DNA from: Psychrobacter sp. LV10R520-6
GTDB lineage: Bacteria; Pseudomonadota; Gammaproteobacteria; Pseudomonadales; Moraxellaceae
Length of the DNA: 64,000 nt
Reading direction: 5' to 3'
Assembly: GCF_900182925.1 (NCBI RefSeq)
Contig: NZ_LT900024.1
Span: 1,426,001-1,490,000 of the forward strand
The translations under genes were made by a program, and so were the position numbers. Positions within the stretch are counted from its first letter, which is position 1. Each line of letters opens with the position of its first letter. The notes below the pieces were generated by a model. That model worked only from the letters and a program-made list of their open reading frames with translations, was not told the origin of the DNA and searched no databases. This document shows, piece by piece, positions 1 to 64,000 of the stretch.

Positions 1-789
1 CCAAGAATAGGTCGCGGGCGTATTAGACATCGACTCCTTCTCTGCTTGATGCTCATAGTTGAGCAGCATCGGACACCACTCGCTTGCTTGCCCTAATAAA
101 TCGTCACGAATAATGACAATAACTAAACCTGCAGGGCCAATGTTCTTTTGCGCACCAGCATAAATCATCCCGAATTTAGACACGTCTATAGGTTGCGACA
201 AAATAGACGACGACATATCAACGATGAGCGGCGCATTGACTTGTGGTGGCTCAAATATTTGTAGACCATGAATGGTTTCATTAGCACAATAATGGAAATA
301 GGCAGCATCGTCGCTGATATTCCAATCACTTTGCGCAGGGACATCGGTAAAGTTACTGTCTTTGCCCGTTGCCACTAGATTGATATTACCTAGACCAAGA
401 TTGGCATAGCGCTGAGCTTCTTTGATTGCCTTACCTGACCAAGCACCTGTGGTTAGATAATCGGCGCAGCCGCCATTTAATAAGTTTAAGGGAATCGCTG
501 AGAATTGTAAGCTTGCACCGCCTTGCAAAAACAGTACCTTATAGTTATCAGGAATTTCCATCAGTGTACGCAGCTTAGTTTCAGCCTTTCGGGTGACGGC
601 CACATAATCTTTACTGCGATGACTCATCTCCATTATAGACATACCACTTCCTTGCCAATCAAGCAGCTCCTCTTGAGCACGCATTAGTACTTCAGTGGGT
701 ATAGTGGCAGGTCCAGCACTGAAATTAGGTAAGCGGTGAGGAGCAACTTTTGGAGTCGCTTCTGTAGCCATAGTGGGTTTGGTCGTCAT
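1..789 (-). CDS. serC: Phosphoserine aminotransferase SerC (3' end beyond the window)
   Basis: SerC is a PLP enzyme that makes O-phosphoserine from 3-phosphohydroxypyruvate in serine synthesis. I translated the minus strand from the ATG at 787-789. It gives about 263 residues with the family's N-terminal pattern NFSAGPATIPTEVL, followed by QGGASLQFSAIP and, near the window edge, GAQKNIGPAG, whose Lys is the expected Schiff-base residue. The reading frame is open to base 1, so the C-terminal part is missing from the window. A GGA-containing ribosome site lies upstream of the ATG. The next gene upstream (927-1829) has the same direction but is separated by more than 130 bases, so co-transcription is uncertain. 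Confidence 0.93.
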   Translation of the reverse strand, partial: MTTKPTMATEATPKVAPHRLPNFSAGPATIPTEVLMRAQEELLDWQGSGMSIMEMSHRSKDYVAVTRKAETKLRTLMEIPDNYKVLFLQGGASLQFSAIPLNLLNGGCADYLTTGAWSGKAIKEAQRYANLGLGNINLVATGKDSNFTDVPAQSDWNISDDAAYFHYCANETIHGLQIFEPPQVNAPLIVDMSSSILSQPIDVSKFGMIYAGAQKNIGPAGLVIVIIRDDLLGQASEWCPMLLNYEHQAEKESMSNTPATYSW

Positions 790-926
790 TATAAGTATCC
801 TAAACATGATGGAATAATAGGTTTCGTTTCAGTTTTTTCTTAAAACGCTTAACATCAGTCTTACTTTTAGCACTTAATCATTATTGAAGCAGTCTTGCAA
901 TACGACAGCCTTTATACTGGCTACTT

Positions 927-1829
927 TTACGCTTGATTGGATAGCTGCTCCCACAAATCACGTTTAAGACGGGTATCGGCTAGCATCTCATCAAGCGTGG
1001 GCACGCTGGACAGATTAGGGTGCGTTAGTCCGTCAGGCAATTCGGTTAGTGCCGCAACTAATACCTCTTCACTTCTACCAATCTTAAAAATATATCCAGC
1101 AAGGCTGGCATTGGCAAGCTCGGCAGTATCCATACCCTCACAAATCGGAAAAGAAGTGGTCTCACACGATAGTGATAAGGCCTGAGTTATATTTTGCCAC
1201 AGTTTTTGACTGTCATTATTCAACGCCTGAATATCAACCATCAGCACCCAGTTGCCATAGCGTCCACCTTGTAAGTCAAAAGGCGCGACTTTCTTGAGAC
1301 TGCCATCTAAGCGGTCACTATTATTATTTTCAACAGTACTATTTAGTTTTGCAGAGGTCTTGGCTGATTCTACTAGTGGCGCTACCAATTGTTCTACAGT
1401 TGGCGTGACGTCTGTTTGCGCGACCTCTGTTTGCGTGACAACCTCAGCGTTGGAGGCAACAGGAGCATTGATTGTATGGTTATCAAATTCAGCCGTTGCT
1501 GGGCTTTCTGTTACTGTATTTTCTCTTACTAGGCTTTGCTCATCAGGCACATGAGGAACAATGGCGTCGACTGCATTATAATCAACAATAGCAGGTGCTG
1601 TATCTGGCGTAGACTCTTTCGGTTCGCAGCTGGCGCGCTCCATACCTAGCTCTGACAGTCCTGATAATTTTGAAGATACGGGTTGATCTACGGTTGCCGA
1701 AGGAATATCCGCAACATTAACAGTTGGCGAGTCTGGCTGTACCCATGGTTCAATACCCATCATCGCCAAAATCTGACGCTGTTGCATGTGGCGCTGCCGT
1801 AAGAGTAGCTGGTCTTGGGTATCACTCAT
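927..1829 (-). CDS. HolD-like protein (possible DNA polymerase III psi subunit)
   Basis: This 300-residue protein has conserved-looking ends and a long variable middle. Residues about 12-30 (QRHMQQRQILAMMGIEPW) resemble the N-terminus of HolD, the psi subunit that links the clamp loader to SSB. The C-terminus (PTLDEMLADTRLKRDLWEQL) resembles the HolD ending, in which a short helix carries an Arg/Leu-Trp pattern. The intervening residues, about 35-180, are acidic, Thr/Val-rich and probably disordered, making the protein about twice the length of E. coli HolD. The assignment rests on remembered pattern similarity only. An unrelated hypothetical protein remains possible. Confidence 0.5.
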   Translation of the reverse strand: MSDTQDQLLLRQRHMQQRQILAMMGIEPWVQPDSPTVNVADIPSATVDQPVSSKLSGLSELGMERASCEPKESTPDTAPAIVDYNAVDAIVPHVPDEQSLVRENTVTESPATAEFDNHTINAPVASNAEVVTQTEVAQTDVTPTVEQLVAPLVESAKTSAKLNSTVENNNSDRLDGSLKKVAPFDLQGGRYGNWVLMVDIQALNNDSQKLWQNITQALSLSCETTSFPICEGMDTAELANASLAGYIFKIGRSEEVLVAALTELPDGLTHPNLSSVPTLDEMLADTRLKRDLWEQLSNQA

Positions 1830-1956
1830 GGATTAGTACTGTCCTATTTAGTGGCCTACTTATTTGCAAAGGGACCAATAATCTAGTGAGGAGTTAAATA
1901 TTCGAAATTTTTAGTTAGCCAAGCTCACGACGACTGTTTTAAGGGTAGCGGAACTG

Positions 1957-2328
1957 TCAATCGAACCGTTGCCGCACGCCAAGCCAGCGCTCTGCTAACA
2001 TCGTTAAGCAGTCAAATTCATCTTGACTGACTATCGTATCGTGTAACATCACGGTATGCAATGTGCTTAGCCATAGCCGATAGCTATTGCAATCAAAGCT
2101 GTTACGACTATCGCCATTATAAGCTATTTGACCCCTGTCCTGCCGCGTCTTATGCTGATTTTCATCAGCCGTCGGAATTAAGGTGATAATAGCCAATAGT
2201 TGAATACTATTGAGATGCTGCGCGATCAATAACAACCATTGCAAATTCGCATCGCTAACGGCCCCTAAATCAATAGCAATCAAACGCGCATGCCGTCTTA
2301 AGTCTATGACGTAACGTTTATGACTGTT
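1957..2328 (-). pseudogene. C-terminal remnant of the gene normally downstream of lemA
   Basis: The frame is open from about 2328 down to the stop at 1957 and overlaps the 3' end of the truncated lemA in another frame. It has no convincing start; the first usable codon is a TTG at 2283. The segment LHDTIVSQDEFDCLTMLAERW resembles the C-terminal helical domain of the M48-type peptidase often encoded just after lemA. I infer that one deletion removed the 3' part of lemA and the 5' part of this gene. The identity of the remnant is uncertain; that it lacks a normal start is visible in the sequence. Confidence 0.45.
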
Positions 2329-2522
2329 TCATGTGTTAAATAACGCTTGGCAGTTTCAACCAAATTGGGAATCAAGTCATGCCGGCGCTTAAGCTGTACC
2401 TCTATCTGTGCAAAGCCATTCTTCGCTTGATTACGTGCGCGTACTAACTTATTGAATATCATCACTCCGACAATAACCAACAGCACGGTCAATGCAATAA
2501 ACAGCCAAACGAACATTTTCAT
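2304..2522 (-). pseudogene. lemA: Truncated LemA family protein (N-terminal 65 residues)
   Basis: The 72-codon frame begins with the LemA hallmark: one N-terminal membrane helix ([20 protein letters not shown]), then [20 protein letters not shown] and [20 protein letters not shown]. Complete LemA proteins are about 185-200 residues and continue as a helical bundle. Here the similarity stops at THET and seven unrelated residues lead to a stop. It abuts the out-of-frame remnant at 1957-2328, so this looks like a deletion junction. A membrane-anchored stub might still be made, but LemA function is unlikely. Confidence 0.75.
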
Positions 2523-2713
2523 AATAGCGTTCCCAAGCGATCAACTTTAACAGCGACTAATACCGTGTATTTTAACCTAAAAAAATAAGTGAAACTTAAG
2601 AATCGGATAAAATTTCGACCAAAAAAAAGCCCTTTACAATGAAGGGCTTAATGCATCAGACAAGCGTTTTGAGCTTTCTATTAGAACGATCATCAAATTT
2701 TAGACAAAAAAAA

Positions 2714-2822
<109 letters not shown>

Positions 2823-2830
2823 AGTTGCAA

Positions 2831-2858
2831 ATTATACAAGGTTTTCTTAGTATTACAA
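2831..2858 (-). promoter_or_regulatory. Sigma-70 promoter of the SRP RNA gene
   Basis: On the minus strand there is a perfect -10 TATAAT (complement of 2831-2836) and a -35 TTGTAA (complement of 2853-2858), 16 bases apart. This predicts transcription starting about 7-9 bases downstream, at the 5' base of the SRP closing stem. Confidence 0.8.
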
Positions 2859-3080
2859 CCCCCATTGCAAAACTGATGTTTTTACAGCACATAGAAACCA
2901 GTAACCTAGTGACAAAATCCTCACAGCATCTCGTGTAAATTTTGCTATTTTAAACCAGTAAACTTGATATATCATTCGTTACCTAAATAAAAAAATTCAA
3001 CGACCATAGTTGAATTCTCATAAATGCCACTACATTAAATACCTTTTATGGTCAGTACAAACTTTACCTAGGAGATTGTT

Positions 3081-3797
3081 ATGAAGAACACCTTACTTAA
3101 TAAAGCCGCTGTTGCTACTAGCGCCGCGTGTCTATTGACGGCTATGATGGGCAGCGCACATGCTGAGCCTAGCGGTTATGATCAATTAAGCTTTCAAACA
3201 GAAGTAAAAGAGGAGGTAGCAAACGATGAAGTACGCGCCAGCTTATATAAAAAGCTACAAGCCACTAATGCCAAAACTCTAGCAACCAATCTTAATACCT
3301 CAGTAAACAAAGCCTTGGCCATTGCCAAGCGCTACCCTAGCGTAACTGTCAGCACAGGACAACAACGCACCTATCCACGCTATGACAAAAATGACAAAAT
3401 CGTTGGCTGGACAGGACAAGCAAACATAGATCTTAAAAGTACTGACTTTGCCGCGACCAGCCAGCTGATTGCAGACTTGCAAGAAACCTTAGTTATGGAT
3501 AATCTAAACTTTGGGGTATCAGAGGCTAAAAAAGACGCCTTAGAGCAAAAGCTGATGACCGATGCTTCACGCGCCTTTCAACAGCAAGCTAAAAACCTAA
3601 CTCGAACATGGGATGCACGTGGCTATCGCGTCATTACGGTTAATTTGAACACAGGAAGCAACTATCCACGCCCTATGTATGGTACGATGAATATGAAAGC
3701 AGATTCGGCTGAGTCGTCAGTACCTAGCCAAAGTTTTGAGTCTGGTAACAGTACTATCTCTGTCACGGCTAACGGTACGATTGAGCTGACCAAATAA
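3081..3797 (+). CDS. SIMPL domain (DUF541) secreted protein
   Basis: The 238-residue protein starts with a Sec signal peptide: two Lys, a hydrophobic stretch, and a likely cleavage after SAHA at residues 25-28. The mature part follows the SIMPL/DUF541 layout: an N-terminal strand, a helix with NLNTSVNKALAIAKRYP, the segment VGWTGQANIDLKSTD, and a C-terminal strand region. SIMPL proteins are periplasmic or surface proteins of poorly defined function, some linked to oxidative stress. The start is supported by AGGAG seven bases before the ATG. It appears monocistronic, with a strong hairpin downstream at 3843-3874. Confidence 0.8.
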   Translation: MKNTLLNKAAVATSAACLLTAMMGSAHAEPSGYDQLSFQTEVKEEVANDEVRASLYKKLQATNAKTLATNLNTSVNKALAIAKRYPSVTVSTGQQRTYPRYDKNDKIVGWTGQANIDLKSTDFAATSQLIADLQETLVMDNLNFGVSEAKKDALEQKLMTDASRAFQQQAKNLTRTWDARGYRVITVNLNTGSNYPRPMYGTMNMKADSAESSVPSQSFESGNSTISVTANGTIELTK

Positions 3798-3842
3798 GGC
3801 TAATACGGTTTAAACCGAATTTTACTAATGTGATGTACTACT

Positions 3843-3874
3843 AAGGCCAAGCACTTTAAACTGTGCTTGGCCTT
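3843..3874 (+). terminator. Rho-independent terminator after the SIMPL gene
   Basis: A 12-bp perfect stem, AAGGCCAAGCAC with GTGCTTGGCCTT, closes an 8-base loop. It is followed by a short T-rich stretch (ATGATTTTTG). Confidence 0.75.
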
Positions 3875-3985
3875 ATGATTTTTGAGATTAAGAGTAATCA
3901 AACATTTAAGATATAAGATTATTGCCAATACTCAGCTGAGAGATTCAAATTGGCTGTATAAATATATTTAGTATTTGTTCTGGAC

Positions 3986-4771
3986 CTACTGTTTACTTGT
4001 ACTGTCTTGACGCAGTTTTAGCAGCACCTTTTGATGCCATGGCAACTGCTGATAAGCCAAGAGCTGTTGGGCGATTTTCTTATTATTTTGCAATCTCGCT
4101 GTATTTTGAATCACATAAACCGTACGCTCAACTTGCTTAAGCATTTGACCTGTCTCATTTTTTACCACTGCTGTGACGCTATGCTTCCCTGGTAGAATAT
4201 CGACGGTCGCAATCGAAGCACTTAATCCTTGAGCAACCTCATTGCCATCTAGGTAAATACTCACACTATCACCCGCTTGCAGTGCAGGGTTTAGCTGTAG
4301 ATTTACCACAATACTTTGAGCAGGACGATGATAAGCTCGCTCTTCACTGGGCTCAGTCATAGTCAGCTGATAGTTTACCGATACCGCTTTAAGAGCTGGG
4401 ATGTCCGCAGTAAATTTCGGTGCGACTTGTCTATTATTCACAGACTCACTACTAGTGTTACTACTCGCACTGCGGTTATTATTATTGTTATTGGTATTAG
4501 CGCTAGTACTGGCATTGGTATCAGTCGTGATACCGGTTTGACTGACCTGCTTGCCCGCTTGCTGCTCATAACTTTGCGGACGATCGGTAAAGGTAACCTG
4601 ACCCGTTTGCTCATCAACGACTTTATAAATAGGGGCCGCATTAAGCATAGGTGCGTAGAGACTGGCAGCACCAATTAGCAAGCCTGCCAATACATGGCTT
4701 TTAAGCTGTGGCTTGCTTCGTGTGGTGATTACTGTCTGAATAAGTCGTGAGTGTTGCGAGTGTGAGTGCAT
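3986..4771 (-). CDS. DUF4124 domain exported protein with Asn-rich linker
   Basis: The 261-residue protein has a basic N-terminus, a hydrophobic signal segment (about residues 28-45, ending LNAAP) and then the DUF4124 pattern IYKVVDEQTGQVTFTDRP. A low-complexity linker (residues about 85-115) contains a run of Asn/Ser/Thr, encoded by AAT/AAC-rich DNA. The C-terminal 120 residues look like a beta-rich Ig-like domain (SVSIYLDGNEVAQG, LPGKHSVTAVV). The role is unknown; proteins of this kind are often encoded beside glnA/ntr genes. It lies downstream of glnA on the same strand, but two hairpin terminators intervene, so it is probably transcribed separately. Confidence 0.7.
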   Translation of the reverse strand: MHSHSQHSRLIQTVITTRSKPQLKSHVLAGLLIGAASLYAPMLNAAPIYKVVDEQTGQVTFTDRPQSYEQQAGKQVSQTGITTDTNASTSANTNNNNNNRSASSNTSSESVNNRQVAPKFTADIPALKAVSVNYQLTMTEPSEERAYHRPAQSIVVNLQLNPALQAGDSVSIYLDGNEVAQGLSASIATVDILPGKHSVTAVVKNETGQMLKQVERTVYVIQNTARLQNNKKIAQQLLAYQQLPWHQKVLLKLRQDSTSKQ

Positions 4772-4913
4772 AGTCAGTCAACCTAGTAAGTGCATGTTAT
4801 TGATAAATATTATAATACTATTATGGGGTATTTTTAGGGTAATAACAGTAGTGGCTGTGAAAACGGCTTACTTGCGAAAAAATTAGTAAATGAGTTAACT
4901 CAATAAAAAAATA

Positions 4914-4927
4914 ACGCCATCTGGCGT
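4914..4927 (-). terminator. Second hairpin downstream of glnA
   Basis: A short perfect stem, ACGCC/GGCGT with a 4-base loop, is followed on the minus strand by TATTTTTTTA. It backs up the larger terminator at 4993-5019. Confidence 0.55.
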
Positions 4928-4992
4928 AGCATGAATGGTGTGATTTCTACACCCTCACTATGCCAAAATTTTCTTACATACAAACAATAAAA

Positions 4993-5019
4993 AACCAGCC
5001 AAGTTAACCTTAGCTGGTT
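4993..5019 (-). terminator. Rho-independent terminator of glnA
   Basis: On the minus strand, AACCAGC pairs with GCTGGTT across a 13-base loop and is followed by TTTTTTATT. It sits about 40 bases beyond the glnA stop codon. Confidence 0.75.
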
Positions 5020-5056
5020 CTTCTTAATTGAATTAACTTAGCATGTTAACTACTGA

Positions 5057-6466
5057 TTAGCAGCTGTAATACAAGTCAAACTCAACCGGATGCACAGTAA
5101 CATTGACGCGCTGCACCTCTTCTTCTTTGAGTGCAATGAATGCCTCTAGCATGTCTTTAGTGAACACATCGCCTTTTAGTAAGAACTCGTGATCCTCTTT
5201 TAATGCTTGTAGTGCCACTTCTAAATTTTCAGCAACGGTCGGGATTTGTGCTTCTTCTTCAGGTGGTAAATCATACAAGTTTTTATCAGCCGCATCGCCT
5301 GGGTGCATTTTATTTTGGATACCGTCAAGGCCAGCCATCAATAATGCAGCAAACGCTAAATATGGGTTGGCTGCTGGATCAGGGAAACGCGCTTCGATAC
5401 GAACCGCTTTTGGGCTGCTAACGTGTGGAATGCGAATAGACGCTGAACGGTTAGAAGCAGAATATGCCAGTTTAATAGGCGCTTCATAATGCGGTACGAG
5501 ACGCTTGTAGCTGTTAGTAGATGGGTTAGTAATCGCGTTCAATGCACGCGCATGCTTGATAATACCACCGATGAAGTATAACGCGGTCTCAGACAGACCC
5601 GCATATTCGTCACCAGAAAAAGTGTTTTGGCCATCTTTTGAGATGGACATATGCACATGCATACCTGAGCCATTATCACCAACAATAGGCTTAGGCATAA
5701 AGGTCGCTGTTTTACCGAACTGATGCGCCACGTTATGGACCACATATTTTAACTGCTGTACTTCGTCAGCTTTTCGTACCAAAGTGTTGAACGCAACACC
5801 AATTTCTGACTGACAAGGCGCAACTTCATGATGATGCACCTCAATGCAACCTTCGCCGATAATCTCTTCTAGGCGCTCACACATGACCGCGCGCATATCT
5901 TGTGAGCTATCGACTGGCGGTACTGGGAAATAAGCCCCTTTGACGCGTGGACGATGCGCCATATTGCCCCATTCATAAGACTCGTTAGTCGACCATGCTG
6001 CTTCTTCAGCAACGATTTTATGGCTAACACCTGACATCTCAATTGACCATTTCACTTCGTCAAACACGAAGAACTCAGGCTCAGGACCGAAGTAGGCCGT
6101 ATCACCGATACCGGTTGATTTTAAGTATTCTTCAGCACGGCGAGCGATAGAGCGTGGATCGCGTTCATAGCCTTGCAGGGTCGATGGTTCGATAATGTCG
6201 CAAGTTACCACAACAGTGATGGCATCAAAGAAGGGGTCAAGAAAAGCGGTCTCTGGATCAGGACGCAAGATCATATCGGACGCTTCAATGCCCTTCCAGC
6301 CAGCGATGGATGAACCATCAAACATTTTGCCATCTTCCATCACTTCTTCGTCAATGGTATAAGCAGGAAAGCTGATGTGTTGTTCTTTACCGCGAGTATC
6401 AGTGAAACGAAAGTCAACCCATTTAGCATTGGATGATTTGATAAGATCTAGTAATTTATTCGACAT
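5057..6466 (-). CDS. glnA: Glutamine synthetase, type I
   Basis: This 469-residue protein has the length of a class I-beta bacterial glutamine synthetase, which joins ammonia to glutamate using ATP. Family motifs are in order: the N-terminal beta-grasp segment with [24 protein letters not shown], the ammonia/glutamate site [14 protein letters not shown], the ATP-side segment NRSASIRIP, and the metal-binding [14 protein letters not shown]. The adenylylation site is present near the C-terminus ([10 protein letters not shown], Tyr about residue 398), so GlnE control is likely. AGGAG lies upstream of the ATG. The gene is monocistronic with a long leader under a sigma-54 promoter. Confidence 0.97.
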
Positions 6467-6807
6467 GAATAGTCTCCTTAGTGGTTGTTATTTAATTGCA
6501 GTCTAAGTTTTATTTGTTCGTTAATATATTTGAGTTTTTTTGCTTGAGCACCCATTCAAATATTAGGGCTATTATCAGCATTATTTAAGGCAATTAATTA
6601 GCGTTATGGGCCAACTTATTCACTTAAAATGCATCTAAATTTCTTATAAGCTTAGTCAACGTTGACGCTATTTTAACAATATCTGACTAAAAATGCTGAA
6701 TTGTTATGACTGTTTTGTCAACCCAACTGTCATATCCTAGCTATAAGCTTATACTAATAAACATTGCGACATGAATTTATATAGATAAACTGATTCAAAT
6801 AAGAGGC

Positions 6808-6823
6808 TGCAAACGCTGTGCCA
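6808..6823 (-). promoter_or_regulatory. Sigma-54 promoter of glnA
   Basis: The minus strand reads TGGCACAGCGTTTGCA, an exact fit to the RpoN consensus TGGCAC-N5-TTGC(A/T), with invariant GG and GC elements in correct spacing. It lies about 340 bases upstream of glnA and points towards it. Nitrogen-responsive transcription of glnA from RpoN promoters activated by NtrC is well established in enteric bacteria. Its use here is inferred from the match and its placement. Confidence 0.85.
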
Positions 6824-6965
6824 AATTTTTATATCAGCTGTCGTATAAACTGGCCACCATAAGCAAGACTACAAAAAACACCAGATGTGCAGCAATTTAG
6901 TATTAAGTCGACTTAGATACCGTCGCAAACTATGCACAACAATAACCAGTTATAACACGTGAATC

Positions 6966-6980
6966 GCACCGATTTAGTGC
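6966..6980 (-). promoter_or_regulatory. NtrC enhancer-like site upstream of the glnA sigma-54 promoter
   Basis: The palindrome GCAC-N7-GTGC (GCACCGATTTAGTGC) has the spacing of the classical NtrC binding site. It lies about 145-170 bases upstream of the sigma-54 promoter, a normal enhancer distance. A further GGTGC half-site occurs near 7006-7010. The rest of the 6467-7235 intergenic region shows no gene that I can support. Confidence 0.6.
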
Positions 6981-7235
6981 GTTTTTAATTATAGAGAATT
7001 AATTTGGTGCATATTCCTTCTATATGATAATTACCACTACTAAAAACACCTATATGAGTAAATATAAAATTTCTGACAGTCGTTAGATAGTATGTGTGCT
7101 GCGTTTGATAGACAGCAAAATAGTGGTAAGATATCAGGCTTCAATAAAAGTATGACAATAGCTTATGTTGAATAGCTAAAGGCGCAATGGATGCGCATTT
7201 ATAAAGTATAACGCCAACAAGAGGTTGAAACCATA

Positions 7236-7859
7236 ATGATTCTGATGATCGATAATTACGACAGCTTTACGTACAATATTGTACAGTACTTCGGTGAATT
7301 ACAGCAGGACATCACCGTTTGGCGTAATGATCAGATCAGCATCGAACAGATTAAGACCCTCGCCCCTGACGTGATTGTCATTGGTCCCGGACCTTGTGAT
7401 CCTGATCGCGCGGGTATCTCGTTAGAGGTTATTGATACTTTTAAGGGGATCATTCCTATCTTAGGTATTTGCCTAGGGCATCAGGCGATTGGACAAGCAT
7501 TTGGTGGACACGTGGTCAAAGCTGGCGAAGTGATGCACGGACGCTTATCCGCTGTTTATCACAATGGTCAAGGTGTCTTTACTGATCTACCTAATCCATC
7601 ACAAGCCACACGCTATCATTCGCTCGTGGTTGATAAAGCCACCCTGCCTGATTGTTTGGAGGTGACCGCGTGGACACAAAATGCAGATGGCAGTATTGAA
7701 GAACTCATGGGCGTACGTCATAAAAGCTTTGCCATTGAGGGTGTGCAGTTCCATCCGGAGTCTATCCTAAGTGAAGCGGGTTATCAGCTGCTCAATAACT
7801 TTTTGCGAATTCATAGCTTGGCGATATTAGACTCAGACGAATTGCCACAAGTGGGCTAG
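7236..7859 (+). CDS. trpG: Anthranilate synthase component II (glutamine amidotransferase)
   Basis: The 207-residue protein is a class I glutamine amidotransferase that supplies ammonia to TrpE. It has the N-terminal [18 protein letters not shown], the oxyanion segment [12 protein letters not shown], the nucleophile elbow [15 protein letters not shown] (Cys about residue 79) and the His-Glu pair in [10 protein letters not shown]. The same subunit can serve p-aminobenzoate synthesis, so PabA activity is possible. A GAGG-type ribosome site precedes the ATG. trpD follows 86 bases later on the same strand, which supports a tryptophan operon. Confidence 0.93.
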
Positions 7860-7945
7860 TCATTTATCAAATCTGCGCTGGTAAGTCTACTCTTACCAAC
7901 ATAGAATTTTTTTGAGACAAAAATATAATAACCAGCGAGACCATC

Positions 7946-9076
7946 ATGACCACTACTAATATTCAGGATACGCAGAGCGTAAAAACCGCTAAAGACATCG
8001 CTCAGCTCTCCGATGAGCAAATCCATAAACTGCTGACTAGTGCTTTAGGTAGAATCTTCCAGCATATCGATTTAACCTTTGATGAGATGCATCAAGTCAT
8101 GCTAATCATCATGCAAGGCAAATGTAGCAATGCCATGATGGGTGCTATCTTAACCGGTCTGCGTATGAAGGGAGAGTCCATTGATGAGATTACAGCTTCT
8201 GCCAGTGCCATGCGTGATTTAGCAGCCAATATTGTACCGAAAGCTTGTGACTATTTGGTCGACATTGTCGGTACCGGCGGCGATGGGGCTAACTTATTTA
8301 ATGTGTCTACCGCTTCAGCTTTGGTAGCGGCTGCCGCTGGCGCACAAGTCGCTAAGCATGGAAACCGTGGCGTATCTACCAATTCAGGCAGCTCGGACTT
8401 GCTTGAAAAAGCGGGTATCAGCCTAGCACTAACACCGATGCAAGCACTTGATTGTATCGAAAATCAAGGCATTGGCTTTTTGTTCGCGCCCAATCATCAC
8501 AGCGCCATGCGTTATGCCAATCCTGTACGCCGTGAGCTAAAAGCGCGAACGATTTTTAATATCTTAGGTCCCCTCACCAACCCTGCTGGCGTGCCCAATC
8601 TAGTTATTGGGGTATTTACCGCTCAACTGTGCGAGCCACTAGCGAAAGTCATGAAAAACCTAGGCGCACGTCACGTGATGGTCGTTGGAGCAAAAGATGG
8701 CCTAGATGAGATTAGCCTTGCTACCTCGACTACGGTCGCTGAGCTAAAAGACGGTGAGATATCCGTTTATGAGCTGATGCCAGAAGATGCGGGTATCGAA
8801 TCACAAACACTCATTGGCCTTGATGTGGATTCACCAGAACAAAGCCTTGAGCTTATACGCGCCGCTTTATCAGGGGCGCAGACCAATGACCGTTCGGTAC
8901 TCAAAGCGCGCGATATGATTGCACTTAATGCCGGAGCGGCCATTTATACCGCAGGATTGACCAGTAATTACCCCAATGGGGTCAATCAAGCACAAACGGT
9001 TATTCAAAACGGTTCCGCATTGGCCAAACTTGAGTCATTAGCAGCCTATACACAGCAGCTAGCTGTTAAGGCTTAA
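7946..9076 (+). CDS. trpD: Anthranilate phosphoribosyltransferase
   Basis: TrpD transfers phosphoribose from PRPP to anthranilate, the second tryptophan-specific step. The 376-residue protein has an N-terminal helical domain after a roughly 25-residue extension, then the PRPP loop VDIVGTGGDGANLFNVST, the anthranilate-site segment KHGNRGVSTNSGSSDLLE and the conserved RTIFNILGPLTNPA. It is preceded by trpG. Unlike many relatives, trpC does not follow: the next 355 bases hold no intact gene and then comes ychF. Confidence 0.95.
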   Translation: MTTTNIQDTQSVKTAKDIAQLSDEQIHKLLTSALGRIFQHIDLTFDEMHQVMLIIMQGKCSNAMMGAILTGLRMKGESIDEITASASAMRDLAANIVPKACDYLVDIVGTGGDGANLFNVSTASALVAAAAGAQVAKHGNRGVSTNSGSSDLLEKAGISLALTPMQALDCIENQGIGFLFAPNHHSAMRYANPVRRELKARTIFNILGPLTNPAGVPNLVIGVFTAQLCEPLAKVMKNLGARHVMVVGAKDGLDEISLATSTTVAELKDGEISVYELMPEDAGIESQTLIGLDVDSPEQSLELIRAALSGAQTNDRSVLKARDMIALNAGAAIYTAGLTSNYPNGVNQAQTVIQNGSALAKLESLAAYTQQLAVKA

Positions 9077-9431
9077 TTGAAAATTTATTTGTTGATGTTT
9101 TAAAAAATACGCTGTTATCAGATATGCCTATAATTGATGTAAAAGAACAAGAGGTCAAACGACTTTAAGTGATTGGTGAGCCTTAAGAGTCGGCTACAGT
9201 CAATCTGCAACACTATTGATAAACCACCTCGTTGTAAAAAGACCAAGGGCAAGCAAAACATTAGGACGGCTAGGAAGACTGATAGCTTAGCCGTTTCATA
9301 ATGGACGAACCATATTAGCATTCGCCAACAAGCTTCCCCATATTAGGTTGAAATTTGCTACAATAGCGCCAATTTTTATTCCACACTATATTAATTTATT
9401 CCACACTATACTAATTGATTGAGAGACTGTT
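9077..9431 (+). other. Intergenic region with a short orphan coding-like stretch
   Basis: No intact gene is seen. On the plus strand, 9173-9301 is open for 42 codons ending in a Lys/Arg-rich tail (PPRCKKTKGKQNIRTARK). It has no start codon context and could be the end of a decayed mobile-element gene or chance. A tandem repeat sits at the right end, just before ychF. Confidence 0.3.
9376..9416. repeat. Two tandem copies of a 20-bp unit before ychF
   Basis: The unit TTATTCCACACTATA(T/C)TAATT occurs twice in direct tandem with one base difference. It ends 15 bases before the ychF start codon, so it doubles part of the leader. Confidence 0.8.
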
Positions 9432-10523
9432 ATGGGTTTTAACTGCGGCATCGTCGGCCTACCAAACGTGGGTAAATCCACCTTATTTAATGCTTTGACC
9501 AAAGCGGGAATCGCCGCTGAAAACTTTCCTTTTTGTACCAAAGATCCCAATACCGGTATTGTGCCAGTGCCCGATCTACGCCTAAAAAAGCTGGCGGATA
9601 TCGTTAAGCCTGAGCGCGTATTGCCGACCACGATGGAGTTCGTTGATATTGCAGGTTTAGTCGCCGGTGCCTCAAAAGGTGAAGGCATGGGCAACCAGTT
9701 CCTAGCCAACATTCGTGAAACTGACGCGATTGCCCATGTCGTACGCTGCTTTGATGATGATAATGTCGTACACGTCGATGGCCGCATCAGCCCCATTGAT
9801 GATATCGAAACCATCAATACTGAACTGGCATTGGCTGATTTAGACGCCGTTGAGCGTGCCGTTTTTAACTTGACCAAAAAAGCCAAAGGCGGCGATAAAG
9901 ACGCCCAAGAGATGCTTGATGTGTTCAAAAAAATCGAGCCATTACTTGCTGAAGGTCAACCTGCACGGGCAGCAAATATTGATAGCGATGAGAAGAAACT
10001 CATCAGAAGCTACGGTCTGATCACCCTTAAGCCGACCATGTATATCGCCAACGTTAGCGAAGATGGCTTCGAGAACAACCCTTACCTTGACGCGGTACGT
10101 GACTATGCTACTGGCGATGAGTCTATTGTCATTGCGTTATGCAATCAGATTGAATCTGAAATTGCGCAGCTTGATGAAAGCGATAAGCAAGATTTCTTAG
10201 ATGATATGGGCATGGAAGAAGCCGGTCTCGATCAAGTCATTCGTGGCGGTTATGACTTACTCGATATGCAGACTTACTTTACCGCTGGTGTTAAAGAAGT
10301 ACGCGCTTGGACCGTTGCTATTGGCGCGACTGCTCCTCAAGCGGCTGGCGTGATTCATACTGACTTTGAGCGCGGCTTTATTCGTGCCGACGTTATCGCC
10401 TATGACGACTTTATTGAACATAACGGTGAAAAAGGCGCAGCTACTGCCGGTAAGTCACGTCTAGAAGGCAAAACTTATATCGTACAAGATGGCGATGTGA
10501 TGCATTTCCGCTTCAACGTATAA
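9432..10523 (+). CDS. ychF: Redox-responsive ribosome-associated ATPase YchF (Obg family)
   Basis: This 363-residue protein is the standard YchF length. It has the G1 loop [18 protein letters not shown], the YchF-type switch segment [27 protein letters not shown], and a C-terminal TGS domain (residues about 278-360, [21 protein letters not shown]). YchF departs from the usual G4 motif: it has NVSEDG where other family members carry NKxD, consistent with its preference for ATP. It binds ribosomes and modulates oxidative-stress responses. It is transcribed alone, with a terminator at 10610-10634. Confidence 0.96.
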
Positions 10524-10609
10524 GTGAATTATTAACTTAGTACTCCTCTTAATTTAATACTAGGCTTACTGATACGATCTTTATTTACCGATCTTAGCAT
10601 AAGATTATC

Positions 10610-10634
10610 AAAAGCCAGCCTTGATGCTGGCTTT
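10610..10634 (+). terminator. Rho-independent terminator of ychF
   Basis: AAAAGCCAGC pairs with GCTGGCTTTT around a 6-base loop, and the T-run continues to about 10637. Confidence 0.8.
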
Positions 10635-10708
10635 TTTATGCGCCTGATTTTAGTATAGTGGGTTCAGTCCTTTTAAAAATAATAACAATGAATAATGGGA
10701 GATGAATT

Positions 10709-12181
10709 ATGAGCGCTAACTTTAATAAACCTTACAACACTAGTGACCACTGGGCACGATTATTTAGTGCCCAGCGCTTGGGCAATGCTAAAAAAGCGCC
10801 GGCTCAGGATAGCGCCCGTAGTGCCTTTCATAAAGATTACGACCGCTTGGTGTTTTCACATTCGTTTCGCCAGCTTAACCAAAAGACCCAAGTCCATCCG
10901 TTGACCAATCAATTAGGCATTCATACGCGCTTAACCCATTCATTAGAAGTATCGTGTATTGGACGCTCATTAGGGATAATGGCAGCAGAGAAGCTGCATG
11001 ATAAATTACCAAACGGCTTGCCAGCGGGTGTGTCGCCAGCAGACGTCGGTGTGATTGTCCAAGCCGCTTGCCTCGCCCATGATATCGGTAATCCGCCTTT
11101 TGGACATGCTGGAGAATATGCGATTCGCGACTGGTTTATGCATCCTGAGCGCGAGGCGGTATTACAGCATCTAAGCACCAATGAGCAATTAGATGTTCTA
11201 GCCTATGAAGGCAATGCACAAGGGTTTAGATTATTAGTACGCAATGAGCATCACCCTGATATGGGTGGTATGCGCTTAACTTGTGCTACCTTAGGCGCAT
11301 TTATGAAATATCCTTGGCTGGCCGTGCATAGCAATGAGGTTGCTGTTGATACTACAGATGAAGAAATTTTTCATACTAAAAATGGCAATAATAATAGACC
11401 ACAGCCAGCGCCTAATGTTCAAAAAAACCTACAAAAATTTGGCTGCTTTTACAGTGAAGCTGAGCAGCTCGAGCAACTGGCTGCCTGCTTACAACTGCCC
11501 CGTTCCGAGCAACATGATGGCTTTGCGCGTCATCCACTGGCTTATTTGTTGGAGGCCGCAGATGATATCTGTTACGCACTAATTGACTTAGAAGATGGTA
11601 TTCATCTTGGAATGCTCAGTTACAAGGAGGTGGCGAGTATACTTTATGAGCTAATTGGTGAGCACCCTGACACTATCACTCTGTCGCCACAGATGTCTGT
11701 CAGACAAAGTTTAGCATCACTACGGGCACGAGCAATGATGCGCCTGGTCAATACTGTCACCGATGCCTTTGTTAGCAATGCTGATGCTATGCTAGCAGGA
11801 ACACTCACGGGGAGCTTATTCACTCATTGCGATACCAATGTACAAAATGGTATCACGCAGGCCAAGCAGCTGGCTCGCGAGCAAATATTTAACCATCCTA
11901 GTAAAGTACGAATGGAGCTGATGGCCAATCAATGCTTACATCGACTGCTGGATGCTTTTATGCCACTGGCATGGACCGCCCTTACTGCTACGCCAAAATC
12001 GTTTGAGCAACAGCGTCTATTAATCTTACTACAGCCGCATCTTGATGAGCATCGGCGCGTACTATCAGATAACATTTACCATAATATTTTAAATATTCTA
12101 GACTTTATTACAGGTATGAACGATCATGAAGCTTATAGATTGGCGCAAGAGTTACAAGGTCATTGGGGTACCATGGTTTAA
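10709..12181 (+). CDS. dgt: dGTP triphosphohydrolase (HD domain)
   Basis: Dgt cleaves dGTP to deoxyguanosine and tripolyphosphate. The 490-residue protein has the substrate-loop region FSHSFRQLNQKTQV, the first metal His in RLTHSLEVSCIGRSLG and the HD pair in ACLAHDIGNPPFGHAGE. A later Asp is in LEAADDICYALIDLEDG. Length and domain layout match long-form type 1 Dgt enzymes rather than the shorter type 2 group. GGGAGA precedes the ATG. A TetR-type regulator gene follows about 100 bases downstream on the same strand; no functional link is evident. Confidence 0.93.
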   Translation: MSANFNKPYNTSDHWARLFSAQRLGNAKKAPAQDSARSAFHKDYDRLVFSHSFRQLNQKTQVHPLTNQLGIHTRLTHSLEVSCIGRSLGIMAAEKLHDKLPNGLPAGVSPADVGVIVQAACLAHDIGNPPFGHAGEYAIRDWFMHPEREAVLQHLSTNEQLDVLAYEGNAQGFRLLVRNEHHPDMGGMRLTCATLGAFMKYPWLAVHSNEVAVDTTDEEIFHTKNGNNNRPQPAPNVQKNLQKFGCFYSEAEQLEQLAACLQLPRSEQHDGFARHPLAYLLEAADDICYALIDLEDGIHLGMLSYKEVASILYELIGEHPDTITLSPQMSVRQSLASLRARAMMRLVNTVTDAFVSNADAMLAGTLTGSLFTHCDTNVQNGITQAKQLAREQIFNHPSKVRMELMANQCLHRLLDAFMPLAWTALTATPKSFEQQRLLILLQPHLDEHRRVLSDNIYHNILNILDFITGMNDHEAYRLAQELQGHWGTMV

Positions 12182-12278
12182 TAAGCTAACAGTACAACCT
12201 ACTATAACTGAGTATTTCATTCGTATTCTAGCGATGAAATGAGTATGATAAACACCTATCGGGTAATTTTGAAATATT

Positions 12279-12959
12279 ATGAGCAGTCGCGAACAGAAGA
12301 AACTTCAAACTCGACACGCATTTTTTAATGCAGTGCTCGATTTATGTATGACAGGTCAGTCTTTTAGCTCTATTAGCCTCAGGCAGGTAACACGCGAGGT
12401 TGGCGTTGTGCCGACTGCGTTTTATCGTCACTTCGATGGTATGGAATCGCTTGGACAAGCGTTGGTGGTTGAAGAGTTGGGCAATACCTTAGCCATTTTA
12501 CGTGATAGCCTGCATATTGGGCGTAGACGTAGCTTTGAGCGGCAAATTGCCAAGAGTATTCAACTATTTTTGCAAACGGTTAGCGAGCAGCCGTACTATT
12601 GGCAGTTTTTGGTCAGTGAGCGCTTTGGTGGCTCAGAGGCGGTACGTAAGGCCATCAGTGAGCTAATAAAAATGCACGGGCAGATTTTAGGGGAAGACTT
12701 AGCACTACAGCCAGCGTTCACCCATATCAATACTTACGATCGCCGATTACTCGCTGAGGCTGGCGTGAATATGTTTTTTTCTTGGATTATCGATTGGCTG
12801 GAGCTGACTTATTCTGAGGATCATGACGATGAGGTTGATTTGACAGAGATTGAAGACAAGAAACAATTAATGCTACACAATTGTACCCGCCAAGCACAAA
12901 TGTTATTCTATGGGGCTTATAACTGGAAGTCGAGCGAAGAGACGCGCCTGACTGATTGA
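12279..12959 (+). CDS. TetR-family regulator, FabR/DesT-like
   Basis: The 226-residue protein has an N-terminal TetR helix-turn-helix (residues about 10-58). Its recognition segment, SLRQVTREVGVVPTAFYRHF, closely follows the FabR/DesT pattern rather than that of generic TetR proteins. The later FLVSERFGGSEAVRKAISEL is also typical of that group. FabR and DesT sense acyl-CoA or acyl-ACP saturation and repress unsaturated fatty acid genes. No desaturase or fab gene is adjacent, so the target set cannot be inferred from context. Confidence 0.75.
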   Translation: MSSREQKKLQTRHAFFNAVLDLCMTGQSFSSISLRQVTREVGVVPTAFYRHFDGMESLGQALVVEELGNTLAILRDSLHIGRRRSFERQIAKSIQLFLQTVSEQPYYWQFLVSERFGGSEAVRKAISELIKMHGQILGEDLALQPAFTHINTYDRRLLAEAGVNMFFSWIIDWLELTYSEDHDDEVDLTEIEDKKQLMLHNCTRQAQMLFYGAYNWKSSEETRLTD

Positions 12960-13162
12960 TAGCTCTAACTTTCTATCTTTACAATATATTTAGTCCCAAG
13001 AAGATGCGTATCATCAATATTGGCGCTGGTAGAAATACAATTGAATGCTGTACTGTATCTACAGAGGCTACTTAAATTTCTACCCGCCCGTAATCTAAAT
13101 ATTTGAAATATAAAAACTTGAAATGCCAGTCAAAAAACACATTAACTGGCTGCTGCCACTCG

Positions 13163-14263
13163 TTAAAAACTAGGCCGAAATGCCCATAAGCGCTGCGCAA
13201 CGACTTTGATAACCTTAGGGCTGTTATCTTGATTACGGCTGTTATTGTTAGCGTCGCTATTGGTATTATTACTGCCTCCGTTGTTGCCATTTGTGGCACC
13301 ATTGCCATTATCAGCATTATCCTTACTGCTATCAACACTGGTTTTGCTAATCAATACGGTCGCAAAGCGCTGCCTCGCCTCGCCAATATTTGAGCTGGCG
13401 GTAGCGGTGATAAGTGCCATAAATGCTTGGCTATCCACTGCTAGTAATGGCGCTAGTGCTTTGCGCTGATCATCATTCAGACTACTCAAGGGTGGCAGTT
13501 TCCATAAGTCATCAACCGACTCTAATGCCTGCTTGGCGCGCAAATCAGTAAGCGCTTGCGTTTGCTCAGCAGTCGCGCCGTCCATTAAAGCCGCCAGTAG
13601 CACAGGACTTGCCGTATTGATATTAATCGGCAAGTAATAAGGAACAGCCGTAACATAAGGCCGTAGGGTTGCTAATACTTCAGCACTCACTCCGCGAACC
13701 TCTTGTAGCTGCTCGACGCTTACCAGTGGTTGATTTGGCAAGGTTTTATCTGTTGTATTGCCCGACTGCTGAGCATAAACCACACTCTCATCGCCGCCAT
13801 CTTTATAAGTCTCGCTATCCGTATCTTGCCAATCAAGTACGGCAACGGCGATATCAGGCTTCAAATTTAACTGAGTCAATAAACGCTGAAAGGTAGCAAG
13901 CGCAGCGGTATCGACCGCGTTATCATGATATAAATTATTGATATTAAAACGGCTGGCTTCGTCACGCAGCTCAGTGGTAATAGCGTGCGTACCTAAGGCA
14001 TAGGGCGGTAGCGGCTGTGCCCAAATATCTTGTACGCTATCAGTATTATTTAGCTGATTATCAGCACGCAGCATAGTGAGTGCCAACTGCTGACCTGCAT
14101 TAATATCTTGTAGCAGCTGGTCTTGGTTGAAGATCAAGCCACTACGGCGAATGGCAATCTTTTGACTGGCCAGCATCGATCCTGCAACCACAGTAATGCT
14201 GACAACCAATAGCAAGACGGTCAATAGCGCCACACCACGCTCAGAGTCCGGTGTCATTGACAT
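13163..14263 (-). CDS. gspK: Type II secretion pseudopilin GspK
   Basis: GspK (XcpX) is the large minor pseudopilin at the tip of the type II secretion pseudopilus. The 366-residue protein has a prepilin leader cleaved before VALLTVLLLVVSITVVAG. It lacks the Glu+5 of other pseudopilins, as is usual for GspK. The body contains the helical insert and the end SPVLLAALMDGATAEQ. A low-complexity Asn/Gly stretch (residues about 318-350) lies just before the C-terminus and is odd for the family. It is the last gene of the gspH-I-J-K operon, 33 bases after gspJ. Confidence 0.88.
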   Translation of the reverse strand: MSMTPDSERGVALLTVLLLVVSITVVAGSMLASQKIAIRRSGLIFNQDQLLQDINAGQQLALTMLRADNQLNNTDSVQDIWAQPLPPYALGTHAITTELRDEASRFNINNLYHDNAVDTAALATFQRLLTQLNLKPDIAVAVLDWQDTDSETYKDGGDESVVYAQQSGNTTDKTLPNQPLVSVEQLQEVRGVSAEVLATLRPYVTAVPYYLPININTASPVLLAALMDGATAEQTQALTDLRAKQALESVDDLWKLPPLSSLNDDQRKALAPLLAVDSQAFMALITATASSNIGEARQRFATVLISKTSVDSSKDNADNGNGATNGNNGGSNNTNSDANNNSRNQDNSPKVIKVVAQRLWAFRPSF

Positions 14264-14296
14264 AAGCGACTCTTTTTATTGATCGGTTGACGCATT

Positions 14297-15037
14297 TTAC
14301 ACACCACCTTCTACATTGCTATTACTGTTATGTGGTGTGGCTTGCGGTGCAAGCGCCCATTGCCACGTGATCGGCATCTCCTGATAGGTGAAGTTGACTG
14401 CAACGCCTTTGGGTAGGAGGATGATTTCAGACTTATCAGGGGCCATATTAGCCGTTTGTCCTAGCGCTCTATTGGCGTTGTTACTGCTATCTGTGCTAGG
14501 GAACTTGCTACTCATCTCCGGCAAATAGGCTTGCCAGCTCCCTGCGGTCACGCCTTCAAGCAGTACGCTGTCTAGGCTGACGCTATCACGTCCTCCTTGG
14601 ATACTGGTATATTGCCGGCGAATTAAACGTTGATCAGCAAAAATATATTCAACCCGCTGCACACTGGTGCTACTTTGATAGCGCGGATCAGGATCAGCAA
14701 ATCGCACAAAATTAATATGCTCGTCATCTAAGCTCATAAAGGGCTCAGCAGCGATTGGGTTCGTTTGGTTGTTATTGTTATTAGAGTTGCTATTGTTGCC
14801 GCTGTTATTACTGACACTTTGCGCATCGGGCGCTTGATAAGCAATAATCTGTCCCATATCTTGTTGTAGCTGCAGATACGCGTATTGCAATACCGCCAAG
14901 TTATCAGCATGGTACTGCGCCCGCTCACGTGCGCGATTAACGCTGTCAAATACTTGCCAACCGGCAACCGCCAGCATCGCAAATATCGCCATCGCTACCA
15001 TCAATTCAAGTAGCGTAAAGCCATGCTGCGGCCTCAT
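14297..15037 (-). CDS. gspJ: Type II secretion pseudopilin GspJ
   Basis: The 246-residue minor pseudopilin has a short leader MRPQHG, then the methylated-Phe motif FTLLELMVAMAIFAMLAVAG with Glu+5. The family segment QQDMGQI follows, then a Tyr/Arg-rich beta domain (VEYIFADQRLIRRQYTS). A Ser/Asn tract at about residues 75-90 interrupts the globular part. GspJ binds GspI and GspK in the pseudopilus tip. Its start overlaps the end of gspI by ATGA, indicating translational coupling. Confidence 0.9.
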   Translation of the reverse strand: MRPQHGFTLLELMVAMAIFAMLAVAGWQVFDSVNRARERAQYHADNLAVLQYAYLQLQQDMGQIIAYQAPDAQSVSNNSGNNSNSNNNNNQTNPIAAEPFMSLDDEHINFVRFADPDPRYQSSTSVQRVEYIFADQRLIRRQYTSIQGGRDSVSLDSVLLEGVTAGSWQAYLPEMSSKFPSTDSSNNANRALGQTANMAPDKSEIILLPKGVAVNFTYQEMPITWQWALAPQATPHNSNSNVEGGV

Positions 15038-15465
15038 GGCTTGCCTCCAGTGGGATCTAATCTTCCTAAGTCCATACTACCAATCTCTTGCTCAGGGTCG
15101 CTTAGCACCACATTGATATCAGTGACAGTCGTACGGGCTTGACCGTCGACGATAGGCGCGACCGTGATATTTACCTCTTTTAGAGCGGGTGTCAGGGTAT
15201 CAGCAACCGTCATAGTAACTTGCCAATCTCGACCTTGAGCAGTGGTGGTTTGCGTGCGATTGGCCGTAAGCCAAGTCTCTTGGATACGCAAATCAGCAGC
15301 CGCGTTTTGTGCCACAAAATGGGCAAGCGTTCGTGTCCGCAATACATCGACTGAATTTAAGTAAGCACTGCTGGCGCGGCTGGCGGCTACCGCGACCACG
15401 GCCAAAATAGCTAGCGCCACCATTACTTCAATCAGTGTAAACCCGCTCTCACGATTTGACATCAT
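15034..15465 (-). CDS. gspI: Type II secretion pseudopilin GspI
   Basis: The 143-residue minor pseudopilin has the leader MMSNRESG and the motif FTLIEVMVALAILAVVAVAA with Glu+5. It also has LRTRTLAHFVAQNAAADLRI, a segment typical of GspI. GspI nucleates the tip complex with GspJ and GspK. It lies 3 bases after gspH and overlaps gspJ, so the four genes form one transcription unit read from about 16404 leftwards. Confidence 0.9.
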   Translation of the reverse strand: MMSNRESGFTLIEVMVALAILAVVAVAASRASSAYLNSVDVLRTRTLAHFVAQNAAADLRIQETWLTANRTQTTTAQGRDWQVTMTVADTLTPALKEVNITVAPIVDGQARTTVTDINVVLSDPEQEIGSMDLGRLDPTGGKP

Positions 15466-15468
15466 TCG

Positions 15469-16404
15469 TTATAACCCTTGCCCTATCGTCATACTGCCAT
15501 CAGGCATGATAGTAATCACCTCACCAACCAAGCGCGACTGATGGCGTACCTCAATCGTCACTGGCGTGGCCTGCCCCGTTCCGAACCATAATACTTGCGG
15601 CACCGTTTGCGTAGTAAACCAAGGCTGCAAGGCTCGCGTCTCTACTGCCCCATTTGCATTATTCCTATTGCTGCTGTTATTAATAGCTTCTAAGCTTTGA
15701 ATACTCAGACTAACCCCAGCAGGCAGTTCGGGCAAGGTGACATCAGGTTCGAGATCCCAGCTTGGGGTTGGTGGTTGCTCTCCATTAGAACCAGACATAC
15801 CGGACAGATCTGCTGAAAGCTCCATGGCGTTTTTGGGCGTACTATCCGCGTTACTTGGTTTATCAACCGTTTGGTAAGCGATATATGGGTTTGATAATGT
15901 GACAATAACGGGTGTCACTTGGCCTCGCTTGTCTGCTTGTAAACTTAGCCCCATCGGCTGCATACGCTCAGCCGATAATAGACGGACATAGCTGAGCGAA
16001 TCGGTTAGATGCTCATAAAAGGCGCGGTTTTTACGGGACTCACTACTGCCGACCGATAAGCTTATCATGCCAGCAAATATAGATATAATCACCACCACCA
16101 CTACGATTTCAACTAGGGTAAAACCAGTCTGTGAACGAAATACGGTTGGTGGTATTAATATTGAAGGTAATTTTTGAGAAGGCGGTATCTCAGAAGGAGG
16201 TGTTTGACAACCATTTGTCTTAGAATGATTTGATTGAGAGTGAATTAACTGAGAATGATTTAATTGATAACAGTAAGGAAAACAATGACAGATACCAATT
16301 TTTATATCTGCGTTATTATTTAGACTAAGCACTTTTTTGCTGGTTAATAGACAGAAAGGGCAAGCGGCCACTGAGCTGAACTTAGTCTTAGCAGTGACCG
16401 GCAT
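15469..16404 (-). CDS. gspH: Type II secretion pseudopilin GspH, with an unusually long N-terminus
   Basis: The pseudopilin motif SQTG/FTLVEIVVVVVIISIFAGM is clear, with Glu+5, and the body ends with a beta domain (VLWFGTGQATPVTIEVRH, VGEVITIMPDGSMTIGQG). The frame opens 95 codons before the cleavage site. The leader is Cys-rich at first (ACPFCLL) and then has HSQ/NHS repeats, whereas normal GspH leaders are 6-20 residues. No ATG lies closer to the motif, so either the long leader is real or a rare start codon is used. The total of 311 residues compares with 150-200 in the family. Confidence 0.8.
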   Translation of the reverse strand: MPVTAKTKFSSVAACPFCLLTSKKVLSLNNNADIKIGICHCFPYCYQLNHSQLIHSQSNHSKTNGCQTPPSEIPPSQKLPSILIPPTVFRSQTGFTLVEIVVVVVIISIFAGMISLSVGSSESRKNRAFYEHLTDSLSYVRLLSAERMQPMGLSLQADKRGQVTPVIVTLSNPYIAYQTVDKPSNADSTPKNAMELSADLSGMSGSNGEQPPTPSWDLEPDVTLPELPAGVSLSIQSLEAINNSSNRNNANGAVETRALQPWFTTQTVPQVLWFGTGQATPVTIEVRHQSRLVGEVITIMPDGSMTIGQGL

Positions 16405-16543
16405 ATTATCCCTATTATTATGTAGAGCAATGAGTAAATGTGATAAATTTTTAAAAATTTAAGAACTTAAACTCATTTAAACGCTTAGGCATTGATGTTT
16501 TATCACATGGCTTTTTGAAACCTTGATAATCTAATAAACGCTA

Positions 16544-17227
16544 TTAATAGTTAGCATTACGATGTTCTTCTGACTCAGTCTCAATCTGATCTACCAACTC
16601 TTGCATGTCTTCATCCATGACCTGTTCATCAGCAGCAGGATAATGACTGGGTAACTCTAACATCTGCTGAACAAAAGCATAACGTAAGGTATCACGGCGA
16701 CCTAAATAACGCTGATAAAAACTAGAGTTCAATAGTCCTGCACCGCCCTGACCCATAGCCCAAATGGAAGACAAATAATCTCGGGTGCTCAGACTGCTGC
16801 GCTCATCTTTTAAATAAACGCTAATAATGTCAATCAAGCGCTTCATACGCTGGCGACGAATATCATACAGCTCACCGAACAAGCGGTTAAGACCCGTAAC
16901 CGAGGCAGCAAGGCGCTCTTCGATTTGGTTCAGTAGCATGGCTTTTTGCGGATTATAGAGCTGCTGAAAAATCATACGGGCGACTCCTGCCGATGGGCAA
17001 TCTTCAATACGATTGATCTCAAACAACTGCTCTTCATAACGAAGAATAATACGCAGATATAGCTCATCTTTGCTGGAGAAATGCTTATATAGCGTACCTT
17101 TGGCCAAATCAAGCTGGTCTGCCAGACTGTCTAAAGTGATGTCACCGTCGCCCGACTCCAGTAACAGTTGCTCAGCCATCGCTAAGATATTCTCTTCTCG
17201 TGCTTTGAACTGGTGTTGACGACTCAT
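16544..17227 (-). CDS. TetR-family transcriptional regulator
   Basis: The 227-residue protein has a TetR DNA-binding domain at residues about 8-55 (ITLDSLADQLDLAKGTLYKHF, with the YKHF ending typical of the recognition helix). The C-terminal ligand domain is not recognisable by eye. It sits between the gspHIJK operon and tatD on the same strand but is separated from both by more than 135 bases. The ligand and targets are unknown. AGGAG lies before the ATG. Confidence 0.8.
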   Translation of the reverse strand: MSRQHQFKAREENILAMAEQLLLESGDGDITLDSLADQLDLAKGTLYKHFSSKDELYLRIILRYEEQLFEINRIEDCPSAGVARMIFQQLYNPQKAMLLNQIEERLAASVTGLNRLFGELYDIRRQRMKRLIDIISVYLKDERSSLSTRDYLSSIWAMGQGGAGLLNSSFYQRYLGRRDTLRYAFVQQMLELPSHYPAADEQVMDEDMQELVDQIETESEEHRNANY

Positions 17228-17436
17228 GCTTTCTCCTAAAATCTAATAAAATTAAGCGTATGACCACAGTACGATATATAGTACGTTCAGCTGTGTGCTG
17301 ACAATGACTATAAAATAACTACAAGGTAGCCATGAAGTGGTTGAAACAAGTTGCTACGTTCGGCTGTATCTTATGGATAGTTAACGGCTTAATAAGTAAT
17401 TTCAACAAATGACTGATTGGTCATAGCATAACGATT

Positions 17437-18225
17437 TTAGTGATACTGTGCTAGTAAATTTTCGAAGTTTTTTGCAGTCAGCGCACCAACTTCTTCAGCA
17501 CTACAGCCATATAAATCTGCGAGACAACTTGCCACGTACGGCACATAGGCAGGCTCATTGGACCTACCACGTTTGGGTACGGGTGCTAAATAAGGGCTAT
17601 CCGTTTCAATCAGCAGTCTATCTCTAGGAACTTTTTGCGCAGCGTCACGTATGGTTTGCGCGCTTTTAAAGCTCACAATCCCTGAGAATGAGATATAAAA
17701 CCCCAAATCAAGTGCTTTTTTGGCGGTTTCCCAATCTTCAGTAAAGCAATGAATAATGCCGTGCTCAGCGCCTTCAGCTTTTAGGATATCAATCGTGTCG
17801 TGTTTGGCCTCACGAGTATGGACGATAATTGGTTTTTTTAGCTGTTGGCTGGCATGAACATGACGCGCAAGGCTGGCTTGTTGCTCGTGCTTATTGTCAG
17901 TCGACCAGTAATAATCCAGCCCCGTCTCCCCTATGGCCCATACATGATCGGCATTAGCGGTCTCAACCAAACGCTCTATAGTCGCTGATTGCAATACGGC
18001 GATATCTTCGCAAGGATGGATGCCCACACTCATGCCTAAATTCAGGGTCTCATCACCATAAGTGCTAACAATATTGGCAATCTCGTCATACTCTGCAAAG
18101 TCACACATAATCGCCATCGCACGCGTGACATTGGCGTCTTTCATAGCGGCAATCGCGCCGGCTAAATCACCATCGTGGCGAGTTAAATCTAAACGGTTAA
18201 GATGGCAATGGCTATCAGTAAACAT
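17437..18225 (-). CDS. tatD: TatD family 3'-5' DNase
   Basis: The 262-residue metal-dependent hydrolase starts with the TatD signature MFTDSHCHLNRLDL (metal His-x-His). It continues with GIHPCED, AIGETGLDYYW (Glu ligand), KPIIVHTREA, GIIHCFTEDW and the C-terminal LLIETDSPYLAPVPKRGRSNEPAYV (Asp ligand). TatD-type enzymes degrade single-stranded DNA and some act as D-aminoacyl-tRNA deacylases. The nearest neighbour on the same strand is gspE upstream (gap about 157 bases), so they may or may not share a message. Confidence 0.93.
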   Translation of the reverse strand: MFTDSHCHLNRLDLTRHDGDLAGAIAAMKDANVTRAMAIMCDFAEYDEIANIVSTYGDETLNLGMSVGIHPCEDIAVLQSATIERLVETANADHVWAIGETGLDYYWSTDNKHEQQASLARHVHASQQLKKPIIVHTREAKHDTIDILKAEGAEHGIIHCFTEDWETAKKALDLGFYISFSGIVSFKSAQTIRDAAQKVPRDRLLIETDSPYLAPVPKRGRSNEPAYVPYVASCLADLYGCSAEEVGALTAKNFENLLAQYH

Positions 18226-18382
18226 AAATAATCTCTTCGATAAAAAATGTATTAATAAAAAATCTTCTTAGTGAATAGATATTGCCTTAGTCGTGAGGTT
18301 TTTCAAGACAAGGACAATAGGCATGGCTTAAGCATTACTATTAGTACGCGTTGAACAGCGTTTATTTATTTTCGACCACCAC

Positions 18383-20170
18383 TTACTGCAACGGTACCAC
18401 TCGCATCACTTCCTCAAGCGTTGTCACGCCTTCGCTAATACGTTTTGCGCCAGATAAGCGTAATGGCTGTACGCCTTCGCGGTACGCTTGTTGTTTGATA
18501 ACATCTAAATTCGAATCTGCTGCCACCAGTTTCTTAAGCTCATTGGATAATGGCATAATCTCATATAAACCAATGCGCCCTTGATAACCGGTATGGCGAC
18601 AGTGCTCACAGCCCTGTGCGCTATAGATTTGCGTAGGCAACGGCGCGCGCCAAGGCTGTACCAATTCCTGCCATTGAATAGCAACCTCACTATCAGCAGT
18701 CACGGTCTGCGCTTGCTTACAGTGCGGGCATAGCGTTCGCAGTAGCCGCTGGGCCATCACGCCCAATATAGTAGCTGAGGTCAAAAACGGCTGGATACCC
18801 AAGTCATGTAAGCGCGTTATCGAGCTTGGCGCATCATTCGTGTGCAAGGTTGATAGCACCAAATGCCCCGTTAATGACGCTTGTACGGCCATATTTGCGG
18901 TTTCAGCATCACGAATCTCACCTACCATAATAATATCGGGATCTTGGCGCATTAATGAGCGAATACCATCGGCAAAGTGCAGATCAACCCCCGCATTAAC
19001 CTGCATCTGATTAAAGGCGGGCTCAATCATCTCGATAGGATCTTCGATAGTACAGACATTCACTTGCTCGGTCGCCAGCTGCTTTAATGTGCTATATAAG
19101 GTAGTGGTTTTACCTGAACCCGTCGGACCGGTGACCAGAATAATACCATTAGGATGGGCTGTTAGCTCATTCCACGTTTCTAACTGTTTACCAGATAAGC
19201 CAAGCTGGGCAAAGGTACGCACTAAGACTTCAGGATCAAACACCCGCATGACTAATTTCTCACCAAAAGCAGTGGGCAAAGTAGACAAACGCAGTTCGGT
19301 TTCCGTCCCTTTTGGGGTCCGCGTTTTTAAGCGGCCATCTTGCGGTTTGCGCTTTTCAGCAACATTGAGTCGCCCTAAGATTTTAATCCGTGCCGTTACT
19401 GCCACTATAATGGCTAGCGGCATCTCATAGACCGTATGCAGCACCCCATCAATGCGAAAGCGCACCTTTCCGGTCTCACGGCGCGGCTCAAGGTGAATAT
19501 CACTGGCACGCTGCTCAAAGGCATATTGCAGCAGCCAATCAACGACTTTGACAATATGCTGATCATTGGCATCGGGATTGGTATTATCACCAAGCTGTAA
19601 TAATGCTTCGACATTCGTGACATCAGCAGCAGCCCGTTTATGAACAGAATTTGCGCCCGCAATCGCTTGAGTTACTTGATAGAACTCTTGGCGATAACGA
19701 TTAATCTGCTCAGGATTGATATAGACCGTACGGAAAGTTTTAGATTTGATAATCTTTTCTATATTAGAGTGCCAATCGCTATAAAAGGGTTGATCTGTAC
19801 CAATCACCACCTCATCATTAGTGACTTCTATCGGTAATATATGTTGCGAGCGGGCGTACTCAAACGACATGATTTGCGTTACCGCTGGCACGTCAACTTT
19901 TAGCGGGTCGATACGCACGAGTGACATCTCGGCCTTTGCGGCTAACCATTGATTCAACCATGCCAGCGTCAGCTTATGGTCACGCTCCTGATCAAGAGCA
20001 TGACCATTGGCCAAACCAAACTCGCTAACCGTCAGCAGCGGATGTTGCGCTTTATCACGGCGACTGGTTACCACCAGATTGTAATCACGCTGATCAATCA
20101 CCTTATCTGCCAATAACTCATCGAGACACCAGCGCAGATCAACCACTAGCGAGAACTTCGGAACCGACAT
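18383..20170 (-). CDS. gspE: Type II secretion ATPase GspE
   Basis: This 595-residue cytoplasmic ATPase powers the pseudopilus. It has the N1/N2 MshEN-type region (residues about 60-165), then RASDIHLEPR, Walker A GPTGSGKTTTLYSTL (about residue 345), the Asp box TIEDPIEMIE, Walker B DPDIIMVGEIRDAETA, the His box LSTLHTNDA, and a zinc-binding pair CPHC...CEHC. It is encoded about 2 kb upstream of gspHIJK with tatD and a TetR gene between. The remaining gsp genes are outside the window, which fits the scattered arrangement in Moraxellaceae. The related PilB is less likely because gsp pseudopilins lie nearby. Confidence 0.9.
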   Translation of the reverse strand: MSVPKFSLVVDLRWCLDELLADKVIDQRDYNLVVTSRRDKAQHPLLTVSEFGLANGHALDQERDHKLTLAWLNQWLAAKAEMSLVRIDPLKVDVPAVTQIMSFEYARSQHILPIEVTNDEVVIGTDQPFYSDWHSNIEKIIKSKTFRTVYINPEQINRYRQEFYQVTQAIAGANSVHKRAAADVTNVEALLQLGDNTNPDANDQHIVKVVDWLLQYAFEQRASDIHLEPRRETGKVRFRIDGVLHTVYEMPLAIIVAVTARIKILGRLNVAEKRKPQDGRLKTRTPKGTETELRLSTLPTAFGEKLVMRVFDPEVLVRTFAQLGLSGKQLETWNELTAHPNGIILVTGPTGSGKTTTLYSTLKQLATEQVNVCTIEDPIEMIEPAFNQMQVNAGVDLHFADGIRSLMRQDPDIIMVGEIRDAETANMAVQASLTGHLVLSTLHTNDAPSSITRLHDLGIQPFLTSATILGVMAQRLLRTLCPHCKQAQTVTADSEVAIQWQELVQPWRAPLPTQIYSAQGCEHCRHTGYQGRIGLYEIMPLSNELKKLVAADSNLDVIKQQAYREGVQPLRLSGAKRISEGVTTLEEVMRVVPLQ

Positions 20171-20301
20171 ATTCTTCTTCTTTTATTATTAAATAAGTAG
20201 CGAAAGGTTTATTAAAACGCGCTATTCTATAGTTGAGCCACTTTAAAACAGACACAACAGTATGGCTGGGAGAAATTTTAGTAGCCTCTGGCGTGACGCA
20301 G

Positions 20302-21210
20302 TCACACAGCAAGTTTAACCGCTATTATCTGTAAATGGCCTTCTTCTATCGATTGAAAACTCACATCAACGGACTTATAGCGCATGATAAAAATACTATG
20401 CAATTCATTACGGCGATAAGCAGGCCGTGGATCTTGGGCGATCAAAGCTTTAATAGGCTCAATATCAGAGTCTATCAGCTGCTGCTGTATCTTATCTATA
20501 ACGGTTGCCACAGTAGTGTGTTTTTTGCTACTACTCTCAGTAAAATACCCTGAGCTAACAATTTCTCCACAAACAATTTCTCCAAACTGTTCTCGTGCCA
20601 GCTCAGTCATTACCACGGTTAATGGCGCTGGTGCTATTGGTGCAAATCCACTCTCAGCGTTAATATGAGCATCACTATAAGCGACATAAGGCTTAATATC
20701 GATAATTGGTGTGCCATCAATCATATCAGCGCCACTGATCATTAATAGCACACGTCCCTCTAATACTTCAATACGCTCAAGCTTCACCACTGACAGTCCT
20801 AAAGCGGAAGGACGATACATACTGCGACTGGCAAACACGCCTATTTTTTGATTGCCACCCAGCCTTGGCGGTCGTACTTGCGCGCGAAAATTCGTATTAC
20901 CATCGCTTTCATCTGAAGGCTTGGCTTTGTTAACATGGTTTGATTTGGTTAAATAGTTGTGATGAAACTGCCAACTGATCCAAATATGGCTAAATGCTTC
21001 TAATCCCACAAATGCCGCTGGCGTATCATAAGGCGCAATCATCTCAATCACACTGCTCAGCGCCACCAAATTCGGCTGCCTTGGCGCACCAAACTTCTGT
21101 GATAATGGCGCTCGATGATAGCCAATGATGGGCGCAACATGGCTGGTTTTCAGCTGACTAGTTTCAAAGTGACCCGTTTCAAAATTACTAGTTTCAAAGT
21201 GATCAGGCAT
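20302..21210 (-). CDS. trmO: tRNA m6t6A37 methyltransferase TrmO (TsaA/YaeB family)
   Basis: TrmO methylates N6 of t6A37 in tRNA-Thr using SAM. The 302-residue protein has the YaeB start VAPIIGYHRAPLSQKFGAPR, the segment LEAFSHIWISWQFH, RPSALGLSVVKLE and DGTPIIDIKPYVAYSD, and a C-terminal extension with DPRPAYRR. Residues about 4-24 form an imperfect repeat (HFETSNFETGHFETSQLKTS) encoded by roughly 18-base DNA repeats at 21140-21200. This is probably a repeat expansion of the N-terminus, not part of the fold. No ATG occurs nearer the conserved domain. Confidence 0.88.
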   Translation of the reverse strand: MPDHFETSNFETGHFETSQLKTSHVAPIIGYHRAPLSQKFGAPRQPNLVALSSVIEMIAPYDTPAAFVGLEAFSHIWISWQFHHNYLTKSNHVNKAKPSDESDGNTNFRAQVRPPRLGGNQKIGVFASRSMYRPSALGLSVVKLERIEVLEGRVLLMISGADMIDGTPIIDIKPYVAYSDAHINAESGFAPIAPAPLTVVMTELAREQFGEIVCGEIVSSGYFTESSSKKHTTVATVIDKIQQQLIDSDIEPIKALIAQDPRPAYRRNELHSIFIMRYKSVDVSFQSIEEGHLQIIAVKLAV

Positions 21211-21702
21211 AAACCAACTCCCAAAACAATAAACGCTCTATACAAAAAAGGTCATTAGAAAGATACGAAATTATTCGCTAACGATATTCCATTTTATCAT
21301 GCTACGGATGCCTTGCTTAGCGGATTTTTATTTTAAAGTTTGTTATTATGAGTGAAGATATTTATTGAGAATAACTTGCATTTATACTGTAGGGCACGCT
21401 GCTTTGACTTTACAGGCATTACTACGACCTTATATAGCACCAGAATAATGTTAAAATAGCTACTTATACCTTTATAACAAGCTTAGTTAACGCATAGCAC
21501 TATCGGTGTTTTAGATTGGTGTCTTGAACCATCTTTTGAATTTGCATACCGTTTTAGAGCTTCGCTTAATAGTACTCGCCTAAAGACTTGAATACATCAT
21601 TGTAAACATTCAACATTATAGAAAATCAACTTAATGCTAACGCTTAATTTAATACTCATTTAAACCTACTGCCGCAGACAGCAACCAATCAACGAGGACT
21701 TT
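21211..21702 (+). other. Intergenic region, nothing recognised
   Basis: These 492 bases lie between the divergent trmO and fpr genes. I see AT-rich DNA that must hold both promoters, but no gene, RNA or clear operator that I can support. AGGAC just before the fpr ATG is its ribosome site. Confidence 0.5.
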
Positions 21703-22476
21703 ATGTCAAAACTTCGCACCGAAACGGTCACAGAGGTTCATCACTGGAATGACGCTCTATTTAGTATAAAAACCACGCGTGACGACGGCTTACGCTTTCG
21801 TAATGGCGAGTTTGCGATGATCGGTATCATCGTTGATGGCAGACCACTGTTGCGCGCTTACTCGATTGCCAGTCCTAACTATGAAGAACACTTAGAGTTT
21901 CTTTCTATCAAAGTTTCTGATGGCCCATTAACCTCACGCCTGCAACATGTCAAAGTCGGCGACGAGTTATTGGTCAGTAAAAAACCAACGGGTACCTTAG
22001 TATTAGATGACTTATTACCCGGTAAACACCTATATATGCTGTCAACAGGCACAGGGCTTGCACCATTTCTGGCATTAGCGCGTGATCCTGAAGTATATGA
22101 GCGCTTTGAAAAAATAATTTTAGTCCATGGCGTGCGTTCTATCGATGATTTGGCATATCGTGATATGTTCGAAAACGAATTACCAAATGATGAAATCTTC
22201 GGTGAAGAGTTCCGTGAAAAATTCATTTACTATCCTACTGTTACTCGCGAAGACTTCAGAAATACCGGTCGTATTACCGACTTAATGAAGTCTGGCAAGT
22301 TCTTTGAAGATATTGGCTTGCCACCGATTAATAAAGACGATGACCGCGTCTTGATCTGCGGTAGTATGCCTTTCAATGCCGAGGTGTCAGAGATTTTAGA
22401 TGACTTTGGGCTGACAGTCTCACCGCGTATGGGTGTACAAGCGGACTATGTGGTCGAACGTGCTTTTGTTGGTTAG
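21703..22476 (+). CDS. fpr: Ferredoxin/flavodoxin-NADP+ reductase
   Basis: The 257-residue FAD enzyme exchanges electrons between NADPH and ferredoxin or flavodoxin. It has the FAD-binding RAYSIASPNYEEHLEF (RxYS motif), GPLTSRLQ, the NADP-binding STGTGLAPFLALARDPEVYERF and ICGSMPFN, and a C-terminal end VVERAFVG typical of bacterial subclass I/II FPRs. It is followed by tRNA-Leu, beyond which the foreign island begins, so fpr marks the last core protein gene before the insertion. Confidence 0.93.
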   Translation: MSKLRTETVTEVHHWNDALFSIKTTRDDGLRFRNGEFAMIGIIVDGRPLLRAYSIASPNYEEHLEFLSIKVSDGPLTSRLQHVKVGDELLVSKKPTGTLVLDDLLPGKHLYMLSTGTGLAPFLALARDPEVYERFEKIILVHGVRSIDDLAYRDMFENELPNDEIFGEEFREKFIYYPTVTREDFRNTGRITDLMKSGKFFEDIGLPPINKDDDRVLICGSMPFNAEVSEILDDFGLTVSPRMGVQADYVVERAFVG

Positions 22477-22502
22477 AAAAAGGTAATTATAATAAATAAT
22501 TC

Positions 22503-22530
22503 TTGACCTTCAAAATTAGGCTGTTATAAT
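22503..22530 (+). promoter_or_regulatory. Sigma-70 promoter of tRNA-Leu
   Basis: TTGACC (22503-22508) and TATAAT (22525-22530) are separated by 16 bases and followed by GC-rich ATGCAGCC. Transcription would start about 65 bases before the mature tRNA. Confidence 0.75.
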
Positions 22531-22603
22531 ATGCAGCCTATACAGCTTAACCCTGTAGCCCAATTCAATAATGTTCAGCAGCAACAGCATTATTACCTAA
22601 CAC

Positions 22604-22690
22604 GCCGGTGTGATGGAATTGGTAGACATGACGGATTCAAAATCCGTTGCCTTTAAAAGCGTGTCGGTTCAAGTCCGACCACCGGTACCA
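22604..22690 (+). tRNA. tRNA-Leu (anticodon CAA)
   Basis: An 87-nt class II tRNA with encoded CCA (22688-22690). The acceptor arm GCCGGTG pairs with CACCGGT. The anticodon stem ACGGA/TCCGT encloses TTCAAAA, giving anticodon CAA (reads UUG). A long variable arm and the T-arm GTCGGTTCAAGTCCGAC are clear. The intact 3' half is retained next to an integrase gene, the classic arrangement for island insertion. Confidence 0.96.
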
Positions 22691-22723
22691 ATACCTAGTT
22701 CTATACTATCTTATAGAGCCGCT

Positions 22724-22747
22724 AAAGCCCCTGATATCAGGGGCTTT
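22724..22747 (+). terminator. Hairpin terminator after tRNA-Leu
   Basis: AAAGCCCCTGA and TCAGGGGCTTT form a near-perfect palindrome with a very short loop, followed by GTTGT. It lies 34 bases after the tRNA, within what should be island DNA. Confidence 0.6.
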
Positions 22748-22855
22748 GTTGTATCTGACATCCTATACTGTCCTATGGATCTATCCTAATCCCTGCATTC
22801 TGAGTATACTGTCAAGTATACTGAACTTTGAGTGTGCTCATGGAGATCTAGGATC

Positions 22856-24213
22856 ATGGATAGGAAAGCGATCAGTTCCGACCGTAGTATCAGCAGTCAC
22901 AAGCCTGAATTAGTAAAATATTTTGTCCCTGTCAAAAATCATCCTAAACTTTTCCTAATGATACGTCCTACTGAGACGAAGTCATGGATGTATCGCTACT
23001 ACCCGCCTTCCAACCCTAAACAAAGTATTATTTCTATCGGTATATATCCAAGTATCTCATATGCTCGTGCCTGTGAAGTTTGGCGGGAATATGAAGATTT
23101 TTTAAGCAAAGGTATTGACCCTAAAATCCATCGTGAAGATTTAAAGAAAAGTATTATTAGTAAAAATAAAAACTCTTTTAATCATTTTGCATGGGAGTAC
23201 TTTGATGGTCTTGAACAAACTCAAAAAGGTAATACGTTAATTCGTAAGAAAGGTCGCTTAGAGCTTATCTGCTCTTATATTGGCAATGAGCCTATTAGCG
23301 AGATTGGATCACCTAAAATGCTTGAAGTACTGCTAGACATTCAAGCTAAGTCTTTAAATAAAGACGGTAAGCCTACAGACAAATCTGAACGCTGTGCAGG
23401 TATCGCGAGTGATGTATTCATCTATGCTAGTGCTCGAGGATTTTGCAGCACCAACCCTGCTTCATCATTAAAAGCCAATTGGCCAAGTCTAGCTACGGAC
23501 ACCGCCCTGCTGTGACTAAGCCTAAAGACTTGGCTAAACTACTGCGTGATATCGAGACCCTAGAAGGTGATCTGAATACGATTAATTCCCTTAGGCTATT
23601 GGCACTGCTCTTTGTGCGTAATGGTGATCTTCGAAGGATGAGATGGGCTGATTTAGATTTAAAGGCTGGCAGGTGGCAGTTAAAGCCCTTAAAAGGGCAA
23701 GGCAAGGTAAACATGGTCAGAGATATGGTTGTTCCCCTCCCTCTTCAGGCAGTTGCAATTCTACTTGATCAGCAGAACATTAACGGACATACAGAATATG
23801 TCTTTTTTAGCCAAACGGCAAAAAAACATCATATCATCTCAGACGCTACCGCTAATAACCAGCTACATAAATTGGGCTATCAAAATATACATTGTGCACA
23901 TGGCTTTAGAGCTACAGCAAAGACCATACTGCAAGAGCAGTTAAAGTACTCTCTTGTGCTTGTTGAGATGGCATTGGGTCATACTACCAAAGATCCTAAT
24001 GGAGGTGCTTACGGGCGATTTGATTACATTGATGACAGAGCTGAGATGATGCAAAAGTGGGCAGACTACTTAGATGCACTGAGAGAAGGTAAAGATACAG
24101 CAGAGTTTAGAGCGGATGCGCAAACCAAGTCTGGTGCTAATGCCCAGCTACAAGATTTGATTGCTCAGCTGGGAGAGGACAAGGTATTGGATATGCTGAG
24201 AGATAGGGTTTAA
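22856..24213 (+). pseudogene. Tyrosine recombinase (P4-like tRNA-site integrase), frameshifted
   Basis: Two overlapping frames together make one integrase of about 450 residues. The first part (22856 to about 23480) has the DUF4102-like N-domain (KSWMYRYYPP, ISIGIYPSISYARA) and core-binding domain. The second (about 23481-24213) has the catalytic domain: Arg in LLFVRNGDLRRMRWADLDL, His-x-x-Arg in HGFRATAKT, His in ALGHTT, and Tyr in AYGRFDY. At about 23480 the expected ...KAN-LAKSSYGHRPAVTKP needs one extra T, so a single-base deletion breaks the gene. I chose the ATG at 22856 (AGGA upstream); a GTG lies 24 bases earlier. Either the island is immobilised or this is a sequencing error. Confidence 0.85.
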
Positions 24214-24289
24214 TCCTATCTGAAGTATAAATATCAACGAAAATTGAAAGATACATTATTAAGTAAAAGGCTATTTTTAGATTATTTGC

Positions 24290-25864
24290 TTAACTGGCTA
24301 ACATTCTTTCGTATTCTTCATCAAGATAACTTTCTACCTTTTCAGAGCTTACTTTACCAACGTAATACCAGTTTTTTATTTCTTTGAGAGCAATTGATCC
24401 AAATCTTGCGTAAGCAACTACGTTAGATTGCATAATGAAAGTTACTAAATTACCGCCTGACTTCAATGCAGCATGTCCAGCATCAATTAATGATAATGTC
24501 CCATGAGATATAAGTAACATTCTAACCATCTCAGGATGTTTTGTAGAAGGCAATGCATCCGTCCAACTCTTCTTATGATAAAACTTTTGTTTAACAAGAT
24601 ACATAAGCCTTGTCAAAAGTTCACATATCAAAACAGGAACTGCCATTGCAAGACCATGTCTGGCATCGTACCCTTTTTGAAATGCCATCACACAAGCTTC
24701 AGCAAAACTACCCTTATCCTTGTCATTAACGTTGAACTTCCCAAAATCTAATAACTGAAGTAATGAGTAAAAAGGTATAGGGATGCCGCTACCCCTTTTT
24801 TCGGGAGACTGTCCTCTAGTTCCAGATGAACCTGCTATATCAGAGAATAAATGGCCTAACCAATTAGCAAAACCACAAAATATTTTAGCAATAAAATTAC
24901 TGCCACTTAGCTTAAATTCCGAATCAATTGAAACCAATTTTCCAGAAGCAATGAAATGAGCTTTATTAGTGAACTGATCTAATATAGAGAAAAATAGACC
25001 TATTAAATCAGGTGAATGCCCCAAGCTCATAATGTGATGGTTTTTGGTATTCATGTCAAATAATGAACCAACGTCTGCAGTGTGTCTATGATCATAATTT
25101 ATTCTATACTTTTTTTCTAGAAATCCAATTGCACTCTGTATTGTATCTTTACCATCTCTTGAACCTTCCCAGCCTACTAATTTAGCGAATTTTATGACTG
25201 CTTGATCTACAAGATTATCTGCTGATTTTGTGAGAGGACTGTTATCTATAACGTTTACATTATTATTCTTACCGACACTACCGAGATTAAAAGATACAAA
25301 ACAAATATCTATAATTCCCGATACTACTCCTGACGTTACCGCAAGCATGTAATCATACTTGTCACATTGAGCTTTTTGATAGGTAAAATCTTGCTTTACC
25401 ATCTGCTCAAACTCAACTCTTTGAGAGTCGGACATCAGTTTTTTGAACGGATCATCAGATAAGTCAATATCATTTTTCAATGCATATTGTTCATACACGG
25501 AATAAACATCATCCAAGTTTTTGTTAGAGTCGTAATCAATAGTTTCGAGTTGTCCAATTTGATGATATTTTTTTGGCTTATCTTCTAATATATAACCCTC
25601 ATTATCAATAAAATAGAACTCTTCATCAAAATCAGCAAAGAACTCTTCTGAGAGAGTCATAAATTCTTCGCTATCTGTATCTTCAACATGATCTAAGAGA
25701 GAGTAAGCTTCACTTATCAAATCAGCTACTTCGTCTTGGCTTGATTTCAATTTAGCTAGCTCATTTGATACCTCACCAATTTTAGTTTCTGACTTTTCAG
25801 TAAGATGCTTCTGAACTAGCATCACATTTGCTTGCTGAGTCGTATCCAAGAACTTCTGGGTCAT
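24290..25864 (-). CDS. Unknown 524-residue protein, second gene of the pair downstream of BREX
   Basis: I do not recognise this family. Residues about 15-75 are predicted coiled coil with heptad-like Leu/Glu, then a very acidic stretch. A hydrophobic segment (about 172-195, LAVTSGVVSGIIDICFV) may be a membrane helix. A striking conserved-looking core, NHHIMSLGHSPDLIGLFFSI, occurs at about 272-291, and a second hydrophobic part (GLAMAVPVLICELLTRLMYLV) at about 400-420. The start codon overlaps the stop of the 661-residue gene by ATGA, so the two are translationally coupled. It is the last gene before the integrase, convergent with it. A membrane-associated partner or effector is a guess from these segments only. 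Confidence 0.75.
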   Translation of the reverse strand: MTQKFLDTTQQANVMLVQKHLTEKSETKIGEVSNELAKLKSSQDEVADLISEAYSLLDHVEDTDSEEFMTLSEEFFADFDEEFYFIDNEGYILEDKPKKYHQIGQLETIDYDSNKNLDDVYSVYEQYALKNDIDLSDDPFKKLMSDSQRVEFEQMVKQDFTYQKAQCDKYDYMLAVTSGVVSGIIDICFVSFNLGSVGKNNNVNVIDNSPLTKSADNLVDQAVIKFAKLVGWEGSRDGKDTIQSAIGFLEKKYRINYDHRHTADVGSLFDMNTKNHHIMSLGHSPDLIGLFFSILDQFTNKAHFIASGKLVSIDSEFKLSGSNFIAKIFCGFANWLGHLFSDIAGSSGTRGQSPEKRGSGIPIPFYSLLQLLDFGKFNVNDKDKGSFAEACVMAFQKGYDARHGLAMAVPVLICELLTRLMYLVKQKFYHKKSWTDALPSTKHPEMVRMLLISHGTLSLIDAGHAALKSGGNLVTFIMQSNVVAYARFGSIALKEIKNWYYVGKVSSEKVESYLDEEYERMLAS

Positions 25865-27846
25865 TTGAAGAAACCTTTAAGCATCGATCTTGTTTTTTCC
25901 ACTGATTTTTTAGTTTTTTCAGCAGATTCATGAATCTTATCTTTAGCTTCTTTAGAAAGAATAGAGCTTTCTTCTTGGTTTTTAGGTAGCTTTTCATCTA
26001 CCTCATCAATACTCGCTTCAAAATTATGTTTTTGAAGCGATAGAGTATCAGAATTATTATTTTCTAACTGCTTATAATCTCTATCCTCTTCTATCCCCTC
26101 AAATGAGTTGTTTTTACTTGATGAATCTGTATTCAAATTGTCTGAGTCATCGCTCTCAGAGTGCTCATTACTATCATATTTTTCTTTGTAACTCGTAAAC
26201 ACACCTTTAAGCTTTGTAGCTCCTGAACGAGTTTTAGCAGATAATACATCCGAAGTATTAAAGTAGCCGATAATATCAAAGACCTGCATTAACTCTTCTG
26301 CATGATCAACATTTATTTCTTTTTTCAAAGTAAGTACTTCAACCGCTTCAAATGATTCATTACCCTCATTATCCTTAACTTTTTTCTTAGCAGTAGTTTG
26401 ATAATAGTATTCTAATATGAATACTTTGTGTTGTTGCATGGAAGGTGAAATGGTCAGGTCATTAAGCTTAGCCAGATCAAGTATTGTTGGACATTTGCTT
26501 TTATATACTTGACTTTGAACATTATCTTTAATGTCGCCTAAAGCTTTACCACCTCTAGACATTGTCTTTAACATTCCGACTAGCTTGGCAATATTGTCTT
26601 CATTATTATAGTTGTTTTTTATAGCATCATTTAGCTGAGTGACAATACCATTTATATCATTCATCAATAAAGAAAGTGCCTCCTGGTTTTGCTTAATGAT
26701 TTCATTTAACATCAACCTCCGTTTTTCATGCTTTGCAATTACATCTGTTCCTGTCATTTTCCTTAAACCATGATAGGTACCCACTCCAAGTAGTACGATA
26801 ACTCCAATACCAGTCACCATACCTGACATACCTAGAAGCCCACCCATACCTAGAGTAGCTAAGCCTGAGGTTATACCAGCTGCGGAAAGACCCATTACTG
26901 AACCTGATATATATATAGCTGCTAGTGGTGTTCCAACAGCAGCAGCATTCATGCTAAGCTTTTTCATATTCTCGATTATTTCTGAGTCAGTTGTTTCATC
27001 ATCTAGCACTGCCCTATCATTTAATATAGCTTGTTTGACAATCCCTTTATCTTCCTCTGTAATATTTATTTTTGGTAATATATTATTAAGAAATCTAAAT
27101 TGGTCGTTAAATTTTTCTTTAGAACTAGAATGTATATTAACTAAGTCCTTGTACAAAGATATATGTAGGTTTCTTAATTGTCCCGCAGGGGCTTTAGTCT
27201 CAATAACTTTGAGTAAGTCTTCAACAGCTAGTACTTCCTCAGGGTAAGCTATGCTAGCTCTAACTTTATTTCTAGACTCTGATTTTAACTTCAACCTTGT
27301 CATTAAAAGTAAAAGCTCAGAAATTTCCTTTTCGTCAATAATACCGTCATCATCAAGTGTCATTCTAACCATGATACTCATATAGGCTATTTTTAAATCT
27401 TCATCCATATTTTCGATTGCTACATTCTGATGCGCATCTTCAAAACTATCGAAATTACTGATGACTTCATTTATTACTTCTACAAACCCACTAGCCGAAA
27501 ACTTACTGCTTACAATTCTAGGCATGCTTATAAAATCTTCATTATTCAGCATGATGATTATAGAATCTTCCTGACTTAAACTGACTTTCTTGATTTGCGA
27601 AAAATCGACCTTCTTAACTGAATCTTTATTTTTTATATAAAATCCACTACCTACAAATAACAGTCCATCTTTTACGTTACCTAGTAAAGAATTATCATAA
27701 ATAGCTACAATACTATTCACATCAGCATCAAAATCAAACTCTTTAATGGCATTATCAATTTTCTTTTTAGGTATTTCTGGAGCTACGTATATATTTCCGC
27801 CTAGACTATTTAATTTATCACGTAAAAACTCGTTTATATCCTGCAT
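25861..27846 (-). CDS. Unknown 661-residue protein with PH-like, TerB-like and glycine-rich membrane regions
   Basis: The function is not recognised. Residues about 35-115 look like a beta-rich bacterial PH-type domain (GLLFVGSGFYIKNKD, followed by a strand pair). Residues about 140-275 are helical with an acidic calcium-site-like segment (MTLDDDGIIDEKEISELLLL) reminiscent of TerB-type domains. Residues about 300-365 are Gly/Ala-rich and hydrophobic, probably two or three membrane helices. The rest is helical, ending in an acidic Ser/Asn linker and Lys-rich tail. It occupies the position of brxL after pglZ but has no Lon or AAA+ motifs. A 225-base gap separates it from pglZ, so it may have its own promoter. 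Confidence 0.78.
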   Translation of the reverse strand: MQDINEFLRDKLNSLGGNIYVAPEIPKKKIDNAIKEFDFDADVNSIVAIYDNSLLGNVKDGLLFVGSGFYIKNKDSVKKVDFSQIKKVSLSQEDSIIIMLNNEDFISMPRIVSSKFSASGFVEVINEVISNFDSFEDAHQNVAIENMDEDLKIAYMSIMVRMTLDDDGIIDEKEISELLLLMTRLKLKSESRNKVRASIAYPEEVLAVEDLLKVIETKAPAGQLRNLHISLYKDLVNIHSSSKEKFNDQFRFLNNILPKINITEEDKGIVKQAILNDRAVLDDETTDSEIIENMKKLSMNAAAVGTPLAAIYISGSVMGLSAAGITSGLATLGMGGLLGMSGMVTGIGVIVLLGVGTYHGLRKMTGTDVIAKHEKRRLMLNEIIKQNQEALSLLMNDINGIVTQLNDAIKNNYNNEDNIAKLVGMLKTMSRGGKALGDIKDNVQSQVYKSKCPTILDLAKLNDLTISPSMQQHKVFILEYYYQTTAKKKVKDNEGNESFEAVEVLTLKKEINVDHAEELMQVFDIIGYFNTSDVLSAKTRSGATKLKGVFTSYKEKYDSNEHSESDDSDNLNTDSSSKNNSFEGIEEDRDYKQLENNNSDTLSLQKHNFEASIDEVDEKLPKNQEESSILSKEAKDKIHESAEKTKKSVEKTRSMLKGFFK

Positions 27847-28071
27847 TTTATTACCTTATTTTATTAGTTTGATTTTTACTTAATTAAATATTCGAAATAC
27901 TTGGTAATCCATTATCCACAACATACCTCAGACTATGTATAACAGGTTTTTGAAAAACCCCACCTTAAACAAACCACTTATAACAATCAATTTCTTTACA
28001 GCGATCCGCTAATACAAACTGATCAAACTATTGAATTTTTAAAGTAAACAGAACAATCAGTTTAAAAAACA

Positions 28072-30564
28072 TTAAAAATCAAAGTCACTAGTGAACGAAC
28101 GCCTTACTGTATATCTAAGCGATTTGTACTCTTTGTAGTGCGAAGTGCCTCCGACCCTTTCTTCTAGCTTTAAAATGACTTCTTGACCATTAACTTCATC
28201 AACTTTGCGTGTAAGTATTAAGCTTAGCTGCTGTTCTCTCTCACGAGGATTTTCTGAGCGTAGATCAAAAGTCATTTCACGGCTATCCGAGATTAGCTCC
28301 CCCGCTTCAGTGTAAATACCCACTCTTAGTACACGAGGCTGGGTTTTTTCTGTCACGGAAGTACTTTGATACATACTGAAGGTAAGCTCTTCCGTAGTAA
28401 TCAAAGAGTTCGAACCCCGTAGGATATCTACCTCGACCGCTGTGGTGTCACTTTGTCTTTTTTTATTGATGCTGACTACAGGAACGACCACTTCTTGCAA
28501 TGATGCGCCACCATGGACAAACCGACTGCCTGAGCCACTACGTCTCAAGCGATTGATAGACTTAGGGATTTGCACCTCTATTTGACCACTTAAGCCGAGC
28601 GCTTCAGAGCTGAATTTATGCAGGCCTGGTGAATCAACTAGACCTTTACCCAGTATAAATCGACGATCTCGATACGAAATTTCTTTACCTTTAGGCTCAG
28701 CACCTGAAAAATCACTTTCATCTATAGCACGGTTTTGATAAATAAACCCGTGATCGGCAGTGATTAATATATTATTAGCATTGGCATTGGCTAATTTCTT
28801 AATAATTTTTATCAAATCTTGCAATGTTTTTTCAGCAGCTTCAAAAGCCTCTCCTTCAGAGTGCATTTTATCGCCAGTATGGTCTATGCGATTGTGATAG
28901 ATATAAATGACTTCATTGGCTTTTAACAGCTCTCGACTGCCTTCTCTATCGAGTTGCATGAATTTATCTGCTGTAATTGCCTCTCCTCGATCTTGTAAGG
29001 CGGCTTTAAGTATTTTACTTCTATTAACAGTGCCCTGTGAGCTTTGCTCATTTACAAATACCATAGAGTTGTCTGCAATGGATAATGTTTCATTAGGTAG
29101 CAAGGCTGCCATCCCAAGCTGAGTATAGCTAGGTAACATTGATAGCATAGGTTCTAAATCAGCGCTATAACGATCTTCTTGACGAATCAAGCTAACCAAC
29201 TCGTCTGCTATTTCATAGCGCATGGCATCTGAGATAATGACGTATACTTTATTATTGTTATCTAAGAACGGCCTTACCCAATGCTTAAAAAAGCCATCTT
29301 GTCTAAGAATTGGCGATGCATCCCATTTGGGTTCTGCCTCGACAAACTCCTGAAAGCAATTACCTAACTTAAGAAGATAGCTATTAGAGTATAGATTCTC
29401 TACTCTATCATTGAGATCTTTGAGAAACGATACCTCTCCAGACTCGAGCTTATGGTAGATAAACTTGCGATAAAACTGGTCAAGCTTATACCAAGATTGG
29501 GTATAGCGTTCTATGCCTTGAACGAAACTATCCATATCAATCTTGACTTGCTTAAAGAGGGATACAAATTGAGCAGCATTATCAAGTGCTTGATAAATAT
29601 GTTCGAATTCAGAATACCAATGGCTCTGACGACGTTGGCGAATCCAAACGGCAACTTGCTCAGCAGTAAAATCACTTGCTAGAACCGCATGAGCCAAATC
29701 GTTGATTATTTTGTTATCGATTAAGCTGAAGTAATCGATTTCGATCAATTGTTGGAAGTCACGATTGCTTAGATCATTTTCGATATCAAGGTCATCGGCA
29801 AAGCTATCTGATAGTTTCTCAAAGCTGTCTTGATGCTGCTTACTGTCTTTCCAACGTTTCAGAAACACGAGCGCATCGCTTGTCAATTTCACCTGACCAC
29901 CAGTCGCCATTGCATAGCTGGACTTAAATAGCTCAATAGCAAAATCACGAATACCAGGCTCATCAGACTTATAACCGTAGTACCGACTCATTTCTTCCCA
30001 AAAAAAGCTATCAAGACCACATCGACTTATCAGTTTGAGCTTTTCATCTTTCTCGTTAGCTAAATCCTGTAATAGACTCTCAACGATTGAATCCATTTTA
30101 GGCTCGCTTTTAGCGCATACTGCCAGCATCTTTAGCTGAATCATACCGGAGCTGTCATTAGGATCTATTAGTTTATTTAGCGCTTCTTTACGGCTATTGG
30201 CTCGAAAGAACTCCGTGTGATCCTTTAAAACCTCTGCAAACTCAATGCCCAATGATAGCTCTGAGAGCCAGATAGCTACTTGATCAGTACGGAACTCACC
30301 ATGTGCCAGTTGTACATCCAGTAACCAACTGTCCAGCTGCGCAGGTTGAGCCCCTGCATGATAGAGCAGGAACTTTTGATTGGGCTGCTCACGCATTATT
30401 TTGTATTTAATGCTGAACTCATTATTATCCAATACCACTTTTTCGACATCTTGTAGTATTAGGCTGTCAAAGTCGTCACGCAGCTCTTGCTTGGTATCGT
30501 ACCAAAAGACAATACGATGACGCTTAAACAGCTTCTGTAATGCGTTTATGATGCGATCATTCAT
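28072..30564 (-). CDS. pglZ: BREX protein PglZ (alkaline phosphatase superfamily)
   Basis: PglZ is a core BREX component, needed for methylation and phage exclusion in studied systems. The 830-residue protein has the phosphatase-like metal motif VYVIISDAMRYEIADELVSL at about residue 440 and ITADHGFIYQ at about residue 602, both hallmarks of the PglZ domain. The length fits type 1 PglZ. Its ATG overlaps the pglX stop (TAATG), showing coupling. In characterised type 1 operons brxL follows here; instead there are 225 non-coding bases and then the unknown gene pair. Confidence 0.95.
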   Translation of the reverse strand: MNDRIINALQKLFKRHRIVFWYDTKQELRDDFDSLILQDVEKVVLDNNEFSIKYKIMREQPNQKFLLYHAGAQPAQLDSWLLDVQLAHGEFRTDQVAIWLSELSLGIEFAEVLKDHTEFFRANSRKEALNKLIDPNDSSGMIQLKMLAVCAKSEPKMDSIVESLLQDLANEKDEKLKLISRCGLDSFFWEEMSRYYGYKSDEPGIRDFAIELFKSSYAMATGGQVKLTSDALVFLKRWKDSKQHQDSFEKLSDSFADDLDIENDLSNRDFQQLIEIDYFSLIDNKIINDLAHAVLASDFTAEQVAVWIRQRRQSHWYSEFEHIYQALDNAAQFVSLFKQVKIDMDSFVQGIERYTQSWYKLDQFYRKFIYHKLESGEVSFLKDLNDRVENLYSNSYLLKLGNCFQEFVEAEPKWDASPILRQDGFFKHWVRPFLDNNNKVYVIISDAMRYEIADELVSLIRQEDRYSADLEPMLSMLPSYTQLGMAALLPNETLSIADNSMVFVNEQSSQGTVNRSKILKAALQDRGEAITADKFMQLDREGSRELLKANEVIYIYHNRIDHTGDKMHSEGEAFEAAEKTLQDLIKIIKKLANANANNILITADHGFIYQNRAIDESDFSGAEPKGKEISYRDRRFILGKGLVDSPGLHKFSSEALGLSGQIEVQIPKSINRLRRSGSGSRFVHGGASLQEVVVPVVSINKKRQSDTTAVEVDILRGSNSLITTEELTFSMYQSTSVTEKTQPRVLRVGIYTEAGELISDSREMTFDLRSENPREREQQLSLILTRKVDEVNGQEVILKLEERVGGTSHYKEYKSLRYTVRRSFTSDFDF

Positions 30565-33500
30565 TAGCTAAGCCCCGCCACTTTCTTTAATGCATTACCA
30601 AACTTAGGATAGTTGACCTTAACGCCATCATCTAGGTCTATCTCTATCTGTTTGGTCGCTAGAGGATAGAGTACATCTCGTTCGTACTCTTCCATCTCAG
30701 TAATCATTTTTGTGGTCTTGTCCAACTCTTTTAACGCCTTAGTTTTTTCACTTTGGCTCTGGTTACTACTAATATTAATTGCCGTAAGCTGGTCTTTATA
30801 GGCAGTGAGTTTAGTACGGAACTCGCGCAGATAATCGTTAAGTACTATGCTTACCGTATCAGGCTGATAGCGATGCATGTAAATAAGCGCATTGAAGTTA
30901 CCACTCGAGAACAGCCAATATATAGGACGTTTTTTATAACGCTTAATGTGATCGTTGTAAAAGTCTTTTAAGAAGTAATCACGGATATCACGTGGTTTGT
31001 CGTGCTTACCAAGCGCTAACTCAATGAATTGCATATTGCTTTCATAATGTTCTTCACCAAAACCTATCTTTATGAACTTAAGGAAACGCTCAACAATATC
31101 ATCACTAAACCACCCCGCATCTAATATAGGAATCACGTTGTTTTTATCAGGTGAGAAGCTTGGGCTAGGTACCTGTTCAGTATAATGCTCTATTTTATCA
31201 CCTTGATTGGCGAGTATTAATCCTGGCTTATCTAGACTATAGCGACCAAACATACAGCCGACTGCATACGAGATCAGCTCACGCATGGTATCGGCTAGCA
31301 AGAGCGCTTCTAGCTCATCGTCTGTCTTGACGCCACCATAACGATAATAGGGATTACAGGTTAAGGTTATTTCTTTTAATGTAACCTCAGGGGTTAGCTC
31401 GTCTTGTAAACCATAAGCATTAATAAATATGCGATTATTGTCTTCTTCTAAGCGCTGCATATCATCGGTCATTTGTTGCCAATGAATGCGTAATTCTTTA
31501 TAGGCGTCTGTTATTTTTGATTTGCGATACTGTTCTTTAAGCAGTGGTAAGTTAGTAAAGTCCCATGAGTCTTCGTATGAATCCCAGTCTTCTTTTGAAT
31601 GTCCTATTATTAATTCTACGTTACTATTAACAATATTTTTATTAACGTCTATTAAAGGTATATTTTGGATATCACCAACGTTCAAGTTTATTGTTGGATT
31701 CATCAATTTAGCGATATATTCTGTTATTGGTGTGTTCACTAGACCAAGTAAGAAAAGCAAATTATTTTCATCTTTAGGAAATAAAGTAGGCGCAGCTAGA
31801 TTGAAAATCTCATCATCATTTATTATTCTAAAAGATTGCTTACCAGATGTAATTAAAGTCCAACAAAACCCTTTTTTCCACCTTAAATATTCTGGCAAAA
31901 TCCTAGCAACTCTATCACTTCGATAGTGCTGTCTTGCCGTTTGTGACCAGTTTATTAAAGTATCTAAATTACCATACCAACGACGAAAGCCTCCTCCTTT
32001 AGGATGCTTTATCCACTTTTTATTAATTCCACTCGACGAATTACTTACTTCCCATAAATATCTTAAATACTTATCGTTATTACCAGTTTTAGTCTGTCCA
32101 TCTGAAATAGTTAATGATTTAATATTTGGATTATCAAAGCACTCTCTTATACGATCACTAACCCAGTAAGCAATTGGTGATCCATCTATTTTCTTCAGGT
32201 CAGTAGCGGAAACATAATAAACCAACTCACAATCTTTATTATTTTTAATATCAGAAATCATACTTTCTTTTTCAGATTCCGACTTTCCTTCGACTAATCG
32301 TAAATAGCTTCCTTTTTGGTTCTTATTGTTAGCATTTTTTAATATAAAAGCTGTAGTAGAAACAACCTCACCACCTATACTATCAAAGGCTCTTGTACCC
32401 AAATGCGCCATAGATAAAATCGTACTATATTCTAAAAGATATTCACGAAGATTTTCATACGACTTTAGGAACATCCAACTATGCATGGTTATCATTGCCA
32501 CTATTCCTAACTTTTGTGTTAGATCCAAGTTAAGCTCAATAAACATAGCAAACAAGTCTGACTTGCTGTTAGGGTAGTTAATTTTAGACCAGTTTTTTAG
32601 ACGTTCATTCATCCCTCCACCACCCATATATGGTGGATTAGCAACAACAACATGATACTGTGGAATTAAATAATCTGCTTGTTTTAAAAGCTTAAGCACC
32701 TTTTGATGAGTATTCCCTAAGAATAACTGCCCTGATACATCAGTCGCTTCTAACTGCTCTAAAATCTCAGCAACGTCTTTTAGCTTTGGTCTAATCAAAG
32801 AGCCAAAGTTATTTACCTCATCAAACTGGCGCAGCGTCGTCTCTAAGTCAGCCGTAAACAAATCACGACCGATAAAATCCATATACTCATTCAGCTCATC
32901 ATCATCAAAATCAATTGGCTCAAGTACACAGATATTTGGGCGCACACCTGTATTGAAGAATCGACGGTGACGATCTCGTGCCTTCATAGTTAACGCAAAA
33001 GCGGCTAACTCTCCGGCACGTTCGTCAATTTCAATACCGTACAAGTTATGAGTTAAAATACGCGAGGGTATATCTATAGCATCATAGCCTTGCTCTTCAT
33101 AAATGGCGTATAACAAATCAAAAGCATAAGTCAGCATGTGACCTGAGCCACATGCTGGATCACAAATTTTAAGATCTTCTGGACTCGCTACTCTTAGATA
33201 ATCTGTATCATCATTATCTTCAGCAGGCTTTATATAGTACTCCATGCAGTCAGCAAGTTTTGATTCTGGATAGTTCAATAACCACAGGCGACCAAGTGAG
33301 TTCTCTACCAAATAACGTACGATCCAGTGCGGAGTGAATAGCTGAGTAGCCGCAGGGATGTTTTCTGGCGTTACCTTTTTATTCTTCTTTAAGTCTGCAA
33401 ATACATCGTCTTTTTTATCTGAGATGTAGAACTGATACAACCAACCGATTACTTCAACATCTTCGCAAGCACTTGCTGGCATCGCTTCACGCATATTAGC

Positions 33501-34037
33501 CATAACAGAGCTGCTTGACAGTAAATCATCAGGCATCAGCAGCTCTGTATAATCATCGATACGCTGAAATAAAAACGGCATGGATGCATGCCATTGGTTA
33601 CAGTAGGCCACTAGCAGAAGACGATAAACTTCCGCTTCTGGATTGCGGCTAGGCGCTTTACCACTCAGTAGATTAAGTATTTGATCACGGACTTCTACTG
33701 ATACTACTCTATCGTCAAGCTCTCCTGTTTTTGCTAGAGCCAATACCTCAGGCTGGGTATCTCCTGTAGCAGCAGACACGACAAGGCTTCTGTTATAGCG
33801 GTTCATATCCATGAAGCGAAGCGCACAGAATCGATTGAACCAGATATAGGCTATACGCTCGACGACTTCCTGCTCGGACTGTTGGTTGATAAGATCTTCT
33901 AGCTTTTTAACGGCAATAGGATTCTCACGTCTGGCTAGGCTCTCCTCTGCGCGTACAAACTTAAGCTTAGTTGCAATTTGTTCAATTAAAGTAGTACGAG
34001 CTTTCTGAGCAAAATTCTTAAGCTTAGTGGTTTCCAT
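30564..34037 (-). CDS. pglX: BREX adenine-specific DNA methyltransferase PglX (BrxX)
   Basis: PglX methylates an adenine in a non-palindromic host motif, marking self DNA. The 1157-residue protein has the SAM-binding motif DPACGSGHMLTYAFDLL at about residue 295 and the amino-methyltransferase motif VVANPPYMGGG at about residue 468. The variable region downstream (about 600-850) probably holds target recognition. It has the AT-rich codon use of the island. Start and stop overlap brxC and pglZ respectively (TAATG at both ends), so the core is one polycistron. No frameshift is seen. Confidence 0.96.
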   Translation of the reverse strand: METTKLKNFAQKARTTLIEQIATKLKFVRAEESLARRENPIAVKKLEDLINQQSEQEVVERIAYIWFNRFCALRFMDMNRYNRSLVVSAATGDTQPEVLALAKTGELDDRVVSVEVRDQILNLLSGKAPSRNPEAEVYRLLLVAYCNQWHASMPFLFQRIDDYTELLMPDDLLSSSSVMANMREAMPASACEDVEVIGWLYQFYISDKKDDVFADLKKNKKVTPENIPAATQLFTPHWIVRYLVENSLGRLWLLNYPESKLADCMEYYIKPAEDNDDTDYLRVASPEDLKICDPACGSGHMLTYAFDLLYAIYEEQGYDAIDIPSRILTHNLYGIEIDERAGELAAFALTMKARDRHRRFFNTGVRPNICVLEPIDFDDDELNEYMDFIGRDLFTADLETTLRQFDEVNNFGSLIRPKLKDVAEILEQLEATDVSGQLFLGNTHQKVLKLLKQADYLIPQYHVVVANPPYMGGGGMNERLKNWSKINYPNSKSDLFAMFIELNLDLTQKLGIVAMITMHSWMFLKSYENLREYLLEYSTILSMAHLGTRAFDSIGGEVVSTTAFILKNANNKNQKGSYLRLVEGKSESEKESMISDIKNNKDCELVYYVSATDLKKIDGSPIAYWVSDRIRECFDNPNIKSLTISDGQTKTGNNDKYLRYLWEVSNSSSGINKKWIKHPKGGGFRRWYGNLDTLINWSQTARQHYRSDRVARILPEYLRWKKGFCWTLITSGKQSFRIINDDEIFNLAAPTLFPKDENNLLFLLGLVNTPITEYIAKLMNPTINLNVGDIQNIPLIDVNKNIVNSNVELIIGHSKEDWDSYEDSWDFTNLPLLKEQYRKSKITDAYKELRIHWQQMTDDMQRLEEDNNRIFINAYGLQDELTPEVTLKEITLTCNPYYRYGGVKTDDELEALLLADTMRELISYAVGCMFGRYSLDKPGLILANQGDKIEHYTEQVPSPSFSPDKNNVIPILDAGWFSDDIVERFLKFIKIGFGEEHYESNMQFIELALGKHDKPRDIRDYFLKDFYNDHIKRYKKRPIYWLFSSGNFNALIYMHRYQPDTVSIVLNDYLREFRTKLTAYKDQLTAINISSNQSQSEKTKALKELDKTTKMITEMEEYERDVLYPLATKQIEIDLDDGVKVNYPKFGNALKKVAGLS

Positions 34038-37000
34038 TAAATATAAATCCTTTTACCTTTACGTATTTCATTTAACAGCGCTTGACTCATAGCCTGTAGG
34101 TAACGCTCTACATCCACTTCATTCTCTAGCCAAGCTCGGTCGTAAGGTATATTTATCTTACTCGAAGTTATGTAATCATTCTTAGGCTCACTCACCTGTT
34201 GAGGTTTAGCTACCTGTGATTCGTCTTTATTACCATCTTCATTGCTTGCTTTTGAAGGCACTGGCGTTGGCTTAGGGGTTGCCATCACTACCATTTTTTG
34301 CAATAAATTTGAATAGCCTTTATCTTTGAAATACTGCAATCTATCATTGATAACGGCAATCAGCACTTGCTCATTCACATCCTCAATTAGTTTTACATAA
34401 GGGGCATCGAGCTCTGCTTGCCTAATATCTGGCAGTTTTTTATATTCATCCATTTCTTGCATACGCGATTGCATCTGCTCAAGCGTTTCAATCGCTTGGC
34501 TACGAATTTGCTTCAGAGATTCATCGATTTTAATTTTTAGGCTGTCTAATAAAGTTTTTATTTTCTGTATTTGACCCCCTTTATATATAGACGTATCATC
34601 CAGGCTCGTTTTAAGGACTCTAACCTGTTCTTTTTCAATGTAATCGAAGTTAGCTGATTGATCTCTTAGAAACTTATGAGCGTCGTCGTATATATTTATT
34701 TGCGAGCCATTCATAAATCTATAGATTGGATCTAGTACCTTCTCTTTTAACTCCAAAAGCTCATCTTCAATATCTGGACTGAGCTCAGTCAGATACCATG
34801 CATAAGACTCTTTCACTAATTTTTTAATACGCTGAATCGCTGGCTCTAACGTAGTTAAGAACGGATAGCTTGTTGACTGTGCCGACCAACCTTCAAGATC
34901 TTTTAACAACTCTTTGAAAGTATCAATCGTCTCATTGCCCAGTGCTTTTGCTTCATTATTACTAGGCGGTTTAGCAAAAAAGTCTTCATAGAACTCTTTG
35001 AGTTGACGAACTTGCGATGCTGTAAATTCAACTTGTGGTTCTAATACCAAATTAGCTTGATGTTTATTATTAATCAAGGCACGAGCAAGATCACTATCTT
35101 CTAGTACATTGCTATCCATACTTACTTCGATCTTGCCATTCACGCACAGCTTTGCAAGGGTACTCAGTACTGCTGTATACGACCATCCGTAAGGTTTTTT
35201 CTCGAACTGCTCCAGCAAGGCTTTTACCGTAGTACGTATCGCTGATTTAGTGTTTCTCTGGATAAAAGCCATTACATCGCGCTCTGGCTCGGCTAGTGCG
35301 AGGGCATCATCGCGAAGCATATCTTGTTGTGAGGAATCAAGAAACTTCGCTACATCACTCTCTGTATATGACGTGTCACGTAGCATACGTAGATTGGGAT
35401 AGGCTCGAGAAACAAGCTCATGGAATCCTTTTTCAATACGAGTCTGTGCCTCCTCTGAGCTAACATCAATCTCTATGCCTGCTACCAATAATTTAGCCTT
35501 ACCGATGAGGCTCTTAATTCGCTGTAGCAATTCAGCTTGACGCTTAGTATTCTGCTGTCCTTTTTCACCTAAAATACGTTTTACTGTTTCTTGCTGGGCA
35601 ATAGAGTAATTCTGCCTGACGTATTTCTCTGTGCGTTTATACATCGTTATGTCATTCATCAGACGTGAATCAGCTGGCAACACCACAAACAACTCGTCAC
35701 TAGAGAAGTTAGATTTGTTAGACATCATCTCATCGTTTTCAGCATGCTCATAAAACGGACTAATAATATTAATACCTATCTCATGTTCACGACCATATAA
35801 CTTATCATCAAGCTTACGAGAAAAAGAGTAGTCTTGTCCCTGACTTCCTGATGAGCCAGTGTTATAACGAATCTTTCGATTTTTTATAACTTGATCAAAA
35901 ATTATATTTTCAAGCTCAGTGGCAACATCAGCTGCCTCCACTTCCGTATTTTTTATCTCTTCTTCAATATCCTTTTCTTCGTCAGAAAGGTATTCATATA
36001 TTTCCCCTGTACGCTGTACGTAGGTTTGATCCTCTAACAGATTGAGAGCCTCTTCTACACGCTGGCGCAGTACAGAGACATCCTCATCAAAACTACTCAG
36101 CATTAAGACACAGATATTACGGATAGTGGACTTAAAGCCATCGACATACTTAACTAAAAATAATGCCTTTAGTACCTGAACTGCAAACTCGTTATCTAGA
36201 TGCATTTCTGCATTGATAACAGCACGTTGAATATTGGACTTTAATGCGGTACGAATACCTTCGAACATCAAGTCAAAAGTCGCTAGCTGACCTATATCAT
36301 GACTACCTACTTTTATCGCTACCTGCTGAAACACGCCCAACATAGAACGCTCACCGACTGAGCTATGCTTACCTTCAAAAGCATTATGTAGTGATAGATC
36401 AGCGATAGCGGACTGGAACAAGGTGAACTGATAAGGAATAAAAGGATAGCTATTTATAAAGTGCTCTTCATCCTTGAAGTTTCGAAATGTCTGTGATCCA
36501 TCAGCAAAATCAAATAAAGTTTTGAAGTTATTTGACTGATTAGCATAGATGCCTGAAAGCAACTGAGTACCTTCGTCAGTTTTAACAAGAAGACGCTTTT
36601 GAATAACCTCTGCTACGTTAGCACTGGTAAGCTTCATCCGATTGGCAAAACGTGCTTGGATTTTTGAAAAATCGTTACTTTGTTGCTTGCCCATCTCACC
36701 GACAACAGTACCCATATCTTCTTGAGCGGTCACAATGATCCAAGAGCGACCACGAGACTTGGTCGCCAAGCTCTCAGCAATGGTCTGAAGGTTAGTCATC
36801 AACTTAACGTTCTCAGCAATATATTGCCCTACTTCATCGACGAAGAAATTTAACCGAAATTCATCATAGCCATGTTCTTTGATCTGACGCTCAATATACT
36901 CATCAACTTGTGCTGCGAAATCCTCAATCGAAACATGATATTGACTACGGTACTTATCTAGGACTCCCATCGCTAGCGCTTGATCTTCTCCTGTCGCTTG

Positions 37001-37624
37001 GCTATAAGCTTGAGCAATATTCTTTGCTTCAAGTATTGCTTGCTCACGTCCTTTTTCCCAAGATTTATTTGCGATGGATGCGTAGGACTCTTTAAAATTA
37101 TTATAAAGATCACGACTATCAAGGTCTCGTTCAAACTGGGCAATGTGTCCTTGCTTACCGTAATAACCGCACATCTCGTCAAAAACTTTAACAAACACAG
37201 CAAGCAAAGCATCGACTTGAGTCTTACTGATAACATCTGCCTTTTGATCAATATTGAACAGGATGCTTTTTGAAGGAATCGCTACAGCCTTTTGAAGACT
37301 AGTACTCAATGATTGGTTGTCACCACATTTAGGTAAAAATAGCTCAAGCGCTGATGTGTTATCGATTTTTCTATTTTCGAGCAATAGTGCCAACATTTTT
37401 AATAGATGTGATTTACCAGAGCCGAAGAATCCTGATAACCAAACACCATTAGCAATCTGATAGTCGTTGTAAGCATCAAAAAACGAGATTAGGCGATCTT
37501 CAACCTCATCTGTTAGCACATACTCTTCTAACTCTAAACGTAGACTGGCTTCATCATCAGCCTTAATTACACCTTCAATTGGACGGTCTACTGGTTTTTG
37601 AAATATAGTTTTAAGAGCGGTCAT
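34037..37624 (-). CDS. brxC: BREX ATPase BrxC
   Basis: BrxC is the large P-loop ATPase of BREX. I start it at the ATG 37622-37624 (MTALKTIFQKPVDRPIEG), preceded by GAGG. The frame is open upstream for 24 codons, but that would overlap brxB. The 1195-residue protein has Walker A GFFGSGKSHLLKML at about residue 66, a Walker B-like NFFVDEVGQYIAEN at about residue 260, and long coiled-coil segments in its C-terminal half. The C-terminus has a low-complexity Pro/Lys/Glu linker before a final helix. Its size matches type 1 BrxC. Confidence 0.95.
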   Translation of the reverse strand: MTALKTIFQKPVDRPIEGVIKADDEASLRLELEEYVLTDEVEDRLISFFDAYNDYQIANGVWLSGFFGSGKSHLLKMLALLLENRKIDNTSALELFLPKCGDNQSLSTSLQKAVAIPSKSILFNIDQKADVISKTQVDALLAVFVKVFDEMCGYYGKQGHIAQFERDLDSRDLYNNFKESYASIANKSWEKGREQAILEAKNIAQAYSQATGEDQALAMGVLDKYRSQYHVSIEDFAAQVDEYIERQIKEHGYDEFRLNFFVDEVGQYIAENVKLMTNLQTIAESLATKSRGRSWIIVTAQEDMGTVVGEMGKQQSNDFSKIQARFANRMKLTSANVAEVIQKRLLVKTDEGTQLLSGIYANQSNNFKTLFDFADGSQTFRNFKDEEHFINSYPFIPYQFTLFQSAIADLSLHNAFEGKHSSVGERSMLGVFQQVAIKVGSHDIGQLATFDLMFEGIRTALKSNIQRAVINAEMHLDNEFAVQVLKALFLVKYVDGFKSTIRNICVLMLSSFDEDVSVLRQRVEEALNLLEDQTYVQRTGEIYEYLSDEEKDIEEEIKNTEVEAADVATELENIIFDQVIKNRKIRYNTGSSGSQGQDYSFSRKLDDKLYGREHEIGINIISPFYEHAENDEMMSNKSNFSSDELFVVLPADSRLMNDITMYKRTEKYVRQNYSIAQQETVKRILGEKGQQNTKRQAELLQRIKSLIGKAKLLVAGIEIDVSSEEAQTRIEKGFHELVSRAYPNLRMLRDTSYTESDVAKFLDSSQQDMLRDDALALAEPERDVMAFIQRNTKSAIRTTVKALLEQFEKKPYGWSYTAVLSTLAKLCVNGKIEVSMDSNVLEDSDLARALINNKHQANLVLEPQVEFTASQVRQLKEFYEDFFAKPPSNNEAKALGNETIDTFKELLKDLEGWSAQSTSYPFLTTLEPAIQRIKKLVKESYAWYLTELSPDIEDELLELKEKVLDPIYRFMNGSQINIYDDAHKFLRDQSANFDYIEKEQVRVLKTSLDDTSIYKGGQIQKIKTLLDSLKIKIDESLKQIRSQAIETLEQMQSRMQEMDEYKKLPDIRQAELDAPYVKLIEDVNEQVLIAVINDRLQYFKDKGYSNLLQKMVVMATPKPTPVPSKASNEDGNKDESQVAKPQQVSEPKNDYITSSKINIPYDRAWLENEVDVERYLQAMSQALLNEIRKGKRIYI

Positions 37625-37634
37625 ACTTGCCTCA

Positions 37635-38246
37635 TTATGCTTCACAGTGATAAATGTTGAATGCGCGATAGTATTTGTCATCATGCAGTCTGCCAAATAA
37701 ATCGAGCGATGCGCCAGACTCTAAAGAATGAGTGTAGGCTCCTGGAAAAAAGATAACGGTTGGTTTGTCTTTTGCAGTACTTTGCAAGTTATTCAAAACG
37801 TTGTGTGAGCGTATATAGGGAAATACTTCGCCAACGCCAGATAAAAATAAAACATCATAGTTTGTACTATTCAGCTTATTGGCAATAGCTGGGACAAGAT
37901 GAGACTCAGGATCTAAGACCCCTTGAAGGAGCTCTTTAAGCTGCTCTTTTGAAATTTCTGGCTCCATCTCTATTATCTGCTCAAAAATCTCACGTTCTTT
38001 GAGTAACTCTATCGATAGGTCATATAGATTAATACTTAGTACATTGATGCCTTTATTTTTCAGCTGTTTGGTCAGTTGATCTTCAAGACGCAGCATCTCA
38101 TTTAGCTCTTCCGGTCTAAATGGACAGATGAAAAATGGCACTTCATTACCTAGACCTTGCATTTTAAGAAAGCGCTCACTTGAAACAACAGCAAGAAGAT
38201 GGTCGTAACTTTTCTTATCACATGCGTTTACATCGCTCATAGTCAT
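37635..38246 (-). CDS. brxB: BREX protein BrxB (DUF1788)
   Basis: The 203-residue protein matches the DUF1788 layout: a helical start (ACDKKSYDHLLAVV), VPFFICPFRPEELNEM, and a C-terminal LFLSGVGEVFPYIRSHNVLNNL with KPTVIFFPGAYTH. BrxB is a small core component with no assigned enzymatic activity that is thought to interact with other BREX proteins. It lies 12 bases after brxA and 10 bases before brxC, in one operon. Confidence 0.93.
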   Translation of the reverse strand: MTMSDVNACDKKSYDHLLAVVSSERFLKMQGLGNEVPFFICPFRPEELNEMLRLEDQLTKQLKNKGINVLSINLYDLSIELLKEREIFEQIIEMEPEISKEQLKELLQGVLDPESHLVPAIANKLNSTNYDVLFLSGVGEVFPYIRSHNVLNNLQSTAKDKPTVIFFPGAYTHSLESGASLDLFGRLHDDKYYRAFNIYHCEA

Positions 38247-38258
38247 GATGACATTCCT

Positions 38259-38864
38259 TTATACGGCAGCTTCAGATACTGTGAAATACATGATATCTCT
38301 TCCGCCATTACGCTCAATAACTTCTAATAAATTTGGGCTAAAAATAGTGGCTTGGATATTATTTTTACCGTCTAAGAAATGAGCTTCTCGAAGCATTTTA
38401 AACAGTACCTGTCTGAGTTTTTTCTTTGTACTTATACTCAAACTATCAAGCTCACTATGCCAATCACACTTGCGATTAAAAAAAACATCGAAATCCGAGT
38501 ATTGAAGATCTGGCTTGAAAGTGATAAAACGCTCTCTCAATACTTCAGTAGCAAAATCAGCAATAAATTTATGATGCCGACAAATTGCTATCCATATCAG
38601 ATAAGCTTGATCTTGGTAATCACTGTCTACAAGCAGGCTCAGCTCTTCAGTAGTAAGGGTGCTCAAACGAGATATAATTTCATAGCTTAACCGCTTGAGT
38701 GTGCTTACAGCTCTAGACTGAAGCAGATTATCTACAATGACTTTTCCCTTCACTTCATCCCAATCACCTAACTCAAGGTACAGTTTGGCTATCGTCACTG
38801 ACTCTGCTTGTAGCAGTGCACCAGCCGTAAATGACATATTGTATTTCTGATCATTAATCTTCAT
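38259..38864 (-). CDS. brxA: BREX protein BrxA (DUF1819)
   Basis: The 201-residue protein begins MSFTAGALLQAESVTIAKLY after a short lead, the typical DUF1819/BrxA start. It continues with helical segments and an end containing KMLREAHFLDGKNNIQA. BrxA is a DNA-binding helical protein, the first gene of type 1 BREX operons. GGTAGATGA precedes its ATG. A 93-codon frame ends only 4 bases upstream, so brxA may not be the first gene of this message. Confidence 0.92.
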   Translation of the reverse strand: MKINDQKYNMSFTAGALLQAESVTIAKLYLELGDWDEVKGKVIVDNLLQSRAVSTLKRLSYEIISRLSTLTTEELSLLVDSDYQDQAYLIWIAICRHHKFIADFATEVLRERFITFKPDLQYSDFDVFFNRKCDWHSELDSLSISTKKKLRQVLFKMLREAHFLDGKNNIQATIFSPNLLEVIERNGGRDIMYFTVSEAAV

Positions 38865-38868
38865 TCAT

Positions 38869-39150
38869 CTACCTTTGAGGTGCGCTCAATATAGCTTTAG
38901 CAGCTGTGCGCTTGTGATGGTGCTTATTAGATACTTCTGAAGGGCAATATTGTACATGGTTCTGTGTGTGGCTTAAACAGTATGATTTAGATTGGTGCCT
39001 GAATCCAAGATTAAATTCAGCTGATACATTCCTCTGTTCCGCTAATGCTTTTGTTGTCACAAAGTCTGCTGCTACATCTAATACGATTAACTCAAACGAC
39101 AGCCCTAAAACAATCACTTGATAAATTAATGTTCTTTTTAGTATGTGCAT
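38869..39150 (-). CDS. Possible small membrane or exported protein at the head of the BREX operon
   Basis: The 93-codon frame starts after a good ribosome site (GAGGA, 7 bases before ATG) and stops 4 bases before brxA. Residues about 8-28 (IYQVIVLGLSFELIVLDVAA) could be a signal or membrane helix, followed by a polar region with two Cys and a His/Lys cluster. No family is recognised. WYL-type regulators (BrxR), common at this position, are absent. The tight spacing favours a real gene or a leader that couples translation to brxA; chance remains possible. Confidence 0.4.
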   Translation of the reverse strand: MHILKRTLIYQVIVLGLSFELIVLDVAADFVTTKALAEQRNVSAEFNLGFRHQSKSYCLSHTQNHVQYCPSEVSNKHHHKRTAAKAILSAPQR

Positions 39151-39374
39151 GAATAATCCTCTTCTTTGATAGAGATAGATTATTGACCGAATAATGGAGT
39201 CGTCGTAGAGCTAATATAAGTGTTACGGCCAAGTGAGCTTTAAAGAACTTAGAATAAAGCACGGTGAAGACTCAGGAAACATGAGAGTTTAAGTAAACGC
39301 TTAGTAATACCTTATGAAGATTAATATGCTATATTATCAATGAAACCACAATATTTCGTTAAAAGTGACTTAAT

Positions 39375-40577
39375 ATGATTACTTATATTCGATTTAATAA
39401 CTTCTACTCTTACCCAGAGTCTACTGAAGTATCATTCACTCTGGGCAAACAACCTACTAAGACTGACTATGATTTTTATATTGATACCATGCAAGACCAA
39501 TATCGATTAAATAAAGTCACTGCCATACTTGGCGCTAATGGCTCTGGTAAGACTCAACTGCTAAAAGCGATTGCATTTTTACGTTGGTTTATGTGTGACT
39601 CAACCAGCAGCCTTGATTCAGAAGAGGCCATACCCTTTAGCCAGTTTGCGCTAAGTGATAATGAGTCATCCGAGTTTGAATTTGGCTTTTTACTCAAAAA
39701 CGCTGATGACGTTTATGAAGAATATCGCTATGAGCTGACTTTGACACAGAACAGGGTAATTAAAGAAGCCTTATACAAAAAGACCAGTAGCCAATTTAGT
39801 TATATATTTATACGTCATCATGAAGATGACCAACTAACCTATAAGCATCGCAACTTTGTTATCCCTTCTTTAGCCGATGATGTGAAAAAAAATGCCTCGC
39901 TTATCAGTTATGCTAATTTGCTCGATGAGCCATTGGCAGAAGCAATCGTTAATATGTTCAATCACTATAAAACTAACGTAGTCTCAATGGGTAGGCTTGG
40001 TAGCCTTAGCGAATCCATACCTGAAATGACGGAGCTATTTAATAATGATAATGCACTGAAGCTAACCGCTGAGAAGCTATTGTGTCAGTTCGACACAGGT
40101 ATCGATCATATCAACATCAAAAAAGTATTGGTGATGAGTGAAGGTAAACAGAAAGAAATGCTACTACCCTTTGGCATTCACAAAGTGGGTGATAAAGAGT
40201 TTGAATTGATTATTTATGAAGAGTCTAATGGTACGCAATCTGCCTATAGCTTGCTTGGGCTTATACTTCCTGTCCTTAAGAACGGCGGTGTTGCCATTAT
40301 CGATGAGCTCGATAATGATTTGCACCCTCTTCTTCTGCCTGCCATATTTGATTTATTCCGCTCATCGCATTACAACCCTCATAACGCTCAGCTTATCTTT
40401 AGTTGCCATACCCCTGAGGTATTTAACTTATTAAACAAACATCAAATTTATTTGGTAGAAAAATACGAGCAGGCTTCAGAAGCTTGGCGGCTTGATGATA
40501 TGGAAGGGGTTCGTAATGATGACAACCTCTACGCTAAGTATATGGCTGGCGCGTTTGACGCGATACCAAATCTATAA
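39375..40577 (+). CDS. AAA ATPase of the RloA/AbiLi type
   Basis: The 400-residue ABC-type ATPase has an N-terminal RFNNFYSYPESTEVSF, Walker A LGANGSGKTQLLKAI at about residue 55, a Walker B-like GVAIIDELDNDLHPLLLP at about residue 310, and IFSCHTPEVFN as the H-loop region. This is the AAA_15/AAA_21 arrangement found in RloA, AbiLi and related anti-phage ATPases. Such genes are usually followed by a TOPRIM or RloB nuclease, and such a gene begins 12 bases downstream but is broken. The ATPase itself looks intact yet is probably inactive as a system. Confidence 0.8.
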   Translation: MITYIRFNNFYSYPESTEVSFTLGKQPTKTDYDFYIDTMQDQYRLNKVTAILGANGSGKTQLLKAIAFLRWFMCDSTSSLDSEEAIPFSQFALSDNESSEFEFGFLLKNADDVYEEYRYELTLTQNRVIKEALYKKTSSQFSYIFIRHHEDDQLTYKHRNFVIPSLADDVKKNASLISYANLLDEPLAEAIVNMFNHYKTNVVSMGRLGSLSESIPEMTELFNNDNALKLTAEKLLCQFDTGIDHINIKKVLVMSEGKQKEMLLPFGIHKVGDKEFELIIYEESNGTQSAYSLLGLILPVLKNGGVAIIDELDNDLHPLLLPAIFDLFRSSHYNPHNAQLIFSCHTPEVFNLLNKHQIYLVEKYEQASEAWRLDDMEGVRNDDNLYAKYMAGAFDAIPNL

Positions 40578-40588
40578 GGAGCTAGATT

Positions 40589-40678
40589 GTGGCAAAGCGT
40601 AAGCTGACTAGATCAGTCAACAAAACCACCCTACTCGTCATGGGTGAAGGTGAGCATGACAAGGCCTTAATAAGTTGA
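40589..40678 (+). pseudogene. Decapitated RloB/TOPRIM-like nuclease (first 29 codons)
   Basis: A GTG start preceded by AAGGAG opens a frame reading KRKLTRSVNKTTLLVMGEGEHDKAL. The LLVMGEGE segment has the first TOPRIM strand and catalytic Glu seen in RloB-type partners of AAA ATPases. The frame stops at 40676 exactly where IS3 sequence begins, so the rest of the gene is lost. It is the natural partner of the ATPase at 39375-40577. Confidence 0.65.
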
Positions 40679-41015
40679 TGGGGCAATCGGTAGGACTCTA
40701 CAGATCAGCTCGACCCCATACTCATCTTTATGGTCATCAATGAAATCAACCATTATCTCGGTTTGCGGCCCGTCTCCGCTTGGGCGAAAAAAGCAGCAGC
40801 CTTGCGTATAATCTCATTGGCTTGTTTAAGCTCCTTATTCTCACGTTCCAGCTCTTTAATACGCTGCTCGAAGCTTTGAGCTTGTACAATGGCTGGTATG
40901 CTTTGTTCAACATGCTTCTTATGCCATGCTCGAAGGGTTTCAGGAGTGTAGTTTTATTTTTTCATTGTCGTATTCTCTCAGATTGTTGAGTCTCCGACAA
41001 TCCCGGGGCGGTTCA
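40677..41015 (-). mobile_element. IS3-family remnant
   Basis: On the minus strand the right-hand end, TGAACCGCCCCGGGATTGTC, reads into a degenerate orfA with an internal stop after the first codons. Its coiled-coil end reads SFEQRIKELERENKELKQAN then EIIRKAAAFFAQAE. The start of orfB follows (MVDFIDDHKDEYGVELICRV), and the element ends abruptly at about 40677. Only some 340 bases of a normal roughly 1.2-kb element remain. Confidence 0.8.
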
Positions 41016-41073
41016 TTATCAGGCTCACTTATAAAACCTTGACCAATTCTAGGACGGAACGATATCTAGCGTA

Positions 41074-41778
41074 CTATTCTGCATCATCCAATAGCTTATT
41101 AAGCGCCTCTACCATTTCATCGTCTATGATACTGTCTTCTACATAGTCGACTATTTCATGTACGGTAGTCATATCCATTTCCTGAATACTTGAGCTTGCT
41201 AACTGCTCATTAATAGACGTCAAGCTTTCTTTATCTTCAGAGTCACCTAATACATTCTCTTCAAATCCGTCACTTACAAACCAGTATATTTTTTCTAATA
41301 AGGTCTCTCTTTTTGTTAAAGTAGAATAACCATCACCGTGAATAAACAAATTAAAATGATAAGGCAGTTCTATCTCATTGATGAAAAAAGTACGCTTACA
41401 TTCTAAGGTATAGGCTTGCACTTCTTTATCTTCATAGCCTTCGCTATCTTTATAGATTTCGTCTTCTGCCAGCTCTTCTTTTACTAATCCCCCTAATATT
41501 TCATAATCTCCTACTTTTACCTTATGATTATAAATGATACAGGAGTCAGAAACTGCGTCGAAAACAACCGCACAAATATCTAAAGTATTATCATCAATGT
41601 CATAAAAACCTTTTAGAACTGATGGGAATTCTTTTAGTTTTTCATCAGGTACTTGGGTTAAAAACTGCTGCTCGTATATCTTAATCATGTCTTCAGGAGA
41701 ATAGGTATTAGCGGTATCCGTCTCATTCCTGCCGGTAGGCTTTAAGGGTAAAAAGTTATAAGGGTTATTATTGGTCAT
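41074..41778 (-). CDS. Hypothetical acidic protein
   Basis: The 234-residue protein is highly acidic, with no signal peptide or membrane segment and no motif that I recognise. The middle (about 70-150) looks beta-rich (LDICAVVFDAVSDSCIIYNH, VGDYEILGGLV), and the C-terminal 50 residues are helical and Glu/Asp-rich. It lies between IS3 debris and the McrB remnant and is divergent from the latter. It could be an orphan immunity or phage-related protein, but nothing in the sequence decides this. Confidence 0.6.
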   Translation of the reverse strand: MTNNNPYNFLPLKPTGRNETDTANTYSPEDMIKIYEQQFLTQVPDEKLKEFPSVLKGFYDIDDNTLDICAVVFDAVSDSCIIYNHKVKVGDYEILGGLVKEELAEDEIYKDSEGYEDKEVQAYTLECKRTFFINEIELPYHFNLFIHGDGYSTLTKRETLLEKIYWFVSDGFEENVLGDSEDKESLTSINEQLASSSIQEMDMTTVHEIVDYVEDSIIDDEMVEALNKLLDDAE

Positions 41779-42106
41779 TCAGTACTGCCTTTTCTTTAAG
41801 TTAAATTTAGTAGATGTCTGTTACTACAAAGCTGTAGGAGCTTCTAAGCCCACTTCTATTTTTAAGTGTCTTTAGTGCGTCAAAATCTATGAGGCGTATT
41901 ATCCCTTATTCAGTACCTTTTAGATATATAAGTCAACTTTGTGAAAATGCTAAGTCAAAAAACAAGTTTCGCTATGTGACCTAATCGTTACACTTCCTAA
42001 TATATTCAGGAATAAAATTGGTCAATTTTGCTCTCTATTTCCCCTAATTCATGCCTATTGTGTACACTGATGAATACATTGGAATTAACATTTTGCTAAA
42101 TTTTGG

Positions 42107-43639
42107 ATGAATGAGTTAATGGTAGACATAAGTCTTGCAGAAAAGTTAGAGAAATTTACGTCTAATTGGGTTCAAGCGACCAAAGAACCTTTTACAAATC
42201 ATCCTATAGCTAACTTTTTGAGAAACGATCTAAAAGAAGAAATAGCTACTATCGTTAAAGGCTTTGATGATACCTATCAAATAAATGCCAGTGCTGGCGC
42301 TGGAAATTGGTCTAATGTCCCCTGGCTTTCAATCCTCAACCCTAAGATAACAAAATCCACTCAGGATGGTATATATCCTGTTTATTTATTCAGTGCTGAT
42401 GGTTCAGGTTTTTATCTGTCTTTGATGCAAGGCACTACAGAGCCTAAAAAGAACTTCGGTAAAACTGAAGCTGATCTCAGAGCAGATTTAATCAAAGAGT
42501 ATATACTTGCAAAATTTCCTGAACTAAACAGTTGGGGTGAAAAAGAGATAGACTTAAATGCAAATACACCATTAGGTAAATCGTACGAAACCGCAAATAT
42601 AGTCGCCAAGTATTACGACCTAAATATGGAGCTAGATAGCCAGACTCTAAAACAGGATTTACTGGAACTATTATCTTTTTATCAGAAGATGGAAGCGCTG
42701 GATATTGATATGGAATTACAGCAATTCGCTAAAACCGAACCACTAGAAAAAATCGAACCTCCTGAAAATAAGATAGAATCTGTCTCTCATCATTTAACCA
42801 ACCTATCCAAACCCTTCCTACTACTAGCCGGTATCTCCGGCACGGGTAAAACCCGTTTTGTCCGTGAACAGGCCAAAGCCACAGGTAGTCTTAGCGACAC
42901 CTATTGCCTAACCTCAGTTCGTCCAGACTGGCATGAGCCGAGTGACATATTGGGTTATATATCGCGGTTGAGTGTGAGTGGTGATGCTGAGTACGTCACT
43001 ACGGAAGTGCTACAATTTATCGCCAAAGCGTGGCGAGCGATTCTTGATGCTGGGCTTGAGCTGACGGTTAACGATATCAATGATGATGCTCGGCTGGTCG
43101 TTACTGGTGAAAAAGACCAATTAGATGAGGTTCTGCCCTATTGGCTGTGCTTAGATGAGATGAACCTAGCACCTGTTGAGCAGTATTTTGCAGACTATCT
43201 ATCGGTATTAGAAACTCGTGAATGGCAGTGGCAAGGCGATGATTTTGATTATTGCTGTGACCCGCTGCTCAAATCAGCCACTATCCAGCAATTGATTGGT
43301 GACGCCAAGACTAAGTTGCGTAGTGATTTAGGTTTTGGCGAGTCAAAATATGATAGAGAATGGGATTTGTTTTGTGAGCATGGGTTAAGTATTCCTTTTA
43401 ATTTAATCGTTGCTGGCACGGTAAATATGGATGAAACCACCCATGGCTTCTCTCGTAAAGTTATTGATCGAGCATTAAGCTTCGATTTTGGTGAGTTTTT
43501 CCCTAATAACTTTGATCACTTTTTTACCCCGACGGTAAGGCCTAACACCCTAAGTTATCCTATCCACGCACAAGCGGCTGTTGAATTTTTACCTGCGCTC
43601 GATAGCAGTGGTGAGAGAAGTATTGGTTTCTTAAAGTAA
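42107..43639 (+). pseudogene. McrB-like AAA+ GTPase, C-terminally truncated
   Basis: The 510-residue product has an N-terminal MrcB_N/DUF3578-type DNA-binding domain (NWSNVPWLSILNPKIT, YPVYLFSADGSGFYLSL). It is followed by an AAA_5 domain with Walker A LLLAGISGTGKTRFVREQA at about residue 240, LDEMNLAPVEQYFADYLS (Walker B) and GTVNMDETTHGFSRKVIDRA (sensor). It ends at SGERSIGFLK, where McrB-type proteins continue for another 150 or so residues. The next DNA belongs to a different gene in another frame, so a deletion removed the C-terminal part and the start of its nuclease partner. Confidence 0.75.
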
Positions 43640-43662
43640 TCAATCAAGCACCGCACAGTCGC

Positions 43663-43881
43663 TTGCAATCACACACCTCTTATAACAAAGCGGCGCGTTT
43701 AAAAGGTAAATTACCCCAGCGATTGGGTGCAAAAATCAAAGAAGACTTTACTAACGGTCTGTACGACAAACGCTACCAAGTCACGAAAAAACAGCTGAGT
43801 GTGGATACACTAGAGAACCGTTTTAATGAACTACCGACCACCTATAGAGGTGGCGGTTTCTTAGGTAATACCCATACTTGA
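43663..43881 (+). pseudogene. Fragment of a DUF2357/McrC-like nuclease partner
   Basis: The 72-codon frame contains YQVTKKQLSVDTLENRFNEL. DTxENRF is the hallmark of DUF2357/McrC-like proteins that precede a PD-(D/E)XK nuclease and are encoded after an McrB-like ATPase. Both sides are missing: the N-terminal part by deletion from the McrB-like gene, the C-terminal part at the TnpB element. The last codons are probably element DNA. Confidence 0.55.
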
Positions 43882-43945
43882 TACGATATTCTGTATCAGC
43901 GGTTAGGCAAATTCACTAAGCTAACCCTGTCGCACCGACAGTTTT
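43840..43945 (-). ncRNA. Putative omega RNA / right end of the TnpB element
   Basis: In TnpB-type elements the guide scaffold RNA overlaps the 3' end of tnpB and runs to the right end. Here two hairpins lie at that place: CTGTC-N5-GACAG inside the last codons (43927-43941) and GATAC-N8-GTATC just after the stop (43880-43897). The RNA boundary and guide start are not determined; the call rests on position and structure. Confidence 0.35.
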
Positions 43946-45067
43946 ATTCTTTAGACAGCGTAATCCTTGATTTAGGATGTTGATACTGGCGTTGATATCC
44001 CTATCATTACTCTGTAAGCAATTTGGGCACTGCCAAGACCTCACAGATAATGGTAATTCAGCCTTAGCAAGTACATGATCACAGCCTGAGCAGGTTTTAG
44101 ACGATGGATACCATCGGTCTATTTTGACAAGCTCTTTACCATACCATTCTGATTTATAAGCAAGCATGGCGGTAAAAGTAGACCATGAGCTGTCCGATAT
44201 GGCTTTGGCCAGCTTTCTATTCTTAACCATGCCCTTGATGTTCAAATCTTCAATTGCAATAACATCGTGGTTTTTGATGAGATTGAATGAGAGTTTATGC
44301 AGGAAATCTTTGCGTGCATTGGTTATTTTTTCATACACTTTGGCAACTTTTAGGCGCTGCTTTTGGTAATTACGACTTTCTGACAGCTTACGCTGTTGAG
44401 TTTTAGCAACTAGTCTGCGCTTGGCTAATATCTTCTGAGATTTGGCCATTTTAATTTCAAGTTTTGATAAAAACTTAGGATTAGCAACTTTTAACCCGTC
44501 TGATAAAGTAATAAAGTCTGTTAATCCTAAATCAATACCGATATTGGAGTGGGTTTTAGGTAGATCATCAACCATTGTTTCAACCAGTAGGCTGACATGG
44601 TATTTGCCCGATGGGCTTTTGCTGATGGTAGCGCTTTTAATTAAGCCATTGATAGAGCGGTGTATCTTCGCCTTGATGTGACCGATTTTAGGCAGTTTAA
44701 CGCTGCTTTGTGTGACTGAAACTGTACCCTTTTGATTATTGGTAGTGTAGCTGTCTTTGATGCCTTTTTTCTTGAATTTAGGAAAGCCTGAACCTTGTTT
44801 GAAGAATTTACTATAAGCACTGCGTAGGTTTTGCTGGACGTTGGCTAACGCCAAACTATCCACTTCTTTTAACCATTCAAACTCAGTCTTGTATTGAGCT
44901 GGAGTATTTTTTAGTTCGGTTTTGGTTTCTCGGTAATGTTCAATCTTATCATTCAGCATCTTGTTCCAAATAAAGCGGGTGCAACCAAACGACTTAGCAA
45001 AGAATATTTGCTGATCCTCTGTCGGGTACAGTCTGATTTTATAGGCTTTAAGGATTTGTTTGCTCAT
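43916..45067 (-). CDS. tnpB: TnpB RNA-guided endonuclease of an IS200/IS605-type element
   Basis: The 383-residue protein has all RuvC residues in place: Asp in NIGIDLGLTDFI (about residue 178), Glu in VIAIEDLNIKGM (about 273) and Asp in NDRDINASINIL (about 360). The zinc ribbon CSGC...CPNC is also present. The N-terminal helix-turn-helix (AYKIRLYPTEDQQIFF) is typical. No tnpA transposase is present, so it is an IS1341-like TnpB-only element. It sits where the McrC-like fragment ends. The frame is intact and could be active. Confidence 0.93.
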   Translation of the reverse strand: MSKQILKAYKIRLYPTEDQQIFFAKSFGCTRFIWNKMLNDKIEHYRETKTELKNTPAQYKTEFEWLKEVDSLALANVQQNLRSAYSKFFKQGSGFPKFKKKGIKDSYTTNNQKGTVSVTQSSVKLPKIGHIKAKIHRSINGLIKSATISKSPSGKYHVSLLVETMVDDLPKTHSNIGIDLGLTDFITLSDGLKVANPKFLSKLEIKMAKSQKILAKRRLVAKTQQRKLSESRNYQKQRLKVAKVYEKITNARKDFLHKLSFNLIKNHDVIAIEDLNIKGMVKNRKLAKAISDSSWSTFTAMLAYKSEWYGKELVKIDRWYPSSKTCSGCDHVLAKAELPLSVRSWQCPNCLQSNDRDINASINILNQGLRCLKNKTVGATGLA

Positions 45068-45150
45068 ATAGAAGTTGCTTGTAATTAGCGGTATAATTAT
45101 TAATTATTATAACACATACGCCAAATAGTAACCCAAAAATACGCATTCAT

Positions 45151-45172
45151 CCCACTACTTTAGAAGTAGGGG
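45151..45172. repeat. Left-end hairpin of the TnpB element
   Basis: CCCACTACTT-TAG-AAGTAGGGG forms a stem with one bulged base. It lies about 85 bases upstream of tnpB, where such elements carry subterminal hairpins recognised by TnpA. The exact left terminus is not determined. Confidence 0.5.
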
Positions 45173-45371
45173 AGTTCTGCGCTGAGGTGTTAAATAACGA
45201 CCATCAGACTTTGTTTTTATCATGGTTCAATGCTAGTCACAGCATGATTATGCGCTACAGATTACGAATAGCCGTACTGACTGTGTCGTCTCTAATATAT
45301 TTTTCCAATTAAGGATATGCTTTATAAATCAATACTAAAAAATAGGGGCTATATAAGGTAAAATAGCACCT

Positions 45372-46457
45372 ATGACAGCTCCTATAAAACCGAATTTACG
45401 TAAGATTATTCATCTAGATATGGACGCCTTTTATGCCAGCGTAGAACAGCGTGATTTTCCTGAGCTTCGTGGCAAGCCGTTAGTGGTTGGCGGTGATCCA
45501 AGCGGGCGTGGTGTGGTTGCAGCGGCAAGCTATGAGGTGCGCCCATTTGGTGTACGCTCGGCAATGTCCTGCTATGAGGCTCGCAAACGTTGTCCGGAGG
45601 TGATATTTGTGCGACCACGCTTTGAGGTATACCGCTCGGTTAGTGCCGATATTCGGGCAATTATGCGCCGTTTGACCCCGCACGTTGAACCGTTATCTTT
45701 AGATGAAGCTTATCTTGATGTCACCGGACTACCCGTACATCAAGGCTCAGCGACGCTAATGGCCAATTGGTTACGGGCACAAATATTAGAGCACACAGGA
45801 TTAACAGCTTCCGCAGGCGTCTCATTCAATAAGATGCTGGCCAAGATTGCCTCTGATATTAATAAGCCCAACGGTACCGCAATTATCACCCCAGCAGATG
45901 CCGATGCCTTTATTAGCACGCTACCTATCGAGCGCTTTCATGGTATTGGTAAAGCAACTGCCAGGCGCTTACACGCTATGGACATCAGTACCGGAGCGGA
46001 TCTTCGGCGCACGCCAGCAGCAATATTGGTGCAGGCATTTGGTAAGCGCGGACAGTTTTATCATGATATTGCTCATGGTCGTGATGAGCGTCCTGTTAAG
46101 TCTGAGCGCCAGCATAAGTCCGTCGGCTCTGAGACCACGTTTCGAGATAACTTGAGCGTGGATGATGAATTGCTAGCACAAATTTATGAGCAAAATGCCG
46201 ATGCCTTTAGCCAAATGCACAACAAACAGCTGATTGCCTATACCATTACTCTGAAGATTAAGTATGCCAACTTTACCCAAATTACCCGCTCACATACGCT
46301 AGCTAATGCTTTTGTCAGTGCCGAGTCCGCACATTATTGGCTAGATAAGCTATTTTTAGATATTCCGCGTGCGCTACCTATTAGGCTAGTTGGTGTGACT
46401 TATTCCTCCTTGACGCCTGCCACGCAATTACTGCCCCAGCTAAATTTATTTGAGTGA
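45372..46457 (+). CDS. dinB: DNA polymerase IV (Y family)
   Basis: The 361-residue translesion polymerase has the catalytic HLDMDAFYASVEQRD at the N-terminus, the RPFGVRSAMSCYEARKRCP fingers, the SLDEAYLDVT palm motif (Asp-Glu about residue 115), a helix-hairpin-helix (ERFHGIGKATARRLHAMDI), and a little-finger domain ending TQLLPQLNLFE. The end is not an obvious beta-clamp QLxLF box but is close (QLNLF). It is the first core gene to the right of the defence island. Confidence 0.95.
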   Translation: MTAPIKPNLRKIIHLDMDAFYASVEQRDFPELRGKPLVVGGDPSGRGVVAAASYEVRPFGVRSAMSCYEARKRCPEVIFVRPRFEVYRSVSADIRAIMRRLTPHVEPLSLDEAYLDVTGLPVHQGSATLMANWLRAQILEHTGLTASAGVSFNKMLAKIASDINKPNGTAIITPADADAFISTLPIERFHGIGKATARRLHAMDISTGADLRRTPAAILVQAFGKRGQFYHDIAHGRDERPVKSERQHKSVGSETTFRDNLSVDDELLAQIYEQNADAFSQMHNKQLIAYTITLKIKYANFTQITRSHTLANAFVSAESAHYWLDKLFLDIPRALPIRLVGVTYSSLTPATQLLPQLNLFE

Positions 46458-46703
46458 TGCGTTTATTCAAAAGATGCATTTGTGCAAAAGATATTTTTAT
46501 TTGCAGGATGTTTTTTGAGTAAAATTTCCTTTTTTGGTTAAATAAAAATTTTATGAGCCTTTATTTAGTCATCCTTATTGCTCAGGCTATTTAATCTATA
46601 AACAACTATTCTTGTAGTTCGCAAAACGGCTGGTAAAGTAAAACTTTATAACCCTATTTCTGCTAAACTGACGCCAAAATATTTATCTATTTAAAGACCT
46701 ATT

Positions 46704-47909
46704 ATGACTGACTCTCACGCTATAATTTCTGACAATAATGACAATACAAATAATCACATCTTGGATTATTTAAGTGTGGCTGATTATGATTATGAACTGC
46801 CTGATAATTTAATTGCCCGCTACCCATTGGCGCAGCGTTCAGCGTCTAAGTTGCTATATTTGCCAGCTAGCGTTGAGGCAACACAGACCAGTCAGGTACA
46901 AGACCATCTGTTTACTGAGCTGCCAGATCTACTTAACGCTGGCGATTTGATTGTCTTTAATGACACTAAGGTCATGAAAGCTCGACTGTTCGGCAATAAA
47001 GACACGGGCGGTAAGATTGAGGTGTTGATTGAGCGTTTAATGGATAGCGCAGACCCTCGTTTATATGCTATTGACTCCCTATCAAATACTGACAACGAGT
47101 CGCTTGTTGCATGGCAAAACGCCGCGCTATGCCATATAAAAGCCAGTAAAGCGCCGAAGCTTGGTCAGCGTTTGGTGCTTGCCGATAGTCATATGCATTG
47201 TGAGATGATTGGACGCCAAGATAATTTGTTTATTCTTGCCTTTGACGAGCCAATTTTACCCAATCTCGAGCTTCATGGTGAACTGCCTATTCCCCCCTAC
47301 TTCGAGCGTCATGCAGACGCCACTGATAATACCCGTTATCAAACCGTCTTTCATGATCCTGCTAAACTTGCTAGCGTTGCCGCACCTACGGCCAGCTTGC
47401 ATTTTGATGATACCGTACTGGAAATGCTGGCGGCAAAAGGCATTAATACTGCTTTTGTTACTTTGCACGTTGGCGCGGGTACTTTTGCTCCGGTAAAAAC
47501 AGAAAACCTGCTTAACCACACTATGCACAGTGAATATGCGCACCTGCCGCAAACCACCGCGGATTTAATCAACCAAACGCATGCCAATGGCAAACAAGTC
47601 ATTGCTATCGGCACGACCGTAACCCGCGTCCTTGAAACCGCTTATCAAAAAACAGCCATTAATGGTCAAGCGCTCTCTAGTTGGTCAGGTGATACCGATA
47701 TTTTCATTTATCCGGGCTTTAAGTTTGGGGTTATCGATCGCTTGCTGACTAACTTTCACCTGCCCAAGTCCACTTTGTTAATGTTAGTATCCGCATTTGC
47801 AGGTAAAGACGCTATTGAAAACGCCTATCAGCACGCTATTGAGGCGCAGTATCGCTTTTTTAGTTATGGCGATGCCATGCTATTAGATAGAACGACTACT
47901 AGTAGATAG
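46704..47909 (+). CDS. queA: S-adenosylmethionine:tRNA ribosyltransferase-isomerase
   Basis: QueA builds epoxyqueuosine from preQ1-modified tRNA and SAM. The 401-residue protein has the family opening DYDYELPDNLIARYPLAQRSASKLL, the segment LIVFNDTKVMKARLFG, IPPYFERHADATDNTRYQTVF, PTASLHFDD, FVTLHVGAGTFAPVK and the end YRFFSYGDAMLL. It is longer than the usual 340-360 residues because of about 22 extra N-terminal residues and an Asp/Asn-rich insert near 130. No preQ1 riboswitch was seen in the 246 bases upstream. Confidence 0.95.
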   Translation: MTDSHAIISDNNDNTNNHILDYLSVADYDYELPDNLIARYPLAQRSASKLLYLPASVEATQTSQVQDHLFTELPDLLNAGDLIVFNDTKVMKARLFGNKDTGGKIEVLIERLMDSADPRLYAIDSLSNTDNESLVAWQNAALCHIKASKAPKLGQRLVLADSHMHCEMIGRQDNLFILAFDEPILPNLELHGELPIPPYFERHADATDNTRYQTVFHDPAKLASVAAPTASLHFDDTVLEMLAAKGINTAFVTLHVGAGTFAPVKTENLLNHTMHSEYAHLPQTTADLINQTHANGKQVIAIGTTVTRVLETAYQKTAINGQALSSWSGDTDIFIYPGFKFGVIDRLLTNFHLPKSTLLMLVSAFAGKDAIENAYQHAIEAQYRFFSYGDAMLLDRTTTSR

Positions 47910-48201
47910 AACGGTCATTAGATAGAAATGCGACTCGATAAAATTAAGACTTGAAGCGTGCTTTGGCATATTGGTCACAACTGCTATGGAATAAGCTGGT
48001 AAACTAAACTGTATTTTGTTATAACAACAGCAGTAACTTATATTCTGAGGTGCTTGCTTATAAGCTGAGTCAAAGCAGTGAGTTGCTAAGATTTCAAATA
48101 TCGGCAACGTATCACTGCTCGGTGTTTCAGCGCTTAGCATTTGAGTGATTATAATCCAAGTCCTTAAAGATAAGTCAGTATAAAAAAACAGTTAATACCC
48201 C

Positions 48202-48321
48202 ACTCTCAACTATCATAATTTTTGGCGTAGGCTGTGGCTTTAGCCCAGCGTTTTTGGCAAATTGTTACGATTGACTGGGCTAAAAGCGCCAGCCTACGAT
48301 AGCCCCTATTAAGTTGAGAGT
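48202..48321. repeat. 120-bp palindromic element, copy 1 (intact)
   Basis: Terminal inverted repeats ACTCTCAACT...AGTTGAGAGT enclose an inner long palindrome in which GTAGGCTG-x-GGCTTTAGCCCAG pairs with its complement near 48270-48297. It codes for nothing. A second, inverted copy lies at 52014-53354, split by an IS110 element. This copy keeps the uninterrupted target CCACAGCCTACGCC (minus strand, 48224-48237). It sits in the 452-base gap between queA and fimV, which otherwise shows no gene. Confidence 0.85.
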
Positions 48322-48361
48322 CGCGTAGTTAATATAAATAGACACTATAAAAGGCCTGCGC

Positions 48362-50230
48362 ATGTCTTGGCATTTACCTCATTGCTTTTATCGCTTGACC
48401 ACCACCCATCGGGCGGTGTCAATGGCGTTATTTTGTTCAGCCAGCTCTGTGGCAATGTCAGTGGTAATGTCATCTGGTGCACAAGCGGCAACTATGGGCA
48501 AGACCATCATAACGTCTGCACAGCACGAGCCTTTAGCGGCTAGCATTATAGTCACTGATATTAAAGCGGCTGATTTTTCAGCCAGTCTGACCAATCCTGT
48601 TGTCTATAAACAGATGGGACTGACGCCGACCGCATCAATGACCGTGCGCTTCAAGCCTATATCGTCTACCGCTGGTCAATTATTTATCAGTACGACCCAG
48701 CCCGTATCTAAGCCGTTTGCTGATGTGGTCTTGGCTATTAATGAGGGAGGACAACGTAAGGTTATCCCTAAGACCTTGCTCATGCCTCTTGATGATAGCC
48801 TGCCGATTAAACCCTCTAATACCGTCATAACGACAGCAAAAAAGCCTAACCTGCCGGTAGTTTCAACAACTAACGCGCAACCGTTAACGGTTAGAAAGGG
48901 CACGCCCCCACCATTACTGTCGTCGCCTCGCATTCAGCCACCCACTCAAGCGTTAAATTTGCCGACAGCGTTAATGCCAATGTCCATGCCGCAGATGGGC
49001 AACCTCGTTAATGCTCCTAATAGTGGCTCAAATGATGGTTCAAAAAACACTATCTTAAATAACAGTAGCATACTAACTGCTGTTACTTCTTCAAATGCCA
49101 GTTTGAGCACAAGCAATAGTGCAAGTCCAGCTAACGCTGAGAGCATAAACGCTGCTAATAGCATGGCTTCTAACAACATAGTTTCTAGTAATCTAGCTAC
49201 TAATAAAACAGCCTCAAACAAGACATTATTGACCAATACAAACACTACAACATCAAATAGTAATACGCCCACTACCGGCATAACAGATAAACAGCTCGAT
49301 ATTTTAAACATACAAGTCACACGGCAAATACAGCCTACCAATGCCCTGAAACCCAAGACCCCGAATCCCAAGACCAGTGTATTGGCTACTCAGCCCGCAG
49401 CTGCGGCATCAACGCCAACTGATAATAAAACAACATCAACTGCTGAGCTTAATACTGATAATTCAAACGTACCGCCCAGTAGTGATACCATTAATACTAA
49501 TAGCATGGCCCAACAAACAGTACCGTCTGAGGTCATCGTTAGCGCTTCAGCTAACATTCCAACTAATAGTATGAGTGGTTCTGCGATAAATTACACCGTA
49601 CAACGTAATGATAATTTATGGGTTATCTCGCAGCAGATCGCGGAGCAGAACAACCTTGACATTCAAACGGTCATGACCCAAATTCAGTCTCAAAATCCTG
49701 ATGCTTTTATTGATCAAGATGCCAATCAGCTAAAAGCAAACACTCGACTGAACCTATCTAATTATGACGTAATTCCATCACAACAAAGCCTGCAAGCGGC
49801 TATTAGCGCTCAAAGACAATATACTCAGCGAGTAAGCAAGCCGGTGATCGAAACAGCCGCTCAGCCAAAGTTAACGCCTAAGACATCATCCGAGACTACT
49901 CAAGCCTCTAATCAGGCTACTACTAAAAGTCCTGAGAAACCGGTAACCACTACCACCCAGACGTTGCCAAAAGCGCGTTTTTCTGTCCTCGCTCCTGCTC
50001 GCGATGGTAACGCTTATGGCGCCCAGACCAAAGCGGCGGCGGCAACGGGTAATGGTCTAAGTACAGATATATTAGCAACCCTCAAATCGTCACGAAAACG
50101 TACAGCGGCACAAGCCAGTCGCTTGTCAAAGACGAATAGTACGCTTGGTAGCTATACTAGAAAATTACAATTACAAAACCAAAAACTTGCTGAGCTTCAG
50201 GCTCGTCTTAAAAAATTACGCAATCAATAA
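48362..50230 (+). CDS. fimV: FimV N-terminal part (periplasmic domain with LysM)
   Basis: The 622-residue protein has a signal sequence (cleavage near SSGAQAA, about residue 42), then the FimV N-domain pattern (QHEPLAASIIVTDIKAADFS, PTASMTVRFKP, FADVVLAINEGG). A long Ser/Thr/Asn-rich linker follows (about 160-410), then a LysM-type segment (INYTVQRNDNLWVISQQIAE, about 415-475) and a C-terminal coiled coil (LQNQKLAELQARLKKLRNQ). FimV organises type IV pilus and polar machinery through peptidoglycan binding. Here the frame stops right after the coiled coil; the membrane helix and cytoplasmic part are encoded by the next gene. Confidence 0.85.
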   Translation: MSWHLPHCFYRLTTTHRAVSMALFCSASSVAMSVVMSSGAQAATMGKTIITSAQHEPLAASIIVTDIKAADFSASLTNPVVYKQMGLTPTASMTVRFKPISSTAGQLFISTTQPVSKPFADVVLAINEGGQRKVIPKTLLMPLDDSLPIKPSNTVITTAKKPNLPVVSTTNAQPLTVRKGTPPPLLSSPRIQPPTQALNLPTALMPMSMPQMGNLVNAPNSGSNDGSKNTILNNSSILTAVTSSNASLSTSNSASPANAESINAANSMASNNIVSSNLATNKTASNKTLLTNTNTTTSNSNTPTTGITDKQLDILNIQVTRQIQPTNALKPKTPNPKTSVLATQPAAAASTPTDNKTTSTAELNTDNSNVPPSSDTINTNSMAQQTVPSEVIVSASANIPTNSMSGSAINYTVQRNDNLWVISQQIAEQNNLDIQTVMTQIQSQNPDAFIDQDANQLKANTRLNLSNYDVIPSQQSLQAAISAQRQYTQRVSKPVIETAAQPKLTPKTSSETTQASNQATTKSPEKPVTTTTQTLPKARFSVLAPARDGNAYGAQTKAAAATGNGLSTDILATLKSSRKRTAAQASRLSKTNSTLGSYTRKLQLQNQKLAELQARLKKLRNQ

Positions 50231-50287
50231 TTGCCTAGCGGATCAACGCAGTGCGCTGCAATGATGATCGTAGGTGTGGGAGTAACT

Positions 50288-51898
50288 ATGGATAATATGC
50301 TATATATCATCGCCGGGCTGGTGCTCATTTTACTGGTAGCCGTACTGGTACTGCGCAAAAATAAAGCGCAAAATCCACCAGAACAGCAGCCTATACAGAC
50401 GGGTAGAAATGCGGCAGCCAATGCGCCAATATCAACACACAACGAGGATCGTCATAGTACCGCTCAGCGCGACCCTAATAGCGTAAATAAGTTTGATAAC
50501 ACTGCTATCGCTCAGCGCTTCATGGATCAACAGCGCTATGATAAAGCCATTGAGACCCTAGATCGTGGTTTAATAGAAAAACCTAACGATAACCAGCTTT
50601 TGCTTAAACTCCTTAGCGTCTATGCAACAACTGATCAACTTGATGATTTTTATATAGTCTATGATGCTATCAAAACGCATAGCGATACAGAGACTATTAA
50701 TCAAGCCGATGAGCTAAAAGCTTTGTTAGTTGGAGAGCAAGATCAAGAAATACTGCCAGTCGTAACAGAAGCTGATAACAATAACGGTAATTTCGACGGT
50801 CTAGATTTTGACTTACCTACTGCACAAACTGTCAGTGAAAAAAGCAATGAAGACCGTGTTTTTGATACGGCTACTGCCGAGACTAGCACCAGTACAGAAA
50901 AGGCTGCGACTACCGAACAATCAGAACCTGTCCTTGATCTAAACGATACCAGTGCTGCTAACAATAACGTGGATGACACTTTTGAGCTTACGCTTGGTGA
51001 CTTAGAGTCTGCCGATGACTTAGAATCCGCTAGTAATTTAGAAGCTGATACAGGTGAGCCCGTTGCCACCAACCTCACACCTGTCGAACAGTTAGATATG
51101 AATGAGGAAGAAAGCTCAGTTACGACTGACGACTATCTTATTACGCCAGCTACAGATGACCCAGCTATCAATGAATCAGCTACAGGTAATCCAGTTGCTA
51201 TTGAAAATACAGAAGATGACGACTTTACTCTGGACTTTGATTTGCCTGAGCAAGCGACTACTCCTACAGACCATACCCCTGTAGACACAGCAGAAGACGA
51301 CAGCAGATTGGAAGAGATAAGCTTAGAAGATGATGATTTTGTCTTAGATTTCGCAGACTTAGCGGCTGATGCTGACCTTGATACTGATACGGTTGCCGGT
51401 AATAATAATGATACTGAAAGCAACGCCGTTGCTGCTGCTCCTGCTACAGAAGACGACTTCACCTTATCCTTAGAGGGTACTGATTCATCAGATGCAGAAA
51501 ACAAATCACAGATTGATACACCTACTACACCGGCAACGTTCGATGACACTACATCCATAGATGATGATTTTGATTTCGACTTTGACCCTACGCCCAGCTC
51601 ACCAACGGCAACGACTCCAGTCGAAGTTGAAGAGAGTATTGTTGGCCTCGAAAGCGATATTGAAAACGGTAATAACAGTGTTGATGCTGAAACGGCAGCA
51701 GACTTTATGTCACGTTTTGCCGCAGACTTTGACTTTGTCAAAACCTTAGATAGTAATCAAGTGACTTTGGATTTGGCCGAACAATACCTAAAACTGGGCG
51801 AATATGATAGTGCCAAACGCTTACTTAATGAAGTCATGGCTCAAGGTAATAGCGAGCAACAACATCAAGCCCAAGCGCTCCTCGATCGAACGGCTTAG
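50288..51898 (+). CDS. FimV C-terminal part (membrane helix, TPR and C-terminal domain)
   Basis: I start at the ATG 50288 (GGGAG seven bases upstream). The protein opens with a membrane helix (MLYIIAGLVLILLVAVLVL), then a cytoplasmic TPR-like region (about 75-150). A long acidic region carries repeats of an Asp-Asp-Phe-x-Leu-x-Phe/Leu type motif (DDFTLDFDL, DDFVLDFADL, DDFTLSLEG, DDFDFDFD). The last 50 residues match the FimV C-terminal domain (LDLAEQYLKLGEYDSAKRLLNEVM). Together with the gene before it, this reconstitutes a normal FimV. The two are 57 bases apart with a separate ribosome site. Confidence 0.85.
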   Translation: MDNMLYIIAGLVLILLVAVLVLRKNKAQNPPEQQPIQTGRNAAANAPISTHNEDRHSTAQRDPNSVNKFDNTAIAQRFMDQQRYDKAIETLDRGLIEKPNDNQLLLKLLSVYATTDQLDDFYIVYDAIKTHSDTETINQADELKALLVGEQDQEILPVVTEADNNNGNFDGLDFDLPTAQTVSEKSNEDRVFDTATAETSTSTEKAATTEQSEPVLDLNDTSAANNNVDDTFELTLGDLESADDLESASNLEADTGEPVATNLTPVEQLDMNEEESSVTTDDYLITPATDDPAINESATGNPVAIENTEDDDFTLDFDLPEQATTPTDHTPVDTAEDDSRLEEISLEDDDFVLDFADLAADADLDTDTVAGNNNDTESNAVAAAPATEDDFTLSLEGTDSSDAENKSQIDTPTTPATFDDTTSIDDDFDFDFDPTPSSPTATTPVEVEESIVGLESDIENGNNSVDAETAADFMSRFAADFDFVKTLDSNQVTLDLAEQYLKLGEYDSAKRLLNEVMAQGNSEQQHQAQALLDRTA

Positions 51899-52160
51899 AA
51901 GGTTTAATTCTAATTAGTATTAGCAAGCATTTTATAATAATAGGATGCTTGTTTCTATTTAGTTCTGAGTCTATTTAGCTGTAAACCTACTTTACTGTTA
52001 GTTATATTACGCGACTCTCAACTTAATATGGGCTATCGTAGGCTGGCGCTTTTAGCCCAGTCAATCGTAACAATTTGCTAAAAACGCTGGGCTAAAGCCA
52101 CAGCCTTGTATCTTGACTAGATGCTAAATTTAATCAAATCTTGATATACTTTATCATCTA

Positions 52161-52305
52161 CTCACGAGCATTGTGAGCGTGACCACAGCCTTAGTGCTTA
52201 GACACTGTAACGTAGATTACGCCCAATGCTCATCCTTTCATCTTCACAATCTGAATGGTATCCAAGTGCCTTAGTATAAGTGACACTGAATGAACAAGGG
52301 AAGAT
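52161..52305 (+). ncRNA. Bridge RNA of the IS110 element
   Basis: Two guide loops are readable. The target loop is closed by GAGCATTG (52166-52173) pairing with CAATGCTC (52224-52231). Inside are CCACAGCCT (52183-52191), identical to the left target 52098-52106, a hairpin AGTG-N6-CACT (52193-52206), and CGTAG (52211-52215), complementary to CTACG at 53327-53331. The donor loop is closed by ATCTTC/GAAGAT (52240-52245, 52300-52305). Inside are ATGGTATC (52255-52262), identical to the right end 53320-53327, a hairpin AGTG/CACT (52265-52287), and ACAAG (52294-52298), complementary to CTTGT at 52105-52109. Both right guides end in AG, matching a CT core. The RNA ends next to the transposase start, as in IS621. 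Confidence 0.85.
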
Positions 52306-52311
52306 AATAAG

Positions 52312-53304
52312 ATGACACAGTATATTGGAATAGACATCAGCAAAGCCAAACTTGATCTTGCTTGGCTTAAAGATATCGAAAAACCTAAAGTTAAAACCAA
52401 AGTCTTTAAGAACGACAGTACCGACTTCTTAAAGTTGATTGACTGGCTCAAATCCAACGTGACTGAAGATTTGAGCGACATTCATATCATCTTAGAGGCC
52501 ACTGGCGTCTATCATGAGAACATCGCCTACTACCTGTATGACCAAGGGCTATCCGTTAGTATCGTTAATCCTGCCTTTGTCAGAAGCTATGCGGATAGCT
52601 TAGGCTCTCGTCATAAAACAGACAAACAAGACAGTATTCTACTAGCGCGTTACGCCCATAGTGCCAAACCTAATCTATGGACACCGCCGCCGGCTGAAGC
52701 CCGTCATTTAAAGTCCCTGCTATCTCGCCTAGATGCTTTGCAACAAGACCTAATGCGTGAGCAGAACCGTCAAGAGAAAGCGGATGCCACGGATACTGCT
52801 GTTATCGTTAAAACCTCTATTGAACAGATGATTAGTGCCCTAAAAGAGGCTATAGCTAATCTCAACGATGACATTGATACTCATGTAGAGGATCATCCTA
52901 ACCTTAAACAAGACCAAGTACTGCTTCAGACAATTAAAGGCGTTGGTCCTGCCACCTCAAGACAGATGCTGTCCTTAATGCACAATAAAAGCTTTACTAA
53001 AGCCTCGCAAGCGGCAGCATTCTTAGGACTGATACCCAAGCAAGTGCAGTCCGGTCAGTTTAGAGGTAAAACCCGCTTGGCTAAAAATGGTTCTAGTGCT
53101 ATTAGAGCTAAGTTGTACATGGCAGCAGTAGTCTCAACCAGATGGAATCCTGATATAAAAGCTCAATATGAGCGCCTCTTAGCTAATGGTAAGTGTAAGA
53201 TGCAAGCCATTTGTGCTGCCATGCGAAAACTTGTCCATATCTGCTTTGGTGTGTTAAAACACCAGATGCCTTATCAGCCTCAAATAGCCAAAACTGCTGC
53301 TTGA
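52312..53304 (+). CDS. IS110-family transposase (DEDD recombinase)
   Basis: The 330-residue recombinase has a RuvC-like N-domain: Asp in YIGIDISKAKLDLAW (residue 6), Glu in IHIILEATGVYHENIA (about 60), and Asp residues in HKTDKQDSILLARYA (about 105). It also has a C-terminal Transposase_20 domain (LLQTIKGVGPATSRQML, AAAFLGLIPKQVQSG). The catalytic Ser should be in NGSSAIRAKLYMAA (about residue 262). The gene is intact. IS110 recombinases act with a bridge RNA that specifies target and donor DNA. GGGAAG lies 10 bases upstream of the ATG, overlapping the donor-loop stem. Confidence 0.93.
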   Translation: MTQYIGIDISKAKLDLAWLKDIEKPKVKTKVFKNDSTDFLKLIDWLKSNVTEDLSDIHIILEATGVYHENIAYYLYDQGLSVSIVNPAFVRSYADSLGSRHKTDKQDSILLARYAHSAKPNLWTPPPAEARHLKSLLSRLDALQQDLMREQNRQEKADATDTAVIVKTSIEQMISALKEAIANLNDDIDTHVEDHPNLKQDQVLLQTIKGVGPATSRQMLSLMHNKSFTKASQAAAFLGLIPKQVQSGQFRGKTRLAKNGSSAIRAKLYMAAVVSTRWNPDIKAQYERLLANGKCKMQAICAAMRKLVHICFGVLKHQMPYQPQIAKTAA

Positions 53305-53421
53305 TTATGATTTGGCAAGATGGTATCTACGCCAAAATTATGATAGTTGAGAGTGGGGTTTATATTATATATTTCTATTAGCTGCTCTACTTCTTCTACT
53401 TTTCTTTACTGCGTTTATACT

Positions 53422-54528
53422 ATGTCCTTATCTTCTATAGCAACGACTGTCCCCAACCCTAACTCTCTTCAGCTTATTTATGCTGGCGGTACCTTTGGGA
53501 GCTATGGACGGCCTTTAGCACCGCTATCAGCAGCAGTGTTTTTACCAACATTACAACAACTGCTTACTGAGCACAACGATAGCGCAGGACTACCTGACAT
53601 CTCGTGGCTGGATAATACGCTGATCAAAGACAGCAGCCAGCTAACCCCTAATGATTTTATGCACTTTTATAGCCTACTATTAGAGTCCTATGCCCAGGGG
53701 CATCGGCGTTTTGTGTTAATAACGGGAACGGATACCTTAAGTTATTTAGGAGCCTTTCTAGCTGAAGCTTTTGCAGGTAGTGATCTTTGCCTAGTCGTTA
53801 CTGGCAGTATGCGTCCGCTATTAGACAGTGAAGTGCTACAGAAATATAGCGTTGATACCAATAGTGACGCTTGGGGTAATCTCAACGATTCGCTGAAGTT
53901 AGCAGCTGGTGGTGCATCAGGCGTTAAGATTTGCTTTGGCGGTGAATCGTGGCCGGCGCAAACGGTACAAAAAATACACAGTCATGATTTTATGGCGTTT
54001 ACTGGTCATTCGCGCGCCGCTTATCCCGCTAACAGTTATGTCAAAGCGCTACCAGATACACGTCGGCAGCACTGGATTGACGATCAAAATGCCATCTTAG
54101 ATAGCATGCGAGCACGTACCGAGCAGGCTCGAATTCACGCGCTATATTGTCTACCGAATGATCCTGAAGTGTTGAGCAATCAGTTACAGGGGTTATTATC
54201 GCAACCGCCATGCGGAATTATATTATTGGGATTTGGTGCAGGCAATGTCCCTTACTCAACAGCGCTAGCGGAAGCGCTACAGCTCGCTTATGAACAGGGT
54301 CACATGGTGATATGTGCCAGCCAATGTCCGTTTGGCGGGGTCAGTGACAGTTATGCTGCGGGCAGTTGGCAATACGATTATCATGTTATCGCTGGTGGCC
54401 GCTTAACTATTCCGGCCATCTATGCTCGCCTGCTATGGTCGTTGCTACGTTATGACACGCCTGCTCGGCGGCGGCAGCGCTGGACGCATAGCGTCAATCA
54501 GACTGGCATAACTGTCAAAAAACGTTGA
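53422..54528 (+). CDS. ansA: Type I (cytoplasmic-type) L-asparaginase
   Basis: The enzyme hydrolyses asparagine to aspartate. I start at the ATG 53422 (MSLSSIATT); an upstream TTG frame would begin inside the palindromic element. The 368-residue protein has the first catalytic Thr in LIYAGGTFGSYGRPLAP, the second in LITGTDTLSYLGAFLAEAF, and LVVTGSMRPL, followed by a C-terminal domain with GIILLGFGAGNVP. No signal peptide is seen, in keeping with the type I group. The IS110 insertion and palindrome lie directly upstream and may have altered its promoter. Confidence 0.85.
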   Translation: MSLSSIATTVPNPNSLQLIYAGGTFGSYGRPLAPLSAAVFLPTLQQLLTEHNDSAGLPDISWLDNTLIKDSSQLTPNDFMHFYSLLLESYAQGHRRFVLITGTDTLSYLGAFLAEAFAGSDLCLVVTGSMRPLLDSEVLQKYSVDTNSDAWGNLNDSLKLAAGGASGVKICFGGESWPAQTVQKIHSHDFMAFTGHSRAAYPANSYVKALPDTRRQHWIDDQNAILDSMRARTEQARIHALYCLPNDPEVLSNQLQGLLSQPPCGIILLGFGAGNVPYSTALAEALQLAYEQGHMVICASQCPFGGVSDSYAAGSWQYDYHVIAGGRLTIPAIYARLLWSLLRYDTPARRRQRWTHSVNQTGITVKKR

Positions 54529-54697
54529 ACACGAACGACAAACGTTGATAAAAGCAAACCTTGATAAAAATAGCTCTTGATAAAAACAACTCCTACTATT
54601 ATTACCAAGTCTCATGACTAAGCATTATAAGCAGCCCTCATAAGCAATCATGATGACTGGCTATTATGACAAATCTTATGTATTGTGACGACTACTT

Positions 54698-55594
54698 ATG
54701 CCTGACTCTATTATAAACCCTAAAAATACAGTGCCTGAATATAAAATGCCCGAACTTACCACCCATGAATCTACCGTGTCTCAAGACAGTCCAACTTACA
54801 CCTTAGCGATTGGCATTGAGTTTTTGGGCACCCATTACCACGGCTGGCAACGACAAAAAGAAGTGCTGGGGGTACAACAAGCGCTAGAAACCGCTATCAG
54901 TAAGGTTGCTAACGAGCCGGTAGAAGTGATTGCCGCGGGGCGTACCGATGCTAGCGTCCATGCCAGCAATATGATTGCGCACTTTGTCACTCGTGCTTAT
55001 CGACCGAATAATAACTGGCTACGCGGCGTTAATAGCCTGCTACCTGATGATATTGCTCTGCGCTGGATTCAACCGATGCCCGCCGACTTCCATGCCCGCT
55101 TTGGGGCTATTGCCCGTCGTTATCGTTATATTACCCTCAACCAAGCCCAGCGCCCCGCCATACTCAATCATCAAGTTACCCATATACGTGAGCCTCTTGA
55201 CTTGGTAGCGATGCAGCGTGCCGCTGCTGATATTACCGGCACGCATGATTTTAGCAGCTATCGCGCCGCTGCTTGTCAATCAAATCAGCCAGTGCGCACA
55301 GTGAGCCATGCCAAGCTCTTTACCCATGGGCAGTTTATCGTCTTCGATATTCAAGCGGATGGCTTTTTGCATCATATGGTGCGCAACTTGATGGGCACCC
55401 TCTATGCCATTGGCAAGCATAATTTACAACCTGCAGACTTTCTGAATATTTTGGCAAAAAAAGACCGCACCATCGCCCCACCTACCGCATCGGGTGATGG
55501 CTTATATTTTATTAATGCCTATTATCCAGAAAACTATCAACAACTATTACCTAAAACCCCGCTAACGCCTATCTGGCTTAACTTACCTGACTGA
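54698..55594 (+). CDS. truA: tRNA pseudouridine(38-40) synthase
   Basis: TruA converts U38-40 in the anticodon arm. The 298-residue protein has an N-terminal extension of about 30 residues, then the family start LAIGIEFLGTHYHGWQRQ, the catalytic Asp in AAGRTDASVHASN (about residue 88), FHARFGAIARRYRYI, GTHDFSSYRAAAC, and the C-terminal DGFLHHMVRNLMGTL. It is commonly near leucine and fimV genes in gammaproteobacteria, and here lies between fimV/ansA and the leu cluster, so the order is partly ancestral. Confidence 0.95.
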   Translation: MPDSIINPKNTVPEYKMPELTTHESTVSQDSPTYTLAIGIEFLGTHYHGWQRQKEVLGVQQALETAISKVANEPVEVIAAGRTDASVHASNMIAHFVTRAYRPNNNWLRGVNSLLPDDIALRWIQPMPADFHARFGAIARRYRYITLNQAQRPAILNHQVTHIREPLDLVAMQRAAADITGTHDFSSYRAAACQSNQPVRTVSHAKLFTHGQFIVFDIQADGFLHHMVRNLMGTLYAIGKHNLQPADFLNILAKKDRTIAPPTASGDGLYFINAYYPENYQQLLPKTPLTPIWLNLPD

Positions 55595-55655
55595 CACAGC
55601 ACTCAACTGATATACATAACACTTACAAGCTGTCAAGTAACCATCGGATATTTTG

Positions 55656-55684
55656 TTGCTTTAACCTGCCAATTTACGTATAAT
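55656..55684 (+). promoter_or_regulatory. Sigma-70 promoter of infA
   Basis: TTGCTT (55656-55661) and a perfect TATAAT (55679-55684) are separated by 17 bases. They lie 33 bases before the infA start codon. Confidence 0.65.
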
Positions 55685-55717
55685 ATGGGCTTGTTTTTCT
55701 ACTGATTGATATGAATT

Positions 55718-55939
55718 ATGGCCAAAGACGACATTATTGAATTTGAAGGCGAAGTCATTGACACCCTTCCAAACACGCTATTTAAAGTTCGTTTAGAAAA
55801 CGGACACGAAATCATTGCGCACATCTCAGGAAAAATGCGTAAGCATTATATCCGCATTTTGACCGGTGATAAGGTTAAAGTTGAGATGACGCCTTACGAC
55901 TTATCTAAAGGTCGTATTACTTACCGTGGCAAAAACTAA
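55718..55939 (+). CDS. infA: Translation initiation factor IF-1
   Basis: The 73-residue single OB-fold protein is of standard IF-1 length and sequence pattern ([45 protein letters not shown]). It occupies the ribosomal A site during initiation, together with IF-2 and IF-3. It has its own promoter and stands alone, as is usual for infA in gammaproteobacteria. Confidence 0.97.
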
Positions 55940-56269
55940 TTTGTTGCCTGTAAACCAGTCTTTATAAGACTAAAGTATGGGTATCATTATTTATTAACGG
56001 TTCTGATTAACCGGCTGGTACTGATATCTGGGCGGTCTAACTGACAATAACAACGACACTGATAACCCGCTCATGATTGGCTATTAATAGCAGTGTTCCC
56101 TTTATTCACTATAACGATTTAAGTGAGTATTGAACGCGTCACAATAGCTAAATATATTATAGTTGGATATATTGAATATCTACTGGTAAGAGTCTGCTTA
56201 ATAACTGATGTTATATTTGCACCAAATGATCATAGTTTTACCGCTTATACTTTATCTTCGTTCATAAAA
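55940..56269 (+). other. Intergenic region, no gene supported
   Basis: About 330 bases lie between infA and the shared terminator. A 62-codon frame (56123-56311) has no ribosome site and runs through the terminator hairpin, so I leave it out. Confidence 0.5.
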
Positions 56270-56294
56270 AATACCGCTAATTATAAGCGGTATT
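56270..56294. terminator. Bidirectional terminator between infA and the L,D-transpeptidase gene
   Basis: AATACCGCT and AGCGGTATT form a 9-bp stem with a 7-base loop. T-runs follow on both strands, so it can serve infA and the convergent gene at 56322. Confidence 0.8.
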
Positions 56295-56321
56295 TTTGTG
56301 TTTGGTGTTAAGTATTAGACG

Positions 56322-57512
56322 CTACTGAAACTCTACAGTCGCATCGTTTTGAATGGTACCTAGCAGCGCCAGTGCATCCCAGTTGGTCAAACGTACACAA
56401 CCCGCTGATGCTTGCCGACTGATACGTGCAGGATCTGGTGAACCATGAATACCGTAGGTAGGCTTACTAAGTCCAATCCATACCGAACCTACTGGATTGT
56501 TAGGGCCTGGTGGAATGATAGACTTTTTGCCATCATCATTGGTATAAGTATAATTAGGCTCATGAATTTTTACTTTTACCTTATGAGTGCCTGTTGGCGA
56601 TGGCGTTGCTGTGCTACCAACCGTAGTAGGATAGCTGGCTATTAAATTATTTTTATCGTCGTAAGCATATAAGGTCTGAGTGTTCTTATCAGCAACCACT
56701 CGGCTGACTGGCTTGGTATTAGGGTTACCGGGATTATAAACGGTTATGACCTCGCCCGCGTTAAAGCCAGCACTAGGGTTCAATAACTTGAGATACTTTT
56801 CACTCATATGAAACTTCTCTGCCAGCCCTTCAGTGACACTTTCATAATACATGCCATCAAGCTTGGCTTTGGCTTCGGCACTCGCTGGAATGTTGGTCGT
56901 TTTGATATTGACGTCGGCATCGTTAAGCTGGTAACTAACCAGTACTGGCTGCGCCATTAGCTTGTCGTTCTTAGTTAACGCTTGCCACGTTTCATCGTTG
57001 AGCGTATCGGTGACTGTCAAACCACGAGCTTTTTGAAACGCCTGCATGGCTTTAAGAGTATTCTTACCCCAATACCCATCAACCGCTCCAACCCCGCTTT
57101 GTTGCCAATTAAGCAGCGCTTGAATTTTCGTGCCTGTATTGCGATCTATTTTCGTACTAGTGTTCCAGCTGGCACTATTCACCTTTTGTGCGACGTTCGG
57201 TAAGTTTTCTGTTGTATATTTAATAGTAGGTAAAAATTTATTAAGGGAAGTCACCGTTTTACTGTTACCTGTCAGCTTTTGACTAGTACCATTAGTAACG
57301 GGACTAATTTCGGTAACCGGATTAACGTCGCTGCCGTTTTTAGCACTGGCAGTGAAATTGTTTAAAGTAGAGCTCATATCCATTTGCATTTTTGCTACGC
57401 GGTCTGTGGTGTTAAGGTTATCAGTGCTATCCGCATTACTGTTAGCCATCAGTAGAGTTGCAGAAAGACCTATCGCTGCCATAGCACCACTAATTCTTGT
57501 TAATTTATGCAT
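56322..57512 (-). CDS. L,D-transpeptidase (YkuD domain) with peptidoglycan-binding domain
   Basis: The 396-residue exported protein has an N-terminal signal-like hydrophobic segment (residues 9-24). A peptidoglycan-binding type 1 domain follows (about 128-165, VDGYWGKNTLKAMQAFQKAR), then a LysM-like or linker region, and a C-terminal YkuD domain. The catalytic signature is IHGSPDPARISRQASAGCVRLTN, split here as HGSP and SAGCVR, with Cys at about residue 373. Such enzymes form 3-3 cross-links or attach lipoprotein to peptidoglycan. The gene stands alone with AGGAG upstream of the ATG. Confidence 0.9.
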   Translation of the reverse strand: MHKLTRISGAMAAIGLSATLLMANSNADSTDNLNTTDRVAKMQMDMSSTLNNFTASAKNGSDVNPVTEISPVTNGTSQKLTGNSKTVTSLNKFLPTIKYTTENLPNVAQKVNSASWNTSTKIDRNTGTKIQALLNWQQSGVGAVDGYWGKNTLKAMQAFQKARGLTVTDTLNDETWQALTKNDKLMAQPVLVSYQLNDADVNIKTTNIPASAEAKAKLDGMYYESVTEGLAEKFHMSEKYLKLLNPSAGFNAGEVITVYNPGNPNTKPVSRVVADKNTQTLYAYDDKNNLIASYPTTVGSTATPSPTGTHKVKVKIHEPNYTYTNDDGKKSIIPPGPNNPVGSVWIGLSKPTYGIHGSPDPARISRQASAGCVRLTNWDALALLGTIQNDATVEFQ

Positions 57513-57798
57513 AAAGACTCCTAAAGTTACTCTTAATATTAAATTTCAATTATTTAATTTCAACAAAGTGTTTCTTATTATTTATCAATCATGCCACAGC
57601 GCCATGTGAGCATATAACCACTTTGTGTTAATAAGTAGCGACTCCTACAGTATCTATGTTGATGCGGATATTAGGGCGTGTTGAACATTCTATCCTTAAA
57701 AAATAAAAATTTGATCCAGATGATTTTTAGTACCTTAAAATGAGTCTTAATATCTTCCGTTGAGATTTCAGTGCGATCATCAGTACAGACATAAAAAA

Positions 57799-57827
57799 TC
57801 CCATAAATCGCAAAGCAATCTATGGGA
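57799..57827 (-). terminator. Rho-independent terminator of leuB
   Basis: On the minus strand, TCCCATA pairs with TATGGGA across a 15-base loop that can pair further, followed by TTTTTTATG. It lies 37 bases after the leuB stop. The rest of the 57513-57863 gap shows nothing that I recognise. Confidence 0.65.
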
Positions 57828-57863
57828 GATAAAGTGGTGAATATTAAGCTTTATAAGTAGTTT

Positions 57864-58967
57864 TTACATTAGTTTGGCCAATACTGCCTGACCCATTTGT
57901 TGACAACCCACTTGGGTCAATCCAGTCTCACTACTATCTAAGATATCTACAGTACGCAGCCCGTCATCAAGGACATCACTGACCGCCTGCTCAATAGCCT
58001 GCGCCGCTTGTTCGTGTTTAAAGGTATAGCGCAGCATCATAGCGACAGAAAGAATCGTTGCTAAAGGGTTGGCTTTATCCTGACCTGCAATATCAGGTGC
58101 TGAACCATGACAAGGCTCGTACATCCCTTTGCCATGTTCATCCAGACTGGCTGATGGCAACATACCAATAGAGCCCGTCAGCATAGCAGCTTCATCCGAT
58201 AAGATATCGCCAAACATGTTACCCGTTACCATGACATCAAACTGTTTAGGGTTCTTGATCAGTTGCATGCAAGCATTGTCAGCGTACATATGCGACAGAC
58301 TCACATCACTATAATCGGCTTCCTGCATATCTGTCATCGTCTGCTTCCACAGCTCAGTCACTTCTAAGACGTTGGCTTTATCAATTGAGCACACTTTAGC
58401 AGAACGGCCTGCTGCTTGAGCACGAGCTTGCGCCATCTCAAACGCTACCTTACCGATACGTTTAATTTCGCTCGTGCTATATACCATAGTATTATAGCCT
58501 TGCTGTTCGCCATTTTCTAAGGTACGAATACCACGCGGCTCACCGAAATAAATACCACCAGTCAGCTCACGAACGATCAATAAATCTAGGCCTAAGATGA
58601 TCTCAGCTTTAATACTTGACGAATTGACCAATTGCGGATACAGCTTGGCAACGCGCAAGTTAGCAAATAAGCCAAGCTCGCTACGGATTTTAAGTAGACC
58701 GCGTTCAGGGCGTTTACTACGCTCAATACTGTCCCACTTAGGCCCACCAACTGCCCCTAATAATACCGCATCTGCTGCCCGCGCACGGCTCAAGGTTTCT
58801 TCTGGCAATGGCTCACCCGTCGCGTCAACCGCCACGCCGCCAATCAATCCCGACTCAAGCGTCAAGTCTAACGCAAACTTCTTATTGATTGCTTGGAGCA
58901 CATCAATGGCTTGGGTCATAATTTCAGGACCGATGCCGTCGCCTGCTAATGTTAAAATCGTTGCCAT
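57864..58967 (-). CDS. leuB: 3-isopropylmalate dehydrogenase
   Basis: LeuB oxidises 3-isopropylmalate in leucine synthesis with NAD+. I start at the ATG 58965-58967 ([21 protein letters not shown] upstream); an upstream frame adds 11 residues without a good site. The 367-residue protein has GDGIGPEIM, the substrate-binding [26 protein letters not shown]-equivalent [24 protein letters not shown] and [18 protein letters not shown]. It is last in the order leuC-leuD-lipoprotein-leuB. Confidence 0.96.
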
Positions 58968-59106
58968 ACTATTCCTTGTTGATAAATGAGATAAGTGCAA
59001 GGTTAATGAATTATTCGTATTAAGGGCGGTTACTTCCTAAAAATCGAGCACTTGGTTAGAATTTCCCAGCTCTAAGCTCAATCTCACTGCCATAAGCGGC
59101 ACTACC

Positions 59107-59847
59107 TTAAGGAGCTGAAGGAGCTACTTTTGGTATTGACTCTTGCATGATCATACTTGTTTCTACGAACTCGCCTTGATTGTCAGTATCTGACTGCTTA
59201 CAAAAACGACGCTGAAAAATATTGTCTTTTAGCAAATCAATACAGAGAGGCTCAGGTGAGGCTGTGTCCAATAAGCTGCCATTATTTTGAGGTGACTTTC
59301 GGCGATAAGCTCGCAGTAGATACGTCCCTGACTGCTTAAACTCATCAATTAGGGCAAAACGTTCGATATAGTCGACGTTGTTTTCGGGATAAAAATTAAT
59401 ATGCACTTCACGCTTTATAGGTTTAACGCGCGCATAATAATTAATCAGGCCAGGCATACCAGAAGCTGATAAAGGTACTATTTTTACGGATTTATTATCT
59501 AAAAGCGGTAGCGTGTCCACTTGCATCTGCTCTTGCTCACGTTTACTGAGCTTCGCATAAGGTATTCCATCAGCGTTTGAAATAGAGATCAGCATCGTAA
59601 TATCAACTGGCTTATGGGTACCTGTTGATATTACTGAGGTTCTATCAATTTGGGTAATCTCACAGTGATACGTTCCCGCACAGGCAATATTGACCTCGCC
59701 ATTCATAGGGATGACTTGGCCTGACCATGCCGTAGCATTTTCAGCCTCATCTATTTTTTGATAGCCAGTCAATAGCTGACAGCCGGACAACAATAAGCTT
59801 GTGGCCAAAACCGTACTGGTGAATACAGCAAAACGTTTTTTATTCAT
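59107..59847 (-). CDS. Predicted lipoprotein lying between leuD and leuB
   Basis: I start at the ATG 59845-59847 (MNKKRFAVFTSTVL), followed by a lipobox LLSGC with Cys at residue 22; a longer frame adds 17 unlikely residues. The mature 225 residues look beta-rich with two early Cys (IACAGTYHCEI) and two late ones, and no family is recognised. It would be anchored in a membrane facing the periplasm. Its place inside the leucine cluster is odd, since it has no evident link to leucine synthesis. It may be transcribed with leuD and leuB. Confidence 0.72.
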   Translation of the reverse strand: MNKKRFAVFTSTVLATSLLLSGCQLLTGYQKIDEAENATAWSGQVIPMNGEVNIACAGTYHCEITQIDRTSVISTGTHKPVDITMLISISNADGIPYAKLSKREQEQMQVDTLPLLDNKSVKIVPLSASGMPGLINYYARVKPIKREVHINFYPENNVDYIERFALIDEFKQSGTYLLRAYRRKSPQNNGSLLDTASPEPLCIDLLKDNIFQRRFCKQSDTDNQGEFVETSMIMQESIPKVAPSAP

Positions 59848-60016
59848 AATGATGGCTACTATTTTTATAAAATGAGAGGACACATAACAAGCTATCAAGG
59901 TTTAATCATACCCTAAATATTACTATACATTTTAGCCAATTTGCCACTATAACTCAACGCTGTATTCTCAAAGATATACTTTTAATTAACGCTGTTGTTT
60001 ACACTAATCATTGAGT

Positions 60017-60667
60017 TTATGCTCGTACTTGATTAAATATCCATGGCGTTTTTTGCATCATTTTATGCTCGTATGCTTTAATGGCATCACTTTGCTGCAA
60101 GGTCAAGCCAATATCATCAAGGCCATTTAGTAAACAAAGCTTGCGAAACGCTTCAACCTCAAAGGGATATTCTTTACCCGTTGGCGTGATAACCACTTGC
60201 CGTTCTAAATCAGCCGTCAGCTCGTAACCTTCATTTTCCATCGTCGTTTTCATTAATTGATCGACAATCTCTTCATCTAAAACGATGGGCAACATGCCAT
60301 TTTTAAAGCAGTTGTTATAAAAAATATCCGCAAAACTTGGTGCGATTATCGTACGAAAACCATATTCTGAGAGCGCCCACGGAGCATGTTCACGGCTAGA
60401 ACCACAACCAAAGTTTTTGCGTGCTAATAAGATATTCGCACCTTGGTAACGAGGCTGATTTAAAATAAAGTCCGGATTGATAGGACGTTTGCTGTTGTCT
60501 TGACCGGGATAGCCTTCATCGAGATAACGCCAGTCATCGAACAAATTGACCCCAAAGCCCGTACGTTTAATGGACTTTAAAAACTGCTTAGCGATAATTT
60601 GGTCGGTATCAACGTTTGAGCGATCAAGTGGGCAGACGATGCCGGTTTGGGTGTTATAAGCTTGCAT
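60017..60667 (-). CDS. leuD: 3-isopropylmalate dehydratase small subunit
   Basis: The 216-residue swivel subunit partners with LeuC to isomerise isopropylmalate. It has the start [19 protein letters not shown], the conserved [20 protein letters not shown] (about residue 80) and [22 protein letters not shown]. It lies 114 bases after leuC on the same strand, probably in the same message. Confidence 0.96.
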
Positions 60668-60781
60668 AATAATTTCCTATAAATCATGGGTCTTATTGAG
60701 TAAAGAGTGGTGCATCTTATTAATTGGACCACCCTTTACCCCAATAATAGGCATTTACTGAATATCAGGGATAAATAAAGA

Positions 60782-62200
60782 CTAAAAAGTACGCACATCG
60801 ACAAAGTGACCAGCCAATGCGGCGGCAGCGGCCATTGCTGGACTAACTAAATGTGTACGTCCGCCATTACCCTGACGACCCTCAAAGTTACGGTTAGAGG
60901 TCGAAGCACAATGCTCTTGAGGTTCAAGCTTATCCGCATTCATCGCAAGACACATCGAGCAACCTGGCTCACGCCATTCAAAGCCAGCATCTGTAAATAG
61001 AGTATCAAGGCCTTCTGCTTCTGCTTGACGCTTCACTTGTCCTGATCCGGCAACGACGATAGCTTCTTTAATATTATCCGCAACTTTGCGACCTTTAATT
61101 ACCGCTGCTGCATCACGTAAATCCTCAATACGTGAGTTGGTACAAGAGCCAATGAATATTCGATCCAGCTGAATATCAGTGATTTTCTGTCCTGCCTGCA
61201 AGCCCATATAAGTATAAGCACGTAGCCAGCCTTCTTCTTGTGCCTCATCCACCGCTTGATCAGGCGTCGGTATCGATTGAGTGATATCCACAACCATCTC
61301 AGGAGACGTACCCCAGGAGACTTGCGGCGCTATTTGGCTACCATCTATTTCGATAAGCGTATCAAACACGGCATCATCATCTGAATAAAACGTACGCCAA
61401 TACGTTTCTGCTTGCTGCCATTGCTCATCAGTTGGCGCATAAGGACGACCTTTAACATAGTCAATCGTCGTGTCATCAACGGCTACCATCCCAACGCGCG
61501 CGCCAGCTTCGATCGCCATATTACAGACGGTCATGCGCCCTTCCATGCTCATATCTTCAAACACTGAACCGGCAAATTCAATAGCGTGTCCTGTGCCACC
61601 CGCGGTACCAATCTCCGCAATGATAGCTAACACCACATCTTTTGAAGTGATACCGGCGCTTAACTTACCAGTAACACGGATTTGCATGTTTTTCATTTTC
61701 TTTTGAATCAAGCACTGAGTGGCTAATACATGCTCAACTTCAGAAGTACCGATCCCATGTGCCAAACAGCCAAGCGCACCATGAGTCGCGGTATGTGAAT
61801 CACCACAAACGACGGTCATACCTGGTAGCACTAAACCTTGTTCAGGTCCGACCACGTGCAAGATACCTTGGCGAGCATCATTAATAGTAAACTCAGTGAT
61901 ATCGAATTTTGCGCAGTTATCGTCTAGGGTAACCACTTGTAAGCGTGAGACCTTGTCCTTAATACCAGTCACCCCTTCTAAACGCTCTTTAGTCACGGTC
62001 GGTACGTTGTGATCAGGACTGGCAATATTGGCAGACAGTCGCCACGGTGCTCTATTAGCCAGCTCCAAGCCTTCGAATGCTTGCGGGCTAGTTACCTCGT
62101 GCAGCAGATGGCGATCAATATAAATTAGGCTTGAACCGTCGTCACGCTCAGTGACTTCATGAGCATTCCAAAGTTTGTCATATAAGGTTTGACCGGCCAT
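60782..62200 (-). CDS. leuC: 3-isopropylmalate dehydratase large subunit
   Basis: The 472-residue aconitase-family protein has [20 protein letters not shown], the 4Fe-4S cysteine motifs [19 protein letters not shown] (about residue 348) and [11 protein letters not shown] (about residue 408), and the end [20 protein letters not shown]. It is the first gene of the minus-strand leucine cluster, divergent from the LysR-type gene at 62687. This suggests that the regulator acts on leuC. Start GGATAGCAAC-ATG is preceded by AAAGGA. Confidence 0.97.
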
Positions 62201-62686
62201 GTTGCTATCCTTTATTGGTTGCTAATTGCTTAGCTTAATATTTGTCCCCGCTTAGATGTTATAAGCTGAGTCTCTATCTTCAAGTGTGGGCTTTGGCGTT
62301 ATTTCGCTAACGTATCTGCTGTTAGTATCTTTTATCTATTTTCTGTGAATACATATTCTGTCAATGAAAGGCATGAGGTTATAAACATTTAATATAGAAC
62401 TTTCTAATTCATTTTTCGCTCTGTTAGTCGCAATCTATTAGTTATAAATGCCTAAAGTCAGGCGTTTGTCTTTATAAAATCGTGAAATACTAAGGATTTA
62501 TAGGACTAAGACAATAAAAATGTCAAAAGATATCAAAAATCGTCTCGATGCCTTGTGATTATAGCAGGCTAATCCTATAATAATAATTGATGATTTTTAC
62601 CCAGTCACAAACTTTTATTTCTAAGACGTTGTGACTGGGTTAGCCAACTTTTATTTATAGCTCATAATGTAGCTAAGGACATCGGT
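62201..62686. promoter_or_regulatory. Divergent leuC / lysR regulatory region
   Basis: These 486 bases must hold the leuC and lysR promoters. The clear structure is the long inverted repeat at 62599-62640. I see no leucine-rich leader peptide on the minus strand that would indicate an attenuator, and no T-box. Confidence 0.4.
62599..62640. repeat. 12-bp perfect inverted repeat upstream of the lysR-type gene
   Basis: ACCCAGTCACAA (62599-62610) and TTGTGACTGGGT (62629-62640) are separated by 18 bases. The 3' flanks lack a T-run on either strand, so it is not a typical terminator. It lies about 47 bases before the start codon and could be a regulator operator or an mRNA leader hairpin. Confidence 0.75.
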
Positions 62687-63559
62687 TTGAATACCACTAA
62701 CTTGACGACGTTTGTAACGGTTATGCACACTGGCAGTATTTCAGGCGCCGCAGAAAAGCTTTTTATTACTCAGCCTGCGGTCAGTAAGCGCATCAAGAAC
62801 CTAGAAGAAGAGTTCAAAATTACTTTATTCGATACCGTAGGTCGCGGTATTGTGCCGACCCAAGCGGCAAGTGAAATGCTACCCCACGCCAAACGCTGGC
62901 TTGAAGATTATGAGAATTTTAAGATTAATCTGCAACATTCCCAGCATATTGTATCCGGTAAACTGGTTATCGGTACCAGTCATCATATTGGTTTGCACCA
63001 TCTGGCACCCGTATTAAAACACTTTATCCAAGCGTATCCGGCGGTGCAGTTAGAAGTCCATTTTGTAGACTCAGAAACCGCGCACAAAGCGGTATTAGAT
63101 GGCGATTTATCTTTGGCATTTTTAACCCTGCCACCCGTCTATGATAAGCGCTTAACCTATCATACCCTATGGTCAGACCCACTATACTTTATGACAGGTA
63201 CGTTATCGCCACTAGCGAAAAAGACCAACGTAACATTAGAGCAATTAGCACGTTATCCCGCTATTTTACCATCTGCTAACACCTTTACCAGCCAAATTAC
63301 CCTAGCTGAATTTGCCAAAAACAATCTAAAACCTTATGCCACTATGAGCACCAATCCACTTGAGTCCATTCGAATGTTAGTGTCTGTTGGACTGGGTTGG
63401 TCAGTATTGCCACAAACCTTGATCAGTCAGGATTTAGAGCGTATCAATATGGCGGACAATGTTGAGCTACAGCGCTATTTAGGCGTTGTTATCAATCCGA
63501 AGCTCACACAGTCTAATAGCGTTACTGCTTTATTAGATCTTCTTGCCCCTATTGATTAA
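62687..63559 (+). CDS. LysR-family transcriptional regulator
   Basis: The 290-residue regulator has the N-terminal winged helix-turn-helix (MHTGSISGAAEKLFITQPAV and SKRIKNLEEEF). A periplasmic-binding-protein-like effector domain follows (KLVIGTSHHIGLHHLAPVL, SIRMLVSVGLGWSVLPQTLI). The start is a TTG with AAGGA eight bases upstream; there is no closer ATG. It is divergent from leuC, so control of the leucine cluster is plausible. The pattern around ITQPAVSKRI is CysB/CynR-like and does not identify the ligand. Confidence 0.88.
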   Translation: MNTTNLTTFVTVMHTGSISGAAEKLFITQPAVSKRIKNLEEEFKITLFDTVGRGIVPTQAASEMLPHAKRWLEDYENFKINLQHSQHIVSGKLVIGTSHHIGLHHLAPVLKHFIQAYPAVQLEVHFVDSETAHKAVLDGDLSLAFLTLPPVYDKRLTYHTLWSDPLYFMTGTLSPLAKKTNVTLEQLARYPAILPSANTFTSQITLAEFAKNNLKPYATMSTNPLESIRMLVSVGLGWSVLPQTLISQDLERINMADNVELQRYLGVVINPKLTQSNSVTALLDLLAPID

Positions 63560-64000
63560 TATTTTTTAGGGTTATCTGGCATAATGCACAGAAGGTTAAA
63601 TAAGCGCACAACAAAAAGAAAACGCTATTCGCAATTGGTTCTTTCTTACGTTATAATATTTTCAACTTGGCTTTTATAACATATGGTTACCAGAAGAACA
63701 CTGACAGTCATATATTGAATATTTTAAGTAAGGTACGATAGCAAAGAAGTGGCAAGTACTTTAAATAATGGTGCTATGTGTTAGATATCTACTCTTTTTT
63801 CATACTATATTGTTTATTTTTGTCATAAATGTTATTCATGATAGACGTTTTTATAATAGCTATAGTGCTAATATGAAGCTTGTAGATAGTAGATACAAAT
63901 AAATAGTAGATATAACGGTTTTAAATGATTGATTTTATCAGTGGTTAACGGATGTTGCTGATCAAATAGGAACAGCGAAACGGCAATTCCTATTGTTTCC
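63560..64000. other. Right-hand end of the window, no gene supported
   Basis: AT-rich sequence with no open frame, RNA or repeat that I can support. It may contain the promoter of a gene beyond the window. Confidence 0.4.

Follow-up and report, generated by a model that had tools for sequence, protein, structure and literature searches.

A predicted IS621-type bridge RNA in a Psychrobacter IS110-group element, with a target guide that matches an IS982-type MITE

The window, i.e. the whole 64,000-nt stretch of Psychrobacter sp. LV10R520-6 DNA that was analyzed, contains a complete IS110-group insertion sequence at positions 52107–53328 (plus strand, as are the features below unless noted otherwise). 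The element is 1,222 bp long, counted from the first base past the left CT core to the last base of the right CT core. It is situated within a copy of a miniature inverted-repeat element (MITE), and MITE and element together enlarge the window's spacer between a fimV-like gene and an asparaginase gene (ansA). In the 17 relatives with a measured spacer, taken from the fimV-like to the asparaginase gene, the spacer is 183–258 nt and contains no MITE or element; three motif matches in the spacer test fall inside the fimV-like gene. Two in-frame FimV-like reading frames (named by eye) are found at positions 48362–50230 and 50231–51898 with one stop codon between them, and these may be either two genes or one interrupted gene. 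The window also shows an ALIL pseudoknot (Rfam RF01497, 84 bits) at positions 40679–40795 on the minus strand. ALIL pseudoknots are usually tied to frameshifting in the IS3 family.

The gene of the element (positions 52312–53304) encodes a 330 amino acid IS110 RNA-guided transposase/recombinase. Its sequence matches the Pfam domains PF01548 (DEDD RuvC-like, 6.7e-24) and PF02371 (Transposase_20, 2.2e-21), both over the cut-off, and the NCBIfam model NF033542, “IS110 family RNA-guided transposase” (1.6e-65). By sequence comparison it is related to the transposase of the IS621 structure 8wt6 (2.4e-51 over residues 3–322) and to that of ISCro4 (PDB 9t56, 5.2e-47). The IS621 active site is given as D11, E60, D102, D105 and S241 (in PMC11208158); residues D8, E62, D104, D107 and S247 of the Psychrobacter protein align with these.

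The left end of the element is 205 nt (52107–52311), versus 24 nt for the right end (53305–53328). A long left end, a short right end and an RNA upstream of the gene define the IS110 group, and all three are present. Assignment to the IS1111 group was considered; it requires a long right end and an RNA downstream of the gene, and the right end here is 24 nt. The dinucleotide CT, named as the core in the preliminary description of this DNA, is found at both ends, at positions 52105–52106 (left core) and 53327–53328 (right core). There is no longer target duplication, and the MITE sequence runs on across the insertion as it does in 17 full-length empty copies. The element almost certainly belongs to the IS110 group and carries a bridge RNA of the IS621 type in its left end.

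The genome carries five copies of the element, which are 0–2 bases apart pairwise over 1,223 aligned bases; one of the five has an internal stop. A megablast search of plasmid sequences with the element gave no match, and a tblastn search matched 2,782 plasmid records with a best identity of 50.5%.

The target of the element lies within a 130-bp MITE with IS982-type ends, a feature absent from the preliminary description. The left part of this MITE (98 bp, positions 52009–52106) ends at the core and the right part (31 bp) is at positions 53329–53359. The inverted ends are 15 bp, ACGCGACTCTCAACT and ACCCCACTCTCAACT, and the whole is bordered by the duplication TTATATT, at positions 52002–52008 and again at 53360–53366. 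Flanking duplications of the element-bearing MITEs are 7–9 bp, one of them with a mismatch. Three 980-bp elements in the genome have ACCCCACTCTCAACT at both ends and 7-bp duplications, and their transposase is of the IS982 family (NF033520, 2e-78). Because its ends are common to these three elements, the repeat is an IS982-type MITE; it is short and geneless, with IS982 terminal repeats and flanking duplications. The palindromes of the MITE were also considered as REP sequences served by a RAYT protein. The genome has 14 Y1_Tnp matches, with open frames of at most 157 aa, which are IS200-like by size.

All five element copies are found at the same position in MITE copies. The genome has in addition 17 full-length empty MITE copies and one truncated copy. 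One of the empty copies is in the window (positions 48197–48326, minus strand) with an intact CCACAGCCTACG target. This 12-mer forms the base of a hairpin inside the 130-bp MITE. It is found as an empty exact target 20 times in the genome, 17 times in MITE copies and three times in free REP-like palindromes near 3.093–3.095 Mb; since the target is part of a repeated MITE, about 20 equivalent landing pads are available in the host. When one mismatch is allowed there are 37 target sites, versus 5 for a reversed control pattern. As 22 of the 25 exact sites, used and empty, are in MITEs, finding all five insertions in MITEs has a probability of about 0.5. The five insertions therefore show no preference for the MITE beyond the 12-mer. 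A MITE that itself attracts the element was considered, and the numbers support no more than a match to the 12-mer. The three targets outside MITEs are in a segment (G000:C1:3092800–3095200) with a cluster of REP-like palindrome pairs. REP sequences are reported to be insertion-sequence targets (PMC1525189). In a related genome, G005, near-identical MITEs (95%–98%) number at least eight; no element was found there at E-values up to 1e-40, in a search that gave a match in 9 of the 105 genomes of the genus.

The preliminary description had placed an IS110 bridge RNA at positions 52107–52311, just upstream of the transposase as in IS621, with an AGTG/CACT hairpin and an enclosing stem in each of two loops. 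It named a covariance search and a comparison of guides with the insertion sites of related copies as checks. The covariance model used here (R1) was built from loci outside the genus and the strings of the preliminary description were not relied on for identification. Of 23 deduplicated relatives outside the genus, 22 entered the alignment and one (L100) was omitted for a long loop. The sole match of the model in the window is at positions 52165–52308 on the plus strand, with 123.7 bits and an E-value of 2.6e-35 (E-values of this model are rough, as the search tool itself states). Thus the RNA is found where it had been described, directly ahead of the gene that begins at 52312. The whole-genome search gave five matches, one per element copy, and the model matches 95 of the 97 element loci searched; at the two missed loci the contig starts inside the gene (L089) or the match starts at residue 42 (L099). 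An Rfam scan of the window gave no bridge RNA family at the gathering threshold and 3 other matches.

The described fold also stands. Of 28 predicted pairs, 23 are kept despite changes on both sides in one or more of the 22 relatives. The enclosing stem of the target loop has its own other half as best partner in 24 of 29 deduplicated loci. For the enclosing stem of the donor loop this is so in 2 of 29; its observed pairing total is reached by none of 10,000 permutations, and the weaker individual partner preference is due to its conservation. Ahead of the modelled RNA, positions 52107–52164 give a hairpin, TAGATG...CATCTA, in the minimum-free-energy fold. This hairpin may be the 5′ stem-loop; its pairing in relatives was judged by eye.

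The guide segments can be read from the two loops, and the four matches reported in the preliminary description are present in the sequence. In the target loop, the left target guide CCACAGCCT (positions 52183–52191) equals the left flank plus core at positions 52098–52106, i.e. CCACAGC at 52098–52104 followed by CT. The right target guide CGTAG (52211–52215) complements the right target CTACG (53327–53331). It is followed by AT (52216–52217), a handshake guide that could pair with A53325–T53326 of the donor. The two bases are A in 40 of 40 and T in 36 of 40 relatives. The counterpart in IS621 is A81 and U82, whose role is described in PMC11208158.

In the donor loop, the left donor guide ATGGTATC (8 nt, positions 52255–52262) equals the right end of the element at positions 53320–53327. 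The right donor guide (52290–52298) is in three parts: AT (52290–52291), GA (52292–52293) and ACAAG (52294–52298), which complements CTTGT at positions 52105–52109. The GA is expected to be flipped out. The right donor guide of IS621 is split in the same manner (A157–U158, then U159–U160 flipped, then C162–G165), and its left donor guide, A123–C130, is 8 nt and ends at the first core base (PMC11208158).

One point of the preliminary description is to be corrected. The C that follows the left donor guide had been called a mismatch, on the assumption that the second core base T belongs there. Among 40 sequences, 38 have C at this base and 2 have A; none has T. Since T is absent and the IS621 left donor guide also ends at the first core base, the C represents the normal layout, and by this comparison C52263 is placed outside the pairing of the left donor guide. 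A C after the left donor guide is thus a common feature, which is useful when guides are read from sequence.

Relatives of the element were used to compare guides with insertion sites. The parse made no use of target flanks: element ends were defined by the donor side alone, and the guides were read off the model columns. The alignment comprised 98 matches; guides could be read from 93 of them, and a complete left flank was available for 89. An earlier parse with regular expressions had given 6.19 versus 2.75 shuffled (31 guides); it covered 57 of the 98 loci and was replaced because it missed the other 41, among them L040, L041, L045 and L122, which are sister Psychrobacter elements.

Over 42 distinct left target guides, an average of 6.02 of the 7 bases match the left flank. 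Shuffling of the flanks lowers this to 2.88 (sd 0.18), and none of 10,000 shuffles is as good. Kinship among elements is not removed by shuffling; the use of one row per distinct guide limits it. With all 66 distinct guide-flank pairs the agreement is 5.67 of 7, versus 3.11 shuffled. Individually, 35 of the 42 guides match at 6 or 7 positions, another 4 match at 5, and the remaining 3 score 2 or less. The last three (L061, L070 and L131) were retained in the counts; the low score of L131 results from a misplaced guide column, in which the core was read as GC. The second check named in the preliminary description therefore also favours its reading.

The right target guide was compared position by position (n = 51). 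At each of positions 10, 11 and 12 none of 10,000 shuffles is as good, whereas 432 are as good at position 13 and 18 at position 14, where the agreement is weak. Past the core, the right guide follows the flank over some three bases before the agreement fades.

Several relatives are directed to other sites. In the same genus, L041 and L122 (the latter from P. piscatorii) have the guide GTATAAC-CT and are found just upstream of an IS3-type transposase pair (two reading frames are seen; the IS3 family was assigned by eye), and the left guide of this sister IS110 element matches at 7 of 7 positions. Two other elements of the genus, L036 and L043, are at REP-like palindromes as judged by eye. The site of L045 fits the right guide (4 of 5) and not the left (1 of 7). 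L122 and L041 have 600 bases in common, and L037, from a genome of the genus, has 300 in common with L052, a Psychrobacter sp. record; both agree with Psychrobacter as the host genus. Two elements in one genome, L038 and L044, differ at 43 of 1,236 bases; only three of the differences precede the gene in the left end, and all three are in the target loop. In genome G028, a more distantly related IS110 element (37% identity) is present in five identical-scoring copies (L043, L046, L048, L050 and L051). Three of these are within about 6 kb, in palindromes, with the guide ACCCAGC.

A promoter is predicted to form only where the two ends of the element meet in the circle. Its −35 sequence, TTGATT, is at positions 53301–53306, and is 17 nt from TATCTT, of which TATCT comes from the right end and T from the left end. 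In 44 relatives, TTG is found at the 17-nt spacing in 27 and at 10 nt in 12, with other spacings in 4 or fewer. In the 10-nt class, a second TATCTT-like hexamer is found 7 bases on, in examples judged by eye. The predicted arrangement matches the promoter reported to be rebuilt at the joined ends of IS621 (PMC11208158).

The element has a likeness to bridge RNA/IS110 systems already documented (IS621, seekRNA), and on that account it is taken to work like one; we infer its transcription, circle formation, cleavage and strand exchange from IS621. The element would be excised as a circle. Joining of the right end to the left end would rebuild the promoter TTGATT-17-TATCTT, from which the bridge RNA would be transcribed. 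The recombinase would then hold the circle junction, ATGGTAT-CT-TGTAT, by means of the donor loop and the target, CCACAGC-CT-ACG, by means of the target loop. Strand exchange at the CT core would result in insertion without a target duplication. The anatomy of the element, the covariation of guide and flank, the five insertions at one MITE position, and the MITE ends with their duplications are the parts supported directly by the sequence.

The shared position of the five copies might have another origin, in which a single element-holding MITE was moved as a composite by an IS982-type transposase and gave rise to all five; the common site would then be uninformative on RNA guidance. The element does sit between intact MITE ends with 7–9 bp flanking duplications, and three complete IS982-family elements of 980 bp in the genome share the terminal repeat of the MITE. 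Furthermore, L003 and L004 are identical in both MITE and element, at two sites with different duplications; this pair is compatible with a composite move by the IS982 transposase but is no proof of it, and because of the identity the left flank 7-mer is no proof of separate events. The five MITEs holding the element, however, are of four distinct versions that differ at up to 5 of 98 bases, and these hold elements with 0–2 differences in 1,223. For example, between L002 and L005 there are 5 differences in 98 MITE bases and 2 in 1,223 element bases. MITE differences that far exceed those of the element make most insertions look independent, and the comparison favours four or more insertions into pre-existing MITEs. 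In addition, the MITE version in L003 and L004 is also that of four empty copies, and guide and flank covary in unrelated relatives independently of this MITE. A composite origin of all five copies is considered unlikely. A two-layer arrangement is doubtful as well, though conceivable: the IS982 transposase, by spreading the MITE, would multiply harmless intergenic pads, the bridge RNA would be programmed to the pad, and MITE and element might at times move together. If so, the IS982 transposase would give the IS110 element a second, RNA-independent route.

Two other readings concern the RNA itself. Its location directly upstream of the transposase gene is also what would be expected of a structured leader or regulator of that gene, with the guide matches a by-product of picking up flanks. 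But the two loops follow two different things, the target flank and the element ends, in many lineages, and bridge RNA function has been demonstrated experimentally for IS621 (PMC11208160, PMC11208158), so that a leader is very improbable. Chance matches might be suspected as the guides are short (5–9 nt), and no other support for this was found. The sole window match of an independent model, at E = 2.6e-35, and the shuffle tests speak against chance, which is improbable to a degree that it is counted as refuted. The preferred reading is that of an IS110-group element with a bridge RNA, and it suggests that such an RNA can be set to a MITE. With five exact sites used and 20 unused, this one genome amounts to a naturally replicated test of bridge-RNA targeting, to which sister elements in the same genus with guides pointing elsewhere are an addition.

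The description of bridge RNAs for IS621 dates from 2024 (PMC11208160, PMC11208158), and the same type of RNA was described as seekRNA (PMC11187229). IS621 targets REP sequences, and IS4321/IS5075 target the terminal repeats of Tn21 (PMC11187229). Members of the IS110 family that target repeats or other mobile elements are thus already documented, and the MITE target is a new detail. No IS110 element targeting a MITE was found in literature, mostly outside subscription, on IS110 or bridge RNA together with MITE or IS982, nor in the available parts of PMC9769881, PMC3189936 and PMC2817692.

The closest likeness is to IS621. The transposase is similar by sequence with the active-site residues kept, and the RNA precedes the gene, within the left end. 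Both have two loops, a CT core, an 8-nt left donor guide and a split right donor guide (PMC11208158), a promoter rebuilt at the joined ends (here predicted), and a target at the base of a repeated palindrome, which in IS621 is a REP. The two differ in the target, which here is CCACAGC-CT-ACG in an IS982-type MITE and in IS621 an E. coli REP, and in the base that follows the left donor guide (C here, A131 in IS621). The element is a lineage distinct from IS621. ISCro4 (PDB 9t56), a transposase relative with a solved structure, was compared by protein sequence alone.

IS4321/IS5075 resemble the element as IS110-family members with another mobile element as landing site (PMC11187229). They differ in belonging to the IS1111 group, whose subterminal repeats are longer and whose RNA is at the opposite end, and they target a transposon end rather than, as here, the interior of a MITE. 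ISEc11 and ISXne4 are an example of related elements with a differing guide and a correspondingly differing target (PMC11187229). They too are of the IS1111 group; the same is seen here across Psychrobacter elements of the IS110 group, whose targets are a MITE, REP-like hairpins and an IS3-family leader.
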